From the NCBI GenBank assembly GCA_001005265.1, contig CP011392.1, forward strand, positions 1,485,902 through 1,549,901: a stretch of 64,000 nucleotides of DNA, read 5' to 3'. Each line of letters opens with the position of its first letter. Position 1 is the stretch's first letter. The position numbers and the translations under genes are program-made. Of the stretch, positions 1 to 64,000 are shown in pieces. A model generated the notes under the pieces. It made no database searches, was not told the origin of the DNA, and saw only the letters and a program-made list of their open reading frames with translations. This DNA is from Dehalogenimonas sp. WBC-2. GTDB taxonomy: Bacteria > Chloroflexota > Dehalococcoidia > Dehalococcoidales > Dehalococcoidaceae.

Positions 1-366
1 GGCCGCTATTATGAGAATCTCGCTGGTAGCCTGTTCAGCTTCATATCCAATCCGGACATCGCCAATGTGGTAGCCTTCATCACCATACTGCTTGCCGTCT
101 GGCTCATATTCTCCATTGTAGCCAGAATCCTGACCAAACTGGTTTCAATCATCTTCCTGGGCTGGGTCAATCGGCTGGGGGGTGCGGTTTTTGGACTCTT
201 TATGGGTGCCATATTCGTTGGTTCGGCGTTGGCTGTCTGGGCGAAGTTCTTTGGCTCTGATTCGTTGGCTGATTCCTTCATGGCCACTTTCCTAATAGAC
301 AAGTTTCCCCTCGTTCTGGGTCTGTTACCTTCTCAATTTGACTCAGTGAAAGAGTTCTTTCAATAA
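1..366 (+). CDS. CvpA-family membrane protein, 5'-truncated by the window edge
   Basis: The reading frame is open from the first base, so only the C-terminal 121 residues or so are present. The sequence begins with a YYENLAGS segment and continues through two hydrophobic stretches with a glycine-rich turn (NRLGGAVFGLFMG) before a soluble tail. This is the pattern of the CvpA/colicin V production family of inner-membrane proteins, whose molecular role is poorly defined. The frame stops at 364-366 before a short gap and a zinc-ribbon gene. An ATG at 67 is inside the domain and is unlikely to be the true start. Family assignment rests on pattern only. Confidence 0.7.
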   Translation, partial: GRYYENLAGSLFSFISNPDIANVVAFITILLAVWLIFSIVARILTKLVSIIFLGWVNRLGGAVFGLFMGAIFVGSALAVWAKFFGSDSLADSFMATFLIDKFPLVLGLLPSQFDSVKEFFQ

Positions 367-444
367 GCGGATATTCTCCCTATCAAACCATTCAGAAGAA
401 CTATTGACACCACTGGCAGCAATGCCTAAACTTGATGAAGAAAT

Positions 445-864
445 ATGAATTGCCCTAAAGACCGTAGCCCGATGATTGTGGTTGAGCATGACCAGGTTGC
501 TATTGATTACTGCCCTGTCTGCCACGGCGTCTGGCTTGACCGGGGTGAATTAGAACTGGTTGTGGAAAAAACCTGTCTTGATGACGCCAGTCTCTGTCTG
601 ACCGATATCTTCAACCGACCGGAAGCCCGGACTGATGAAAAAAAACGCCGCTGCCCTATCTGTAATACCACCATGCGCAAAGAGGGCCTAGGTACCTCAC
701 CGGAAGTCATAATTGACGTTTGTTCGTCACGTTATGACGGGTTGTGGTTTGATGGCGGTGAACTGCATCAGGTGTTAGCCCAGCTTCCAACCGTCAACAA
801 TAACAGCGATGGCAAAATGCTAGCTTTTCTGAAAGAAGTCCTTAAGGCCGATACAGCCGATTAA
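445..864 (+). CDS. Double zinc-ribbon (zf-TFIIB-like) protein
   Basis: A 139-residue soluble protein containing two similar CxxC...CxxC ribbons. The first begins CPKDRSPM and ends CPVCHGVWLDRGELE. The second begins CPICNTTM and ends in a matching DGLWFDGGELHQV segment, although its second pair reads CSSRYDG and so lacks one expected cysteine. The WLDRGEL/WFDGGEL signature is typical of small TFIIB-type zinc-ribbon proteins of unknown function. It ends 12 bases before lemA and is probably co-transcribed with it. No enzymatic motif is visible. Confidence 0.75.
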   Translation: MNCPKDRSPMIVVEHDQVAIDYCPVCHGVWLDRGELELVVEKTCLDDASLCLTDIFNRPEARTDEKKRRCPICNTTMRKEGLGTSPEVIIDVCSSRYDGLWFDGGELHQVLAQLPTVNNNSDGKMLAFLKEVLKADTAD

Positions 865-876
865 ACGGAGGTAAAT

Positions 877-1440
877 ATGATTCCAGCACTTATTATCTTG
901 GGCGTCATCATCGTTCTGGTACTGATTCTGGTCGGGATCTACAACGGGTTGGTACGTCTGCGCAATCAGGTTAAAAATGCCTGGGCGCAGATCGATGTCC
1001 AGCTTAAACGCCGCTACGACCTTATTCCCAACCTGGTGGAAACAGTTAAAGGCTACGCCAAACACGAACGGGAAGTGTTTGAGAACGTCACCAAAGCCCG
1101 CAGCATGGCACAGCAGGTATCATCGTCATCTCCTGCCGTTCGCGCTCAGGCAGAAGGTGAACTCACTGGTTTTCTTTCCCGGCTGCTTGCGGTAGCTGAA
1201 GCCTACCCGGATTTAAAAGCCAACCAAAACTTTCTTGCGCTTCAGGAAGAACTGTCCTCCACGGAAAACAAGATTTCTTTCTCCCGCCAGTTCTACAATG
1301 ATTCTGTGTTGGGCTACAACAATAAAATTCAGATGTTCCCTTCTAACATCATCGCCGGCATGTTTGGTTTCATATTAAGCGAGTTCTTTGAAGTCAAGGT
1401 TGAAGCCGAGCGGGCGGCACCTAAGGTTAGCTTTACCTAG
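877..1440 (+). CDS. lemA: LemA family protein
   Basis: A 187-residue protein with one N-terminal membrane helix (about residues 3-22) followed by a helical domain. It contains the family hallmarks [25 protein letters not shown] and FYND..YN, and ends near FFEVKVEAE. LemA proteins are membrane-tethered with an extracytoplasmic helical bundle and have no assigned activity. They often sit beside M48-family proteases, as here. The start follows a GGAGG ribosome-binding site eight bases upstream. Confidence 0.92.
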
Positions 1441-1562
1441 ATCATATTACACTCGCCGGCGGAAACTTCGAGTGGGCAAAATCACTTGTTCCGCCGTGCG
1501 AGGTTTTAAGTAGCGATTTGCAGTAAAATCCCGGATAGAGGTCATACAGGAACACTAAACAA

Positions 1563-2771
1563 ATGTGGGAACAGATAAGCGCCAACCGTACCCGAAGCGT
1601 CATCCTTGTTATAGGCATGGGAGCACTCCTGATTGCCGTTGGTTACGGCATAGGTGTTTACTTTTTTGAAAGCCCGTTTGCTGGCATAGCTATCGCCAGC
1701 GGACTTTGGATAATCATGACACTGGTCGGCTACTTCCAGGGTGACAGTATTTTGCTGGCTACTGCCGGTGCCAAAAAAATAGAAAAGAAGGATCATCCCC
1801 GTCTTTTTAACGTTGTAGAAGAGATGACCATTGCCTCCGGCTTGGCTAAAATGCCGGATGTTTATATCGTCGACGATCCGGCGTTAAACGCCTTTGCAAC
1901 AGGGCGGGATCCAAATCACGCTGCCGTCGCCATAACTTCCGGCTTGTTACAGCAATTGAACCGTGATGAACTCCAAGGTGTGATAGCCCATGAAATGGCC
2001 CATATCAGGAACCGGGACGTACTGCTGATGTCCCTGGCCGCGGTACTTCTGGGATCGATCGTCATCTTATCCTATTACTTTAGTCGTATGCTTTTTTTCT
2101 CTGGCGGCGGCGGTTCTCGCCGTTCTAACGATTCCGGCGGCGGCGGTGGCGGCGCAATCATCGCCATAATTGGGCTTGTATTCATCATCTTAGCGCCGAT
2201 CTTCGCCCAGCTTATTTACTTTGCCATTTCACGGAAACGCGAGTATCTGGCCGACGCTTCTTCAGCACTGTATACCCGCTATCCTGAGGGATTGGCCTCT
2301 GCCCTGGAAAAACTAGGGGCTTCTACAAATCAGATCAAAGCTGCCAATCAGGCTACCGCACCAATGTACACCATCAACCCTTTTCGTCAGGAAGGCCGTA
2401 AAGCCGCCGATCTTACCAGCACTCATCCTCCTATTTCTGAACGTATCCGCATCCTAAGAAAAATGGGCGGCGGTATCTCTTATAAGACATATGAGAAGGC
2501 GGCTGAAGAGATTGCCCACAAGAAAATCATCCCGGGCTCAGCGCTGACAGATGGAGAATCTGTGTCCGCCCGTGCTCCCTCCTCCGAAGGGTCTGTTGGT
2601 GAGCCTGACAAATCCGCTCGTACCCGTGAAACGCAGAATATGCTTTTTGGCCTGAGTCAATATAAAACTCTAAACTGCACAAAATGCGGCACAACCCTCC
2701 GCTTGCCCCCCAACTTCACCGCTACATCGGTTCGGTGCCCTCATTGTGGAACCGTAAACCAGACAAGCTGA
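1563..2771 (+). CDS. M48-family (HtpX-like) membrane metalloprotease with C-terminal zinc ribbon
   Basis: This 402-residue protein has two N-terminal membrane helices and a zinc-protease core with HEMAH at about residues 143-147. A further glutamate lies in REYLADA at about 225, and two more hydrophobic helices flank a glycine-rich loop (about 175-225). These features define HtpX-type M48 proteases, which degrade damaged membrane proteins. The last 35 residues form an extra CxxC...CxxC ribbon (CTKCG and CPHCG), which classic HtpX lacks. LemA immediately upstream supports a membrane quality-control module. A gap of about 120 bases after lemA suggests a separate transcript is possible. Confidence 0.88.
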   Translation: MWEQISANRTRSVILVIGMGALLIAVGYGIGVYFFESPFAGIAIASGLWIIMTLVGYFQGDSILLATAGAKKIEKKDHPRLFNVVEEMTIASGLAKMPDVYIVDDPALNAFATGRDPNHAAVAITSGLLQQLNRDELQGVIAHEMAHIRNRDVLLMSLAAVLLGSIVILSYYFSRMLFFSGGGGSRRSNDSGGGGGGAIIAIIGLVFIILAPIFAQLIYFAISRKREYLADASSALYTRYPEGLASALEKLGASTNQIKAANQATAPMYTINPFRQEGRKAADLTSTHPPISERIRILRKMGGGISYKTYEKAAEEIAHKKIIPGSALTDGESVSARAPSSEGSVGEPDKSARTRETQNMLFGLSQYKTLNCTKCGTTLRLPPNFTATSVRCPHCGTVNQTS

Positions 2772-3154
2772 ATACCCTTCAAGCAATCTATTGCTATCTC
2801 TTTGCTATTTTTAATTCTTTACACCCCATATTTGTATGTTGCTACATATTAATAGTATAATTATGTCAATAAAATAGGTTTCGGTTATCTCATACTTAAA
2901 TCTAAATTCCTAACAGTATCAGGTGGCCAAAATATTCAGGAATAAACTGGTCATCACCGTGAATCGTAACTTGAGCAAAGTCAAGGTTGCCAAACCTTCC
3001 TCTATTCATCTTTACCGCCACGCTGTAGCCGTTATATCTTCGCCAGAAACCGGCGCTGCCTTTTCCGTGAAGGAGTCATTGGTAATATATTAATCACAGT
3101 TCTGTACTATTTTTAATCATCGAATAAAGTCAAAATAAATTATTTAGGAATAAA
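2772..3154 (+). other. Intergenic leader region of the helicase gene, with a doubtful small ORF
   Basis: This 383-base stretch is AT-rich at both ends. A GTG-initiated frame at 2923-3093 could encode 56 residues with several KV and VAK segments, but it has no clear ribosome-binding site and no recognised domain. The frame ends about 60 bases before the helicase start. Long 5' leaders are common for cold-inducible DEAD-box helicases, so an untranslated leader is an equally good reading. No terminator or promoter was convincing. Confidence 0.3.
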
Positions 3155-4429
3155 ATGAGTTTCGAAAATTTCAATCTTCATCCCGCTCTCCTGGATGCTG
3201 TTAAAGCTCTGGGTTATACCGAACCAACCCCTATCCAAGCGCAAGCCATCCCGCCGGCATTAGAAGGCCGCGACGTCATCGGCTTGGCTCAGACCGGCAC
3301 CGGCAAAACAGCGTCTTTTGTATTACCCATCCTGCAAAAAATCCTTCGCAGCCCTTTTGAAAAGCCGAGGGCGGGCCAGCCGCGGAAGTTACGCGCGCTG
3401 ATTATTGCACCAACCCGGGAGCTTGCCGAACAAATATATGACACTTGTAAAGACCTCTCCAAGTTTACCGGCATCCGTGCCATGGCTATATATGGCGGTG
3501 TCGGTATGGAACCGCAAAAAAGTAAAATCCGTGCCGGTGTGGATATTGTTATCGCCTGCCCCGGCCGCTTACTGGACCATGTATGGCAAGGCAGCATTGA
3601 TTTCAGAGACGTAGAAATGCTGATCATTGACGAGGCTGACCGTATGTTTGATATGGGTTTCCTGCCGGATATCCACAAAATCCTTAAGTGTCTCATGAAA
3701 GAGCGCCAAACGTTGTTATATTCAGCCACTATGCCTGATGACGTCAGGAAATTGGTACATGAAATCACCAATAACCCGGTAACTATACAGATCGGTCAGG
3801 TAGCCCCGGCGGTCACAGTGGCTCACGCTCTTTATCCCGTACATCATGACCTCAAGACATCGCTCCTTAAGATATTGCTGGGCGATATTACCGGTTCGGT
3901 GCTGGTCTTTACTCGCACCAAACACCGTACGGAACGTGTAGCGCTATCTCTCGCCCAGGATGGTCACAGCGTTGCGTCAATTCAAGGTAATCTATCCCAA
4001 TACCGACGGCAAACCGCTCTCGATGGGTTCAAGAATGGTACCTTCAAGATTTTGGTAGCCACGGACATCGCCGCACGAGGTATAGATGTTGCGGATGTCT
4101 CTCATGTTATCAACTACGATATGCCGGAAACCGCCGATGCCTATATTCACCGTATCGGCAGAACCGGGCGTATCGGTAAGAGCGGCGATGCCTTCACCTT
4201 TGTCACTGCCGAAGATGAACCTATGGTTCGCTCCCTGGAACGTTTGTTGAAATCACCCATTGAGCGCCGTAGCGTTGAGGGTTTCAAATATGATGTCCGT
4301 GAAGCACCCAAAAACGAGTTTGCCAGACCACCTCGTCCGGGCAGACAGGCGACGGCGACCAACTCCGGAAATTCCAATCGCAAGGTTCCCTCATGGCGCC
4401 GTCCTTCATCCCGGCGACAACCTGTATAA
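3155..4429 (+). CDS. DEAD-box ATP-dependent RNA helicase (RhlE/CsdA-like)
   Basis: A 424-residue helicase with all core motifs in order: Q motif (PTPIQAQAIP, about 24-33), Walker A AQTGTGKT (about 45), PTRELAEQ, DEAD at about 159-162, SAT at about 190, and HRIGRTGR near 331. A short basic tail rich in Arg and Pro follows, as in RhlE-type helicases that remodel structured RNA in ribosome assembly or mRNA decay. The gene stands alone, has a long upstream leader, and is closed by a strong terminator. The exact subfamily cannot be fixed without alignment. Confidence 0.93.
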   Translation: MSFENFNLHPALLDAVKALGYTEPTPIQAQAIPPALEGRDVIGLAQTGTGKTASFVLPILQKILRSPFEKPRAGQPRKLRALIIAPTRELAEQIYDTCKDLSKFTGIRAMAIYGGVGMEPQKSKIRAGVDIVIACPGRLLDHVWQGSIDFRDVEMLIIDEADRMFDMGFLPDIHKILKCLMKERQTLLYSATMPDDVRKLVHEITNNPVTIQIGQVAPAVTVAHALYPVHHDLKTSLLKILLGDITGSVLVFTRTKHRTERVALSLAQDGHSVASIQGNLSQYRRQTALDGFKNGTFKILVATDIAARGIDVADVSHVINYDMPETADAYIHRIGRTGRIGKSGDAFTFVTAEDEPMVRSLERLLKSPIERRSVEGFKYDVREAPKNEFARPPRPGRQATATNSGNSNRKVPSWRRPSSRRQPV

Positions 4430-4451
4430 CGCCACAGTCTCTATCAGATCA

Positions 4452-4480
4452 AGCCCACCTTAACGGTGGGCTTTTTTTCT
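4452..4480 (+). terminator. Rho-independent terminator of the helicase gene
   Basis: An eight-base-pair stem, AGCCCACC pairing with GGTGGGCT around a five-base loop, is followed directly by a run of seven T residues. It lies 22 bases after the helicase stop codon. Confidence 0.9.
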
Positions 4481-4523
4481 AAACAAAAAACCATAACCAC
4501 CACCACTGCCTCCACACCAGACC

Positions 4524-4553
4524 TTGACAGGTTATTAAATAAGGTGCTAATAT
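4524..4553 (+). promoter_or_regulatory. Promoter with internal palindrome upstream of the marR gene
   Basis: A perfect -35 (TTGACA, 4524-4529) is separated by 18 bases from a TAATAT -10 (4548-4553). The spacer contains the perfect palindrome TTATTAAATAA (4532-4542). MarR-family proteins usually repress their own promoters by binding AT-rich palindromes that overlap the core promoter, so this is the likely autoregulatory operator. The binding role is inferred. Confidence 0.6.
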
Positions 4554-4583
4554 ATTCAGTAGCTTATCGTTTATATTAGAACT

Positions 4584-5030
4584 ATGACAGATCGTAAACA
4601 CCAAATCGGACAATTGATGGAGAAAATCCATGCCTTCCGGCGACTCATGGCATTTGACACCCAGGCAGAACCGGGCAGTGAATGTCTGGCTCATTCTCAA
4701 TGGCTGGCACTGCGACTGGTCAGCAAACAGGAAGGGATCGGCATCAAGGAACTGGCGGCCCAGTTGGGCATCACCAGCAGCGCCGCTACTCAATTGGTAG
4801 ACGGACTGGTCAACAAAGGGCTCCTTGACCGACAGCCATCTGCCGAGGACCGTCGCTCTCTACACCTCAGTTTACCCGCGGAAAGCCGTCAGCAGATTGA
4901 AATAGTCAAAGAACAACGTCTTAATCACTTATCCTCTATCTTCAACGCACTGGATGACGTTGAGTTCCAGACACTGCTTAACCTTTTTGACAAGATCATA
5001 AATAATAATACAATTAACGGAGAGAGGTAA
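4584..5030 (+). CDS. MarR-family transcriptional regulator
   Basis: A 148-residue winged-helix protein. The recognition region reads [30 protein letters not shown] and is followed by the wing PSAEDRRS, both characteristic of MarR dimers that release DNA on binding phenolic or drug-like ligands. It ends one base before the exporter gene start and so forms a two-gene operon with it. The natural prediction is ligand-controlled expression of the efflux pump, which here is interrupted. Confidence 0.9.
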
Positions 5031-5031
5031 A

Positions 5032-6704
5032 ATGCCCCCCAAACCCAAGACCGCACTTATAATGGCTGGTGTCATGTTGGTTATGACGCTGGCCTCACTA
5101 GACCAAACCATTGTATCCACAGCCATGCCCCGAATAGTGCAAGAGTTTGACGGCTTATCGCATCTATCCTGGGTATTCACTGCTTACATGCTGACCTCTG
5201 CCATCACCGTGCCGATCTACGGCAAACTGTCTGATATCTTTGGCCGTCGTAACCTGATCTTCATCGCCGTATTAATCTTCCTGACCGGGTCAGTGCTGTC
5301 CGGTCTGTCGCAGAGTATGGGACAGCTTATCTTCTTCCGAGGTCTGCAGGGTATCGGCGGCGGGGCCATCATGGTTAATTCTTTCGCAATCATCGGCGAT
5401 CTTTTCCCACCAGCAGAACGGGGTAAATACCAGGGTCTGTTGGGCGCCGTCTTTGGTATCACTTCAGTGGCCGGCCCTCTCCTCGGCGGCTGGCTGACCG
5501 ATAGTTTCTCATGGCGCTGGATATTCTATGTCAATATTCCTATCGGTTTGATAGCCATGGCCGTGATGGCTTCAGCTTTCCCACGGAACAACCCCAATCT
5601 GCACAAGGTAAAAGAACGCTCTATTGACTATATCGGCGCTGTACTTATTACCTGACACTGGTGCCGTTGTTGCTGGCACTGGTCTGGGGTGGTTCCCAAT
5701 ACCCCTGGGGTTCTGGCGAAATCATCGGTATGCTAGTCGCGGCCGGGGTAGCTTTGCTGCTTTTCATATGGCGCGAGCGTAAGGCAAAAGACCCGATACT
5801 ATCACTGGGATTATTCCGCAACAAAGTCTTTGCCATCTCCAGCGTGGCGGTATTCCTCTCAGCTCTGGGCATGTTTGGTTCTATTCTTTTCATCCCGGTC
5901 TTTGCACAAGGGGTGATTGGTTATTCGGCCACCAATTCCGGACTGGTGATGATGCCCATGATGCTGTCTATAGTCTTTGCTTCCGTTATCTCCGGGCAGA
6001 TTGTATCCCGAACGGGCAATTATAAGATCCTGTCCATCATCGGCATGGCGGTGGCCACCGTAGGCATGTTGCTCTTCTCTCAAATCAATGAGTACACCAC
6101 TTCTTCGGGGCTTGTATTTAGGATGATGGTCATGGGTCTGGGACTGGGCGTCACTATGCCGATCTTTACCCTTGCGGTACAGAACGCTTTCAGCCACGAA
6201 CGGCTGGGTGAAGTCACCGCCGGGACGCAATTATTCCGCAGTGTCGGGGGCACGGTAGGCGCGGCGGTACTGGGCGGAGTGATGAACGCAAAATTAGCCG
6301 AACGATTGATAGGAATAGAAAACGATCCGTTCATTACCGCCATACAACAGGTCAGCCCCACTACCCCGGTCATTATTGACGGTAACACGATTCAGGGGTT
6401 TTTGAGTACTGATGGTCAGGCTCATATACAAGCTGTGATACAACAAGCTCCGGCAGGTTTGCAAGAACAACTTACCGTCGCTTTTAACAATTTCCTGGAT
6501 GTTCTCAGGGATGCCTTTAGTATCTCCATTGATCAGGTTTTTCTCATCGGTGCGGCTTTGATGGCTATTGCTACAATAGCTGTGATCTTCCTGCCTCAAA
6601 TTGCTCTGCGGAAGAGCCACAACCGGCCAGTAATGGAAGAGGCTGGTGTAACCCTTGATTTGGAGTTGGGTCAATCCGACAAACATCACGAACCTAATTT
6701 ATAG
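5032..6704 (+). pseudogene. DHA2-type (EmrB/QacA) MFS multidrug exporter, single frameshift
   Basis: The first part (5032-5655) encodes the N-terminal half of a 14-helix drug:H+ antiporter. It includes the family start [13 protein letters not shown] and the conserved [10 protein letters not shown] loop and G..F..RG.QG..GG motif. The frame then hits TGA, while the second half continues in another frame from about 5652 to 6704 with the remaining helices. Restoring one C in ACCTGACACTG near 5650 would rebuild one continuous protein of roughly 557 residues. This is either a true inactivating deletion or a homopolymer-type sequencing error. It follows marR directly and would pump hydrophobic toxicants if intact. 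Confidence 0.85.
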
Positions 6705-6725
6705 TTTCCACAGTAAGCTTTTCAC

Positions 6726-6758
6726 AAATGGCTTCCCTATTCGGGAAGCCATTTGTTT
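6726..6758 (+). terminator. Rho-independent terminator after the exporter
   Basis: A 12-bp stem (AAATGGCTTCCC with GGGAAGCCATTT) around a five-base loop is followed by a T-rich tail. It closes the marR-exporter operon. Confidence 0.85.
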
Positions 6759-6947
6759 TGTGTTCAACGGCGATATTTTCTATAGGTATCTCTATTCCTT
6801 CGGATGTGACGGTAACGACTGATTGCATGGGAACTATTATCCGTCAAACAATTTTCATTTTTTAGGTACTGGGCTGCTGTGTAAAAGAGGTTTTTCCGGC
6901 TGGAAAGTAACGGGGGATTTGTTCTTCTCAAAAAGGTCAAAACAACT

Positions 6948-6999
6948 AAAACAACCTCCCTTTTTACGATTGAAAATGGTGATTTGAGGAGGTTGTTTT
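6948..6999. repeat. Long inverted repeat in the non-coding region
   Basis: AAAACAACCTCC at 6948-6959 is perfectly complementary to GGAGGTTGTTTT at 6988-6999, with 28 bases between. The left arm and the following bases (through ACGATTGAAA, to about 6974) recur almost exactly at 7341-7366. No gene is seen from 6759 to 7666; the region is occupied by these repeats. Confidence 0.75.
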
Positions 7000-7096
7000 C
7001 TGAAGAAACAAATAATTCATATACTCTTTCTAACACCGATTTTTTACAGAAACCATATGCCGGCACAGTAGCTAAGAGATTGTCAATGAGCTTTGT
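6988..7096 (+). repeat. Dispersed intergenic repeat, copy A (divergent)
   Basis: The block starts with GGAGGTTGTTTT, continues through AATAATTCATATACTCTTT, and ends with TTGTCAATGAGCTTTG. The same order of short blocks occurs at 7378-7513 and 22243-22376. Copy A is the least conserved and lacks the final TTTGAGG block. Its function is unknown. Confidence 0.55.
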
Positions 7097-7366
7097 ATCA
7101 CAACTAATTCAGTTAGTGATAACCCCTCCAGAACAATCATTGCTTAGATTTTAGCACCACATGTGCGGTGCTTCATGGCTGTCTGGTTTCTTTCTTTCTC
7201 AGCCAGCTGTCTACCCAATTTCAGCGCTGTCTCTGAATGGGGTGCAGTATATCTTCAGTTTTCAAGGTACGAACTTTGACGTAAGTGAGCATATCCGGTT
7301 AAGAGTCCAGGGTTGTTTCCCCCAAAAATGAAAAATGCTGAAACAACCTCCTTTTACGATTGAAAC

Positions 7367-7390
7367 AGGCAAACAACCGGTTGTTTGCCT
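7367..7390. repeat. Perfect 24-bp palindrome
   Basis: AGGCAAACAACC (7367-7378) is followed with no spacer by its exact reverse complement (7379-7390). It sits between a 25-base direct-repeat copy and dispersed repeat B. Such a gapless palindrome could be a protein-binding site, a cruciform-forming element or an element end. Confidence 0.8.
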
Positions 7391-7513
7391 AAAACAACCT
7401 CTAAATCAAATACTCTTTTTAACTACCAGATGAATAGAGAACAGATGATATAACAGCGGCAAGGTATTGTCAATAGGCTTTTTGAACTTTTTGAGGGTTT
7501 ATTTTTATTATAC
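7378..7513 (+). repeat. Dispersed intergenic repeat, copy B
   Basis: The copy contains GGTTGTTTG, then AATACTCTTTTTA, ACTACCAGATGAATAGAGAAC, TTGTCAATAGGC and TTTTTGAGGGTTTATTT, ending in a TATTATAC stretch. The same blocks in the same order appear at 22243-22376 with matching spacing. Both copies lie in long gaps between genes. Confidence 0.65.
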
Positions 7514-7666
7514 AAGATTGCCACGGCCGCTCCGCAATCTCGGTTAATCCTCGGGTATGAACCGCGTTCTCCGCTTTTCACTGGGGGCTATGCATGAACA
7601 TTTCATTGTCGCTGGAAACGCGAACTGGTAGAATACTTAAGAATTTCATTTTAAAGGTCAAAAACA

Positions 7667-9013
7667 ATGTCTTCTAAACGCCCTAGTCTCAGAGTATTCA
7701 GTGCCATTGAGCACTTTTTACATCAGGAATCCACAGGCGGAATTTTATTGTTCGGTGCGGCGGTGGCGGCCATGATTATTGCCAATTCCCCGTGGGCGAC
7801 ACAATACTTTGACGCGCTGCATATAGAGGCTGGCATCCTGGTTGGCGATTTCCACCTGGAACTTTCTTTTGCCGAGTGGATAAATGACGGGCTGATGGCG
7901 TTATTCTTTCTACTGGTCGGTCTGGAAATTAAACGTGAACTGATGGTGGGCGAACTATCATCACCAGCCAAGGCAGCTTTCCCTGCCGTAGCAGCTTTAG
8001 GCGGTATGATTGCTCCTGCACTTATCTTTCTGGCTATTAATCAGGCTGACGGCGGTAACATGAAGGGCTTCGGCATTCCGATGGCCACGGATATCGCCTT
8101 CGCCCTGGGTTTCCTGATGCTTTTAGGCAACAGGGTGCCGCTGGCGCTAAAGGTCTTTCTGATGTCACTGGCGGTTATTGACGACCTGGGAGCCATACTT
8201 ATCATTGCCGTGGCCTATTCCGGCAATCTCGACTGGGCCTCACTGGGACTGGCGGCTCTGGTAACTGGCGGCCTGATGATGTTGAATGTCAGCGGAGTTA
8301 AAAAGCTGACACCGTATATGATATTAGGCCTGCTTCTATGGTATTTCGTCTTGCAATCAGGCATCCACGCCACCATTGCCGGAGTTGTATTGGCTCTGAC
8401 GATTCCGGTGCGGCAGAAGATCTCCAGCAAGGAATTTGTGGACACTTGCACACTGGAATTGGATTCCTTTGGCAAAAGTGAAAGTAAACGCAAAACCATG
8501 CTATTAACCTCAGAGCAACAGGACGCGGTGCAGAATATAGGGGTGGCTTACGAACAGATACAGAACCCACTGCTGAGGCTGGAACACGCACTACACCCAA
8601 TTTCCGCCTTTTTCATCATGCCTGTATTCGCCCTGGCCAACGCCGGAGTAGCCCTGGGCGGCGGCGAGATAAACTTGGTACAGCCGGTAGCCCTTGGCGT
8701 GATGGCTGGTCTGCTTATCGGCAAACCGCTGGGAATCATCGGTCTGACCTGGCTGGTAAGCAAACTAGGCTGGATAGCCAAGCCGGCATCCTGTCAGTGG
8801 CAGCACATTATCGGGGCGGGTTTGTTGGGCGGGGTGGGGTTCACCATGTCCATCTTTATCACCGGACTGGCTTTCACCGACTTTGGATTGATTGACTCCG
8901 CCAAACTGGCTATCGTCCTGACATCATTGATGGCCGGATTAATAGGCGTGTTCTACCTGTGGCGGCAACCGGCGCCGACCTGTAAGCTGGAGCCCGAAGA
9001 GTCAAAACACTAA
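7667..9013 (+). CDS. nhaA: Na+/H+ antiporter NhaA
   Basis: A 448-residue integral membrane protein that exchanges cytoplasmic Na+ for external H+. NhaA signatures are clear: GGILLFGAAVAAMIIANSPW near residues 24-43, GLEIKREL near 84, PMATDIAFALG near 140, the ion-binding aspartate pair in VIDDLGAI near 168-175, and GVGFTMSIFI near the C-terminus. A soluble insertion around residues 250-300 matches the longer NhaA forms. The ATG follows AAAGG nine bases upstream. Housekeeping gene with a long repeat-filled upstream gap. Confidence 0.95.
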   Translation: MSSKRPSLRVFSAIEHFLHQESTGGILLFGAAVAAMIIANSPWATQYFDALHIEAGILVGDFHLELSFAEWINDGLMALFFLLVGLEIKRELMVGELSSPAKAAFPAVAALGGMIAPALIFLAINQADGGNMKGFGIPMATDIAFALGFLMLLGNRVPLALKVFLMSLAVIDDLGAILIIAVAYSGNLDWASLGLAALVTGGLMMLNVSGVKKLTPYMILGLLLWYFVLQSGIHATIAGVVLALTIPVRQKISSKEFVDTCTLELDSFGKSESKRKTMLLTSEQQDAVQNIGVAYEQIQNPLLRLEHALHPISAFFIMPVFALANAGVALGGGEINLVQPVALGVMAGLLIGKPLGIIGLTWLVSKLGWIAKPASCQWQHIIGAGLLGGVGFTMSIFITGLAFTDFGLIDSAKLAIVLTSLMAGLIGVFYLWRQPAPTCKLEPEESKH

Positions 9014-9024
9014 TCTGGGTTTGG

Positions 9025-9053
9025 TTCACAACCCTTTGGTTTGTTGCTATAAT
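9025..9053 (+). promoter_or_regulatory. tRNA-Arg promoter
   Basis: TTCACA (9025-9030) and TATAAT (9048-9053) are separated by 17 bases and end 10 bases before the mature tRNA 5' end. Confidence 0.6.
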
Positions 9054-9063
9054 TCAAACGCAA

Positions 9064-9139
9064 GCCCCTGTAGCTCAGTGGATAGAGCAGCGGTTTCCTA
9101 AACCGCTTGTCGTGAGTTCGACTCTCACCAGGGGCACCA
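9064..9139 (+). tRNA. tRNA-Arg (anticodon CCU)
   Basis: The cloverleaf is complete. Acceptor GCCCCTG pairs with CAGGGGC, the D-arm is TAGCTCAGTGGATAGAGCA, the anticodon stem GCGGT/ACCGC encloses TTCCTAA, and the T-arm contains GTTCGACTC. An encoded CCA follows. Its 3' 28 bases recur at 10053-10080, so the gene appears to have served as an integration target. Confidence 0.95.
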
Positions 9140-9421
9140 TATTTTGAACTTAAATAGACCCTCCGGTGAAAAACATTCAGAGGCTCTTTAACTATAAAGC
9201 TAACAGATAGCTAACGAGGGGTTTCAGATTGCTTATTTTGAACCGCCCTAAACCTTAGCAAAACACCAAACAACTGCTTCTTGAAGTTCTTGGCAACGTG
9301 TGAGTAGTAGAGTCGAGCATAACTCAAATCCTGCCATATCTTTGGATGGGCACCTTGTTTTGAACATCAATGACGCGTGAATGCGAACAGACCTTTTATC
9401 CTGCGTCGTTCAATCGGACAT

Positions 9422-9874
9422 CTATTTACCATTTTCGAGGTCTTTAATCAACGCTTTCATCTCATCAATTTCCCTAAGTTGGGCTTCGATTATTTCATCA
9501 GCGAGTTCACGAACGCGAGGGTCAGAAATGTTAGCGCGCTCGCTGGTCAAAATTGCAATTGAATGATGCGGAATCATAGCTTTCATCCATGAAACATCTT
9601 CGATGGTGTCCTGGCTTCGGACTAGCCAAAGCGAGAGTATAAATATAATGGCACAACCAATATAAACCCCGATATTTATTCGGGTGTTAGTAAACATCTT
9701 TCTCATGAATGTCAGCATGACAATAGCCATCACAGCACCCATGATAAGCGCCATGTAAAATCGTGTCTCACTAAAATAAACGTGATCCAACTGATATGTG
9801 TTCAGATACATCAGCCCAAACATGAGCACGGTTGAGGTTGCAATCATGGCACCAAACTTGGCGTAGTTATTCAT
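9422..9874 (-). CDS. DUF305-type membrane protein
   Basis: A 150-residue protein with about four hydrophobic helices in the first 95 residues, followed by a soluble segment with MIPHHSIAILTSE. This histidine pattern resembles the DUF305 family, often linked with metal, particularly copper, handling. The start at 9874 was preferred over an in-frame start 12 codons upstream because AGGAGGG lies ten bases before it. The gene occupies the interval between the two tRNA-Arg 3'-end copies, so it may be cargo of a small integrated element. Function is not established. Confidence 0.75.
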   Translation of the reverse strand: MNNYAKFGAMIATSTVLMFGLMYLNTYQLDHVYFSETRFYMALIMGAVMAIVMLTFMRKMFTNTRINIGVYIGCAIIFILSLWLVRSQDTIEDVSWMKAMIPHHSIAILTSERANISDPRVRELADEIIEAQLREIDEMKALIKDLENGK

Positions 9875-10052
9875 AATAATCCCTCCTTTTTTTGTCAATA
9901 AATCCGCCAATCGTGGCTAAATCACACTTTCAAGTATACAGCACGCATTAAGCGGTAACCCAATTGCAACCAAGCTGAACTGTATTTGGATTGCAAAGGC
10001 TGGGACCCATCCCACTTACATAATTAAAACGGAAGGCAGATCCACGTCTGTT

Positions 10053-10082
10053 GTGAATTCGACTCTCACCAGGGGCACCATA
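10053..10082 (+). repeat. Direct repeat of the tRNA-Arg 3' end (putative att site)
   Basis: Thirty bases match 9112-9141 with a single A/G difference in the T-arm. No tRNA 5' portion is present, so this is not a second tRNA gene. Confidence 0.8.
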
Positions 10083-10160
10083 CCACTAACCCCCACCCCA
10101 CTTTGAGCGTTATAACTATCGGTTAAACAAAACCAGTTTATAATGAGTAGAGGTACCCTG

Positions 10161-11456
10161 ATGAAAAAAGTAATCCTGCCACTGTTTCTTTCCGCATTGA
10201 TGTTGGTCTCCGCCTGTGCCCGACCGAGTTACGGTGAAGAATTAAAATCCGATAAGACCCGACTGACACCTAATATCCCATCATCAGAAATGGCAGAATT
10301 AGTTGAGGGCAATACCGATTTTGCCATGGCACTGTATAAATTGCTCAAAGAAGATGATGGCAATATTTTTTATTCTCCCTACAGTATCTCTCTGGCATTA
10401 GCCATGACCTACGGTGGCGCCCGAGGTGAAACTGAACGGCAAATGGCCGAAGCGCTGCGGTTCACTCTGGAGCAACATAAACTACACGCCGCTTTGAATG
10501 TTTTGGATGCGGCTCTCAATTCACGGGGACAGGGAGCAAAAGGCAAAGGCGACGAACCATTTGAGTTAAAGGTGGTCAATGCTATCTGGGGGCAAAAGGA
10601 TTACCAGTTCCTGAATGAATATCTTGACCTACTGGCCGAGAACTACGGCGCCGGTCTGCGTATTCTGGATTTCATCAAAAACCCTGAGGCATCCCGCAAA
10701 GTAATCAATGACTGGGTAGCCAAAGAAACTGAGCAGCGGATAAAAGACCTGTTACCGCAGGGCAGCATAACCGACCTAACCAGACTGGTGCTGACAAACG
10801 CTATCTATTTTACCGGTAGCTGGTTGACCCCATTTTCTGAGGACGCGACGGACGACGGGATATTTAATCTTCTTGACGGACACCAAATCACCGTCTCTAT
10901 GATGCACCAGAATGAATCCATGGGTTATACCGAAGGCAATATTATGAAGAGTTCCTTCTTGCAGTCCGGCTACCAGGCGGTAGAACTAAAATACGACGGC
11001 GACGAACTATCAATGGTCATCCTATTACCGGAGACCGGCGGCTTCAGTGCCTTTGAAAACGCACTGGACGGGGCGACTCTGCAACAAATCATGGGCAATC
11101 TGGAGTCAAATACTGTCAGCCTGACGATGCCTAAATTTGAGTTTGATTCAGAATTTGATCTCAAATCAGCCCTGTCCGCGCTGGGTATGCCTATTGCTTT
11201 CAGCGACAGCGCTGATTTCTCCGGCATGAACGGTACAGGCGGGCTGTTAATCTCCGATGTGGTACACAAGGCATTCATTTCAGTTGATGAGGCAGGCACC
11301 GAGGCGGCGGCGGCGACCGGTATAGTGGTGGGAACAACCTCAGCGCCGATGGACCCGAAGACAATGACTCTTGACCGGCCGTTCATCTTTCTCATCCGAG
11401 ATATCGCCACTAATACCATATTGTTCACCGGCCGGGTGATGAACCCGATGGAATAA
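10161..11456 (+). CDS. Secreted lipoprotein serpin (serine protease inhibitor)
   Basis: The predicted protein has 431 residues from the ATG at 10161, which has AGAGG eight bases upstream; an in-frame ATG at 10143 is less likely. The leader MKKVILPLFLSALMLVSAC ends in a lipobox cysteine. The serpin fold is complete: NIFYSPYSISLALAMTYGGA, the hinge EAGTEAAAATG, and the C-terminal block DRPFIFLIRD...ILFTGRV. The alanine-rich hinge is the form expected for an inhibitory serpin, which traps a protease after cleavage of its loop. The target protease is unknown. Confidence 0.93.
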   Translation: MKKVILPLFLSALMLVSACARPSYGEELKSDKTRLTPNIPSSEMAELVEGNTDFAMALYKLLKEDDGNIFYSPYSISLALAMTYGGARGETERQMAEALRFTLEQHKLHAALNVLDAALNSRGQGAKGKGDEPFELKVVNAIWGQKDYQFLNEYLDLLAENYGAGLRILDFIKNPEASRKVINDWVAKETEQRIKDLLPQGSITDLTRLVLTNAIYFTGSWLTPFSEDATDDGIFNLLDGHQITVSMMHQNESMGYTEGNIMKSSFLQSGYQAVELKYDGDELSMVILLPETGGFSAFENALDGATLQQIMGNLESNTVSLTMPKFEFDSEFDLKSALSALGMPIAFSDSADFSGMNGTGGLLISDVVHKAFISVDEAGTEAAAATGIVVGTTSAPMDPKTMTLDRPFIFLIRDIATNTILFTGRVMNPME

Positions 11457-11467
11457 TTAACCCTGAT

Positions 11468-12853
11468 GTGGGTTATAATCTGTCTGTGCCCGATATATCG
11501 AGAATAAAAGCGGCATTCAGACGGCTGTGCAATAATTTAACCGGTCTTTTTATCCGGTATGACCGCTTGGCTTTGGCCGGGTTCATATTAATCATACTGT
11601 TGGGTGCGGCGGCAAGATTATGGGCTGCACCATTATCAGCCACTGAGGATGTCGCCCAATTCTGGTCGTTCGCACAACTATTCAAGGAACACGGCCTGGA
11701 CTTTTACCGCTATTCAAGCGGTACAGAACCGATTAACCCTATGGTCGGCTGGGGGTTTGTCTATCCGCCGGTCTGGCTGCTGATTCTAGGCTTGGCGCTG
11801 GCTGTAGTACCGGCAGCGCTGGCTGGAGCCAATTTTGTGGATACTGCCTGGCGCTTGGCTATGAAAACCCCTATTATCACCGCGGACATTGTGATAGGTA
11901 TTGTGCTTTTCATGGCGGTACCAGGTTCCCGCTGGCGCAAACTTATCTTCGCCAGCTTATGGCTGCTGAACCCGGCGGCATGGTATGAATCAGCGGTATT
12001 CGGACAATTTGACGCTATCGCGGCGGCTTTTCTCTTGGGAGCACTCATTCTCTTTGAGCGAGGGCATGACCGCTGGGCATTCGGAGTGGCAGCCCTGGCC
12101 GTACTGACCAAGCAACATACACTGTTGCCGGTGTTGTTTATGACGGCGGCGGTGATCCGGACTATGCCGTGGCGGCGCATGGCCGGCAACCTGGTGATTT
12201 TTGGCAGCGTGATCGCGATTATTTCATTGCCATTCATGATTACAGGGGCTGCGACGGAATACGTACGTGCAGTATTGTTGCCGGGACAATATCCAACTTA
12301 TCAGTACCCAATTCTCTACTCCTTCTCCGGCAGCGGCGCACTGGTGACTTATCTACACGATACATTCGGCTGGGATAACGCCGGGTGGCTCCAGATCAAT
12401 ACCCCACTGCTGGCTGCCACCGTAGCAGGCGGCCTGGCTATCACCTGGTTCAAGAAAATAACTCCGCTACGGGCGATGTTAGTGGGCATACTTCTTTTCA
12501 TCGCTATTTTTTACAGAATCAACTATCAATATCTAATAATATTCATCCCTCTGGCAATCCTGGCTGCCTCAAGAACCAAGTATCTGTCCGAGCGCGTTAT
12601 CAGCCTGGGGCTGGCATTAGTACCGGCTATCTGGCTGTGGCTGTTCAAGGTCTCATTCTGGTTCAACCTAATGTCGCCTGTATTTCCTAACGTAGAGCCG
12701 TTATTTGAGCGCATCGGCTGGAATCATATAGGTTTGCCGGATCACTACTACGTAATCCTGGCCTTGTCCATCATGCTGCTGGCATTAGCTTACGTGATAT
12801 ATACTTTCACCCGATGGCGTCTGCCGAGTGAATCAACATCTAATATCGAATGA
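11468..12853 (+). CDS. Polytopic membrane glycosyltransferase-like protein (GT-C type)
   Basis: A 461-residue protein with about ten membrane helices. Early in the sequence is an extracytoplasmic loop with acidic residues after the first helix (SATEDVAQFWSFAQ), then a YPPVW segment, NPAAWYESAVFGQFDAI and LTKQHTLLPVL. This arrangement is typical of GT-C enzymes that use polyprenyl-phosphate sugars on the outer face of the membrane. The start is a GTG just after the serpin stop; a second GTG at 11486 is an alternative. Substrate and product cannot be told from sequence. Confidence 0.65.
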   Translation: MGYNLSVPDISRIKAAFRRLCNNLTGLFIRYDRLALAGFILIILLGAAARLWAAPLSATEDVAQFWSFAQLFKEHGLDFYRYSSGTEPINPMVGWGFVYPPVWLLILGLALAVVPAALAGANFVDTAWRLAMKTPIITADIVIGIVLFMAVPGSRWRKLIFASLWLLNPAAWYESAVFGQFDAIAAAFLLGALILFERGHDRWAFGVAALAVLTKQHTLLPVLFMTAAVIRTMPWRRMAGNLVIFGSVIAIISLPFMITGAATEYVRAVLLPGQYPTYQYPILYSFSGSGALVTYLHDTFGWDNAGWLQINTPLLAATVAGGLAITWFKKITPLRAMLVGILLFIAIFYRINYQYLIIFIPLAILAASRTKYLSERVISLGLALVPAIWLWLFKVSFWFNLMSPVFPNVEPLFERIGWNHIGLPDHYYVILALSIMLLALAYVIYTFTRWRLPSESTSNIE

Positions 12854-12942
12854 TCTGAACCCCGGTCAAACATTAGTTTGGCAAAAACCATTGCACTAAG
12901 ATAGAATCTCCACATGAAAATATGTAGCCGGGCCGGAGCCGG

Positions 12943-13773
12943 ATGAGAGCGATCCTTAATCGTCTGTTCATTTTACTTGGGATATTGCTGGTTATTGTGG
13001 CGACCGGCACTTTCGGCTTTGTGGCACTGGAAGGATTGTCCGCCTTTGAGTCTCTGTATTTAACCGTCAGCACAATCACCACTGTCGGCTACGGCGATAT
13101 CGTGCCTTACACCACAGGCGGCCGATTACTGGCTATGGCCATCGTGGTCATAGGTTTCACTTTCTTTACCGGCGTGGTGGTCACCAGCGTTCAACTGGTT
13201 TTTGAACGGCGGGAGGAAAACCACCGGACACAACAATTAAGTACTCTGACAACCCTGTTCTTTAATGAGGTCGGCAATTCACTTATAAAATTACTGGGAA
13301 AATGCGATACCGCTATAGACCAAATTGAAGAGATAGTACCTGCTGGCGAGGTCTGGACGGAAGAGGATTTTTCCCGGTTATCGAACACTCTGAAGCATCA
13401 TCCCTGCGATGTTAATATAAGATGTCTCGACATTGAAGGTTTGCAGAAATTGTTTGCCTCCCCTTTGCTCTTAAAACTCCTTGAAAGTCCCCATATCTTT
13501 GATCACGCGCTATTCAACGGACTGCTGAGGGCAATCTTTCATTTCCAGGATGAACTGGAAGCCCATCAATCTTTCTCACATCTGAGCGAGGTGAAGACCA
13601 GCCATATCTCCACCGATCTCAAGAAAGTGTATCAACCCTTAACCAAGTTGTGGGTGGAGCACATGTGCTATCTGAAAAAGCTGTACCCGATCCTTTTTTT
13701 AACAGTGCTTGAAACTAATCCTTTCAAGAAAGAATCCGGTGCAGCGGCGACTCCTGCCACGGAGATTTTGTAG
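12943..13773 (+). CDS. Two-helix potassium channel with cytoplasmic domain
   Basis: Residues 1-85 form helix, pore loop and helix, with the potassium selectivity filter TTVGYGD near residues 46-52 and the preceding FESLYLTVSTI. The remaining 190 residues are soluble and do not show a recognisable RCK/TrkA nucleotide-binding motif, so the gating domain is unassigned. The protein is expected to act in the cytoplasmic membrane as a K+ channel. The gene has its own upstream gap and is followed by rubrerythrin. Confidence 0.85.
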   Translation: MRAILNRLFILLGILLVIVATGTFGFVALEGLSAFESLYLTVSTITTVGYGDIVPYTTGGRLLAMAIVVIGFTFFTGVVVTSVQLVFERREENHRTQQLSTLTTLFFNEVGNSLIKLLGKCDTAIDQIEEIVPAGEVWTEEDFSRLSNTLKHHPCDVNIRCLDIEGLQKLFASPLLLKLLESPHIFDHALFNGLLRAIFHFQDELEAHQSFSHLSEVKTSHISTDLKKVYQPLTKLWVEHMCYLKKLYPILFLTVLETNPFKKESGAAATPATEIL

Positions 13774-13828
13774 TCAGCCGCTGTCATTGGTATCATACTT
13801 AATACGATCTTTCAAAGGAGAAACTAAA

Positions 13829-14404
13829 ATGAAATCAATTAAAGGTACTCAGACCGAGAAAAACCTGCTGGCGTCGTTTGCCGGCGAATCCCAGGCCCGT
13901 AACCGCTACACCTTTTTTGCCAGTGTCGCCAAAAAAGAGGGTTATGAGCAGATCGCTAATATCTTCACCGAAACCGCCGGTAATGAAAAGGAACACGCTG
14001 AAATATTCTTCAAATATCTGGAGGGCGGTGATGTTGAGATAACAGCATCGTATCCCGCGGGAGTGATCGGGCATACCCAGGCCAATCTGGAGGCTGCGGC
14101 TGACGGTGAGCATCTGGAATGGAACATACTCTACGCTGATTTTGAAGCAGTGGCGGCCAAGGAAGGTTTCCATCAGATTGCCACGTCATTTAAAGAGATT
14201 GCCGAAGTGGAGGAGTTTCACGAGCGGCGCTATCGCAAGCTTGCCCAGAATATTAGCAAACATGAGGTTTTCAAACGCCCGGCGACGGTCAAATGGCACT
14301 GCACCAATTGCGGTTACGTCCACGAAAGCACGGAGGCGCCGGAAGAATGCCCCGCCTGTAAACACCCACGGGCTTATTATGAACTCCTGGCTGAAAACTG
14401 GTAG
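13829..14404 (+). CDS. rbr: Rubrerythrin
   Basis: A 191-residue non-haem iron protein that reduces hydrogen peroxide in anaerobes. The diiron helices contain ESQARNRY, GNEKEHAE, EAVAAKEGF and EVEEFHERRY, and the C-terminal rubredoxin-like module has CTNCG and CPACKHPRAYYE. The start at 13829 has AAAGGAG nine bases upstream; the frame extends further 5' but without a site. It lies close to catalase and a desulforedoxin-domain gene, which together make an oxidative-stress group. Confidence 0.96.
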   Translation: MKSIKGTQTEKNLLASFAGESQARNRYTFFASVAKKEGYEQIANIFTETAGNEKEHAEIFFKYLEGGDVEITASYPAGVIGHTQANLEAAADGEHLEWNILYADFEAVAAKEGFHQIATSFKEIAEVEEFHERRYRKLAQNISKHEVFKRPATVKWHCTNCGYVHESTEAPEECPACKHPRAYYELLAENW

Positions 14405-14418
14405 AAACAGGTGGAGTG

Positions 14419-14697
14419 ATGGCCTTAAAACAAATAAAGACCGATTCAAAATCGGTCGCCGACGTTGGGGAATCTGTTCCGAGCAACTTCAAGTTCGGAA
14501 TTATTGTTGCGGTGGCTCTGGTGTGGGCAGAGTTCATACACTCTGTTCTGGATACGGTATTTTCTTCAATAAATCTGCCGGGTGGTCCAATTATCAGTGG
14601 GCTAATCATCGCGATATTGGTGACTTTGTTAGCTTTAGGGCTGCTTCTTGGCTACCGAAAGTTTGTTGGGTTGTTGAAAAGAATAAGATTGCGATAA
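14419..14697 (+). CDS. Small two-helix membrane protein
   Basis: A 92-residue protein with a polar N-terminus of about 27 residues, a helix (GIIVAVALVWAEFIHSVL), a short loop with LPGGP, a second helix (IISGLIIAILVTLLALGLLLG) and a basic tail. It starts 14 bases after the rubrerythrin stop and probably shares its transcript. I do not recognise the family. A role in the same stress response is only a positional inference. Confidence 0.6.
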   Translation: MALKQIKTDSKSVADVGESVPSNFKFGIIVAVALVWAEFIHSVLDTVFSSINLPGGPIISGLIIAILVTLLALGLLLGYRKFVGLLKRIRLR

Positions 14698-14724
14698 AAG
14701 AATTATCCAAGTAACCGTGGAACC

Positions 14725-14754
14725 AAGGAGGCCAGTTAGAACACTGGCCTCCTT
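14725..14754. terminator. Bidirectional hairpin between convergent genes
   Basis: AAGGAGGCCAGT pairs perfectly with ACTGGCCTCCTT around six bases. It lies between the plus-strand membrane gene and the minus-strand catalase gene and can serve both, although the T-runs are weak. Confidence 0.75.
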
Positions 14755-14773
14755 GAAATTTCAGTTTTAACCT

Positions 14774-16282
14774 TTAGTCTAAAGTGGCTTTTGCCCGATC
14801 TTCCGATGACATCTCTGCCAGCCGTTTGACCTGGTTCACATCAAGACCCAATCCTTTGGCAACACGTGTGCCATATTCAGCGTCGGACTTGAAGAAAACT
14901 GCCGACTGACGCAGTTGTATGCGTTTCAGAGCGTTACAGAGGTGGGTGGTGATGTTGCCGACAAGGTGCTCTCTGTCCTTATCAGTCATCACCCTGCGAT
15001 ACAGCTCCCCGGCCTGGAAGAAATCATCATTAGGGTGTATGTACGGCTGGCGCGCCGCTTGCCCGGAAACCTTAAATGGCGGCTCACCGGTATCCGGTTT
15101 GGGTTCGGGGCCGCCAAAGCTGTTGGGGTAGTAGTTTGGGGCGTCACTGCTGTTATCGCCGTAAGCCATGTGGCCGTCACGCTGGTAGTTATTAACAGCG
15201 TTCTTTGGACGGTTGATCGGCAACAGTTGATAGTTGGTTCCCAAGCGGTGCAGGTGGGTATCGTGATAGGAAAAGAGACGGCCCTGAAGCAACTTGTCAG
15301 GAGACGCGGCGATACCCGGGACAAAATTAGCCGGTGAAAAGGCCGCTTGCTCAACCTCAGCGAAATAGTTATTGGGGTTTTTATTGAGCACCAACCGCCC
15401 TATTGGGATTGGTCTGACATCACCATGGAACCACACTTTGGTAACATCGAACGGGTCGAAACGGTACTTATCCGCTTGCTCCGGAGTCATTATCTGCATT
15501 TCTAACCGCCATGAAGGAAACTCTCCACGTTCTATAGCTTGAGCTAAGTCACGGGTGGCATGATCAGGGTCCTTCCCCTTAGTCTCAGTCGCCTCATCAC
15601 GAGTCAGGTTCTGAATACGCTGTTCGGTCATAAAATGATATTTTACCCAGAAGTATTCACCCTTGGCGTTGTACCATTTGTAGGTATGGCTGCTATAGCC
15701 GTGCATATGGCGGAATGTTTTTGGCGTTCCCCGATCTGAAAACAGAATGGTGACCTGATGGACGGATTCCGGCGTCAGTGACAGGAAATCCCAGAACATA
15801 TTAGCATCTTTCAGGTTATTGCCCGGGTGACGTTTTTGGGTATGGATAAAATCAGGGAATTTCAGCGGATCCCGGATGAAAAAGACAGGGGTGTTATTCC
15901 CGGTCATGTCATAATTGCCATCTTCTGTATAGAACTTGAGAGCAAATCCGCGGGGGTCACGTTCGGCGTCTGCAGAACCTCTTTCACCGCCGACGGTTGA
16001 GAAACGGGCAAAAACTTCGGTGCGTTTGCCAATTTCAGATAAGAACTTAGCCTTGGTGTATCTGGTAACGTCTGCCGTTACCTCGAAGTAACCATGGGCT
16101 CCAGCGCCCTTGGCATGGACGACGCGTTCCGGTATTCTCTCCCGGTCGAAATGCCCCAGTTTTTCCAACAGATGTGTATCCTGCATCAGTATAGGGCCGG
16201 GATTGCCGGCAGTAGTGGAGTTCTGGTCATTCTCTACTGGAGCGCCAAAACCAGTGGTGTAGGTCTTCTTGGTGTCTTTCAT
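14774..16282 (-). CDS. katA: Haem catalase
   Basis: A 502-residue monofunctional catalase (2 H2O2 to 2 H2O + O2). The distal histidine lies in [13 protein letters not shown], and the proximal haem tyrosine lies in [14 protein letters not shown]. The [19 protein letters not shown] block is also present, so the fold is complete and of the small-subunit type. The start at 16282 follows AGGAGGTC; an in-frame ATG seven codons upstream is less likely. A catalase in a presumed strict anaerobe suggests protection during oxygen exposure. Confidence 0.96.
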
Positions 16283-16414
16283 AAGACCTCCTGTCTTTAC
16301 CATTGTTAAGGAATCTTGTTATCCAAAAGGTGCTTTAAAGTTATCAGTGATCCGTCATGGGTTTCCGGTAGAAGCGGTTATAAATTTACTAATGTCCGGA
16401 TACTCTTGGCGGAT

Positions 16415-16546
16415 CTATTTTTCTGCCTTAATTTCCTCCATGTCTTCCCCGCAACAAACCAAAGTTCCGCCTCCGACTTTAGTGACCACAACCTCATTGC
16501 CGCAAACATTGCACCGGTATTTCTCACCATTTTTTTTAACTGCCAT
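16415..16546 (-). CDS. Desulforedoxin-domain protein (short)
   Basis: A 43-residue protein consisting almost only of a desulforedoxin iron centre: CNVCG, then VCCGEDM. It corresponds to the N-terminal domain of desulfoferrodoxin without the superoxide-reducing domain. The start at 16546 is supported by AAAGGAG seven bases upstream; a longer frame to 16603 lacks a site. It reads in the same direction as catalase and lies just upstream of it, so the two may be co-transcribed as an oxygen-defence pair. Confidence 0.8.
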
Positions 16547-16802
16547 AATACTTCTCCTTTTATTCCCGATTATTGTGAGTTCACACAGACCGTAGAAATC
16601 CAAGTTGAGGACCTGCTTAAATTATACGGCATGTCACACTGGTCACCAAAAAATAACTTGCACGCAGATTTCTAGCAATAAACTGGAGACGAGGTATCAA
16701 TGGTGTATCGCTAAGGAGCTTGGACCAGTTCTAATTGATTTTTAGGGTCAAGCTCTACTTTAAGTTGTAAAATCATGTGTATTGAACCTGTGTAAACCCC
16801 TC

Positions 16803-16844
16803 TTGACACCTAAAATCGGCAGATGTATACTATTACAAATAGTA
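16803..16844 (+). promoter_or_regulatory. Consensus promoter with overlapping palindrome (dtxR autoregulation)
   Basis: TTGACA (16803-16808) is followed after 17 bases by TATACT (16826-16831). The inverted repeat TACTATT-ACA-AATAGTA (16828-16844) overlaps the -10 box. This is the expected position for an operator repressed by the metal regulator encoded just downstream. Occupancy is inferred. Confidence 0.7.
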
Positions 16845-16866
16845 AGGGGCGTCTAACTATATTAGT

Positions 16867-17322
16867 ATGATAAACGGCACTGTCGATAAAGAAAAACCGT
16901 CTTCCAGCTTGGAAGATTACCTTGAAGCAATCGCCGCTTTGAAAAAAGGAGGCGGTGTTGCCACAGTCACAGGGCTCAGTGAAATGCTGAGAGTAAAAAA
17001 ACCCAGTGTGGACTGGGCTTTGAAAAAACTTGCCCGTGAGGGGTATGTTGTTCACGAACGTTATGGCGATATAGATTTGACTCCCAGTGGTGCAAATATC
17101 GCCGGGGAAGTGATGCGGCGTCATCAGGCTTTATATTATTTCTTGACCGAGATATTGAATGTTTCTCCGGACATTGCCGAAAAGGACGCATGCCGTATGG
17201 AACACGCGTTAAGCAGACCCAGTATAAGCCAGCTGGAGAAATTTATTGAATTTATTAATCAGCAGCATCCGGGGCGTATTGATTGGGAGAATGTTTATCA
17301 GGAGCGAGAAACGAAAGGATAG
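16867..17322 (+). CDS. DtxR/MntR-family metal-dependent repressor
   Basis: A 151-residue regulator with an N-terminal winged helix (LEDYLEAIAALKK, LRVKKPSVDWALKKL, GYVVHERYGDIDLTPSG). The metal-binding dimer domain contains RRHQ and DACRMEHALS, where His, Cys, Glu and His are the usual ligands. It lacks the C-terminal SH3-like domain, as in MntR-sized members. Bound Fe2+ or Mn2+ should activate DNA binding. It stands directly before a Feo operon preceded by a DtxR-box-like sequence, so iron-dependent repression of ferrous uptake is the likely job. Confidence 0.9.
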   Translation: MINGTVDKEKPSSSLEDYLEAIAALKKGGGVATVTGLSEMLRVKKPSVDWALKKLAREGYVVHERYGDIDLTPSGANIAGEVMRRHQALYYFLTEILNVSPDIAEKDACRMEHALSRPSISQLEKFIEFINQQHPGRIDWENVYQERETKG

Positions 17323-17348
17323 AAGCCGGTTTTTTTTACTTAATGAAG

Positions 17349-17367
17349 TAAGGTGAGCCTAACTTTT
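17349..17367 (+). promoter_or_regulatory. DtxR/IdeR-type iron box upstream of feoA
   Basis: The 19 bases TAAGGTGAGCCTAACTTTT agree with the known actinobacterial DtxR/IdeR consensus at 16 positions by my count. The site lies between the DtxR-family gene and the first feoA. Repression of the Feo operon under iron sufficiency is therefore predicted. Confidence 0.65.
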
Positions 17368-17498
17368 ATATATCCGGGGATAGCATAATGAATATCAATA
17401 TACAAACACGGCAATGCCAGCGAATAGCTTTTATGAAACAAATCACAGGGGGTGAATCAATGCATGTCATGAAATCATTCATTAAAGGAGGAAAGAAT

Positions 17499-17729
17499 AT
17501 GTCAGTTGGAAAAATGAGCGAACTGAAAAAAGGAGAAAGGGGCAAGATTGTTTCTATCAGTAGCGGCAGTTTTCGCCAGCGTCTGCTTGGTATGGGGCTT
17601 GTCACCGGAAGTGAAGTAGAGATGATTGGAGTTGCACCCCTTGGTGATCCAATTGAAGTAAAAATCAAAGGTTATAATCTTACCTTGCGCAAGAACGAAG
17701 CCGCCACTATTACTGTTGAGGTGATGTAA
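17499..17729 (+). CDS. feoA: FeoA-domain protein, first copy
   Basis: A 76-residue SH3-like protein with KMSELKKGERGKIVSIS, RQRLLGMGLVTGSEVEM and a closing LTLRKNEAATITV, typical of FeoA. FeoA is a small cytoplasmic partner of the ferrous transporter FeoB. The chosen ATG has AAAGGAGG close upstream. Two in-frame ATGs at 17388 and 17460, the latter with GGGGGTGA before it, could add a non-homologous leader. It abuts the second feoA with no gap. Confidence 0.9.
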   Translation: MSVGKMSELKKGERGKIVSISSGSFRQRLLGMGLVTGSEVEMIGVAPLGDPIEVKIKGYNLTLRKNEAATITVEVM

Positions 17730-17987
17730 ATGGTAATTCGTGAAACTGAAACAAGTATGCCGTTACCTTGTGCCCCACCCGGACAGGTCATGGAAATCTC
17801 AACGATCATTGGCGGACACGGTTTGTGCCAGAAACTCACCTCAATGGGTATTATCCCCGGTTCTTGTATCAAGGTTAATGAAGGGCATCGTTCCGGTCCG
17901 TTGATAATTGATATCAAGGGTTCACGCATTGCACTGGGATGTGGAGTCGCCCAAAAAATAATGGTTAAGGAGAGAAAGGATGGATAA
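17730..17987 (+). CDS. feoA: FeoA-domain protein, second copy
   Basis: An 85-residue FeoA-like domain with a short N-terminal extension. Core features are GLCQKLTSMGIIPGSCIKV and SRIALGCGVAQKIMV. It begins immediately after the first feoA stop and overlaps the feoB start by eight bases, so translation is probably coupled. Two consecutive feoA genes before feoB are common in anaerobes and may form a heteromeric regulator of the transporter. Confidence 0.88.
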   Translation: MVIRETETSMPLPCAPPGQVMEISTIIGGHGLCQKLTSMGIIPGSCIKVNEGHRSGPLIIDIKGSRIALGCGVAQKIMVKERKDG

Positions 17988-19914
17988 AAAGAAAATCAGG
18001 GTTGCCCTGGCGGGTAATCCTAATTCAGGAAAAACAACTCTGTTCAATAGGCTTACCGGCTCAAAACAGCATGTGGGCAACTGGCCAGGGGTGACCGTTG
18101 AAAAGAAAGAAGGGAGATTGAAATATTCCGGATATGAACTGGAGATTGTTGACTTGCCTGGGGTATATAGTCTAACCGCACATTCTCTTGATGAAATTGT
18201 GACCAGGAACTACATTATTGATGAAAAACCCGATGTAGTTGTCAATATTATTGACGCATCCAACCTGGAAAGGAATCTATACTTAACCGTCCAGTTAATG
18301 GAGATGGAAATACCGTTTATTATAGCCCTTAACATGATGGATGAAGTTGAGTCAAGAAAATACAAGATTGATGTGGAGGGGTTATCACGAGAAATGAACA
18401 CTCCGGTAGTAGCGATGATCGCTACTAAAGGCCAGGGTATTGATGAACTGCTAAAAGAGGTACTGGAAACATCATCCAACAAAGAGCGGTCTTATGGCGT
18501 CAGAATCAACTATGGGCGGGAAATCGAAACGCAGGTTGACCGTTTAGAAGCAGTCATCCAGGAAAATGGGCATACTAGTTATTCACCAAGATGGCTGGCA
18601 CTCAAGTTGATAGAAGGGGATCCTGAGGTAATAAAACAATTTGAGGGTATCAAATATGGTTAACAACGAGATTTTAGATGCAAGAGACTCAGGTCTTAAA
18701 CACTTAAAAACCGTCTATGGTGATGATGCCGAGATTTTGATCGCTGATGCCCGGTACGGTTTTATCAGTGGGTTGCTTAAAGATACGTTTAAAAAGCCCC
18801 CGGCTGAAAGAACAAATATTTCTGAGAAGATAGATAGAATAGCCCTCAATCGCTGGCTGGGTATACCCATATTTCTGGGATTAATGTATCTGGTTTTTCA
18901 ATTTGTCTTCACTTTTTCTGTTCCATTTATGGACTGGATAGACGCCTTCTTTGGCTGGCTGGGCGGACATGCTGCAACAATAGGTCCTGATTGGGCAGGG
19001 TCTTTGCTGGCTGATGGTATCATCGGTGGTGTCGGCTCGGTTTTAGTTTTTATGCCGCCGATTTTCCTTTTGTTTATCGCCATTGCAATCCTTGAAGATT
19101 CAGGGTATATGGCACGGGCAGCTTTCGTGATGGACCGTTTTATGCATAAGATTGGCCTTCACGGCCGGTCTTTTATTCCCTTAATCATAGGTTTTGGTTG
19201 TAATATCCCCGGGATCATGGCCTGCCGGACTATTGATAATCCCAAAGATCGCTTAACCACCATGCTCATCAGCCCGTTCATGCTGTGCGGCGCCAGGTTA
19301 CCCATCTTTGTTCTTCTGGTTGGAGCCTTTTTTTCAGCTAACCAGGGGCTAGTGCTGTTTTCCATGTACCTGTTAGGGATTATTGTCGCGCTGCTGGCGG
19401 CATTTGTCTTACGGAAGACAATATTGAAAGGAGAGAGCGGGCATTTCGTGATGGAACTTCCCCCTTATCGCCTCCCAACTTTCTTTGGTGTAATCACCCA
19501 CATGTGGGAAAGAGGCCGTTCCTTCCTGGTCAAAGCTGGTACCATAATATTCGGTGTGGTAGTAGTTGTCTGGTTTTTAAGCAGCATGCCATGGGGAGTG
19601 GAATATGCCAGCGCTGAAAGCTGGATAGGGCAAATAGGTAGTTTCATTGCTCCGGTTTTTAGCCTTGCCGGATTTGACCAGTGGCAAGCTGGGGTAAGCG
19701 TTCTATTCGGTTTTCTTGCCAAAGATGGACACCGTTGATAGCTCTGGCTTTTATGGTCTTTTGCCTGCTATATATGCCCTGTATTGCCGCTCTTGGTGCA
19801 ATTCGGGCTGAGACTGGATCGTGGAAATGGACCGGGTTCGTTGCCGTTTATACAACCGTCATCGCCTGGATACTGGCAGTACTGGTATTCCAAATCGGTA
19901 GTTTAATCGTATAG
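17980..19914 (+). pseudogene. feoB: Ferrous iron transporter FeoB, disrupted
   Basis: The N-terminal G domain is intact (GNPNSGKTT, DLPGVYSL, NMMD) in the frame ending at 18663. The helical and membrane parts continue in a different frame (about 18660-19738) with the Gate motif regions [14 protein letters not shown] and [11 protein letters not shown]. The last segment ([32 protein letters not shown], to 19914) is in the original frame. Between FGFLAK and TPLIAL the usual 40-50 residues are missing, so there is a small internal deletion as well as a frameshift near 18640-18665. As written it cannot make full-length FeoB; the second locus at 58565 has an intact copy. Confidence 0.85.
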
Positions 19915-19920
19915 TGACTG

Positions 19921-19952
19921 AGAGGAGGGGAGCTAAGTAACTCCCCTCCTCT
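19921..19952 (+). terminator. Strong hairpin between feoB and the feoC-like gene
   Basis: AGAGGAGGGGAG pairs with CTCCCCTCCTCT around eight bases, giving a 12-bp GC-rich stem. There is no T-run after it, and the ribosome-binding site of the next gene follows directly. It could therefore act as an mRNA-stability or attenuation element rather than a true terminator. Confidence 0.55.
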
Positions 19953-19960
19953 GGGAGGTT

Positions 19961-20209
19961 ATGATGTTGGTACAGATACTAAGAGAATTCCGCGAAGCTA
20001 AAGATACCATTAGCCTGGATAGCCTGAGCAGAAGACTCAAGATTGAGCGAAGCGTGCTTAATGGCATGTTGCAAACGCTCGTCGCCCAGGGAAAACTGAG
20101 TGAAGTTTGTAATCCCGAACCGGGAGGGTGTGGCTGCACCTCTTCCTGCAGCGGGTGTGGTCACAAAGATGTTAACCAATCGCTGACAAAAACGTACAAA
20201 CTGAACTGA
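19961..20209 (+). CDS. FeoC-like winged-helix protein with cysteine cluster
   Basis: An 82-residue protein. The first 50 residues form a winged helix (SLDSLSRRLKIERSVLNGMLQTLVAQGKL). They are followed by CGCTSSCSGCGHK, a cysteine cluster like the one FeoC proteins use to bind an Fe-S centre. FeoC is the small cytoplasmic third component of many Feo systems. The start has GGGAGG seven bases before ATG. Position downstream of feoB supports the call. Confidence 0.85.
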   Translation: MMLVQILREFREAKDTISLDSLSRRLKIERSVLNGMLQTLVAQGKLSEVCNPEPGGCGCTSSCSGCGHKDVNQSLTKTYKLN

Positions 20210-20283
20210 AACCGTAAAGCCACACAAAGCAACTCCATGATACTGCTCAGTATGTGCAGAACACTGGAATCCATTCTGAAAAC

Positions 20284-20356
20284 TGGAGCTGAGGGGATTC
20301 GAACCCCTGACCCTTGCGATGCGAACGCAATGCTCTCCCAACTGAGCTACAGCCCC
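20284..20356 (-). tRNA. tRNA-Ala (anticodon CGC)
   Basis: On the minus strand acceptor GGGGCTG pairs with CAGCTCC. The anticodon stem TTGCG/CGCAA encloses TTCGCAT, and the T-arm has GGTTCGAATCC. No CCA is encoded. A TATAAT (plus-strand 20369-20374) lies a suitable distance upstream. Confidence 0.95.
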
Positions 20357-20470
20357 ACGTAGAGCACGATTATATCATAACCCTGTTGAGGAAATTAAGC
20401 GGTGAGATGAGGTCAAGCAACCGGCGACCCCCAAATCAGGGCCGCCGGTAATTTTAACTGGTTAGCGGGA

Positions 20471-20737
20471 TTATTTTACCTTGGGTTCTTCGCCGGGGTG
20501 AAGGGTCTTCCATTTCTCCAGAAGAGCCTCGTGGGTTTCAGGATATGCCTCATCCGGGACGCAACAGTCTACTGGGCAGATATCAACACACTGCTTGGTG
20601 GAGAATGAGCCGACACATTCGGTGCACTTGGCCGGGTCGATGATGTAGATAACCTCGCCTTCAGTGATGGCAGCGTTGGGGCATTCCGGTTCACAGGCGC
20701 CACAGCTTATGCACTCATCGGTAATTTTCAAAGCCAT
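20471..20737 (-). CDS. 2[4Fe-4S] ferredoxin (YfhL/Alvin type)
   Basis: An 88-residue ferredoxin. The first cluster motif is CISCGACEPECP. The second is CTECVGSFSTKQCVDICP, with the eight-residue insertion between its second and third cysteine that marks the Alvin/YfhL type. These carry two low-potential 4Fe-4S clusters and shuttle electrons in anaerobic metabolism. The gene is monocistronic on the minus strand, with its promoter presumably in the AT-rich stretch right of 20740. Confidence 0.93.
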   Translation of the reverse strand: MALKITDECISCGACEPECPNAAITEGEVIYIIDPAKCTECVGSFSTKQCVDICPVDCCVPDEAYPETHEALLEKWKTLHPGEEPKVK

Positions 20738-20927
20738 TTCGGTATTTTTAACCTCTCGCCAATTTGGTATTTTCCTATTATAACGAAATTTTTACCTTCG
20801 GTAAATAGCGGCCATTTCCACAGCAGGAACCGAGATTGCTTCGGCATAGCCTCGCAATGACGCTTTGAAGAGGAGGACTCTTCGACAGGCTCCCCGAGTA
20901 CTAACTCGGAGCAGACAGGGGGAACGT

Positions 20928-21404
20928 TTATTGTACCTTCCTGCGGACGGCATCGGCGACGAAGGGCGGGACGAGGCCGTCTATGTTGCCGCCGAGACGG
21001 GCGACTTCTTTTAAGATACTGGAGGACAGGAACTGGTAGTCCGGGGAGGCCAGGAGGCAGACGAGCTCAATCTCCGGAGCCAGGCGGCGGTTGATCATGG
21101 CCATGTCGAACTCAAGCTCAAAGTCATTATTAACGCGAAGACCGCGGACGACGGTAGCCACACCCTCACGTTTGGCGAACTCCACCATCAGGCCGGAGAA
21201 AGGTTTGACCTCAACATTGGGCAGGTCAGCGACGGCCTGGCGGGCGAGGTCTACCCGCTCAGCGGTGGTGAACATCAGCTTCTTGTCCGGGGTGTCATAA
21301 ACGCCGACGATAAGTTTATCAAAAATTTTGGCCGAACGGCTGATGATATCCAGATGACCGGCGGTGACGGGGTCAAAGGAACCGGGATATAGAGCGATTT
21401 TCAT
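20928..21404 (-). CDS. coaD: Phosphopantetheine adenylyltransferase
   Basis: A 158-residue enzyme of coenzyme A synthesis that converts 4'-phosphopantetheine and ATP to dephospho-CoA. The nucleotidyltransferase motif GSFDPVTAGHLDII is at residues 8-21, and VVRGLRVNNDFELE and LSSSILKEVA are also conserved. The start overlaps the rsmD stop by four bases (ATGA), so the two are translationally coupled. The rsmD-coaD order is common in bacteria. Confidence 0.97.
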   Translation of the reverse strand: MKIALYPGSFDPVTAGHLDIISRSAKIFDKLIVGVYDTPDKKLMFTTAERVDLARQAVADLPNVEVKPFSGLMVEFAKREGVATVVRGLRVNNDFELEFDMAMINRRLAPEIELVCLLASPDYQFLSSSILKEVARLGGNIDGLVPPFVADAVRRKVQ

Positions 21405-21958
21405 GTGCTTGCGGCCTCCTTATGATAAATGCTGATGACGGAATCTCCGTGGCGGCGTTCCTTGTACATTTTAAGGTCGGCGTAAAGTTCATCCAGGGTG
21501 ACGCGCGGCGAGTGAGTGATGACCAGCCAGGTATGGTCACGGACGAGGGGTGTTCGGGCAAGCTTATCCAAAAACTTACCGATGTCCTCACGGCGGTAAG
21601 GCGGATCCATGAGGATGATGTCATAGGCGCGGTCAAGGAAGGCGATGGCGCGCTCCACCGGGACGCAATGGACATGGGCGCGATCTTCCAGGCCGCAATT
21701 TTTTAAATTTTTTTCAATTACATCACAGCAGACACGCTCCTGCTCCACGAAATCCACGTGCCCGGCGCCCTGAGACAGGGCCTCTATGCCGAGCGAACCG
21801 GAACCGGAGAAGAGATCCAGCACCTGATCCCAGTTGTCGGTGAGGTTGGCAAGCATGGAGAAGATAGCGCCGCGGACCAGCTCAGTAGCCGGACGGGTGG
21901 CGCGGCGATCAGGCACCTTGATGGGGCGGCCCTTGCACTCTCCGGCGATGACTCTCAT
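21401..21958 (-). CDS. rsmD: 16S rRNA (guanine966-N2)-methyltransferase
   Basis: A 185-residue SAM-dependent methyltransferase. It starts MRVIAGECKGRPI, has the SAM-binding DLFSGSGSLGIEALS and the catalytic DPPY, and ends shortly after. RsmD methylates G966 of 16S rRNA during 30S assembly. The frame is open 45 codons further upstream, but homologous sequence begins at MRVIAG, so 21958 is preferred. It overlaps coaD. Confidence 0.94.
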   Translation of the reverse strand: MRVIAGECKGRPIKVPDRRATRPATELVRGAIFSMLANLTDNWDQVLDLFSGSGSLGIEALSQGAGHVDFVEQERVCCDVIEKNLKNCGLEDRAHVHCVPVERAIAFLDRAYDIILMDPPYRREDIGKFLDKLARTPLVRDHTWLVITHSPRVTLDELYADLKMYKERRHGDSVISIYHKEAAST

Positions 21959-22242
21959 GTAACCCATGTCCCAATTGTGCATTATGGCTTTGCCGCCGTC
22001 AATGGCGGCGCGATTTTCAGGCATCGGTAAGCGCCTGGTGGGAGGTAATTTGGGATTTCTTACGTTTAGGGAATTGATTTGACACAAATACACGTTTTTT
22101 TTGACCTAGAGTTTTGATTCAAAGCAACAATTCAGCTTTTGCAGTTATAAGGCACAATTTCGATTGGCATTTTAAGTAAGATTGCACCCTCGCCTGACAC
22201 TCGGGTATAAACCACATCGCTTCGCTCCTCGCAATGACAAAG

Positions 22243-22376
22243 GGGTTGTTTGTGGGAAATAAATAATTCATATACTCTTTTTAGTTACCGAATATACAGA
22301 GAACGTATGTTAGCGCAAGGCGGTGGAGGTGTCAATGGGGTTTTGGAACTATTTGAGGATTTATTTCATATAATGT
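22243..22376 (+). repeat. Dispersed intergenic repeat, copy C
   Basis: It shares with 7378-7513 the ordered blocks GGTTGTTTG, TACTCTTTTTA, ACAGAGAAC, TGTCAAT.GG, GGAACTATTTGAGG and TTTATTT. It lies in the 630-base gap between rsmD and rdhA-1. The gap also has a GCTTCGCTCCTCGCAATGAC element (22217-22236), a type of short repeat that recurs in degenerate form near 20836 and 54205. Confidence 0.65.
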
Positions 22377-22385
22377 GTTTCTCCG

Positions 22386-22416
22386 ATACAGCCCCCCTCA
22401 TTGAGGGGGGCTGTAT
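22386..22416. terminator. Very GC-rich perfect hairpin
   Basis: ATACAGCCCCCCTC pairs with GAGGGGGGCTGTAT around three bases. It is symmetric enough to act on either strand. It lies in the gap downstream of rdhA-1 and just beyond dispersed repeat C. Confidence 0.7.
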
Positions 22417-22500
22417 TTGTTGTAGGGATTGGTAGGATGTTCTGGATACCGAAAACGTCTTTGTTTGACGCTTCAGTTTGTAAGCGCAGGGATTAAGCTG

Positions 22501-22540
22501 TAACTGGCACCAAAGATATACACCTTTGAATAGCCAGTTA
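22501..22540 (-). terminator. Hairpin downstream of rdhA-1
   Basis: TAACTGGC pairs with GCCAGTTA, and an inner CAAAG/CTTTG stem adds five pairs. It lies about 50 bases past the rdhA-1 stop on the minus strand. There is no T-run, so its role as terminator is uncertain. Confidence 0.45.
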
Positions 22541-22592
22541 ACTAATGCAGCCCTCATCTTGCTTATCTACTTTGCCTGTCTTGATACTTGCG

Positions 22593-24041
22593 TCAACGTG
22601 TCTTCATGCCTATCATGCTGTTCACACCGAACTGAGGGATTTCTTTAATCCAAAAATCCTCTGCCTCTTCATTAAAGTTCCCGATCAAAGGGTTACGGGT
22701 AGGACCGAACTCAGTGCCATAACCAAACCGGTCATCCATACCCTTAAAGAAGGAATTGAACATACCTGTAGACGAGATTGCGCCTTTAACGACTCCATGA
22801 ATACCGGCATAGTCTTTTTTTGTGTAAACACAGGCAGTCATGCAAAGTCCGCAATCACGAGTCATCATATCCCGGGTACTTTGGCATTTTATTGCCTGTA
22901 CATACCAAACTTTCTTTCCTGGATTGTTCCATCCGCCAGGTATTTCCCATGATGGCTCTCGGTCCTTGGGTATGGCTTCAGATGGACAGTGGTCCGCACA
23001 CTTGGCACAATCATGACAGAAACGCCAGATCCCGGCGTCGATGGGTTTTGTTGGCGTTAAAGGAAGATCGGTTATAAATCTGACCGCCCGAACCATGAGG
23101 CCATAGAGAGGGGTAAGCACCTGAGTATTACGGCACAATTCTCCTAGGCCTGATAAAGTCCCGAAAGCCGGAGCCGGCCCGATAGCATTGCGTTCATGTC
23201 CGGCCAGACCCTGATATCCAAGGGTACGTAAAAATTCTTGAGTACTCGCTAAAATCCCTGAATTAAGCCTTACTGTATTATCTGACGCAGCTCGCTGTAT
23301 CCAAGAAGGTGTGGTTGAATATCCATCAATAGATGATTGTCCTAAAACGGTTACCACAAACAAATTCTTATTTGTAGGTATAACCCACTTATCGTCAGTT
23401 TCGTAGCTTTGGTCAACATTCTCAAACTCATAGGTTTTGTATGGTGCCACACGCGGGTGTGTATAAACCAACTTCTTGATATTCTCGTCAAGTTCAAGAA
23501 TCCCAATATCCGCTGCACCGAAAAACCGCAAAGCAGAGCGTAGCATTAGGGTGTTCTCTTCAGCGGTGCCCTCCCATCTTGGAACTCCCAATTTCTCCGG
23601 AGTTGGGGCTTTCAACGGTCCTAACCAGTTATAGTTGGTTACTCCCGGTGCGCCTTCACCGCCCATAGCTCCTTTGTATAGAGCATGGTCTCTTAGTGTG
23701 TAGCCAGGTCTGTGCTCAGTCAACCAATCCAACTGGTTTTGGGCAGCAGTTTTTTGCACTTGTGCCCACTCTTCAGTACTAACCCATTGAGGCGGCCCCA
23801 TCGGACTGTTCATAACCTTGCGGGCATCAAATCGTTTTATAAGATCCCAATCATATTCTACCGTAGCTTGGTCGGTTTGCTTCACCCACCATGGTTTTTC
23901 CGCGCTTGCCCCTGAAGACATAATGCCATCAAGGTCTCCAAAAGATGGTGATAATACAGCCGCACTACCCAACCCCGCACCAGTCAACCCAAGCCCTTTC
24001 ATGAAATCTCTTCTACTTACCGTCGAATGAAAACTAGACAT
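22593..24041 (-). CDS. rdhA: Reductive dehalogenase catalytic subunit (rdhA-1), orphan
   Basis: A 482-residue RdhA. A twin-arginine leader (SRRDFMKGLGLTGAG, residues 9-23) directs folded export. The C-terminal part has the first 4Fe-4S motif CHDCAKCADHCP (about 341-352). A second set reads C-x10-CGLC-x3-C, looser than the canonical form. RdhA uses a corrinoid and two Fe-S clusters to remove halogen from organohalides as terminal electron acceptors. The start has AAGGAG close upstream. No rdhB is adjacent; instead a DUF2795 gene and a cysteine-rich gene lie upstream on the same strand. The substrate is unknown. Confidence 0.95.
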   Translation of the reverse strand: MSSFHSTVSRRDFMKGLGLTGAGLGSAAVLSPSFGDLDGIMSSGASAEKPWWVKQTDQATVEYDWDLIKRFDARKVMNSPMGPPQWVSTEEWAQVQKTAAQNQLDWLTEHRPGYTLRDHALYKGAMGGEGAPGVTNYNWLGPLKAPTPEKLGVPRWEGTAEENTLMLRSALRFFGAADIGILELDENIKKLVYTHPRVAPYKTYEFENVDQSYETDDKWVIPTNKNLFVVTVLGQSSIDGYSTTPSWIQRAASDNTVRLNSGILASTQEFLRTLGYQGLAGHERNAIGPAPAFGTLSGLGELCRNTQVLTPLYGLMVRAVRFITDLPLTPTKPIDAGIWRFCHDCAKCADHCPSEAIPKDREPSWEIPGGWNNPGKKVWYVQAIKCQSTRDMMTRDCGLCMTACVYTKKDYAGIHGVVKGAISSTGMFNSFFKGMDDRFGYGTEFGPTRNPLIGNFNEEAEDFWIKEIPQFGVNSMIGMKTR

Positions 24042-24156
24042 TTTCGTTCTCCTTTTTTCTCTCTTATTTCTCTATTTCTGGTCTCTCCCGAATGCCATTT
24101 ATCAAGGTTGCCTCCAAAATGCTCATTTCAAATCTGCGTTAGATTAGTAGGAACGA

Positions 24157-24396
24157 TCATGCCATAGAGGCAATGTCGTTGAAATGAGTGTATCGGCCTT
24201 CCGGCATTATACGCAGGAAAGCCATCACATCAGATGAAGCGCCGTTCATCTTCCCCTGGTGTATCAAATCATGCTTAGTCGCCGGATAACTGACGCCCTG
24301 AAGACTGGTCTCGGCATCAGCCACACTCATGTCAAGGTAACTGTGAAACACGGGGTGGGTTCCATGCTTTGCGGGGGCTACTCTTTCAATTTTCAT
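24157..24396 (-). CDS. DUF2795-like small protein
   Basis: A 79-residue protein whose C-terminal half reads YPATKHDLIHQGKMNGASSDVMAFLRIMPEGRYTHFNDI. This resembles DUF2795 proteins, small helical proteins of unknown function with a conserved L..LP...Y pattern. It starts after AAGGAGGGAG. It lies between the cysteine-rich gene and rdhA-1 on the same strand with short gaps, so it may belong to the rdhA-1 transcript. No role in dehalogenation is established. Confidence 0.65.
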   Translation of the reverse strand: MKIERVAPAKHGTHPVFHSYLDMSVADAETSLQGVSYPATKHDLIHQGKMNGASSDVMAFLRIMPEGRYTHFNDIASMA

Positions 24397-24427
24397 ATTT
24401 TTATCTCCCTCCTTATCATAGATATAA

Positions 24428-24796
24428 TCAATGGATCCATGAGGTTGCTAGATTTGGTGGATGCAGGGCTTTGATCTCCTCCTGGATCATTTGCAACTCA
24501 GACCAGTTTTTTTCAATATCCTCTGGTTTATTTATGCCAAGAACTTTTATTTTTTCTAGAATCATGCTGGCCACTTCTGTCTGATGAACCCAGGTACAAT
24601 CCGTGCAACTCCATTTACCTTCACTCCATCTGCCTCCCATTGACACATCACCGCAAGGGAAAAAAGGGCAAGCACAGAATGTGCAATCTTCTATCCTATC
24701 AGGATGGCAAGGGTAATATGTACAACTTTTGTCAACCACCCACAACTTGTCCTTCCCTAATATCTTTTCAAAATATCTCTTAGCGAACAGGTGCAT
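24428..24796 (-). CDS. Cysteine-rich small-domain protein (corrinoid-associated type)
   Basis: A 122-residue protein with cysteines arranged as SCTYYPCHP, CTFCACPFFPCGD and CTDCTWVH within the first 70 residues, then a helical tail. This pattern resembles the cysteine-rich small domain found alone or fused to corrinoid-biosynthesis proteins. Metal or Fe-S binding is likely but unproven. The start follows AAAAGGAGG. It stands between a truncated rdhA relic and a DUF2795 gene upstream of rdhA-1, so a link to corrinoid supply for RdhA is a reasonable guess. Confidence 0.6.
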   Translation of the reverse strand: MHLFAKRYFEKILGKDKLWVVDKSCTYYPCHPDRIEDCTFCACPFFPCGDVSMGGRWSEGKWSCTDCTWVHQTEVASMILEKIKVLGINKPEDIEKNWSELQMIQEEIKALHPPNLATSWIH

Positions 24797-24843
24797 TGTG
24801 CCTCCTTTTTTTAACCTTCATCGAATTGAAATAATCAGTATCA

Positions 24844-24991
24844 TGTGTACCATGGCCTCTTCCATTCGGTTGAAGATGAAGAATCTAAATCATCCAGATC
24901 ATGAAAGTTCAGAGCCAATAATGAAGCGGAAGCCAAACCGATACCCCTCATAAATTCCCGTCTGTTTATTGTTGAATGATATTTAGAACAT
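24844..24991 (-). pseudogene. Truncated rdhA relic: ribosome-binding site and twin-arginine leader only
   Basis: Reading leftwards from an ATG at 24991 with AGAGGA upstream, one extra T follows the start codon. The frame then encodes SKYHSTINRREFMRGIGLAS, continues with FHDLDDLDSSSS, and ends KRPWYT before TGA. This matches the first 48 residues of RdhA proteins in this window. The remaining 400-plus residues are gone, and a new ribosome-binding site and the cysteine-rich gene follow immediately. The relic lies directly downstream of nrdJ. It marks a recombination or deletion scar inside the rdh region. Confidence 0.85.
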
Positions 24992-25010
24992 GTAGTTTGT
25001 CCTCTTACTT

Positions 25011-26792
25011 CTATGCTTGCACCTGGAACAAATTCCTGACCAGTTGCAGCCCGGTGTCACTGGTGCACAACGGCTGCAGTTCCCGGCTGTTATCCCGGTA
25101 TACCGTGATACCCTTAAGTCCCTGCTCAAAGGCCATGGTGAATACCTTGGCTATATCTTCTTTGGTGGCGCTCTTTGGGAAGTTCACCGTCTTGGATACA
25201 GCATTGTCGGTATGCCTCTGGAAGGCAGCCTGCAGCCTGACGTGCCAGTCCGGCGATACCCGATGGGCGGTAACAAATACCTTCCTGACATCCTCCGGTA
25301 TCTCGCTCCGGCGGTAGAGGTGATTGGTCAACACCAGCTGCTCTATAAGCTCCCGGGTAAAGAAGCCTCTCTCTCTGGCTACTTCCTCAAAATAGGGGTT
25401 AATCTCCAGCAGGTTCTCCCCGTCCAGGATGTTTCTGACAAACACGCTGGCAAATATCGGCTCTATACCACTGGATACCCCGGCGATGATCGATAGTGTC
25501 CCGGTGGGGGCGATAGTGGTGCAGCAGGCATTACGCATGGTCACGCTCTTGGCCTCATGACTGCTGCCCTTGTAAGCCGGGAATACCCCTCTCTCTTCAG
25601 CCAGTTGGTGAGACGCCTCATGGGCCAAACCTGTGATAAACTCCATTACCTCTTCAGCCACCGTAATAGCCTTGGTCGAGTTATAGGGGATACCAAGTCT
25701 GATGAGCATGTCGGCAAAGCCCATGATACCCAGGCCGATCTTTCTGGTGCGCTTGGTCGCCTGTGCGATCGCCAATATTGGGAAACGGTTGATGTCGATG
25801 ACGTTATCTAAAAACCTGACTGCAATGGGCACTATCCTGGCTATCTTGTCAAAATCTATCTCCAGACCATCATCTGTCGCCTTAAGCATCCTTACCAGAT
25901 TGATGGAGCCAAGATTGCAGGATTCATAATCCAACAGCGCCTGCTCACCGCAGCCGGTGATCGTCTCCAGTCGACCAAGGTATGGCGTCGGGTTATCCCG
26001 GTTGATACGGTCGGTGAACACCAGCCCCGGGTCTCCGGTGCGCCAAGCCTGATCCACTATCTGCTCAAACACTTCCCTGGCGCTCAGGTATCCGGCCACT
26101 CTGCCGGTATAAGGGTCAATCAGCGGATAGTCTTTACCCTCTTTGACCCTGGTCATAAAATCATCGGTAACCGACACGGAGTTGTAGAAGTTGGTTAAAG
26201 TCAGTGGGTTATTCTTGGCCTTGATGAAATCCAGTATGTCAGGGTGATCTACCGACAACACCACCGAGTTGCAGCCTCGCCTGACCCCTCCCTGTCTGAT
26301 ATAGTCAGCCGCCCCGGCAAAGACATGTACCAGTGCCACCGGTCCGCCGGCCGCATCCAGATGTTCCCCTACTGCGCTGCCCTTGGGCCTGATGTGGGAC
26401 ACATTAAAACCGATGCCGCCGCCGCTCTTATGGATCAGCGCGGTGTACTTTACCGCGTCAAAGGTCTCTTCCACTGAATCAGGCACCGGCAGTACAAAAC
26501 AAGATGACAACTGCCCGGCCTCAGTCCCGGCATTTAAAAGCGTCGGTGAGTTGGGCAAAAACTCAAGTGCCGCCATCACCTTATAAAACTCATCCGCCAC
26601 CATCTCAGTATCGGCACCAGTGTTATAAAGTGATTCGGCTGAGGCAACGGCTTCAGCCACCCTTCGGAACATCCCTTCCGGCATCTCAATGATCTCGCCC
26701 TTACGGTTACGCCGCAGGTAACGCTTCTCCAATACCCTCTTACTGTTAGGGCTCAGACTTAAACGGGCTTCTTTTACTATCTCCAGGACCAT
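25011..26792 (-). CDS. nrdJ: Class II (adenosylcobalamin-dependent) ribonucleotide reductase
   Basis: A 593-residue enzyme reducing ribonucleotides to deoxyribonucleotides with a B12-derived radical. It shows LPNSPTLLNAGTEAGQLSSCFVLPV, HKSGGGIGFNVSHIRPKG, GCGEQALLDYESCNLGSINL with the thiyl-radical cysteine, and TIAPTGTLSIIAGVSSGIEP. There is no ATP-cone. The C-terminus ends soon after ITVYRDNSR with one cysteine (PLCTSD), so the usual terminal CxxC redox pair is not seen and the tail may be shortened. It is preceded by a large structured leader and followed by an rdhA relic, both on the same strand. Confidence 0.93.
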   Translation of the reverse strand: MVLEIVKEARLSLSPNSKRVLEKRYLRRNRKGEIIEMPEGMFRRVAEAVASAESLYNTGADTEMVADEFYKVMAALEFLPNSPTLLNAGTEAGQLSSCFVLPVPDSVEETFDAVKYTALIHKSGGGIGFNVSHIRPKGSAVGEHLDAAGGPVALVHVFAGAADYIRQGGVRRGCNSVVLSVDHPDILDFIKAKNNPLTLTNFYNSVSVTDDFMTRVKEGKDYPLIDPYTGRVAGYLSAREVFEQIVDQAWRTGDPGLVFTDRINRDNPTPYLGRLETITGCGEQALLDYESCNLGSINLVRMLKATDDGLEIDFDKIARIVPIAVRFLDNVIDINRFPILAIAQATKRTRKIGLGIMGFADMLIRLGIPYNSTKAITVAEEVMEFITGLAHEASHQLAEERGVFPAYKGSSHEAKSVTMRNACCTTIAPTGTLSIIAGVSSGIEPIFASVFVRNILDGENLLEINPYFEEVARERGFFTRELIEQLVLTNHLYRRSEIPEDVRKVFVTAHRVSPDWHVRLQAAFQRHTDNAVSKTVNFPKSATKEDIAKVFTMAFEQGLKGITVYRDNSRELQPLCTSDTGLQLVRNLFQVQA

Positions 26793-26835
26793 TGTCGCTC
26801 CTTAATGCGTCTGTCCTTTAAACTCAAAGTCAAAA

Positions 26836-26959
26836 TGGCAAGCGCCGTGGTGAACCCCGATTACACCCAGGGAGCACACGGGAGGGGTTTCACAGCTTAT
26901 TAAGCCGGACTGGTCGCAACAGCCCGGCACCCTGGTTTCCCCCACCACAGTGCTTGCCA
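26836..26959 (-). ncRNA. Structured RNA leader upstream of nrdJ (candidate cis-regulatory element)
   Basis: Within 124 bases ending 44 bases before nrdJ, the minus strand forms nested helices. TGGCAAGC pairs with GCTTGCCA at the ends, GTGGTG with CACCAC inside that, and CCAGGG with CCCTGG inside again; GCCGG/CCGGC forms an internal hairpin. Such layered complementarity is unlikely by chance. I do not find the B12-box sequence of classic cobalamin riboswitches. A conserved nrdJ-associated RNA motif has been described in other bacteria, but I cannot say whether this matches. A 60-codon frame (26802-26984) overlaps it and is judged less likely than an RNA. Confidence 0.6.
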
Positions 26960-26993
26960 GAACAACTCTATCCATTTCGTACAAATACCTGAA

Positions 26994-27182
26994 TCAGGTA
27001 TTTCCCTTTAATTTAAGTTGATAACAATTGGCCCATTGATTTTGGCAATCTCCTAAAATATTCCTGTATTCAACATTACCCTCATCGGCCTTATGGTGGC
27101 TTTTCGGAGCAAAACCTAGTGTGTTTTCTTCAATCTCCTGCATGAACTTCTTGCGACTGACTACCATCGTTGATTTGTTCAT
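26994..27182 (-). CDS. Short ORF with an RdhA-like twin-arginine-type start, possible relic
   Basis: This 62-residue frame starts MNKSTMVVSRKKFMQEIEEN after AAGGAG. The STMVVSRKKFMQ segment resembles the HSTVSRRDFMK start of RdhA leaders, but the second arginine is lysine and the hydrophobic stretch is missing. The rest has no recognisable domain. It lies between the rdhAB pair and nrdJ, close to another clear rdhA relic. It may be a decayed rdhA 5' end or an unrelated small gene. Confidence 0.35.
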   Translation of the reverse strand: MNKSTMVVSRKKFMQEIEENTLGFAPKSHHKADEGNVEYRNILGDCQNQWANCYQLKLKGNT

Positions 27183-27244
27183 AACACGAGTTCTCCTTAA
27201 CTGGTGATTTCTGAATTAATTCTTTTCCAAGTTGGTATTTCATC

Positions 27245-27302
27245 TGCAACAAGAAAAAAAGAGGGGGTGATTATGGATGAGCTCTCTTCTTTCCTTGTTG
27301 CA
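27245..27302 (-). terminator. Long hairpin after rdhB
   Basis: TGCAACAAG (27245-27253) pairs with CTTGTTGCA (27294-27302), and AAAAGAG/CTCTCTT-type pairing extends the stem inward. It lies just beyond the rdhB stop on the minus strand, where a terminator of the rdhAB transcript is expected. Confidence 0.6.
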
Positions 27303-27323
27303 CAATGGTTCTAGAGTGCTATG

Positions 27324-27632
27324 TCAGTTAACTTGCTTTTTAGAATGGACCTGAATCAGCCGAGCGATTATGATTGCAAATACTATTGATGCTCCCCCAA
27401 AAATACCGGCTGCAATCACAGCACCAGTCATCTCACTTTCGCCGGCAACAAAATTAGCATCAGATCCTACACTTATTGCAAACCATGCCCCAAAAATAGT
27501 GAATAGAAACCAAATTACGATAAGTACGTAGTGCCACCCCATAACCCTCCACCCATTTTGTTTTATTAGCTGCCACAACCAAGTTGCTAAAGCTGTAATT
27601 CCAATACCTATGAACAGTGTTATTAATTCCAT
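27324..27632 (-). CDS. rdhB: Reductive dehalogenase membrane anchor (RdhB)
   Basis: A 102-residue protein with three membrane helices (about residues 2-20, 32-54 and 68-92) and a basic tail, the size and layout of RdhB. RdhB is thought to anchor the exported RdhA on the outer face of the membrane. It follows rdhA-2 by 26 bases on the same strand and has AGGAG before its ATG. The EXE-type motif of many RdhB proteins is present only loosely (GESEMTG). It is the only rdhB in the window. Confidence 0.85.
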   Translation of the reverse strand: MELITLFIGIGITALATWLWQLIKQNGWRVMGWHYVLIVIWFLFTIFGAWFAISVGSDANFVAGESEMTGAVIAAGIFGGASIVFAIIIARLIQVHSKKQVN

Positions 27633-27658
27633 TGTTAAACTCCTATATTTTGTTTACT

Positions 27659-29020
27659 CTAGATTCTCCACGGAGCCCAAGCTGATAGTTGCCTGGGCTT
27701 GGGATTTTTCCCATAAAATAGGTCGTCTATGCCTCGCAGTACTGGTTGAACAAGCTCTTGTTTTGCCAAAAATCTTCCAGCATTGTGCAATGCGGAATTT
27801 GGCTTGCTATAAACACAAACAGCGGCACAAGTTGAACACCCATAGGTGATACGATATGCCATACATTTATATGGATCCCATTCCCACCTGACAGTACTGG
27901 TAGTTGTCATAACTTCAGTTGGCTCGACAGCATCAGTTATTGCTCCCGAAGGACAATTATCGGCGCATTTTCTACAAACCCTACACATATTTTGTAGGCC
28001 AAAATCAATGGGTTTATCGGGTATTAAAGGCATATTGGTTAATACTTCATAAAGTCGCACGTGCGCCCCCCAAGGGGTTACCACCAGACCACTTCGACCG
28101 AGTTCGCCAATACCAGCTGCGACTGCGAAAGGTCCCTCCATAATATCTTTATTCGAAAATGGTTGAGCTTTCGCATCATAACCAAGTTGGCGAATTACTG
28201 TTTCAAGGTATGTTGGATAAATATCGTCGTCACTACACTCCGTGGCAACAGCAATGTTGTTTAAACCACCAACATTTCCCTTTGTAGTTTGTAGGTCTTC
28301 AAAATTCCCACAGACAATGCAATACTTATATGGATATGGCCATGGAATATCCCTCCCGGTATCCTCATATCCATTCCAGCCCCCCCTATAGGTACCTTGT
28401 GTTCGCCCGATTTTATATACAAATGGGCGCATACTTTCATTTATTTCAGCAATACCTACCATCTCGGCGCCATACCACTTCGCAACTTTCTTTATCTTGG
28501 CCGTCATGTCTGCCGGAGATAATTCAAGCTTATTTGACGCGATTGCGATTTGTTCAAAACGTCCAGGCCCCATGTTGACGTGAATTTGATCGGTTGCTTG
28601 CACCATCGCGCTTGCCCAAATAAAATCCTCTTTTTCCTCGGTAGACATACTAGCAACATAGGTGTTTTTTTCTTGTACTGCCTTGAAAACAGTTTCGCCC
28701 CATTTGCCTGACCAATCCTTCTGGGATGTTCTGCGAACTGTTTGGGCAAATCCATGATCTCTTTCATCAAATAGAGACAACCCGCCGATTATCTTCGTCG
28801 TGCCAATATAACCTTCCCTTGGTTCGATGTTATCAGCCATATAACCGGGAAGAACATCGGGATACTCGTGCCTATGAGAACTACGGGCTCTACCAGGAGG
28901 ATCTATTTCATCAGCAGCTTCGATTCTTACAGCACTTGCTGCCGCTGTACCGAGGGCTATCGCGCTTCCTAGCCCAATTGTTTTAACAAAATTTCGTCTT
29001 GAAACTTGTGGATTACCCAT
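27659..29020 (-). CDS. rdhA: Reductive dehalogenase catalytic subunit (rdhA-2) with cognate rdhB
   Basis: A 453-residue RdhA with the leader SRRNFVKTIGLGSAIALG. It is quite different from the others in its middle region (YMADNIEPREGYIGTTKIIGGLSLFDERDHGF). Fe-S motifs are CRVCRKCADNCP (about 344-355) and a second set C-x8-CSTC-x3-C near 384-400. The start follows AAGGAG. It is the only rdhA here in an rdhAB operon, and it is divergent from a MerR-type regulator, so it is probably inducible. The lower GC content of this block suggests recent acquisition. Confidence 0.95.
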   Translation of the reverse strand: MGNPQVSRRNFVKTIGLGSAIALGTAAASAVRIEAADEIDPPGRARSSHRHEYPDVLPGYMADNIEPREGYIGTTKIIGGLSLFDERDHGFAQTVRRTSQKDWSGKWGETVFKAVQEKNTYVASMSTEEKEDFIWASAMVQATDQIHVNMGPGRFEQIAIASNKLELSPADMTAKIKKVAKWYGAEMVGIAEINESMRPFVYKIGRTQGTYRGGWNGYEDTGRDIPWPYPYKYCIVCGNFEDLQTTKGNVGGLNNIAVATECSDDDIYPTYLETVIRQLGYDAKAQPFSNKDIMEGPFAVAAGIGELGRSGLVVTPWGAHVRLYEVLTNMPLIPDKPIDFGLQNMCRVCRKCADNCPSGAITDAVEPTEVMTTTSTVRWEWDPYKCMAYRITYGCSTCAAVCVYSKPNSALHNAGRFLAKQELVQPVLRGIDDLFYGKNPKPRQLSAWAPWRI

Positions 29021-29102
29021 AAAATCTCCTTCGTAATGACTTGTGTCTCCGGAAAAATGAATACTAACTTACTTTTTACATTTTGCACCTCGTGTTGGTA
29101 TT

Positions 29103-29157
29103 TTATTGTCGAGACAGTAACATATCATTACGTTATTGTCAATACTTACCGTAACGT
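29103..29157. promoter_or_regulatory. Repeated operator-like motifs between rdhA-2 and the MerR gene
   Basis: TTATTGTC occurs at 29103 and again at 29133. An inverted, one-mismatch copy (GACAGTAA) follows the first, and ACGTTA (29130-29135) mirrors TAACGT (29152-29157). The cluster lies 80-140 bases upstream of rdhA-2 in the shared divergent region. A TGACAAT/ATTGTCA pair also precedes rdhA-3. A common regulator binding ATTGTC-containing sites is plausible. Confidence 0.5.
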
Positions 29158-29239
29158 CACATTATTCTCGTTTTGTAATTTTTCTCACTGGGTGTTTGTC
29201 TATGCTATACTTCCTAAATACAACAGGAGATTAATTTTC

Positions 29240-29674
29240 ATGGAACAAAGAATATCGGTAATGCAAATCGGCGAAGTGGCCAAACGGACAGGTATGAGTC
29301 AAAGAACGCTTAGATACTATGAAGAAGAGGGACTCGTTCACCCTGCAGGTACCACCTCTGGGGGTTTGCGTCTTTATGATGAATCAGATGTCACTCGCCT
29401 CCGTTTCATTAATCGACTTAGATTACTTAGTATTAGTCTTGATGATATAAAAATAATACTTGGCAATAATAAGATTCCTCCCGTCAATAGATCAGAAAGA
29501 ATAAACCGCACTTTAGATGCACTGAATCTATCAAAACAGAAAATCAGGGAGTCTATTGAACTATTGACTCAGACCGACCAAGAAAATGAGACAGCACTAA
29601 TAATTGTCGAGCAATGCCGCGAATGTCCCAAACCAAATTGCGCGGGGTGTCTGAAAAAGAAATACTTGCTTTAA
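29240..29674 (+). CDS. MerR-family regulator with C-terminal cysteines
   Basis: A 144-residue protein with the MerR DNA-binding region IGEVAKRTGMSQRTLRYYEEEGLV near residues 9-32, then GGLRLYDESDVTRLRFI, a coiled-coil dimer helix, and a tail with CRECPKPNCAGC. The cysteines suggest metal, redox or thiol-reactive ligand sensing. ATG at 29240 was chosen because AGGAGA lies about ten bases before it, although the frame is open further upstream. It lies between rdhA-2B (divergent) and rdhA-3 (downstream, same strand) and is the obvious candidate regulator of both. Confidence 0.88.
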   Translation: MEQRISVMQIGEVAKRTGMSQRTLRYYEEEGLVHPAGTTSGGLRLYDESDVTRLRFINRLRLLSISLDDIKIILGNNKIPPVNRSERINRTLDALNLSKQKIRESIELLTQTDQENETALIIVEQCRECPKPNCAGCLKKKYLL

Positions 29675-29710
29675 CGCCACGCTAAAAATCCGATATGGAT
29701 TACTTTGGGC

Positions 29711-29746
29711 TGACAATGAGTGTTATTATTAATTACTATATTGTCA
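29711..29746 (+). promoter_or_regulatory. Inverted repeat upstream of rdhA-3
   Basis: TGACAAT (29711-29717) and ATTGTCA (29740-29746) form a perfect 7-bp inverted repeat with a 22-base AT-rich spacer, 12 bases before the rdhA-3 start. The half-site matches the TTATTGTC motifs upstream of rdhA-2. Confidence 0.5.
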
Positions 29747-29758
29747 TATAGGATAACT

Positions 29759-31171
29759 ATGGAAGTTAATCATATTCAATTTCATACTACCGTCGATCGC
29801 AGGCAATATTTGAAAAAGATCGGGGTATGGGCATTCGGCTTTCATGATGAAGCCTTTTCAGTGGCTCAATATCACGATTTTGATGAAATTATTACGAGCG
29901 AAGCCTTTCATGCGTCGCGATTACCATGGTGGGTTACTGAATTGGATTATGATAATCCCACCACAGAGATCGATTGGACGCAAGCAAAGCGTTTTGATTT
30001 CAGGCATCTACCACAATGTTCCTGGCAAGGCGCTAAAGAACTCAATGCATGGGCTGAATTAAGAGACGGTCGAGATCCAACTAAAAGGAAGCAAAATGAG
30101 CATAATATTCGTATTAAATACAGTAAGCAGTGTTTTGCAAAGCAACGGTACAATCTCTCCTCAAAATCCTTGACATCTCTTCTTTTTGGATCAAGCAGCG
30201 GCAAATACGGTAGCTTAAACGATGGTTTCTTTGGGCCTGAAGTAGAAAGTCCAAGTGATATTGGTGTTAAAAAATGGACTGGAACCCTAGAAGAGGCTTC
30301 TACACTGCTTTGGCAAGTATGTATTCTACTTGGAGCATCTGACGTTTCTCTTATAGAATTAAACCCAAAAACGAGCCGAAACCTTATAGCTAGTCATGAG
30401 TTTCACGACGGTAAACCCTACGTGTTTGAGGAGACAGAGCAAGCTTATGAAACTGGAGAGAATAGTACAAAGCGACAGCCGAAAGATGGAAAAAGAGTTA
30501 TCCCTGATCGCTGTCGTTGGCTAATTCACTATTCGCTCAGCGAATTAGAAAGTTGGCCATATCATATTTTTGAAAATAGTTGGTTGCGTTATGCAGACGC
30601 TAGAATGCTTCAATACCGGATCCAGGCGTTCATAAAAGGGCTTGGCTATCAAGCAATTGGTCCTTGTAGTTTTACAAATAATATGTCGGAAAATGTTGGT
30701 ATGGCTGTATTAGGAGGCGAAGCGGAATTAGGACGGAATAATATGGCTATATCACCTTTGCTTGGCTCAATATGCGGACAATATGCAACGATCATTACAG
30801 ATCTACCACTAGCACCAACAAAACCTATAGATGCCGGCATACGGCGGTTTTGTCATAGTTGTATGAGTTGTGCATTAACCTGTCCTGGTAATGCAGTTTC
30901 CAGAGGTGGCATCCCAACAAATGAAATCCAAATGGAACCAAGTTGGGAGGGTTTTGGGCCATCCCATCGCTGGGGAAATAGAAGCAATTTCGAAAAAACC
31001 ACCGCGGGAGTATATCGTCAACAAGAAGGTAAAAATGAGGCAGCTTTTTATAAACATTGGTATTTTTCTCCTTCCGATTGCCAGTTAATGAACGATCAAT
31101 GTGGAACTTGGGGTTGCGGCACATCTTGTGTATTCAAAAATGGAGTGACCGGCATCGCTAGAGGATGTTGA
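29759..31171 (+). CDS. rdhA: Atypical reductive dehalogenase (rdhA-3), shortened C-terminus
   Basis: A 470-residue RdhA-like protein. Its leader has a twin arginine (VDRRQYLKKIG), but the following stretch is poorly hydrophobic and acidic, so export is doubtful. The first Fe-S motif CHSCMSCALTCP (about 363-374) is canonical. The second is C-x6-C-x4-C-x3-C, with wider spacing than the other RdhAs. It stops 14 residues after that motif, about 50 residues shorter than rdhA-4 to rdhA-8. Instead of rdhB, a BASS-like transporter gene follows after 16 bases. GC is low. Activity is uncertain. Confidence 0.85.
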   Translation: MEVNHIQFHTTVDRRQYLKKIGVWAFGFHDEAFSVAQYHDFDEIITSEAFHASRLPWWVTELDYDNPTTEIDWTQAKRFDFRHLPQCSWQGAKELNAWAELRDGRDPTKRKQNEHNIRIKYSKQCFAKQRYNLSSKSLTSLLFGSSSGKYGSLNDGFFGPEVESPSDIGVKKWTGTLEEASTLLWQVCILLGASDVSLIELNPKTSRNLIASHEFHDGKPYVFEETEQAYETGENSTKRQPKDGKRVIPDRCRWLIHYSLSELESWPYHIFENSWLRYADARMLQYRIQAFIKGLGYQAIGPCSFTNNMSENVGMAVLGGEAELGRNNMAISPLLGSICGQYATIITDLPLAPTKPIDAGIRRFCHSCMSCALTCPGNAVSRGGIPTNEIQMEPSWEGFGPSHRWGNRSNFEKTTAGVYRQQEGKNEAAFYKHWYFSPSDCQLMNDQCGTWGCGTSCVFKNGVTGIARGC

Positions 31172-31187
31172 GAAGGCCAATTGGCTT

Positions 31188-32141
31188 ATGGATTGGAATA
31201 TATTTTTAAAATTACTACTTCAACGCCATAACTTCGCTCTCTTGGTGGGTATTATCGCAGGATTTCTTATTCCAAATGGGGCACAATCAATTCTGCATAT
31301 CATGATTCCCCTACTCATCCTTGCCATGACCCTCTCCATGAGCCGCACTCACATTAAAGATATTCTCAAACCTAAATTAATCGTAAAACCACTAATGATG
31401 ATACTATTCTTCAATTTCATAATCCTTGGTATGTTTAATATTGCTCTAGGATATTTATTATCTGATGATTTTGCTATTAGGGCCGGTTTTGTTATATTAG
31501 CAGGCGCTCCGCCTTCATTAGCTATCCCTGCTTTCGCCTACAATCTCAAAGGTAATGTCAATGAGGCGTTTATAGGCACAACTCTCGGGTATATTGCATC
31601 GATAGCGATAATGCCCGTTATGGTTGGGTTGTTTTTAAATGGCAAATATGATTCAAGCCAGCTATTCTTGATATTGTTCGAATTAATTGTTATCCCCATT
31701 ATTTTATCCCAATTTTATAGAGTTTCAGGGATAATGAGATATACTGAGCGTTACCATGGTCATATTATTAATTGGTGTATAGCGATTGTGTGCTTTTCGT
31801 TAATAGGAATCAACCATGATTTGATTACCTCCTCACCAAAGGATTTATTAGTACCTTCAATTGTGGCGATTATCACAATATTCATTTTGGGAGAAATAAT
31901 ATTTTATTTATGCAGAAGAACTTCAATAAGCTACCAACAAACCGTAAATATCATTTTATTTGGAACCATGAAAAAATGGGCTGGCGCTAGTGCTATTGCG
32001 CTTACATTATTTGGAGAAAAAGCAACTTTACCGGCAACATTGGGCATTATAGTGGGTTTCTTGTATTACTTTTGGTTAGTTCTTAAAATTGGGCATAGTG
32101 AACTTCCTCTAGGAGTAGGCACGACTCCACGGCTGTTTTGA
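31188..32141 (+). CDS. BASS-like (bile acid:Na+ symporter superfamily) membrane transporter
   Basis: A 317-residue protein with about nine or ten membrane helices. Features such as LILAMTLSMSRTHIKDILKP, a broken-helix region AGAPPSLAIPAFAYNLKGN and GTMKKWAGASAIAL fit the BASS/ACR3-type fold of transporters for organic anions or arsenite. It begins 16 bases after the rdhA-3 stop and has the same low GC content, so the two appear to form an operon acquired together. It could move a halogenated organic acid, a dehalogenation product or an unrelated solute. Confidence 0.6.
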   Translation: MDWNIFLKLLLQRHNFALLVGIIAGFLIPNGAQSILHIMIPLLILAMTLSMSRTHIKDILKPKLIVKPLMMILFFNFIILGMFNIALGYLLSDDFAIRAGFVILAGAPPSLAIPAFAYNLKGNVNEAFIGTTLGYIASIAIMPVMVGLFLNGKYDSSQLFLILFELIVIPIILSQFYRVSGIMRYTERYHGHIINWCIAIVCFSLIGINHDLITSSPKDLLVPSIVAIITIFILGEIIFYLCRRTSISYQQTVNIILFGTMKKWAGASAIALTLFGEKATLPATLGIIVGFLYYFWLVLKIGHSELPLGVGTTPRLF

Positions 32142-32329
32142 CCCTCAGACGACCAAACTAGATTGGCTGACGCTTATCAGCAAGAGGCACTCGCGTCTTC
32201 GTTACCTTGACCTTATGTACATTGAACATTTTTGGCACATTTGCATTCTTTAACCAGATGCCTTATACTGTATCCAGTTAAAGAAACGGTTATTACACGC
32301 ATTTCAGAATCGCCCTTCGATTCAGGCAT

Positions 32330-32374
32330 TGGATGACCAGACTCTAACGAGTATTAAAGAGAGGAGGTCATCCA
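32330..32374 (+). promoter_or_regulatory. Ribosome-binding-site-sequestering hairpin
   Basis: TGGATGACC (32330-32338) pairs perfectly with GGTCATCCA (32366-32374), which includes the end of the AGGAGG site and runs to within one base of the ATG. A smaller ACTC/GAGT hairpin (32341-32352) nests in the loop. The fold would hide the ribosome-binding site of the zinc-ribbon gene, suggesting control by temperature, a protein or a ligand. Confidence 0.6.
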
Positions 32375-32375
32375 T

Positions 32376-32708
32376 ATGGCTTATCAACCCAGAACCCTCA
32401 ACTGCTGCGATTGCGGTTCAGATTTCACCTTCAGCGTAGAAGATCAAGAATTTTTTGCGTCCAAAGGTTTCGTCAATGAACCCAAACGCTGCCCCAGCTG
32501 CCGCACTGCCCGCAAGGCGGAACGCGGTTCAAGCAACGGCGGTTCCAGCTTCGGCGGTAACGGCGGCGGCTACAATTCTGCCCCCCGGCAGATGTTCCCG
32601 GCTGTTTGTTCCGATTGCGGCAAGGCAACTCAGGTCCCGTTTGAACCCCGTAACGGCAAACCGGTTTACTGCAGCGATTGTTATCGCAGAGTAAGCGCCA
32701 CCCGTTAA
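32376..32708 (+). CDS. Zinc-ribbon protein with two CxxC pairs per end
   Basis: A 110-residue protein with an N-terminal CCDCGSDFTFSVEDQEFFASKGF...CPSC ribbon, a glycine- and serine-rich linker (about 50-70) and a C-terminal CSDCG...CSDC ribbon. The N-terminal type is a known probable zinc-ribbon domain seen in Chloroflexota and other bacteria; a nucleic-acid role is likely but unproven. It lies upstream of an RRM protein and has its own terminator. Its ribosome-binding site is caught in a hairpin. Confidence 0.8.
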   Translation: MAYQPRTLNCCDCGSDFTFSVEDQEFFASKGFVNEPKRCPSCRTARKAERGSSNGGSSFGGNGGGYNSAPRQMFPAVCSDCGKATQVPFEPRNGKPVYCSDCYRRVSATR

Positions 32709-32725
32709 TTCTAAAACGGCAAGAT

Positions 32726-32765
32726 ACACGCAGGCTGGAGAGATCTGGCCTGCGTGTTTGTTTTT
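32726..32765 (+). terminator. Rho-independent terminator after the zinc-ribbon gene
   Basis: ACACGCAGGC pairs with GCCTGCGTGT around 12 bases and is followed by TTGTTTTT. Confidence 0.85.
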
Positions 32766-32854
32766 AAGGGGGGAGTTACCTCACCCCCTGCCCTCTCCGT
32801 CAACAGGAGAGGGGGATGATATTGGGATGAGGAGGCTATAGGAGGAGGATATAA

Positions 32855-33163
32855 ATGAACTGCATAAATATTTATGTCGGCAATGTAGAACCCAGTGTGA
32901 CTGAGACGGAACTCAAAAGCGTGTTCAGCCGCTACGGGTTGGTGGAAAAGGTGACCATGGTCAAAGATGAGGACGACAGCGTCCAGGCGCGGGGCCACGG
33001 TTACGTGGAGATGCCCTCAGTAGCGGCGGGCAATATGGCGATAGCCGCGATCAACGGCGCACGGCTGCGGGGGCAGGAGTTATGTGTGGTTGAAGCCATG
33101 CCGTTGTCCAGCGTGATTTTGAGAACAGAGAAGCCCAGGTTGGGGAGGCGGGGGCGGCGGTAG
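32855..33163 (+). CDS. RNA-recognition-motif (RRM) protein
   Basis: A 102-residue single-RRM protein with the RNP2 motif NIYVGNV at residues 4-10 and a degenerate RNP1 (RGHGYVEMPS) near residues 46-55, then a basic tail (RLGRRGRR). Such small glycine- or arginine-tailed RRM proteins bind single-stranded RNA and are often cold-induced in bacteria. The start follows AGGAGGA. A CCTCTCC/GGAGAGG hairpin (about 32793-32814) lies in its upstream gap. Confidence 0.92.
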   Translation: MNCINIYVGNVEPSVTETELKSVFSRYGLVEKVTMVKDEDDSVQARGHGYVEMPSVAAGNMAIAAINGARLRGQELCVVEAMPLSSVILRTEKPRLGRRGRR

Positions 33164-33298
33164 GACAACAAGAAATATCTAATTTCTAATATCTTCTGGT
33201 ATTACGGTCCGGTCAAGTGCGCCATCACCGTCGTTTCAATTGCACCACACCCCTAAACCTCACTTGCACCACTTCCCTCGATACGCTAAAGTCTTGCC

Positions 33299-34693
33299 AT
33301 GGCTAAGCAACGCATTGTATTTGTGTGTTCCGGCTGCGGAAATGAGAGCGCCAAATGGCAGGGCAAGTGCCCCGGCTGCGGCGAGTGGAATACTTTATTT
33401 GAACAGGCTGTAGCCACAGTCAAACCAGCGGCACGGCGGCGGGCGGCAGCCAATGGGTCACAGTCATTAGCCGAGGTGGAGATCACCGGGCATGAGCGGA
33501 TATCTGTGGCTATGGGCGAGGTCAACCGGGTGCTGGGCGGGGGACTGGTGCCGGGGTCATTATGTCTGGTCGGCGGCGAACCGGGCATAGGCAAATCCAC
33601 CCTGTTACTTCAGGTGGCGGCGCAGATGGCGGAGCGGGGCGGAGCACCGGTGCTTTATGTTACCGGTGAGGAAACCAGACCGCAGATCAAGATGCGGGCC
33701 AAACGCCTGGGTATAAACGGCGACGGACTGTATGTCCTCAACGAAACCGACCTGGACGTTATTACCGCTGAAATGGATAAACTTTCACCGGGACTGGTGG
33801 TCATAGACTCCATCCAGACGGTCTATACCCCCGATCTGGACATGGCGCCGGGCGGGGTGACACAGGTCAGAGAGTGCGCCGCCAGGCTGGTTACATGGGC
33901 CAAGGCGACGCAGACACCGGTGTTCATTGCCGGTCACGTTACCAAGGACGGGACTATTGCCGGACCGAGACTACTTGAGCACATCGTTGATACGGTCTTA
34001 TACCTAGAAGGCGAGCCGTTCTCCAGCTACCGCATCCTGCGCTCGGTCAAGAACCGTTACGGTTCGGTCAATGAAGTAGGCATATTTGAAATGAAGGAAC
34101 ACGGCCTGGCTGAGGTGCAAAACCCGTCAGAAGTATTCTTATCACGTGACAGGCAGAACTCTATCGGTTCAGCGGTGGTGCCGGTGCTGGAAGGCTCAAG
34201 GCCGCTGCTGGTGGAGATACAGGCGCTGACCAACGCCACCAGCTTTGGACAGCCACGGCGGACGGCCAACGGCCTGGACTTCGGACGGCTGATAATCATC
34301 ACCGCGGTGCTATCACGGCGGGCATATCTCAAACTGGGGGCGCAGGATGTCATTGCCAGCGCCACAGGCGGACTGCACGTAGCCGAACCGGCGGCGGACC
34401 TGGCGGCGGCCATGGCCATCACCTCAAGTTACAAAAATATCGGCGTTGACCCGCACCTGGTGGCTATCGGGGAGGTGGGGCTGTCCGGCGAGATCCGTAA
34501 CGTGCCGCAGATAGAACGCAGATTGGCCGAGGCGGCGCGGCTGGGCTTCACCAAAGCACTGGTGCCGGCGGCGGCGCGGGCCAAGTCTCCATCTAACGAT
34601 TTTCAACTGATTCACGTACGCGATATTAGGCAGGCGCTGGCGGCGGCGCTGACGGGGCAGAAGGCTGACGAGGGGGGCGAAACCGAAGAGTAG
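33299..34693 (+). CDS. radA: DNA repair protein RadA
   Basis: A 464-residue protein. It has an N-terminal zinc finger (CSGCG...CPGCGEW, residues 10-30), a RecA-like core with Walker A GEPGIGKSTLL near 93-103, and the RadA hallmark KNRYGS (about 250). A C-terminal Lon-like domain contains DPHLVAIGEVGLSGEIR. RadA is a branch-migrating helicase in recombinational repair. It ends one base before a small membrane-protein gene, so they are probably in one transcript leading towards clpC. Confidence 0.96.
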   Translation: MAKQRIVFVCSGCGNESAKWQGKCPGCGEWNTLFEQAVATVKPAARRRAAANGSQSLAEVEITGHERISVAMGEVNRVLGGGLVPGSLCLVGGEPGIGKSTLLLQVAAQMAERGGAPVLYVTGEETRPQIKMRAKRLGINGDGLYVLNETDLDVITAEMDKLSPGLVVIDSIQTVYTPDLDMAPGGVTQVRECAARLVTWAKATQTPVFIAGHVTKDGTIAGPRLLEHIVDTVLYLEGEPFSSYRILRSVKNRYGSVNEVGIFEMKEHGLAEVQNPSEVFLSRDRQNSIGSAVVPVLEGSRPLLVEIQALTNATSFGQPRRTANGLDFGRLIIITAVLSRRAYLKLGAQDVIASATGGLHVAEPAADLAAAMAITSSYKNIGVDPHLVAIGEVGLSGEIRNVPQIERRLAEAARLGFTKALVPAAARAKSPSNDFQLIHVRDIRQALAAALTGQKADEGGETEE

Positions 34694-34694
34694 C

Positions 34695-35030
34695 ATGTCC
34701 CGAAGCATCTTTGTCATCAAGGCCGTCCACACTGCCATCTTCTGGTTCATGATCGGCTGCTTTGCCTGGAATCTCTACGCGGCAGCCACCGGCACCTTCT
34801 CCTGGCTGCTGGCCGTAACCTATGGCTCACATATCCTTGAAGGGGTGGCACTGGCATTCAACAACGGCACCTGTCCGCTGCGGACGATGGCCGAAAAACA
34901 TGGGGCGCAGAACGGGGCGGTGACCGATATCTTCCTGCCACAGTGGCTGGCTTCCAGGATATTTATCTTCGGCATGGGCATGTTCATCGTTGAGACGGCG
35001 TGGCTGATCATCAGTTATTTCACCCGATAA
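34695..35030 (+). CDS. Small membrane protein of unknown function
   Basis: A 111-residue protein with about three helices: VHTAIFWFMIGCFAWNLYAA, WLLAVTYGSHILEGVALAF and the C-terminal IFIFGMGMFIVETAWLIISYF. A loop has NGTCPLRTMAEKHG, similar to the H..E...CPL pattern in some small uncharacterised membrane-protein families. The start is one base after the radA stop, with the ribosome-binding site inside radA. Function is unknown; co-transcription with radA is likely. Confidence 0.7.
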   Translation: MSRSIFVIKAVHTAIFWFMIGCFAWNLYAAATGTFSWLLAVTYGSHILEGVALAFNNGTCPLRTMAEKHGAQNGAVTDIFLPQWLASRIFIFGMGMFIVETAWLIISYFTR

Positions 35031-35119
35031 CCGGCGAGTTGACAGCCCGGTCTGTGGTCTCATAACACGGCAGCACTATCACACCACGCTTAGCCAAACG
35101 TAAAGCATAGCTACAAACC

Positions 35120-35148
35120 TTTACGCCCTTGTGTTTTTGACCTATAAT
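35120..35148 (+). promoter_or_regulatory. Promoter of clpC
   Basis: TTTACG (35120-35125) and TATAAT (35143-35148) are spaced by 17 bases, 31 bases before the clpC start. No CIRCE element or other heat-shock operator was seen. Confidence 0.6.
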
Positions 35149-35179
35149 GGATAGGTATCCTAAGCGAGAGGAATTTATC

Positions 35180-37705
35180 ATGGCTAGTCGTTTCGATAAA
35201 TTTTCTGAGCGCGCCAGACGCGTCCTGACCTACGCGCAGGAGGAAGCTCAGAATCTAAATCATAATTACATCGGCACCGAACATATCCTGCTGGGTATGG
35301 TACGCGAGGAAGACGGCGTTGCTGCCCGGGTGCTGGTGGCGTTGGATGTTAATCTGACCAAGCTGCGGTCTGCAGTGGAATTTGTCATTGGCCGCGGCGA
35401 AAAGCCGTCCACCGGTGAAACCGGTTTGACTTCAAGAGCCAAGAAGGTCATTGAACTGGCGATTGATGAGGCCCGCAATCTGGGCCACAATTATATCGGT
35501 ACCGAACATCTGCTGCTGGGCCTTTTACGCGAGGGCGAAGGGGTGGCGGCGGGAGTGCTGGACAGTTTTGGCATTACCATTGAAAAAACCCGCTCCGAGA
35601 TTACCAAAGTCCTGGCACAGAATACCGTCAGCCGAAGCGGCCCGGTCAAAGTAGGCAAAACACCCGGTAAAACACCCAATCTGGATGCTGTTTCTCTCGA
35701 TCTTACCGCCGCTGCCCGGGCAGGCAAACTGGACCCGGTGGTAGGCCGTCAAAAGGAGATCGAGCGGGTAATCCAGATTCTTTCCCGCCGCACCAAGAAC
35801 AACCCGGCTCTAATCGGTGAGCCTGGCGTCGGCAAAACGGCTATCGTTGAAGGGCTGGCGCACCGCATTGTGGCGGCCGATGTGCCGGAAACACTGGAAG
35901 GCAAACGCCTGGTGTCATTGGATATCGCCTCTCTTGTGGCTGGTACCAAGTACCGCGGCGAATTTGAGGAGCGCCTGAAGAAGATACTTGAAGAACTCAA
36001 GAGCGTGGGAAACATCGTCATTTTCATTGACGAGTTCCACACCATGGTCGGCGCCGGCGCGGCTGAAGGCGCCGTTGATGCCGCCAATATTTTAAAACCG
36101 TCCCTGGCCCGCGGCGAGATCCAGATCATCGGCGCCACCACCCTTGACGACTACCGAAAGCATGTCGAGAAAGACGCCGCCCTGGAGCGGCGCTTCCAGC
36201 CGGTACTGGTGGAAGAGCCATCGCTTGAGGATACACTGGAGATACTGCGCGGCATCAGGGGTCGCTATGAAGAGCACCATCGTCTTGAGATCACTGATGA
36301 CGCTTTAAAGGCGGCAACAGACCTGGCGGCGCGCTATATTTCCGACCGCTTCATGCCCGACAAGGCTATTGACCTCATTGACGAAGCGGCCTCACGGGTA
36401 CGCATCCGTCACCGCACCAAACCTATGCCGCTTAAAGACCTGAAAAAGGCCGAGGACTCCTACCGCCGCGACAAGGAAGCCGCCCTTTCTACCCAGCAAT
36501 ATGATTTTGCCGCCGAACTCCGCGAACGTGAATACCAGATAGCTGAGAAGCGCCGCAAGATGGAAGATGAGTGGCAGCTGGAACAGGGTCAGGACAAACC
36601 CAAGGTAACTAAGGAAGACATTGCCGACGTGGTCGGTATGTGGACCGGCGTGCCGCTGTTACAACTCACCGGTGACGAATCAGAACGGCTGCTCCAGATG
36701 GAGGAGGTGCTGCATAAGCGCATCATCGGCCAGGAAGAAGCCATCACCACAATCGCCAAGGCGGTCAGGCGCGCCCGGGCAGGCCTTAAAGACCCGCGGC
36801 GGCCGATTGGTAATTTTGTCTTTTTAGGACCTACCGGTGTCGGCAAGACGGAACTGGCGCGGGCGCTGGCCCAATTCATGTTCGGTTCTGAAGACAACAT
36901 GGTGCGCATCGACATGAGCGAGTTCATGGAGAAGTTTGCGGTGTCACGGCTGGTCGGCGCGCCCCCCGGATATGTGGGTTATGACGAAGGCGGCCAGCTG
37001 ACTGAGGCGGTACGGCGCAAGGGTTACTGCCTGATCCTGCTCGATGAGATTGAAAAAGCCCATTCCGATGTTTTCAATATTCTGTTGCAGATCTTTGACG
37101 ACGGCCACCTGACTGACGCCAAAGGCCGGCGCGTTGATTTCCGCAATAGTATCATCATCATGACCAGCAATATCGGCGCCGACCTCATCCGTAAGGGTTC
37201 TGGCGGTCTCGGCTTCTCCACCACTTCCGACGGGGCCAAGGCCGTTGAGGTCAACTACGAGCGGATGAAGGATAAACTGCTGGGCGAGGTCAAGAAGAGC
37301 TTCCGTCCGGAGTTCTTAAACCGTATAGATTCCACGGTGGTCTTCCACTCCCTGACCCGGGAACAGATCCGTCAGATAGTCGATCTGCAACTGGTATCGG
37401 TGACCAAACAGCTCAAGGAAAAGAATATCAAGATAGAAGTCACCGAGGCGGCCAAAGACGTGCTGGGGCGCAAAGGTTACGATGAAGTTTACGGCGCCCG
37501 CCCGCTACGGCGTGTCATCCAGAACTTGCTGGAAGATAAACTATCAGAGGACCTGCTACGCGGCCAATACGGTAGCGGTGATACGGTAGTTGTAGATTCC
37601 GCCGGAGAAGGTGAGGAACTGGCCTTCAGCGTGGAACACCCGGTACCGGAACAGCCTGCGGCGGAGGAAAAACCGGCGCTGGTCGGCGGTGAAAACGGCG
37701 AGTAA
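35180..37705 (+). CDS. clpC: ClpC ATP-dependent unfoldase
   Basis: An 841-residue Hsp100 ATPase. Two N-terminal Clp repeats (each with NHNYIGTEH or GHNYIGTEH and LLG) fill about residues 1-145. D1 has Walker A GEPGVGKT near 213, a UVR-containing middle region lies near 416-455, and D2 has GPTGVGKT near 551. ClpC unfolds proteins for the ClpP protease. The ATG at 35180 follows GAGAGGA; an in-frame ATG 11 codons upstream is less likely. The usual ctsR-mcsAB neighbours are absent. Confidence 0.96.
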
Positions 37706-37726
37706 TCCGGTTAGCGTTAATTATTC

Positions 37727-37759
37727 AAAAGAGCCCTTCCATATGGAAGGGCTCTTTTT
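37727..37759 (+). terminator. Rho-independent terminator after clpC
   Basis: AAAAGAGCCCTTCC pairs with GGAAGGGCTCTTTT around ATAT, with the T-run included. Confidence 0.92.
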
Positions 37760-37913
37760 GTATGGAATTTTTCCTGAAAAGTCAGGCGTGCCCGTTGGTT
37801 TCTGTTAAAATAAGGGGGAAGGAAGCACTGCATATTTATCAAAATGACTCAACGTTGAAAAAAAGAGTAAAATTAACCTTTCTTTCCACAGACAACGTAT
37901 AAATGGGAGCAAA

Positions 37914-40043
37914 ATGAAAGTACTTCTTATTTTTCCCCCACAATGGACACCGTACCGCCCATATTTAAGCCTGCCTTCACTTTCGGCGTACCTGAAAGAA
38001 CACGGAATTGATGTTATTCAGAAAGATTTCAATCTTGAAACTTATGATTTGATGCTGTCTGAAAAATATCTGTTGAATTTGCAAGAACGGTTAAACGCAA
38101 GATTTGAGGTAATGGATTCAAGAGACAAACTGTTGCCAGGCTTTGAACAAAGATACTTTAATGACTTGTTTATTGCCAAATCAAAGCTCAAGACGATATC
38201 TTCCAAAGTTGAAGGAGCCAAAGAGGCTTTACGGAACAGTGCTGGATTTTACAACCCCGAAACAATTGTCAACGCCAGGAATACCCTGGAACAAGCGCTG
38301 GCAATTATCTCAACAGCCTTTCCAATACGGCTGGATTTATCGACATTGGAAATGCTGATGTTCAGAGGAACCTTGAAAGAATTAAAAGAAATAACCCTGA
38401 ATAAGGTTGAGAACCCCTTTATTGAGCTTTTCGAGAATAATCTCCTGCCTTTTATATCTGAACAGGCACCCGATGTTATAGGTATCTCAATTGCCGGAAA
38501 CAGCCAATTTATCCCGGCAATGACTCTTGCACGATTAATAAAATCAACTGTTAAAGACGTTCATGTAGTGATTGGCGGTCATATGGTCACCCTTCTTGCT
38601 GAGTCACTGAAGAAAAATAAGGAGCTATTCGGAATTTTCTTTGATAGCGCCATTGTTTATGAAGGTGAACGTCCACTATTAACACTGGTAGAACATCTCA
38701 GGGACGACATGGGATTGGATGGGGTCCCGAATTTGATCTATGCTAACGATGGCAAGGTCCTTGTCAATGAAATATCACCTCCTGAAAACCTCAACTCATT
38801 ACCAACCCCCTGCTTTGATGATTTACCATTAGATTCGTATTTTAGTCCCGAACCAGTGTTACCCATCCTGGCGTCTCGGGGATGTTATTGGAACAAATGC
38901 GCATTCTGTTCACAAAATGTTATTTACCAGGGACGCTATCATTGCCGTGATGCTCAAAAAATTGTCGAGGATATGCGCAACCTAACTCAAAAATACGGCG
39001 CCAGGCACTTCGCTTTCACTGATGAGGCGATATCCCCCAGTATGATGAACAAACTCTCAAATGAAATCATTGAAAATAAATTGAAGGTCTGCTGCTCAAC
39101 AAATGTGCGTATGGAAAGGCAGTTTACCCCTGATCTGTGTCAAAAGATACACCAAGCCGGTTTCAAGCTACTATATTTAGGCTTGGAATCAGGTTGCAAC
39201 CGTGTGCTGGAGATCATGAACAAGGGTATGAATACAAAAATGGCCGCTGAGGCGTGCCACAACTTTTATCAGGCAGGAATATGGAACCATCTGTATGTAA
39301 TGTTCGGATTCCCAGGTGAAACAGAAGAAGAACTTACGGCGACAATCGATTTCCTCCTTTCAAATAAAGACATCATCCATTCCTTTCACGTCGATAATTT
39401 CAGCCTTGGAAAAGGAATGGAGGTACAAAGATCTCCTTCAAAATATGGCATCCAATTTGAAGAGGATAGCGATAGATGTTTCAATATTTCATATGACTTC
39501 AGCGTTTCATCCGGTGTAGCCTATGACCAGGCGCGGGAACTGGCTGCAAATTGCATGGAAACAATAGGTAAAGAATTTGAGGGCGATGAAATATTAGCCC
39601 AAGTAACCCATCATTATTTGCCATTATATCTACTTCACTATGAAAAGAGTGATCCTTTACTCAAATCGATTTTACCCACAAACAAAAGCACGGCTGTTAC
39701 TCACCAGCGTGTCAATAGGCATTCAGTCCCAAGAATAAAACATGGCCTTGTGTTAGACAGCAACAGATTTAACTTATTGGAAATTCAACAGAATATCGCG
39801 GACGGTACAGATATTCTGGCATCCCCTAAACCAACTAGCCTGATCTTTGATCCAGACACAGGCAAAGTTATGGCTATTCCGAAGCAAGCCTTAGAGGTAA
39901 TCAGTCTGTGCGATGGCAATATCAGTTTTAAGAAAATAGTTCAAAAATTGGCTCACAAGCATGGCATTCCGTTTAACAGGGCAGAAGAAGATTGTGCAGC
40001 ATTCTTGGAAGCCATAGTTCAAAATGAATTTATGGACCTTTAA
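37914..40043 (+). CDS. B12-binding radical SAM protein with PqqD-like C-terminal domain
   Basis: A 709-residue protein. The N-terminus begins MKVLLIFPPQWTPYRPY and contains a Rossmann-like cobalamin-binding region (DVIGISIAGNSQFIPAM, then VVIGGHMVTLLAE) without the His of base-on corrinoid binding. The radical SAM cluster motif CYWNKCAFC is at about residues 323-331. The last 70 residues (IPKQALEVISLCDGNISFKKIVQKLA...FLEAIV) resemble PqqD peptide-binding modules. This architecture is typical of enzymes that modify a peptide or transfer methyl groups. No precursor peptide is visible nearby. It opens the rdhA array, which may be coincidental. Confidence 0.85.
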   Translation: MKVLLIFPPQWTPYRPYLSLPSLSAYLKEHGIDVIQKDFNLETYDLMLSEKYLLNLQERLNARFEVMDSRDKLLPGFEQRYFNDLFIAKSKLKTISSKVEGAKEALRNSAGFYNPETIVNARNTLEQALAIISTAFPIRLDLSTLEMLMFRGTLKELKEITLNKVENPFIELFENNLLPFISEQAPDVIGISIAGNSQFIPAMTLARLIKSTVKDVHVVIGGHMVTLLAESLKKNKELFGIFFDSAIVYEGERPLLTLVEHLRDDMGLDGVPNLIYANDGKVLVNEISPPENLNSLPTPCFDDLPLDSYFSPEPVLPILASRGCYWNKCAFCSQNVIYQGRYHCRDAQKIVEDMRNLTQKYGARHFAFTDEAISPSMMNKLSNEIIENKLKVCCSTNVRMERQFTPDLCQKIHQAGFKLLYLGLESGCNRVLEIMNKGMNTKMAAEACHNFYQAGIWNHLYVMFGFPGETEEELTATIDFLLSNKDIIHSFHVDNFSLGKGMEVQRSPSKYGIQFEEDSDRCFNISYDFSVSSGVAYDQARELAANCMETIGKEFEGDEILAQVTHHYLPLYLLHYEKSDPLLKSILPTNKSTAVTHQRVNRHSVPRIKHGLVLDSNRFNLLEIQQNIADGTDILASPKPTSLIFDPDTGKVMAIPKQALEVISLCDGNISFKKIVQKLAHKHGIPFNRAEEDCAAFLEAIVQNEFMDL

Positions 40044-40420
40044 TTTTCATTTAAAATTCAAGGATTATTGTTTCAGACACCCGAAGCCTGCCGCTCAGCA
40101 TATCAAATCTAATTTCAAATTTTCCTTTTCACCCGAAGCCCAAATATAATCTACTATCTGTTACTTTCAGACTAGGTTCTCTAAATTTGAGCGTGAAGGT
40201 TAATTATAATCTTCCATAACTTCATGTTACTAAAATATTATTATTTATACGCATAATGGCGTATTGTTTTCTTAATGTTTCTATTGTATAACTTTACTGT
40301 AATAATTAGTGATCCATCGCTCTACCCATTTCAAGGAGGTGTAATGGGAAATTGGCAACCGGGAAAGACCGGATGGCCGTGGGAAAGACCACCAAAACAA
40401 TTAATTTAAGGAGAACACCA
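40044..40420 (+). other. AT-rich intergenic region before rdhA-4
   Basis: No gene is seen in these 377 bases. Near the right end an AAGGAGG site (40334-40340) precedes a short frame that runs into rdhA-4. The rdhA-4 start itself is served by AAGGAG at 40408-40413. A CATAATGGCGTATTG stretch at about 40252 and several TATTATTA runs are possible promoter material, but nothing is certain. Confidence 0.4.
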
Positions 40421-41929
40421 ATGTCACAGTTCCACAGCACAGTCAGTCGCAGAGATTTTATGAAGGCGCTTGGACTATCCGCCGCAGGCCTGGGTGCCGC
40501 GGCTGCCACCGCCCCAGTTTTCCATGACCTGGATGAGCTCATGTCATCCGAAAAAGCAAATTGGAAGCGCCCATGGTGGGTCAAACAACTCGAACCGCAT
40601 CATCCAACTGTTGAATTAGACTTTAGCCAAATGCAGCGTTTCGATCAACGCCTGAGTTGTCAGTCAAATTACACCAATGCCAAATATGCTGGCGCAGACG
40701 AATGGGGCAAGGTAGCCACCGCAACCGCGGCCTTTAACAAAGAGAACCTTGGCAAAGTAGGTTCAACGGTTAGAGATAAAGCGCTATCAGCCGCCGCCTC
40801 TCAGTTTTATTCAGCCAAGATTTTTACCACCGCTACACTAACTGGTTCTCCGGCTGGCATTCAAACCCCTGAGCAGATGGGCTTGCCGAAATGGACCGGT
40901 ACTCCTGAAGAAGGCAGCCGGATGCTCCGCGCCGTTTCTGTATTCCTGGGTGCTGGCGCTATGGGTTCTGCCGAACTGGAAAAGAAATTGGTTTTCAGTT
41001 ACATCAAAGCCGGAAGCAAAAATGGCCCAACCGCCAACGATGCTACTTATATCAACAATTGGCCGCCACCCCTTGAAGCTGGCCCCAAAATAGACTTTGA
41101 AAATGTGTCAGTCGGCTATGAAACTGAACAACGTAAAGTCTTACCAGACGCCGTTCAACTGCACGAAGTAGGCATCATGATCCCTATGGCCAAGGATGCA
41201 TGGCGCACCGCTATGACAGATGCTCCTTCAGGTGTCGCCGGAGCGGCTAATATCAGCCGTTACCGCATGTGGACTTGTTCCGTGCAACCAGGTATTCAGG
41301 CGTTCCTTCGCGGAATAGGTTACACCGGTTACGGTTATCCCTGGCCGGATATGTCCGGCGGTTTAGTGCCAGCGCAAGCTAGCGCAGTTCTTGGTGGTAT
41401 CTCCGAAATGGGCCGCCACAGTGACGCCGCTATCAGCCCCGAATTTGGCGCCAACATGGGCTACTACAGCTTCCTTACTGACTTCCCCATGGCCGATGAT
41501 GCGCCGATTGATGCCGGTATTTTCCGCTTCTGCCACTCTTGCAGGGTGTGCGCCGATGCCTGCCCGTCCGAGTCTATTTCCCAAGAGTCTGAACCAACCT
41601 GGGAAGTGGTGCAAGGTTACAAGGTACCAAATATGAACCAGCAGACAGGCAAAAAACTCTTCTGGACAGATATGCATAGCTGCATGAAATATCGCAGCAT
41701 CTACGGTTGTAATGTGTGTCGCCCGGTCTGCACCTTCAATACCAACAATGCACCCATCCACACCCTCATCAAGACTACAATCTCCAACACCAGCCTGCTT
41801 AATGGATTCTTTGCAGTCATGCATGACCCATTTGGATACGGGTTGAAAGACCCGGAAGCCTGGTGGGATATGTCTCTGCCTATCTGGGGCACCGACTCCA
41901 CCACAGCAGCCTACGACGGCGGTTATTAG
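40421..41929 (+). CDS. rdhA: Reductive dehalogenase catalytic subunit (rdhA-4), orphan
   Basis: A 502-residue RdhA with the leader SRRDFMKALGLSAAGLGAAAATAP and the post-leader segment VFHDLDELMSS. It shares the QRLSCQSNYTNAKYAG block with rdhA-5 to rdhA-8, so these five form one subfamily. Fe-S motifs are CHSCRVCADACP (about 370-381) and C-x8-CNVC-x3-C (about 424-440). The frame is open to 40352, but AAGGAG eight bases before 40421 and the leader fix the start. No rdhB follows; a strong terminator does. The substrate is unknown. Confidence 0.96.
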   Translation: MSQFHSTVSRRDFMKALGLSAAGLGAAAATAPVFHDLDELMSSEKANWKRPWWVKQLEPHHPTVELDFSQMQRFDQRLSCQSNYTNAKYAGADEWGKVATATAAFNKENLGKVGSTVRDKALSAAASQFYSAKIFTTATLTGSPAGIQTPEQMGLPKWTGTPEEGSRMLRAVSVFLGAGAMGSAELEKKLVFSYIKAGSKNGPTANDATYINNWPPPLEAGPKIDFENVSVGYETEQRKVLPDAVQLHEVGIMIPMAKDAWRTAMTDAPSGVAGAANISRYRMWTCSVQPGIQAFLRGIGYTGYGYPWPDMSGGLVPAQASAVLGGISEMGRHSDAAISPEFGANMGYYSFLTDFPMADDAPIDAGIFRFCHSCRVCADACPSESISQESEPTWEVVQGYKVPNMNQQTGKKLFWTDMHSCMKYRSIYGCNVCRPVCTFNTNNAPIHTLIKTTISNTSLLNGFFAVMHDPFGYGLKDPEAWWDMSLPIWGTDSTTAAYDGGY

Positions 41930-41960
41930 ATCTTCAATACAGGGTAAGTATCCACAAAGT

Positions 41961-41997
41961 AAAAAGGAGGAGGCTTTAAAGGCCTCCTCCTTTTTTT
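41961..41997 (+). terminator. Rho-independent terminator after rdhA-4
   Basis: AAAAAGGAGGAGGC pairs with GCCTCCTCCTTTTT around seven bases and a T-run follows. The 45 bases before it are nearly identical to those after rdhA-6. Confidence 0.9.
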
Positions 41998-42104
41998 AGC
42001 CAACCTTTATAATCATAGATAAAAGCATTTCATAATACATACATTAATTTAGTTGACTATTCTTTTAATCTCCTATGGCCCAAAATACGTATTAAGTACA
42101 ATAG

Positions 42105-42122
42105 GTACTAATACTATAGTAC
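42105..42122 (+). promoter_or_regulatory. Conserved inverted repeat upstream of rdhA-5
   Basis: GTACTA (42105-42110) and TAGTAC (42117-42122) flank ATACTA. A closely related sequence lies upstream of rdhA-7 (45610-45628), and a half-site lies upstream of rdhA-8. It is 202 bases before the rdhA-5 start, in the 325-base AT-rich gap after the rdhA-4 terminator, which otherwise shows no gene. Confidence 0.55.
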
Positions 42123-42323
42123 GATGTATATTTATATCACTTGGTGTAATATTATACTTATAGTTATGTTAGATATTCTTACGATTATTTCCTCAAAGTC
42201 TGGGTAAAATAAGTCCATGTCAATACGTATAAAAAAAAAGGAGGACAATTCACGCAACAAGGCTTTAGGAGCATCATAGCGAACTGATAATATCAGGCTA
42301 AAAAATAAGAGGAGAACATACTA

Positions 42324-43865
42324 ATGTCCACGTTCCACAGCACAGTTAGTCGCAGGAATTTTATGAAGGCACTTGGATTATCCGCCACCGGTTTAGGCGC
42401 AGCCGCTGCCGCAGCTCCAGTTTTCCATGACCTGGATGAGCTAATCGCATCCGATAACGCCGGATGGCAACGCCCATGGTGGGTTAAAAGCGTTGATGAA
42501 CCCTCTGTAGAGATCGATTGGAGTCAAATTAGTCGTATCGACCAGAGATTAACTTGTCAATCACAATACGTCAATGCTCAATATGCAGGCGTTGATGAAT
42601 GGAAACGTCTAAGTGCTGAAGGGTCAGCAGCCAAAAAGGCATTCGTGGGTACAACAGGTAATAAACTTCGGGATTACGCACTCAGTGCTGGCTCAAGTTC
42701 TTTCGAATCGCCAACCAGAGTATGGACACACGGGACACTGACTGGACCGAATGTGAGTACTTATGAAAACATTGGGCTCCCAAAGTGGCAAGGTACACCT
42801 GAAGAAAATACACGAATGGTTAGAGCAGCGGCCAAATATTATGGTGCAGCACAAATTGGTACCTGTGAATTGGCGACCGATGAACGAAAATTGGTCTTTA
42901 CCCATCCTAAAGGTGAAGGAGGGTGGTCTGGTGGCGCGGTTGGAGTGCAAGGGAGCGGCGCAAATGCTGCTTACTTCATTGACCACTGGCCTCCACCAAA
43001 CACCGCCGGCCGAGCGATCGAATGGGTTAATCAGGATGTTGGTTATGAAGATGAAGAGCATATCTATCTTCCAGACCGACCACTCTGGGACTTCGGTGTC
43101 CAAATTCCAATGCCGCACGAAACGTGGAGTACGGACAATCCGGATGGTGGCTCTCAACTGCGGGGTTCCGGGAATGTCGCTCGTTACCGAATTTGGACGA
43201 TGTCTGTTATGCCCGGACTATTAATATTCCTAAAGACTCTTGGTTATCATGGGTATGGGTATCCGTATCCCGATAAAGCAGGCGGTTTGGTTCCAGCTCT
43301 AGCCAGCGCAGTCTTGGGTGGCATCTCAGAGATGGGCCGATCAAGCGAATTTGGTCTCAATCCGGAATATGGGTCTCTCGGCGGCTATTACAGCATGCTG
43401 ACAGATTTACCCATGCAACCCGATAAACCGATTGATGCCGGCATGTTCAGATTCTGCGGCACTTGTGGTGTGTGCGCAAGGGCATGTCCTTCAGAGTCAA
43501 TTTCGTTTGACAAGGAACCTTCGTGGGAAATCCCAGATTTTGGTTACAAGGTTCCTCAAATGAATATGATGCCGGGTAAAAAACTTTTCTGGACAGACAC
43601 ACATTCCTGCCAGAAATACAATTTAGCCCACAACTGTCGCATATGCAGACCCGTTTGTACATTCAATGTCAGTAACGGAGCCATGGTACACGATATCATT
43701 AAAGGTACAATGTCTGTTACGTCATTATTCAACGGGTTCTTTGCAAAAATGCACGATGTGTTTGGTTATGGTTTGAAGGACCCCGATGCCTGGTGGGAAG
43801 GCGATTTCCCGATGTGGGGCACAAACAGCTTATTGGTTGGCACTGACGGTGGATATAAAAAATAA
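42324..43865 (+). CDS. rdhA: Reductive dehalogenase catalytic subunit (rdhA-5), orphan
   Basis: A 513-residue RdhA. The leader reads SRRNFMKALGLSATGLGAAAAAAP, with Asn in place of the usual Asp. Fe-S motifs are CGTCGVCARACP (about 378-389) and C-x8-CRIC-x3-C (about 430-446). A distinctive insertion near residue 200 is rich in glycine (EGGWSGGAVGVQGSG). The gene follows GAGGAG and is 26 bases upstream of rdhA-6, so the two are probably on one mRNA. No rdhB is present. Confidence 0.96.
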   Translation: MSTFHSTVSRRNFMKALGLSATGLGAAAAAAPVFHDLDELIASDNAGWQRPWWVKSVDEPSVEIDWSQISRIDQRLTCQSQYVNAQYAGVDEWKRLSAEGSAAKKAFVGTTGNKLRDYALSAGSSSFESPTRVWTHGTLTGPNVSTYENIGLPKWQGTPEENTRMVRAAAKYYGAAQIGTCELATDERKLVFTHPKGEGGWSGGAVGVQGSGANAAYFIDHWPPPNTAGRAIEWVNQDVGYEDEEHIYLPDRPLWDFGVQIPMPHETWSTDNPDGGSQLRGSGNVARYRIWTMSVMPGLLIFLKTLGYHGYGYPYPDKAGGLVPALASAVLGGISEMGRSSEFGLNPEYGSLGGYYSMLTDLPMQPDKPIDAGMFRFCGTCGVCARACPSESISFDKEPSWEIPDFGYKVPQMNMMPGKKLFWTDTHSCQKYNLAHNCRICRPVCTFNVSNGAMVHDIIKGTMSVTSLFNGFFAKMHDVFGYGLKDPDAWWEGDFPMWGTNSLLVGTDGGYKK

Positions 43866-43891
43866 TAATAAAATGTGGAGAAAGTATCAAT

Positions 43892-45415
43892 ATGTCAAAT
43901 TTTCATAGTACAGTTAGTCGCAGGGATTTCATGAAGATCTTAGGTCTATCCGGTGCTGGCATCGGCGGAGCAGCTTTGGTTGCCCCCGCTTTCCACGACA
44001 TCGATGAGCTTTCTTCTTCATCGAGTGCAGTAAGGAAGCGTCCTTGGTACATCAAGGAAGTAGACAAGCCAACCGTTGAGATTGACTGGAGTCAAATAAA
44101 GAGATTTGATCAGCGCCTCCAGTGTCAAGCTAATAGTACGAATGCTAAATATGCGGGACCCGATGAGTGGGCAAAAGTGGCGACTGAGGCTACGGCTTTC
44201 AGCAAGGAACAGCTCGGAAAAAGTGGGTCTACCTTGAGAGATATCGCTCTTAATGGATCCGCTTTCAGAACTATCATCGGAACTCCATATTCTCCCACTG
44301 CTAAAGCTGGACTTTCTGGGAAAGATACATTGAAAACTTTCATTCCGCCAGCTTTTGTTCAAACTCCAGAACAGATAGGACTGCCAAAGTGGACAGGCAC
44401 CCCTGAAGAGGCTGCGAGCATGGTCCGTGCGGCAGCGGTATTTTATGGTGCAGGGCAGGTTGGTTTTGGAAAATTAGATCATGAGCTAATTTTCACTTAC
44501 AGCAAGGGCGAGGCAAATTCAGCGAAATATGTTACCACTTGGCCACCGCCATTGAATGTTGCTCACAGAATTGATATTGAGAATGTCGATCCAGGATGGG
44601 ATGATGGAGAAGTAGTACATGTTCCGAGTAAGCCTCTTTGGGAAATTAGTGTCATGATTCCAATGGCAAGAGATGCTTGGCGAACTGCTCACGGCGACTA
44701 TTCTTCGGGTGTAGCGAGCGCAGCTAACAGTAGCCGCTATCGCATTATGGAAATTATCCAACCCGCTATTCAAGGTTTTATCAAGAGCTTGGGATACATG
44801 TGTTATGGATACTTTGAAGGTTCCGGTGGTATAGTTCCCGCTCAAGCAAGCGCAGTATTGACAGGCCAAGCTGAAATGGCTCGACATAGTGATGCTATAA
44901 TTGATCCTGAATTTGGGGCAAATATGGGTTATTACAGTCTGTTAACAGACCTTCCGTTAGCTGAAGAGCCAGCGGTTGATGCTGGTATTTGGCGATTCTG
45001 TCACACTTGTCACAAATGTGCTGATCAATGTCCCTCTGGATCAATCTCACAGGATTCAGAACCTTCTTGGGAAGTCACACAAGGAATCGGAACCCCCTAT
45101 AAAATTCCCAATATCAACCAAGCGCCAGGAAAGAAACTGTTTTGGACAGACATGCACAGCTGCGTTAAATGGCGCAACATTCATGGATGTAATGTGTGCA
45201 GAGTGAACTGTACGTTTAATGTAAATTCTGGCGCAATGGTTCATGAAATTGTTAAATCTACAATCTCTACAACTTCCCTATTCAATGGGTTCTTGTGGAA
45301 GATGGGTGAAAACTTTGGTTATGGTGCTGAAAAAGATGTCGATCAATGGTGGACAAAGCAACTTCCTCAATTTGGTTTCGACACCACAACTGAAGCTTAC
45401 GACGGCGGTTACTAG
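43892..45415 (+). CDS. rdhA: Reductive dehalogenase catalytic subunit (rdhA-6), second gene of an rdhA-rdhA operon
   Basis: A 507-residue RdhA with leader SRRDFMKILGLSGAGIGGAA. It is closely related to rdhA-7/8 over the whole length (for example GTPEEAASMVRAAAVFYGAGQVGFGKLD), but its codon use is more AT-rich. Fe-S motifs are CHTCHKCADQCP (about 370-381) and C-x8-CNVC-x3-C. Its last bases and 3' flank match those of rdhA-4. The ribosome-binding site is weak (TGGAGAAAG). No rdhB is present. Confidence 0.96.
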   Translation: MSNFHSTVSRRDFMKILGLSGAGIGGAALVAPAFHDIDELSSSSSAVRKRPWYIKEVDKPTVEIDWSQIKRFDQRLQCQANSTNAKYAGPDEWAKVATEATAFSKEQLGKSGSTLRDIALNGSAFRTIIGTPYSPTAKAGLSGKDTLKTFIPPAFVQTPEQIGLPKWTGTPEEAASMVRAAAVFYGAGQVGFGKLDHELIFTYSKGEANSAKYVTTWPPPLNVAHRIDIENVDPGWDDGEVVHVPSKPLWEISVMIPMARDAWRTAHGDYSSGVASAANSSRYRIMEIIQPAIQGFIKSLGYMCYGYFEGSGGIVPAQASAVLTGQAEMARHSDAIIDPEFGANMGYYSLLTDLPLAEEPAVDAGIWRFCHTCHKCADQCPSGSISQDSEPSWEVTQGIGTPYKIPNINQAPGKKLFWTDMHSCVKWRNIHGCNVCRVNCTFNVNSGAMVHEIVKSTISTTSLFNGFLWKMGENFGYGAEKDVDQWWTKQLPQFGFDTTTEAYDGGY

Positions 45416-45449
45416 ATCTTCAATACAGGGTAAGTACCCACAAAGTAAA

Positions 45450-45479
45450 AAGTAGGAGGCCTTTAAAGGCCTCCTACTT
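45450..45479 (+). terminator. Terminator hairpin after rdhA-6
   Basis: AAGTAGGAGGCC pairs with GGCCTCCTACTT around TTTAAA. The hairpin is a variant of the one after rdhA-4, but the T-run is reduced. Confidence 0.85.
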
Positions 45480-45609
45480 CTATAACTACATCAAACATGT
45501 ATTTACTCATAACCAGACAAGGATAATTTTTCGCAAGATATTCTTAATCTGGATGCTTAGCATATCTTTGAAAAAATGTTTGAGTGCAATATTACGTACA
45601 AGATGATAA

Positions 45610-45628
45610 GGTCTAATACTTTAGTACT
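45610..45628 (+). promoter_or_regulatory. Conserved motif upstream of rdhA-7
   Basis: GGTCTAATACTTTAGTACT aligns with the rdhA-5 upstream repeat with one gap and few mismatches. It is 146 bases before the rdhA-7 start. The gap from 45480 to 45773 shows no gene. Confidence 0.5.
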
Positions 45629-45714
45629 AGTTATTTTATTACCACCATTAGGCTTATAGCTATCTTTCTTATACTATTTCTGTATATACACTTCTCTCTC
45701 GGCATTGTACTATA

Positions 45715-47146
45715 CAAAGGTATCAAGCTACACAGCCCTATAGTGGCTTGGTAATAATAAAAGAGGAGGATCAATGTCCACGTTCCACAGCACAGTCAGT
45801 CGCAGGGATTTTATGAAAGCGTTGGGGCTTTCCGCCGCAGGCCTGGGTGCCGCGGCTGCCACCGCCCCTGTTTTCCATGACCTTGATGAGTTATCAACAT
45901 CATCAACGGCATCACGAAAGCGTCCGTGGTATGTTAAAGAACGCGAAGCTCATCATCCAACAGTAGAACTTGATTGGGACCAGATTCATCGTTTTGATCA
46001 ACGTTTACAATGCCAGGCCAACAGCACTAATGCAAAATACGCAGGAGCCGAAGAATGGGCAAAGATTGCGGTTGAAGCGACAGAGTTTAAGAAAACAACT
46101 CTTGGCGGCAAGGGAAACACCCATAGGGATATGGCTTTATCGGGCTCTGCTTCTCGAGGCATCATCGGCACTCCCTACTCCGGAAGGGCTGGAGTTTCCG
46201 GAAAGGATACTTTGAAAACCTTCCTTCCTCCGGATTTTGTTAAGACTCCAGAACAAATGGGATTCCCTCAATGGACAGGAACACCGGAAGAAGCGGCTCA
46301 CATGCTTCGGGCGGCGGCCATATTCTATGGCGCCGGACAAGTAGGCTTTGCTAAATTGGATCAGAAGTTGGTCTTCACATATAGTAAAGGCGAAGCAAAC
46401 TCAACTAAATACATCGGTTCTTGGCCCCCACCGCTAAGTGCGGCACGCAGGATTGACATTGAAGATGTGGATCAGGGCTGGGACGACGGTGAAGTGGTTC
46501 ACCTGCCAAATAAGCCCCTGTGGGAAATCAGTGTTATGATCCCTATGGCTAGAGATGCCTGGAGAACCGCTCAATCAGATCGTTCTTCCGGACCTGCCGC
46601 TGCGGCTAACTCAAGCCGCTATCGCATCATGGAAATCGTCCAGCCTTGTATTCAGGGCTTTATTAAGAGCCTCGGGTATACTTGCTACGGGTACTTTGAG
46701 GGTTCCGGTGGTATCGTTCCCGCTCAGGCCAGTGCAGTACTGACCGGTATTGCAGAAATGGGCCGCCACAGTGAAGCGGTGATTGACCCGGAATATGGGG
46801 CTAATATGGGTTATTACAGCCTCTTAACAGATCTTCCCTTAGCTGAGGAGAATCCGATTGATGCCGGTATCTTCCGTTTCTGCCATTCCTGCCATAAGTG
46901 TGCCAATCAATGTCCTTCGGAATCTATCTCTCATGACTCTGAACCATCTTGGGAAGTTACTCAAGGAATTGGGACACCTTACAAGATCCCAAATATAAAT
47001 CAGGTGCCTGGGAAAAAGCTGTTCTGGACAGATATGCACTCTTGCATGAAATATCGAACAATCCACGGATGCAATGTCTGCCGTCCAAACTGTACTTTTA
47101 ATGTTAACTCAGGAGCTATGGCCCACCAGGTGATCAAATCAACGAT
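45715..47146 (+). repeat. Identical duplication tract, copy 1
   Basis: The sequence from about 58 bases before the rdhA-7 start to 47146 is repeated at 47624-49055 with no difference that I could find by eye, offset by 1909 bases. After this boundary the two copies differ at several synonymous positions within 100 bases. Confidence 0.85.
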
Positions 47147-47303
47147 CTCCACAACTCCTTTACTCAATGATTTCTTCTACAAAATGGGTGAGGTTTTTAA
47201 GTATGGCGCCGATAAAGATCCCGAGCTTTGGTGGGATCATCAATTACCAACATTTGGCTTTGAAACAACATCTACCACTTATGATGGTGGGTACAAAAGG
47301 TAG
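45774..47303 (+). CDS. rdhA: Reductive dehalogenase catalytic subunit (rdhA-7), duplicate of rdhA-8
   Basis: A 509-residue RdhA with leader SRRDFMKALGLSAAGLGAAAATAP and Fe-S motifs CHSCHKCANQCP (about 370-381) and C-x8-CNVC-x3-C. The encoded protein is identical to rdhA-8. The first 44 leader residues match rdhA-4 apart from position 3 (Thr for Gln) and residues near the end, suggesting exchange among 5' ends. The start follows AGAGGAGG. No rdhB is present. A terminator follows at 47334. Confidence 0.97.
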   Translation: MSTFHSTVSRRDFMKALGLSAAGLGAAAATAPVFHDLDELSTSSTASRKRPWYVKEREAHHPTVELDWDQIHRFDQRLQCQANSTNAKYAGAEEWAKIAVEATEFKKTTLGGKGNTHRDMALSGSASRGIIGTPYSGRAGVSGKDTLKTFLPPDFVKTPEQMGFPQWTGTPEEAAHMLRAAAIFYGAGQVGFAKLDQKLVFTYSKGEANSTKYIGSWPPPLSAARRIDIEDVDQGWDDGEVVHLPNKPLWEISVMIPMARDAWRTAQSDRSSGPAAAANSSRYRIMEIVQPCIQGFIKSLGYTCYGYFEGSGGIVPAQASAVLTGIAEMGRHSEAVIDPEYGANMGYYSLLTDLPLAEENPIDAGIFRFCHSCHKCANQCPSESISHDSEPSWEVTQGIGTPYKIPNINQVPGKKLFWTDMHSCMKYRTIHGCNVCRPNCTFNVNSGAMAHQVIKSTISTTPLLNDFFYKMGEVFKYGADKDPELWWDHQLPTFGFETTSTTYDGGYKR

Positions 47304-47333
47304 ACTACAGCCTCCTTACCAAGCTTGGTTTAG

Positions 47334-47366
47334 AAAGCCGAGGGGTTTCACCCTTCGGCTTTCTTT
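47334..47366 (+). terminator. Terminator after rdhA-7
   Basis: AAAGCCGAGGG pairs with CCCTTCGGCTTT (one G-T pair) and is followed by CTTTT. It is unrelated in sequence to the terminator after rdhA-8. Confidence 0.85.
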
Positions 47367-47517
47367 TATTGGTTGCTATGATCATTTCAGTCAACTTTTT
47401 TAATCTACACTAAATCTATATTTACTTCATAATCAGCTAAGGGTAATTTTTCAATACTCTCTAATTAAAGGAACAATAGATATTATTACTTGTAGTCTGG
47501 TATACTTTTAATATTTA

Positions 47518-47567
47518 CTATTAATGATTAGTCTTTTGGCTATCATTAATAGCTTATTTAGTACTAT
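47518..47567 (+). promoter_or_regulatory. Inverted repeat and shared motif upstream of rdhA-8
   Basis: CTATTAATGAT (47518-47528) pairs perfectly with ATCATTAATAG (47542-47552). TTAGTACTA, shared with the upstream motif of rdhA-7, follows at 47558-47567. It lies 115-165 bases before the rdhA-8 start, in a gap of about 315 bases with no gene. Confidence 0.5.
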
Positions 47568-47623
47568 ATCTATACCTATTCTGTATATACATTCCTTCTC
47601 CAATATTATATTATTTGTATTAT

Positions 47624-49055
47624 CAAAGGTATCAAGCTACACAGCCCTATAGTGGCTTGGTAATAATAAAAGAGGAGGATCAATGTCCACGTTCCACAGC
47701 ACAGTCAGTCGCAGGGATTTTATGAAAGCGTTGGGGCTTTCCGCCGCAGGCCTGGGTGCCGCGGCTGCCACCGCCCCTGTTTTCCATGACCTTGATGAGT
47801 TATCAACATCATCAACGGCATCACGAAAGCGTCCGTGGTATGTTAAAGAACGCGAAGCTCATCATCCAACAGTAGAACTTGATTGGGACCAGATTCATCG
47901 TTTTGATCAACGTTTACAATGCCAGGCCAACAGCACTAATGCAAAATACGCAGGAGCCGAAGAATGGGCAAAGATTGCGGTTGAAGCGACAGAGTTTAAG
48001 AAAACAACTCTTGGCGGCAAGGGAAACACCCATAGGGATATGGCTTTATCGGGCTCTGCTTCTCGAGGCATCATCGGCACTCCCTACTCCGGAAGGGCTG
48101 GAGTTTCCGGAAAGGATACTTTGAAAACCTTCCTTCCTCCGGATTTTGTTAAGACTCCAGAACAAATGGGATTCCCTCAATGGACAGGAACACCGGAAGA
48201 AGCGGCTCACATGCTTCGGGCGGCGGCCATATTCTATGGCGCCGGACAAGTAGGCTTTGCTAAATTGGATCAGAAGTTGGTCTTCACATATAGTAAAGGC
48301 GAAGCAAACTCAACTAAATACATCGGTTCTTGGCCCCCACCGCTAAGTGCGGCACGCAGGATTGACATTGAAGATGTGGATCAGGGCTGGGACGACGGTG
48401 AAGTGGTTCACCTGCCAAATAAGCCCCTGTGGGAAATCAGTGTTATGATCCCTATGGCTAGAGATGCCTGGAGAACCGCTCAATCAGATCGTTCTTCCGG
48501 ACCTGCCGCTGCGGCTAACTCAAGCCGCTATCGCATCATGGAAATCGTCCAGCCTTGTATTCAGGGCTTTATTAAGAGCCTCGGGTATACTTGCTACGGG
48601 TACTTTGAGGGTTCCGGTGGTATCGTTCCCGCTCAGGCCAGTGCAGTACTGACCGGTATTGCAGAAATGGGCCGCCACAGTGAAGCGGTGATTGACCCGG
48701 AATATGGGGCTAATATGGGTTATTACAGCCTCTTAACAGATCTTCCCTTAGCTGAGGAGAATCCGATTGATGCCGGTATCTTCCGTTTCTGCCATTCCTG
48801 CCATAAGTGTGCCAATCAATGTCCTTCGGAATCTATCTCTCATGACTCTGAACCATCTTGGGAAGTTACTCAAGGAATTGGGACACCTTACAAGATCCCA
48901 AATATAAATCAGGTGCCTGGGAAAAAGCTGTTCTGGACAGATATGCACTCTTGCATGAAATATCGAACAATCCACGGATGCAATGTCTGCCGTCCAAACT
49001 GTACTTTTAATGTTAACTCAGGAGCTATGGCCCACCAGGTGATCAAATCAACGAT
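47624..49055 (+). repeat. Identical duplication tract, copy 2
   Basis: Counterpart of 45715-47146. It includes the ribosome-binding site, the leader and about 1.37 kb of coding sequence of rdhA-8. Flanks on both sides are diverged but still related on the upstream side. Confidence 0.85.
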
Positions 49056-49212
49056 TTCCACTACTCCGTTGCTCAATGATTTCTTCTACAAAATGGGTGA
49101 GGTGTTTAAGTACGGTGCCGATAAAGATCCCGAACTTTGGTGGGATCATCAATTACCAACATTTGGCTTTGAAACAACATCTACCACTTATGATGGTGGG
49201 TACAAAAGGTAG
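47683..49212 (+). CDS. rdhA: Reductive dehalogenase catalytic subunit (rdhA-8), duplicate of rdhA-7
   Basis: A 509-residue RdhA identical in protein sequence to rdhA-7, with the same leader, Fe-S motifs and AGAGGAGG site. DNA differences are limited to the last 160 bases and are all silent (for example at 49056, 49062 and 49068). The downstream hairpin is different. Identical products from two transcripts may simply raise dosage, or the pair may be kept alike by gene conversion. No rdhB is present. Confidence 0.97.
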   Translation: MSTFHSTVSRRDFMKALGLSAAGLGAAAATAPVFHDLDELSTSSTASRKRPWYVKEREAHHPTVELDWDQIHRFDQRLQCQANSTNAKYAGAEEWAKIAVEATEFKKTTLGGKGNTHRDMALSGSASRGIIGTPYSGRAGVSGKDTLKTFLPPDFVKTPEQMGFPQWTGTPEEAAHMLRAAAIFYGAGQVGFAKLDQKLVFTYSKGEANSTKYIGSWPPPLSAARRIDIEDVDQGWDDGEVVHLPNKPLWEISVMIPMARDAWRTAQSDRSSGPAAAANSSRYRIMEIVQPCIQGFIKSLGYTCYGYFEGSGGIVPAQASAVLTGIAEMGRHSEAVIDPEYGANMGYYSLLTDLPLAEENPIDAGIFRFCHSCHKCANQCPSESISHDSEPSWEVTQGIGTPYKIPNINQVPGKKLFWTDMHSCMKYRTIHGCNVCRPNCTFNVNSGAMAHQVIKSTISTTPLLNDFFYKMGEVFKYGADKDPELWWDHQLPTFGFETTSTTYDGGYKR

Positions 49213-49241
49213 ACTATAAACCCTTAGAAAGCATGGTCTAA

Positions 49242-49275
49242 AAAGTCGGGGAGTGAAACTCCCCGACTTTCTTTT
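49242..49275 (+). terminator. Rho-independent terminator after rdhA-8
   Basis: AAAGTCGGGGAGT pairs perfectly with ACTCCCCGACTTT around GAA, followed by CTTTT. Confidence 0.92.
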
Positions 49276-49550
49276 ATTGCGCTCTTTCAATCCGGGGCAA
49301 ACCAACAAGCAGAAATGACGCGTGAAATCTGAATAAATTACTAGACAGACTTTTCCCTTCATATAAGACCGACATCGCTACCCCAAAAAAGGCCCCCGTT
49401 GATTGCACCTGGACTTCTTCTTTCTAAAATTAGGTGCTTTCCCTGTGAAAATTAGGTGTTTTCCACAATTACATGAACAGAATAAAACCAGCTATCATCA
49501 CCTCAGATATATCTGGTTTTATTATTCCTACGGCAAAAAGGAGAAGGATT

Positions 49551-49922
49551 ATGGGCAATAAACCAATCTCAGTCATGCTATCAACCATTCTGCTGCTGAC
49601 AATTATGGGGATAATAGGTCTTACAGGCTGTACGACAGACCCAACACCCACTACAACGGCAACAGTTACGACCACCACTCCCCCTGTACTTACCACCACT
49701 CCAATGACAGCACAGTTATACGCTGATAACTGCGCTGGGTGTCACGGTATAAACCGCGAAGGAGGATTAGGGCCCCCACTGACACCAACTTCACCAGCTA
49801 TCGCCAGATTCGCCACCGCAGGTGCACTGTATGATAATATCGTAAATCACTACCCCGCAAGGATTCTGGGCGTGAGTGTACAGAGAGAACTGGCAGCCTA
49901 CCTCTGGCAAGAAACTCATTAA
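49551..49922 (+). CDS. Monohaem c-type cytochrome lipoprotein
   Basis: A 123-residue exported protein. The leader ends LLTIMGIIGLTGC, a lipobox. A linker of about 25 residues is rich in Thr and Pro (TPTTTATVTTTTPP). The domain has one haem site CAGCH near residue 64, followed by GLGPPLTPTSPAIARFATAG and a C-terminal helix with AAYLW. A distal Met ligand is not obvious. The start at 49551 has AAGGAGAAGG upstream; the frame extends 5' without a leader. It sits just after the rdhA array and could carry electrons at the cell surface, but this is unproven. Confidence 0.85.
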   Translation: MGNKPISVMLSTILLLTIMGIIGLTGCTTDPTPTTTATVTTTTPPVLTTTPMTAQLYADNCAGCHGINREGGLGPPLTPTSPAIARFATAGALYDNIVNHYPARILGVSVQRELAAYLWQETH

Positions 49923-49953
49923 ATAATCTGATGCTTCACCAAGCAGCACAAAA

Positions 49954-49986
49954 AAATAGCCCCTTCTCTAGAGAAAGGGGCTATTT
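49954..49986 (+). terminator. Terminator after the cytochrome gene
   Basis: AAATAGCCCCTTCTC pairs with GAGAAAGGGGCTATTT with one bulged base. A-runs and T-runs flank it, so it could act in both directions. Confidence 0.85.
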
Positions 49987-50136
49987 AGCTACTCTATTAC
50001 AGCATGCCTAGCTTTCCGGCGCTTTGATCGTTAGCTGACTGTTTATGCCCGGATTCTTATAGAAATTGAAGCGATTCCGATCAATTACATGAACCGTAAA
50101 TCTGAAACGAGGAAGGGCTACCTATTCAGCCAGCGG

Positions 50137-50625
50137 TTAAGAGAGGCTTGAAATCGCGGTCGGGATGATGTCGGGATCTTTCTCACCGACCTGGATCTGG
50201 ACCCCGAGTCCTCCCCCGCTAGCGGTGATAACATTCAGACATAACTGTCCTTCGACTCCTTGCGGGAACTGTACCGTAACCGGGAATTGGGTCATCGAAC
50301 TTGTCTGGACGTTGAACTCACCATGGGCTATCTCCCATTCGTTGCCGCTGGCCTGATCAAACAGGACAACCCGATAGCCATCTGACCAGGTTGGGACATT
50401 CTGGAGAGGGTTATCGAACTGGACTTGGAATACCGCATGACTGCCGACTTGGTGCCCATCGGCGTATCCCATGACTCTGACTATCTGCCCATCGTCCGAT
50501 GTCCAAAAGTTATTGAAAGGGCTTCCCAAGACTGGAAGTTCCGGGACTTTGTCGCAACCGGTAAATATAAACGCCGACAGGGTCAGGAGTGCAACAATGA
50601 TCGAAGGAAATGCCTTTTGTCGCAT
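50137..50625 (-). CDS. Hypothetical lipoprotein
   Basis: A 162-residue exported protein with the leader FPSIIVALLTLSAFIFTGC. The mature part is beta-rich (VRVMGYADGHQVGSHAVFQVQF, YRVVLFDQASGNEWEI, FPVTVQFPQGVEGQLCLNVI). I do not recognise a family. The start at 50625 was chosen because GGAG lies seven bases before it; another ATG is four codons upstream. It reads in the same direction as, and downstream of, the rRNA genes. Confidence 0.75.
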   Translation of the reverse strand: MRQKAFPSIIVALLTLSAFIFTGCDKVPELPVLGSPFNNFWTSDDGQIVRVMGYADGHQVGSHAVFQVQFDNPLQNVPTWSDGYRVVLFDQASGNEWEIAHGEFNVQTSSMTQFPVTVQFPQGVEGQLCLNVITASGGGLGVQIQVGEKDPDIIPTAISSLS

Positions 50626-50760
50626 TACGTTCTCCATGTTTTCTCAGCCTAATTATAACACCGCAGTCAACAAGTCATATCGGCATTATTCTTTTCGACG
50701 ATCGGAGGAAAAAACAAAAAGCCCTGTCTTTCAACAGAGCTTAGAGTTAAATATAAAAAG

Positions 50761-50881
50761 TCTCCTGGCAATGGCATATTTTCCACAAGGGGTCGCCCCC
50801 TCAGTATCGTCTGCGCTGATGCGTTTCACGGCCGTGTTCGGGATGGGAACGGGTGGTACCACATCGCTCTAATCACCAGAA
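50761..50881 (-). rRNA. rrf: 5S ribosomal RNA
   Basis: The minus strand begins TCTGGTGATTAGAGCG, has the conserved CACCCGTTCCCATCCCGAACACGG segment, and ends GCCATTGCCAGGAGA with terminal complementarity. It follows the 23S gene after about 80 bases. End positions are good to a few bases. Confidence 0.95.
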
Positions 50882-50959
50882 GACTCTCTAACAAAGTAAT
50901 TAAGTTTTTAATCTGAACCTTGGAATACTGCCACATTTCTTCAGTTATCTCAACTCTGA

Positions 50960-53925
<2,966 letters not shown>

Positions 53926-54082
53926 TTTGAGATAACCTTACTATTTTATGGCAGTATTCAGTTTTAAAGGTTCAGTATAAATAAGAAACGGCCTGGTGTT
54001 CGCACCAAGCCGTCTTGGTTAACACCGTTTCCTGCGCTTTATGTCGCTATGTTTATCATCATGTTTTTCAAACGCGAAGAGT

Positions 54083-54112
54083 ATAATAGCATGGGATAAC
54101 AAATCGTGTCAA
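54083..54112 (-). promoter_or_regulatory. Promoter of the 23S-5S transcript
   Basis: On the minus strand TTGACA (54112-54107) is followed after 18 bases by TATTAT (54088-54083), or by an overlapping TATACT. It precedes a leader of about 150 bases that contains a hairpin (about 53991-54035). The gap to the right (54117-54317) has a degenerate TCGTCCTGCTTTCACGAAGAATGAC element and no gene. Confidence 0.6.
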
Positions 54113-54317
54113 GGGCTTACGTAGCTTTGAGACAAAGAGACTGTAGAAATATTTTCAGTAATTTTTCCGGCACGAGGACTCTACTGTAACCCGGGCAGAC
54201 AAAAGAGGAAGACCTTCGTCCTGCTTTCACGAAGAATGACAATGGGTGGGGCGGGTGCTTGCTACGCTCAGGAAGGGATATTTTTCAAGTTACGAGGCAT
54301 GCAAAACAAGTAAGTTG

Positions 54318-55153
54318 CTATAAACCGTGTAATGTTACCGGGAGTTCAAAAAACCGGCCGTAATCCTCAACCGCGGACCGGAGCGATGCTTTCTCATGTT
54401 CACCGAGTTCCCGAAAAGGGTTCAAAATCAGATCGATTCCTTTAGAGCACGTTAACCTTTTCCAGGTGCCGGCGACAGTTCCGTTTAAAATGATGACCGC
54501 AGTCAAGGCGTTACCCATTGAAATCATCGTTTCTATATAACGTCCCTGGGCGATATCACTTCTATCTTTATAGGCAATGGTGTATTCATCGTAAAGCGAA
54601 AGGAGCAAAGCTTTGGTAGGGCTGGGCTTTTTTTCGACATTGAACGGCTTGAAATAGTAGACCTTGTTATCAACAGACCGGAATCGAAGTCAGCCTTGAC
54701 CGATGCCAGCGCCGCCCTGGCATCGGTCACTGACAACCCGCTCCACCAGACAAAATCTGCCAATTGAGCAGGGCCGTGCGATATGAAATACTTCGACGCA
54801 AGTTTCGCCAGGGATTGCTCGCGCGTCAAGGTAGCGGTGCGGGGCACCGGGGGGCCGTTAGATATAGTATCCACCTTATATCTTCAGGCAATACGAAATG
54901 CCAGGTAGGGCGCATCACATGGGTCCTTAGTATTCCCTCCTTCATTGAAAGCTGCGTCAACGGTATTCTCAGTCGCGTCTTTCATCCGGAGGCCGACACC
55001 CCACTTGGCAGCGGTGAAATCCTGACATTGGATAGCACCGAAAAGAGCAACTACGTCCCGCGGATTTACAAAATTGGTTTCGGCTAGACGCTGATTCCGC
55101 AAGCGCAAGTTGATTACATTGAATGAATCAATATTATCTACCGATTTTACCAC
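54318..55153 (-). pseudogene. Winged-helix DNA-binding (AlkZ-like) protein, decayed
   Basis: Three fragments in different frames match one family in order. RLRNQRLAETNFVNPRDVVALFGAIQCQDF lies at the 5' end (55153 leftwards). After a frameshift comes ILRTHVMRPTWHFVLPEDIRW, and after a gap TREQSLAKLASKYFISHGPAQLADFVWWSGL. A last frame has LLLSLYDEYTIAYKDR and continues to 54318. The family includes DNA glycosylases such as AlkZ. The total is shorter than the usual 370-400 residues, so there are internal deletions as well as at least two frame changes. Confidence 0.75.
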
Positions 55154-55214
55154 ACGCTTGCCCTTCCCCCTATCCTCCTGCCATAATGCTCTTATCCTTA
55201 CTTATGGAGCGTGT

Positions 55215-55889
55215 ATGGCTGAAACATCCCCTTCCATTAATACTCCGGCATACTACAGTGTAGCCTTCTGGCGGCGGTGGGCCCGGCTTTATGACCGTAC
55301 GGTCACCCTGTCATTCCTACCCTTTGGCGGTGAGAAGAAATTCAGGCGCAATTTCGTCGCCCTGGCAAAGCTTAAAACGACAGACCGAGTACTGGATATC
55401 TGCTGCGGCACAGGTTCTACAACAGCTATCATCGCCCCGGAAACAGATCAGGGGCATGTCACCGGTGTGGATCTATCACCGGATATGTTAGCCGTAGCCC
55501 GGAAAAAGGTAACAGCGACCTGGGTCAGTTTTCAAAACGCCAGCGTTGACGCTTTGCCTTTCAGCGATAAATCATTTGACCATGTCATCTGCTCCTACGG
55601 CCTGCACGAGATTCCCGAAAAAATCCGGATGACGGCAATAAAGGAAGCCTTCAGGGTGTTGAAATCCGGCGGTAAGTTCCTGGTTTTAGATTATCATCTG
55701 CCACGGCGCTTTCCGGCGCGTCAGGCCATCGGCACATTCGTCCGAGTCTTTGAGCACGACATAGCCTACCGCATGATGAGGGGCAACCTGGCTGAAGAGA
55801 TGACAGCGGCGGGTTTTGATGTCCAATCAAAAAGGGAAGCGCTGGGTGGTATGTTTCAAATAATCGTAAGTGCTAAAGGCCAATCATAG
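55215..55889 (+). CDS. Class I SAM-dependent methyltransferase (UbiE-like)
   Basis: A 224-residue methyltransferase with motif I VLDICCGTGSTTAI near residues 60-73, motif II TGVDLSPDML, and the UbiE-like VDALPFSDKSFDHVICSYGLHEI. The substrate may be a quinone precursor or another small molecule; this cannot be decided. The start at 55215 follows GGAG; the frame is open further upstream over the AlkZ-like relic but without homology. It precedes nadA. Confidence 0.82.
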   Translation: MAETSPSINTPAYYSVAFWRRWARLYDRTVTLSFLPFGGEKKFRRNFVALAKLKTTDRVLDICCGTGSTTAIIAPETDQGHVTGVDLSPDMLAVARKKVTATWVSFQNASVDALPFSDKSFDHVICSYGLHEIPEKIRMTAIKEAFRVLKSGGKFLVLDYHLPRRFPARQAIGTFVRVFEHDIAYRMMRGNLAEEMTAAGFDVQSKREALGGMFQIIVSAKGQS

Positions 55890-55951
55890 GAAACACTCTG
55901 CCGCTAAATAATCCGGGTGATAGCAAACTCACGCGGAAAGGGTAGATTTTG

Positions 55952-56863
55952 ATGAACAACGATGATATCACGATCAAAATTCAAAGTCTTAAAAAAGAAA
56001 AAAATGCCGTTATCCTGGCACACAATTATCAGTTGGGAGAAATTCAGGATATCGCCGATTTTGTGGGCGATTCACTTGAACTATCACAGAAAGCAGCGGC
56101 GACAGGGGCAAAACTGATCATCTTCTGCGGCGTACATTTCATGGCCGAAACGGCGGCCATCATTGCTCCAGGCAGTAAAGTGGTACTGCCGGACGCCCAT
56201 GCCGGTTGTCCCATGGCCGATATGATAACCGCCGCCAGGCTAAGAAGAATGAAAAATGAGTTGCCGGGACGCCCGGTAGTTTGTTATGTCAACTCTACCG
56301 CGGAGGTCAAGGCTGAGAGCGATATCTGCTGCACCTCAGCTAACGCGGTCAAAGTGGTAGAGAGTCTGCCGGACGATGAGATCATCTTTGTTCCGGATCA
56401 GTATCTTGGTTTTTACGTCCAGCAGCAAACAGGTAAACACATTCATTTTTGGCCAGGCTATTGCCCCACCCATGCCCGTATCCTGCCAGAACATATCCTT
56501 GAACTAAAAGCCGCGCACCCAAACGCCATGGCGATGGTTCATCCGGAATGCAGACCTGAGGTAGCAGCGGTGGCCGACACAGTGCTGTCCACCGGCGGCA
56601 TGATCCGATACGCAAAGAACCCCGAATATAACGAATTTATTGTCGGCACAGAGATGGGAATCATCCATCGCCTGCGAAAAGAGAATCCGGGCAAAAAATT
56701 CTACCCCGTTTCGGAGCAGGCCGTTTGCCCCAATATGAAGCTCATCACCATTGATAAAGTACTCTATTCACTTGAAACAGAGTCACATGAAGTAACGGTG
56801 CCGGAAGATGTGGCTCATAGAGCAAAGAGGGCAATTGAGAGGATGCTGGAGATTAAAGCCTGA
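55952..56863 (+). CDS. nadA: Quinolinate synthase
   Basis: A 303-residue NadA that condenses iminoaspartate with dihydroxyacetone phosphate to quinolinate in NAD synthesis. Typical motifs are ILAHNYQLGEIQDIADFVGDSLELSQ, FCGVHFMAETA, HPECRPEV and CPNMK. The three cysteines that hold the 4Fe-4S cluster appear to be those in DAHAGCPMAD, HPECRPEV and the late CPNMK. ATG 55952 is preferred over the TTG just before it. nadB and nadC are not in the window. Confidence 0.95.
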   Translation: MNNDDITIKIQSLKKEKNAVILAHNYQLGEIQDIADFVGDSLELSQKAAATGAKLIIFCGVHFMAETAAIIAPGSKVVLPDAHAGCPMADMITAARLRRMKNELPGRPVVCYVNSTAEVKAESDICCTSANAVKVVESLPDDEIIFVPDQYLGFYVQQQTGKHIHFWPGYCPTHARILPEHILELKAAHPNAMAMVHPECRPEVAAVADTVLSTGGMIRYAKNPEYNEFIVGTEMGIIHRLRKENPGKKFYPVSEQAVCPNMKLITIDKVLYSLETESHEVTVPEDVAHRAKRAIERMLEIKA

Positions 56864-56898
56864 AGTCATTTTAACGGCTTCAAGAATTGAGATAAAAG

Positions 56899-57249
56899 AT
56901 GAATAACTTTAACCATATTCTAGTCATGATAACCGCCGCCGACAACGAGGAAGCCAGACTTATTGCCAAGGTGCTGCTGGAGCAAAGAAAAGCCGGTTGT
57001 GTCAGTATTATGGATGGCATTAATTCAGCATATTGGTGGAAGGGCGAGATTGAGAATTCCACCGAAAGCCTGTTGGTGGCCAAAACCAGTGCCGGACTGC
57101 TCAACGATCTGATTACTACGGTCAAGGAGATCCACAGCTACGAAACGCCGGAAATTGTCGCGCTGCCGATCATCGGCGGCAACGCCGATTACCTGGAATG
57201 GCTGGATGAATCACTGGAAACCGAAGGTTCCGAAAACACAACCTCATAG
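56899..57249 (+). CDS. cutA: Divalent-cation tolerance protein CutA
   Basis: A 116-residue CutA1-like protein with LVMITAADNEEARLIAKVLLEQRKAGCVSI, YWWKGEIE and VKEIHSYETPEIVALPI. CutA forms very stable trimers and was named for copper tolerance; its real role is unclear. It lies 35 bases after nadA, in the same direction, and before cysE. Confidence 0.93.
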   Translation: MNNFNHILVMITAADNEEARLIAKVLLEQRKAGCVSIMDGINSAYWWKGEIENSTESLLVAKTSAGLLNDLITTVKEIHSYETPEIVALPIIGGNADYLEWLDESLETEGSENTTS

Positions 57250-57297
57250 CTATTGTGGGCTTCTCAGGCGTATAATAACCGCAATTCAGACTGAACT

Positions 57298-58014
57298 ATG
57301 TTTAAGACGATACGGGAAGATATCCGCAATGTTTTCGCCAAGGACCCTGCGGCACGGGGCACTTTGGAGGCCGTTTTCTGCTATCCCGGTCTGCACGCGC
57401 TGTGGAGTTACCGCATCTTTCACTGGTTATGGAAGATCAAATGGCATTTCCCGGCGCGTTTGCTGTCTCATATCACCCGCTTTTTGACCGGTATCGAGAT
57501 TCATCCCGGCGCTGCTATCGGCAAGCGATTCTTTATCGATCATGGTATGGGGGTGGTCATCGGTGAAACTGCGGTCATCGGCGACGATGTACTTCTTTAT
57601 AAGGGTGTGGTACTTGGAGGTACCAGCCTGTCGAAAGGCAAACGCCACCCTACCATCGCCAATAATGTTGTCATCGGAACGAATGCCACGGTCCTGGGTA
57701 ACATCACCCTGGGCGAAGGGGCGAAGGTAGGCGCGGGTTCTGTTGTGGTTAAGAACGTGCCGCCAGGGGCAACGATTGTTGGCATTCCAGGAAGAATTGT
57801 GGAGGAACACAAACCTCAAACCGTAACCGACCTGGAACATGGCAAACTGCCAGACCCGGTGGCCGAGGCGGTACGGTATATCCTGGCCGAACAGGCCAAG
57901 ATCGAAAAACGGTGCGAGGCTCTGGAAAAGCTAGGCGGGGTCATGGTGCCGAAAGCCGATTACAAAGACAAACTACAAGAATTGACCCGGGAATTCGATG
58001 AGGGCGAAATTTAG
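57298..58014 (+). CDS. cysE: Serine O-acetyltransferase
   Basis: A 238-residue CysE/EpsC-type enzyme that makes O-acetylserine for cysteine synthesis. The N-terminal helices are short. The left-handed beta-helix of hexapeptide repeats covers about residues 60-165 and contains [25 protein letters not shown] and the active-site DH pair. A C-terminal helical tail contains [12 protein letters not shown]. Cysteine supply fits the heavy Fe-S demand of the organism. Confidence 0.95.
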
Positions 58015-58073
58015 ATTTTAGCCTTCTGTGCCATCCGGTGCCACAAGATAACCGACGTTTCACAATAACGGTT

Positions 58074-58121
58074 TTGACACGTCATTTTTTATACCTTATA
58101 ATAGATGCTAATGATTAGCAT
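58074..58121 (+). promoter_or_regulatory. Consensus promoter with perfect Fur-box-like palindrome
   Basis: TTGACA (58074-58079) and TATAAT (58097-58102) have optimal 17-base spacing. The palindrome ATGCTAAT-G-ATTAGCAT (58105-58121) lies at the expected transcription start. Its position and TAATGATTA core are typical of Fur-family operators, implying autoregulation of the fur gene and control of the downstream Feo genes. Confidence 0.8.
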
Positions 58122-58153
58122 TTGCATTAAAATAACGCATCCGAGGAGGCGCT

Positions 58154-58561
58154 ATGTGCCCTCTTTGTAATACTGATTTAAAAGCTACCGGACAGCGGGC
58201 GGTCATCCTGGACATCATTCGGGCGGGCAAGGGACACCTTGACGCTGATGATATACACCGTCGCGCACAGAAAAAACTGCCGCGCTTATCGCTATCAACG
58301 GTATATCGGGCATTGCAGAAGTTCAAGTCAAGCGGCCTGGTAGAAGAGCGGCATCTGGATGAGAACCATCATCATTACGAGATATCCCGCAAAGAGGAGC
58401 ACCATCACCTGATTTGTAGCGGTTGCGGCAAGGTGGTCGAGTTCAAGCTGCCGCTGGCCCGGATAGTTGAAAACCTACCACAAACAGCGGGCTTCGACAT
58501 TACCGGCAGTGAGATACAGCTTACCGGGTTATGCCCGGACTGTAAGAAGAAAGCAGAATAA
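58154..58561 (+). CDS. fur: Fur-family metal regulator
   Basis: A 135-residue regulator. The winged helix has HLDADDIHRRAQ and LSLSTVYRALQKFKSSGLV. The metal-binding part includes HHHYEISRKEEHHHLICSGCGKVVEF and the second structural pair CPDC. The N-terminus has an extra CPLC pair, unusual for Fur. It could sense iron, zinc or peroxide; the feoB gene directly downstream favours iron. Start chosen by GAGGAGG upstream. Confidence 0.9.
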   Translation: MCPLCNTDLKATGQRAVILDIIRAGKGHLDADDIHRRAQKKLPRLSLSTVYRALQKFKSSGLVEERHLDENHHHYEISRKEEHHHLICSGCGKVVEFKLPLARIVENLPQTAGFDITGSEIQLTGLCPDCKKKAE

Positions 58562-58564
58562 TCC

Positions 58565-60622
58565 ATGTTCAAACGCCGTTACTCAAGTAAGTATATCGCT
58601 GACTCTCCCGACAGCAGTCCGAGTTGTCACCAACCGCGCCAGCAACACCGCCACCGCCATGGTCAAGTTCCCGATGAACAGGCGCTCAAGGTCGCCCTGG
58701 TCGGCAGCCCCAATGTGGGCAAGAGTTCTGTCTTTCACAGCCTGACCGGACATCGCGTTATCATTTCCAATTACCCCGGCACCACAGTGGATATCTTCCG
58801 CGGCCGAACTATTCTGGGCGGGCGGACGATGGAGGTTATCGACACTCCCGGGATGTACTCCCTGCACTCCATCACCGAAGAGGAACGAGTAGCCCGAGCT
58901 ATCCTACTCAAGGAAAGGCCGGATGTAGTATTGCACGTCATTGACGCCAAGAACCTCGACCGCATGCTGCCCATCACCTTCCAGCTCATTGAGGCGGGAC
59001 TGCCGATTATCGTGGTGCTCAATATGACCGATGAAGCCGAAGCCCATGGCATCACCATTGATACTGTAAAACTGTCGGCGGATCTGGGCGTGCCGGTGAT
59101 AGCTACTGCGGCCAACCTGGGCCGGGGTATCGTTGCGTTGAAAAAAGCTATCCTTGAATACCAGCCTGTATGCCTGGCCCTACCGATCTTTTACGATGAT
59201 ACTATTGAACAGGCAGTGACAGGATTATTACCCCTCTTAAAGGTCGGCACATCGGTCCAAGGACTTTTGCCGCGGGCAACAGCACTCCTGCTCCTGCGTC
59301 AAGATGAGCAGATCAGACAATCAATCCAAAAAGACGGGGGTGATATCAAGGCTATCGACCGTATCGTCGCCGATGCGCATTTGAAACTGTCCCAACCGCC
59401 GGCTTACGTACTGGCGGTGGCTCAACAATATGCTGCTAAAAAACTAACGGCGAAGACAATGTCCCAGAGCTCTGAGGATAAGCCAAAATTTAGCGAACGG
59501 CTGTCCCGCGCCATGATGCACCCTCTGAGCGGCGGAGTCATCCTGGCGGCGGTGCTGGGGGTGATGTACTACTTTGTCGGAGTCTTCGGCGCCGGAACGC
59601 TGGTCGGCTGGCTGGAAGAGGTCATCTTTGGTGAATACATCAACCCATGGGTGACCGGCACACTGCAAAATATCATCCCGGTAAAGGTCATATCTGACCT
59701 ATTCGTCGGCGACTACGGTATCATCACCCTGGGTATTACCTATGCCATCGGCATCATCCTGCCTATCGTCACTACCTTCTTTATCATTTTCTCCATCATC
59801 GAGGACTCCGGCTACCTGCCGCGGCTGGCCATGCTCATCGACCGGATGTTCAAATTCATCGGCCTGAACGGCCGGGCTGTTATCCCCATTGTCCTCGGTC
59901 TGGGTTGCGATACCATGGCCACCATTGTCACCCGCACCCAGGAAACCAAGCGTGAGCGCGTTATCACCACCCTCCTGCTGGCGCTAGCTATCCCCTGCTC
60001 CGCCCAACTGGGTGTTATTTTCGGCATCCTGTCTGTTTCAACAGGCATGTTACTGACATGGGTGGGAGTCATCGCCTTGGTGTTCGTACTGGTCGGCTGG
60101 CTGGCTTCCAAGATCATCACCGGTGAACGCGCCTGCTTCTATATGGAGATACCGCCGCTGAGACTGCCGCGGCTGTCCAACGTATTACAGAAGACCTATG
60201 CCCGCCTTGAATGGTACCTAAAGGAAGTTATCCCGTTCTTCGTGGTTGCCAGCGTGGTACTTTGGGCCGGCGACATCATCGGTCTGCTGGATGCTATGAT
60301 AAGCGGGCTGAGGCCTATCGTGGAATTCGTAGGCATTCCAGGCGACGCGTCGGTGGCTTTTGTCATTGGCTTCTTCCGGCGAGATTTCGGCGCGGCAGGG
60401 TTGTACGACCTGACAACTCAGGGACTGCTCTTCGGTAACGGGCTTCTGGTGTCGGCGGTGGTCATGACCCTGTTCGTGCCCTGCATCGCCCAATTCATGG
60501 TCATGATCAAAGAACGAGGCTGGAAGACCGCCGTAGCCATTGCCGGTTTTATCTTTCCTTTTGCTTTCCTGGTGGGTCTGGCACTTGACCGGATGTTAAA
60601 ACTACTGGGAGTTCAACTATGA
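58565..60622 (+). CDS. feoB: Ferrous iron transporter FeoB (intact, locus 2)
   Basis: A 685-residue transporter. After a His-rich N-terminal stretch (HQPRQQHRHRHG, about residues 22-33) comes the G domain with GSPNVGKSS, DTPGMYSL and NMTD. About eight or more membrane helices follow, with Gate motifs EDSGYLPRLAMLID and GLGCDTMATI. It imports Fe2+ using its GTPase. It starts four bases after fur, and its stop overlaps the next gene, so fur-feoB form an operon. It differs clearly from feoB-1. Confidence 0.94.
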   Translation: MFKRRYSSKYIADSPDSSPSCHQPRQQHRHRHGQVPDEQALKVALVGSPNVGKSSVFHSLTGHRVIISNYPGTTVDIFRGRTILGGRTMEVIDTPGMYSLHSITEEERVARAILLKERPDVVLHVIDAKNLDRMLPITFQLIEAGLPIIVVLNMTDEAEAHGITIDTVKLSADLGVPVIATAANLGRGIVALKKAILEYQPVCLALPIFYDDTIEQAVTGLLPLLKVGTSVQGLLPRATALLLLRQDEQIRQSIQKDGGDIKAIDRIVADAHLKLSQPPAYVLAVAQQYAAKKLTAKTMSQSSEDKPKFSERLSRAMMHPLSGGVILAAVLGVMYYFVGVFGAGTLVGWLEEVIFGEYINPWVTGTLQNIIPVKVISDLFVGDYGIITLGITYAIGIILPIVTTFFIIFSIIEDSGYLPRLAMLIDRMFKFIGLNGRAVIPIVLGLGCDTMATIVTRTQETKRERVITTLLLALAIPCSAQLGVIFGILSVSTGMLLTWVGVIALVFVLVGWLASKIITGERACFYMEIPPLRLPRLSNVLQKTYARLEWYLKEVIPFFVVASVVLWAGDIIGLLDAMISGLRPIVEFVGIPGDASVAFVIGFFRRDFGAAGLYDLTTQGLLFGNGLLVSAVVMTLFVPCIAQFMVMIKERGWKTAVAIAGFIFPFAFLVGLALDRMLKLLGVQL

Positions 60623-60813
60623 CCGAGACGAACGAGAAAACCAAGTGTCCGTTTTGTGGTTTCGAATTTGACCCTGGCGCAGGCACACGTTACTGTGTTT
60701 CCTGCCCTGTATCCCGCAATTGTCGCTTGGTACGCTGTCCCAACTGTGCCTATGAAACGCCGGCGGAACCGAAATTGCTGGCAGCAATCCGAAAATTGAG
60801 GAGAAAAACATGA
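60619..60813 (+). CDS. Small zinc-ribbon protein in the Feo operon
   Basis: A 64-residue protein with CPFCGFEF, CVSCPVSRNC and CPNCAYETP. It overlaps the feoB stop by four bases (ATGA) and the following regulator by four bases, so it is firmly in the operon. It is probably a metal-binding or Fe-S partner of the transporter, by position only. Confidence 0.85.
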   Translation: MTETNEKTKCPFCGFEFDPGAGTRYCVSCPVSRNCRLVRCPNCAYETPAEPKLLAAIRKLRRKT

Positions 60814-61454
60814 ATATTGACGAACCCGGCGAAGAGATCCTGGAAACGCTATGGATACAAACACAGGAAAGGAAAGTCGATACCAAGGCTGATGAATTCC
60901 AGGCTAAAAAGGCGCTGGCACAGCTAATAAGCGATGGCTTAATCATCAGCGGTGGCGACGGCAATCTATCACTGACCGATAAAGGCTTACCCGAAGCCCG
61001 CAGTGTGGTACGGCGTCATCGCCTGGCTGAACGTCTGCTGTATGATGTGCTGGGAACCCGCGACAAATTAATGCACGACAAAGCCTGCAAATTTGAACAT
61101 TTGCTGGACAAGGGGCTTGATGAAAACATTTGCATCCTCTTAGGACACCCCAAGGTCTGCCCGCACAATAAACCTATCCCGCCGGGTAAATGCTGTCAGG
61201 CAGCGGCGCAACAGCCTCAGAAACTGGTATCACCCCTTTCTCAATTGAGACCGGGGCAAAAGGGACAGGTAGCCTACATCTATGCCCAAGAATCAGATAA
61301 ACTCCAGAAATTGATGGCTATGGGCATCTTGCCGGGGGCGCCGGTGAAGCTGGTGCAGACCTTTCCGTCATACGTCTTTCAGGCAGGCAACAGCCAGTTT
61401 GCCATTGACCGGGAGATTGCCGATAGCATCTACGTGCGGCTAACCGAAGAATAG
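60810..61454 (+). CDS. DtxR-family regulator fused to a FeoA domain
   Basis: A 214-residue fusion. Residues 1-65 form a shortened winged helix (AKKALAQLISDGLIISGGDGNLSLTDKG). The metal-binding dimer domain has RRHRLAERLL and DKACKFEHLLD, where His, Cys, Glu and His are the usual ligands. Residues 150-214 are FeoA-like (LQKLMAMGILPGAPVKLV). A cysteine pair CCQ lies in the linker. It could sense iron and contact FeoB directly. It is the last gene of locus 2. Confidence 0.85.
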   Translation: MNIDEPGEEILETLWIQTQERKVDTKADEFQAKKALAQLISDGLIISGGDGNLSLTDKGLPEARSVVRRHRLAERLLYDVLGTRDKLMHDKACKFEHLLDKGLDENICILLGHPKVCPHNKPIPPGKCCQAAAQQPQKLVSPLSQLRPGQKGQVAYIYAQESDKLQKLMAMGILPGAPVKLVQTFPSYVFQAGNSQFAIDREIADSIYVRLTEE

Positions 61455-61461
61455 TCTACGA

Positions 61462-61490
61462 TTGCGCCTGGCACAAGCGACTGCTATAAT
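61462..61490 (+). promoter_or_regulatory. tRNA-Ala promoter
   Basis: TTGCGC (61462-61467) and TATAAT (61485-61490) are 17 bases apart and end 13 bases before the tRNA. Confidence 0.6.
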
Positions 61491-61503
61491 CTTAAGTCCG
61501 CAT

Positions 61504-61579
61504 GGGGCTGTAGCTCAGCTGGGAGAGCGCCTCCTTTGCAAGGAGGATGTCAGGGGTTCGAGTCCCCTCAGCTCCACCA
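61504..61579 (+). tRNA. tRNA-Ala (anticodon UGC)
   Basis: Acceptor GGGGCTG pairs with CAGCTCC, the anticodon stem CCTCC/GGAGG encloses TTTGCAA, the T-arm has GGTTCGAGTCC, and CCA is encoded. Confidence 0.96.
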
Positions 61580-61629
61580 TAGGTAACCATAGCAGAACAA
61601 ACGTACCGTCACCAACAAGATCAATCATA

Positions 61630-61986
61630 TCAATTTGTTGAACCTTTTTTACTGACTATATTATTCCATTCCTCTGAGGACATTGGTTTGTGGTGATACT
61701 GTATCCAAAAATCATGAGTTATGTTCTTTGCGTATACCAATTCGTATTTATTACCTTTTCGAGTAAAAAGGGCACGACAGTTATCACAACGATAGCCTGA
61801 GGTGGCCTCAGGCCTTTCCCACAAGACTTTAGTAATCGCTGGTCTGAGCCGAGAAACTCCGCATACCGGGCATACTCTTGCCCAAGGAGGCAACATTTCC
61901 ATGATAGCGCAACTCTTTCTCCAGGGTTTTGCAATCCCCTGTTGCTTCCTGTCTTTCCTGATGCGGCAAGATTCTATTATCAGCAA
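61630..61986 (-). CDS. Hypothetical zinc-ribbon-like protein
   Basis: A 118-residue frame with CPVCG near residue 39 and CDNC near 69, so a four-cysteine metal site is likely. The first 28 residues are basic and lack a clear start signal; an internal ATG at 61902 would begin MEMLPPWARVCPVCG. No ribosome-binding site is strong at either start. It lies next to tRNA-Ala and is AT-richer than its neighbours. It may be a small acquired gene, or not a gene at all. Confidence 0.45.
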   Translation of the reverse strand: MLIIESCRIRKDRKQQGIAKPWRKSCAIMEMLPPWARVCPVCGVSRLRPAITKVLWERPEATSGYRCDNCRALFTRKGNKYELVYAKNITHDFWIQYHHKPMSSEEWNNIVSKKGSTN

Positions 61987-62052
61987 TTTACATTGTCAAT
62001 GACAGATATCTAACGGGAATGGAGACATTAACCCTTTACTGACCAAATTTGT

Positions 62053-63918
62053 CTAAGTATCTTGTGTGTCATCACGTCTGGCTCTCGGGATTGAAAAACG
62101 CCGGAGTAACAAAAACCCCGTGCCTGCCAAAAATAGCGGGGCAATAGCCCCGATGAAAAAGAAGAACGGGGACGGCAGCGAGGTCCATATCGACCATATG
62201 ATAAAAGACCGGGGCGTAGATGCAATACTGGCATTTCCCGCCCCATCGGTAGCCGACACTCTCCAAAAATAAGGCCTACCATTTGCTGGCAACTTCTCAA
62301 ATACATCCATAACACAGGTTGGCGTATCGATTAATCTTTTTTCAATCAGAATGGAGGAAAAGGTTGGATCCTGTGATATTTGCAGCGTGTAAATCACCCC
62401 GGACGGGTCAGATAAGGCTTGCCATTCAAAAACAACCGGCTGTTTAATAGCCGTACCATCCAAAGGGGCAATAAGTACGGGTACCAGTGGCGGGGTGCAT
62501 TCCATGTAATAGGGAAACGTCCGAGTATTTACACCATCTGAAACTGTTATCACATGAACCCCTGCAGTTGAAGACCGCGCTTTAAACTTGATTGTGAACG
62601 CGCCGGTGTTGCTCGCCGTAGCCGACCCTACTGACGTCGCATCATATTTGGCAGTGACCGTTGCTCCGGGATTGAATCCCTTACCTTCAACGATGATTTC
62701 CTGTCCAACATAGCCGGGCAAAGTTACATCGGTAATCAGATTGATAGTAGCAGTCAGCGTCGAGGTAAAATAAGCAACCGATGAATTAGTGCCATCAGAG
62801 GCTATTACCGCGTGATTGCCCTCAAGAGCACCAGGCACGGTAAAGGTGGCGCTGAAAGTGCCATTCGCTGCAGAGGTTATCACTGCCGGAGTGGTGGTAA
62901 CTGCCTTGTCATCATAAGTAATTTGTATCAACTGAACTCCATTAAATCCGCTGCCTTTGATCGTAATAACCGTACCGGCAGTACCTGATACCGGCGTCAT
63001 CCTGATACTTGTACCCAGGATGAATGAAACTGCGGCAGAAGTATTTCTTGCGCTGTCAGAGGCTACTATATTATGGTAACCCCTTGAAAGCGCCGGAATG
63101 GTAATGCTGGTTGAGAAACATCCATCGGATAATACTGCGGCATTAAAGCCAGTTAAATTGACATTATCAATTTTAAAAGTGACGATACTGCCCGCTGCAA
63201 AACCGGCACCGGTAACCAACAGTTGGTCGCCTTCACTAAAGATTTTTATCGTATCCAGCGTTTCCGGTAGCGCAATACTCGACGTGACCGTGAAATTGGC
63301 AGGCGCCGAGGTGTTCCTTTTATCTGAAGCGACTATCGAATAGGCCCCCTGAGGATACTTGGGTACTGTTATATAACTGTTAAGACCACCGGATGCAGTA
63401 GAAATGAGTGAAGTAGTGTTGATGGGAGATGGGTTAATGCTACCGGGTGAACTGCCATAGGTGGCATTGTAGAAGAACAATTCCACAGACTCATTTGGCA
63501 AAAAACCGGCACCGCTAACGGAAAACATGTCACCCGGCCTTCCGCTTGAGGCTGTGATAAAGATCTGCGGCATGATATTCAATAGAGCGCTACTACTCTC
63601 ATGGGTCAGACTGCTGCTTATCTGGACGCTATGTTCACCGCCAGCAGCATCAGGTGGAATGATGATACTGGAAGAGAACTTTCCATTACTGGACACCAGT
63701 GTGTAATAAGTACCGATACCAGTGATACTGATGGAAATCATGTTGGGATTTGCCGATTGGTAATCCGCCGTGCCGGAAACAGTGATGGTATCTCCCGGGA
63801 AAGCTGAACCCGGCAGATTAAAGGTAAGCGTTGCGGCGCTTAAATAGGAAAAGGGCAACAACCAAAAAAGTCCTAATATGATTAGGATTCGGATAATCCA
63901 ACGGTTTGTGTTAGACAT
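62053..63918 (-). CDS. Cell-surface protein with tandem Ig-like (IPT/TIG-type) repeats
   Basis: A 621-residue protein with an N-terminal signal helix (IIRILIILGLFWLLPFSYLSAA). About five repeats of 85-95 residues each carry the pattern GF..G..V.......T..G.F...I.IP....G.H.I.ASD, for example GAGFAAGSIVTFKIDN, GSGFNGVQLIQITYDD and GKGFNPGATVTAKYDA. A fibronectin-like segment (about 485-575) precedes a membrane helix and an Arg-rich tail. It is presumably anchored at the membrane and exposed outside, with a structural or adhesive role. Confidence 0.85.
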   Translation of the reverse strand: MSNTNRWIIRILIILGLFWLLPFSYLSAATLTFNLPGSAFPGDTITVSGTADYQSANPNMISISITGIGTYYTLVSSNGKFSSSIIIPPDAAGGEHSVQISSSLTHESSSALLNIMPQIFITASSGRPGDMFSVSGAGFLPNESVELFFYNATYGSSPGSINPSPINTTSLISTASGGLNSYITVPKYPQGAYSIVASDKRNTSAPANFTVTSSIALPETLDTIKIFSEGDQLLVTGAGFAAGSIVTFKIDNVNLTGFNAAVLSDGCFSTSITIPALSRGYHNIVASDSARNTSAAVSFILGTSIRMTPVSGTAGTVITIKGSGFNGVQLIQITYDDKAVTTTPAVITSAANGTFSATFTVPGALEGNHAVIASDGTNSSVAYFTSTLTATINLITDVTLPGYVGQEIIVEGKGFNPGATVTAKYDATSVGSATASNTGAFTIKFKARSSTAGVHVITVSDGVNTRTFPYYMECTPPLVPVLIAPLDGTAIKQPVVFEWQALSDPSGVIYTLQISQDPTFSSILIEKRLIDTPTCVMDVFEKLPANGRPYFWRVSATDGAGNASIASTPRSFIIWSIWTSLPSPFFFFIGAIAPLFLAGTGFLLLRRFSIPRARRDDTQDT

Positions 63919-64000
63919 TTTATATCTTTTGGCTATCCGTTATTTCACTTTCAAAGGCTAAATATATTTGCGTCGCCGCTTGGACGAGTGTGTATTGAAA

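Follow-up and report, generated by a model that had tools for sequence, protein, structure and literature searches.

Reductive dehalogenases let bacteria such as Dehalogenimonas sp. WBC-2 respire chlorinated pollutants. The stretch of its genome analysed here, a window of 64 kb, carries a run of five rdhA genes (40421-49212) that closes with two tandem genes, rdhA-7 and rdhA-8. These encode the same protein and agree base for base over most of their length, and they carry a cluster of silent differences close to one end. How did two neighbouring genes come to be identical in one part and diverged in another?

Both genes are predicted from their sequences to encode reductive dehalogenase catalytic subunits. 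The full-length proteins score 274 bits with the RdhA model TIGR02486 (cut-off 160), 165 bits with PF13486 and 20.2 bits with a twin-arginine model (cut-off 16.7), and the iron-sulphur models PF13484 and PF13187 fall marginally below their curated cut-offs. The likeness to solved PceA structures is only distant. The residue in the alignment column of PceA Arg305 is not arginine, and the adjoining column holds arginine in 35 and glycine in 63 of the 112 rdhA genes of the genus. Decay was considered as the reason for the missing arginine and rejected, since the genus-wide residue counts mark it as a trait of the clade. A rdhB partner is usual beside rdhA but does not define it; no rdhB-like open reading frame is present between rdhA-7 and rdhA-8 or directly 3' of rdhA-8, and the cluster consists of rdhA only.

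Base-level comparison of rdhA-7 and rdhA-8

The features on which the comparison rests are the following.

43892..45415, + strand: rdhA-6, the nearest paralogue (78% protein identity); serves as control, its silent differences from rdhA-7 being evenly spread
45774..47303, + strand: rdhA-7, predicted RdhA catalytic subunit of 509 amino acids with twin-arginine signal; TIGR02486
47683..49212, + strand: rdhA-8, encoding the same protein as rdhA-7
45715..47146, + strand: tract A, copy 1 (putatively converted), 1432 bp equal to 47624-49055, beginning 59 bases 5' of the start codon
47624..49055, + strand: tract A, copy 2 (putatively converted), from the base comparison
47147..47225, + strand: diverged patch, copy 1, with 8 silent differences and a dS of about 0.8
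49056..49134, + strand: diverged patch, copy 2, from the base comparison
47226..47307, + strand: tract B, copy 1 (identical), 82 bp, reaching 4 bases past the stop codon
49135..49216, + strand: tract B, copy 2 (identical), from the base comparison

The two genes were compared base by base at an offset of 1909. The original prediction, which had read identical 509-residue proteins and about 1.43 kb of identical DNA from the sequence, was borne out on both counts: all 509 of 509 residues are the same, and 45715-47146 equals 47624-49055 over 1432 bp without a mismatch. It had also placed the first of several exclusively silent differences at 47147, and mismatches are indeed found there and at 47153, 47159, 47162, 47195, 47204, 47207 and 47225 only, all eight of them silent. 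The differences had been thought to extend over the last 160 coding bases behind a sharp boundary; the edge at 47147 stands, but the changes are confined to 79 bases and are followed by 82 identical ones, so that the diverged patch is bracketed by identity. Past the end of tract B (47307) the similarity falls immediately.

Under even scatter over the 1593 bases, so tight a cluster of eight differences (79 bases) has a probability of about 6e-9. The longest stretch free of silent changes comprises 434 degenerate codons and exceeded that in each of 5000 permutations (P < 1/5000). Differing codons make up 8 of 26 in the patch versus none of 27 in the next stretch (P = 0.002), and of the silent sites 0 of 310 are changed in the coding part of tract A, 8 of 16 in the patch (dS 0.82) and 0 of 15.7 in the coding part of tract B. 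The base-by-base alignment of the two units thus has its differences clustered, not evenly spread along the genes. The control pair rdhA-6/rdhA-7 had no unusual difference-free run (4468/5000 permutations).

No third copy of rdhA-7/8 was found in the host genome, searched as one contig of 1,725,728 bases, and the 64-kb window holds no other repeats of comparable identity. A protein search of genome, viral and plasmid contigs gave no orthologs of the pair; the best match in the other genomes searched has 58% protein identity, and at the DNA level nothing in the family beyond the host genome matches better than a 64% identical stretch.

Spacers, terminators and gene neighbourhood

Four further features flank the two genes.

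45416..45714, no strand: spacer 5' of rdhA-7, homologous to and diverged from the spacer 47304-47623
47304..47623, no strand: spacer between rdhA-7 and rdhA-8, resembling only the diverged spacer 5' of rdhA-7 and the terminator behind rdhA-8; occurs once in the genome
47334..47362, + strand: terminator hairpin of rdhA-7, homologous to 49242-49270
49242..49270, + strand: terminator hairpin of rdhA-8; compared with 47334-47362, three stem pairs are changed on both sides and one is changed on one side

The downstream terminators had been taken to be unrelated, and this was wrong. The sequences 3' of the two genes reach a local alignment score of 41, against a maximum of 27 in 300 shuffles, and the terminator hairpins, 29 bases long and starting at 47334 and 49242, retain their shape through three double compensatory changes in the stem. 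The spacers 5' of rdhA-7 and rdhA-8 align with a score of 49, which is of moderate significance given a maximum of 40 in 300 shuffles; the best alignment between them has 81% identity over 57 bases, with gaps, and identity is far lower elsewhere. Since homologous but diverged sequence flanks the genes at either end, the duplication must be older than the identity, and the three compensatory changes in the terminator stem likewise indicate that the 1.9-kb units are old.

Both spacers contain the perfect palindrome TGTATATACA (45681-45690 and 47582-47591), 34 bases 5' of the putatively converted tract. It is absent elsewhere in the window and, with one mismatch allowed, has 3 matches versus 1.55 expected; it lies 5' of both genes and is a possible operator. 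A leader hairpin with 11 stem pairs lies between the 5' edge of the tract and the ribosome binding site of each gene (45721-45753 and 47630-47662), and its stability compared with shuffled sequences is modest (z = -1.9). The spacer was not accepted as an Rfam element, as its two weak matches (L20 leader, BTnc231) are antisense and far under the gathering scores.

The open frame at 49473-49922, just 3' of rdhA-8, encodes a small lipoprotein that carries the haem motif CAGCH and matches cytochrome c. Relatives of it are present in 8 of the 8 Dehalogenimonas genomes searched, and a protein for cytochrome c assembly is encoded in the host genome. For the sister genus Dehalococcoides, by contrast, the abstract of one report states that cytochromes are absent (PMC10772276). 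Elsewhere in the window (24844-24987), 54 residues of a 71-codon open frame match rdhA; this fragment is probably a decayed gene. The characterised dehalogenase of strain WBC-2, tdrA, corresponds to DGWBC_0411-0415, and a partial nif set (DGWBC_0606-0610) is said to be unique to the strain (PMC13390414). Four nitrogenase-like genes were located near 0.56 Mb in the host genome, and as the locus numbers of tdrA are below those of the nif genes, tdrA would lie elsewhere in the genome than rdhA-7/8.

Explanations for the tract-wise identity

We consider an old tandem duplication, with a recent gene conversion whose limits lie near the gene ends, to be the best explanation of rdhA-7/8 and give it a probability of about 0.72. 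Gene conversion between duplicated genes is established in bacteria. An early tandem duplication would have doubled an ancestral 1.9-kb unit of spacer, rdhA gene and terminator, and the resulting units would then have diverged. Homologous recombination of the RecA type between the copies would later have acted non-reciprocally, that is, as gene conversion, and one gene would have been overwritten by the other from 59 bases 5' of the start codon to 47146. The spacers and terminators presumably escaped conversion and stayed diverged. In the simplest view the 79-base patch would be a surviving remnant of the old divergence, and the 82 identical bases 3' of it would call for either another short tract or an event that was discontinuous. 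The recombination mechanism, its dependence on RecA and the number of events are what we infer for this locus; RecA and MutS are both encoded in the host genome.

That the identity is confined to a tract within older, diverged homologous duplicates, with an abrupt shift in silent divergence (0 of 5000 permutations), argues that most of an older duplicate was overwritten by conversion. The original prediction had proposed just this, and it gains support from the homologous yet strongly diverged sequence that flanks the gene on both sides. All eight differences being silent, two long-functional lineages are favoured over errors as their source. When rdhA-6 was compared with the two versions of the patch, four of five informative sites sided with copy 7, five sites being too few to build on.

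A known counterpart is provided by the tuf genes of Salmonella, in which conversion can begin at any point of the gene and spreads in either direction, by about 500 nt on average, within the gene bounds; more than 96% of the tracts were contiguous (PMC5485169). Like rdhA-7/8, the tuf genes are near-identical duplicates of a protein gene that have gene-bounded tracts of hundreds of bases and retain differences in one part of the gene, and tract A resembles tuf tracts in its length and in ending near the gene bounds (PMC5485169). The tuf copies are, however, dispersed and their tracts nearly all contiguous, whereas rdhA-7 and rdhA-8 are adjacent and identical on both sides of the patch; moreover, tuf conversion was observed as events, whereas we infer that of rdhA-7/8 from sequence (PMC5485169).

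Identity on both sides of the patch fits a single contiguous tract poorly. An alternative is that one contiguous, gene-bounded conversion (45715-47307) was followed by the pasting of 79 to about 160 bases into one copy from a third homologue, either lost or residing in another cell. Such a later import accounts for the identity that flanks the patch (82-base stretch, P = 0.002) and agrees with the contiguity of tuf tracts (PMC5485169), but we regard it as unlikely: no third sequence in the genome resembles either version of the patch, a search of 84,980 genomes with its first 36 bases, any base being allowed at the variable sites, gave no exact match, and an outside source is unneeded because the patch is about as diverged as the flanks would predict. 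For this last reason a remnant left between two tracts is preferred to a later import. A quite different possibility is that the interiors of the two copies were merged during assembly into one consensus that was used twice. The 1.43-kb identity would then be partly or mostly artificial, with differences surviving only near the unique 3' flank, and the patch does lie within reach of that flank. The 1432 bp also form one repeated stretch at every word size tried, from 51 to 149. For Dehalococcoides WBC-2, which shares the culture, sequencing used 100 bp mate pairs together with 150 bp paired reads (insert size 150 bp), and the assemblers were ABySS and ALLPATHS-LG; the method is credited to the Dehalogenimonas genome paper (PMC5180379).

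Several observations nevertheless make such a merger improbable. Differences as dense as those in the patch would show within a read length 5' of 47147, where 43 codons have none (P about 1e-7), and there are likewise none just inside the 5' edge of tract A. Copies that differ by 10% would escape merging. The spacer 47304-47623, which is unique, diverged and attached to a gene end at both of its ends, would be left unaccounted for if the second copy were false. Tracts of the same kind, moreover, are seen in closed genomes of the genus. Because short reads cannot assign interior differences to one copy, a few isolated and widely spaced differences deep in the 1.43 kb could be hidden by the assembly; an even divergence could not be. 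By the same geometry of the reads, two copies are the minimum number, as a longer array would give the same assembly graph. There is very little, finally, to recommend the view that a single gene was recently duplicated in tandem and has flanks unrelated by descent. Such an event would give identity across 1.4 kb, but both flanks are homologous and diverged, and eight silent changes in 79 bases cannot follow a duplication that left 1.5 kb unchanged; the original prediction was right to disfavour a fresh duplication.

Possible exchange between rdhA paralogues in the genus

Old duplication with later conversion, our preferred reading of rdhA-7/8, has possible parallels within the window. The last codons and the terminator of rdhA-4 and rdhA-6 (41893-41992 and 45379-45479) are 90% identical over 101 bases, and the silent sites of these genes differ widely elsewhere; judged from this pattern, their 3' end is likely the product of a second exchange between paralogues. 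Between rdhA-4 and rdhA-7, silent identity amounts to 28/37 in the first 40 codons, which cover the signal region (40421-40540 and 45774-45893), versus 109/256 later in the gene (P = 0.0001).

For the genus, 91 rdhA-bearing stretches from seven other genomes, a subset of all rdhA genes, were compared within each genome. In three of these genomes there are rdhA pairs in which long stretches free of differences adjoin homologous sequence that has diverged. Two rdhA-carrying regions of genome G006 (L111 1-7031 and L114 1-7031), 44 kb apart, are identical over 5.87 kb up to a sharp edge inside a homologous gene, beyond which they differ by about 18%; a transposase is present at the opposite end. 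The pair L149/L150 of G004 has 499 bp without a difference, spanning 154 degenerate codons, a run found in 0/5000 permutations that leave silent constraint unmodelled; the genes otherwise differ, densely so in one segment. The pair L073/L075 of G001, which carries 89 silent differences, has 315 bp without any (125 degenerate codons; 0/5000 permutations, silent constraint again being unmodelled). Together, these patterns suggest, though they do not prove, a recurrent exchange between rdhA paralogues.

Near-identical rdhA paralogues and the duplication of rdhA genes are established (PMC2764846, PMC4751268). Dehalococcoides, too, has paralogues that are near-identical within one genome, at a Jukes-Cantor distance of <0.01, and the available part of that report presents them as duplications, without tract-wise identity between old copies (PMC2764846). 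The rdhA genes of Dehalobacter are also clustered, in repeated blocks of 70-92% similarity ascribed to duplication; the available part of that report gives no perfectly identical tract with sharp edges (PMC4751268). We found no report of gene conversion in rdhA in the literature searched, a body that omits most subscription papers.

It is conceivable, and we propose it only tentatively, that the rdhA families of Dehalogenimonas evolve in concert: frequent intragenomic conversion, tract by tract, may homogenise useful copies and shuffle segments such as the signal region, the 3' end and the terminator, and trees and ortholog groups may then partly reflect recombination. The rdhA genes serve as markers of the detoxification capacity of a site, and their ortholog groups are set by whole-gene similarity. 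If paralogues do overwrite one another tract-wise, conclusions from whole-gene trees or primer-based counts can go astray, and new rdhA combinations would also arise by conversion, besides the mobile islands that are usually credited. The tandem pair rdhA-7/8, which retains diverged spacers and a single scar of the earlier divergence, may represent a natural assay for tract-wise conversion.
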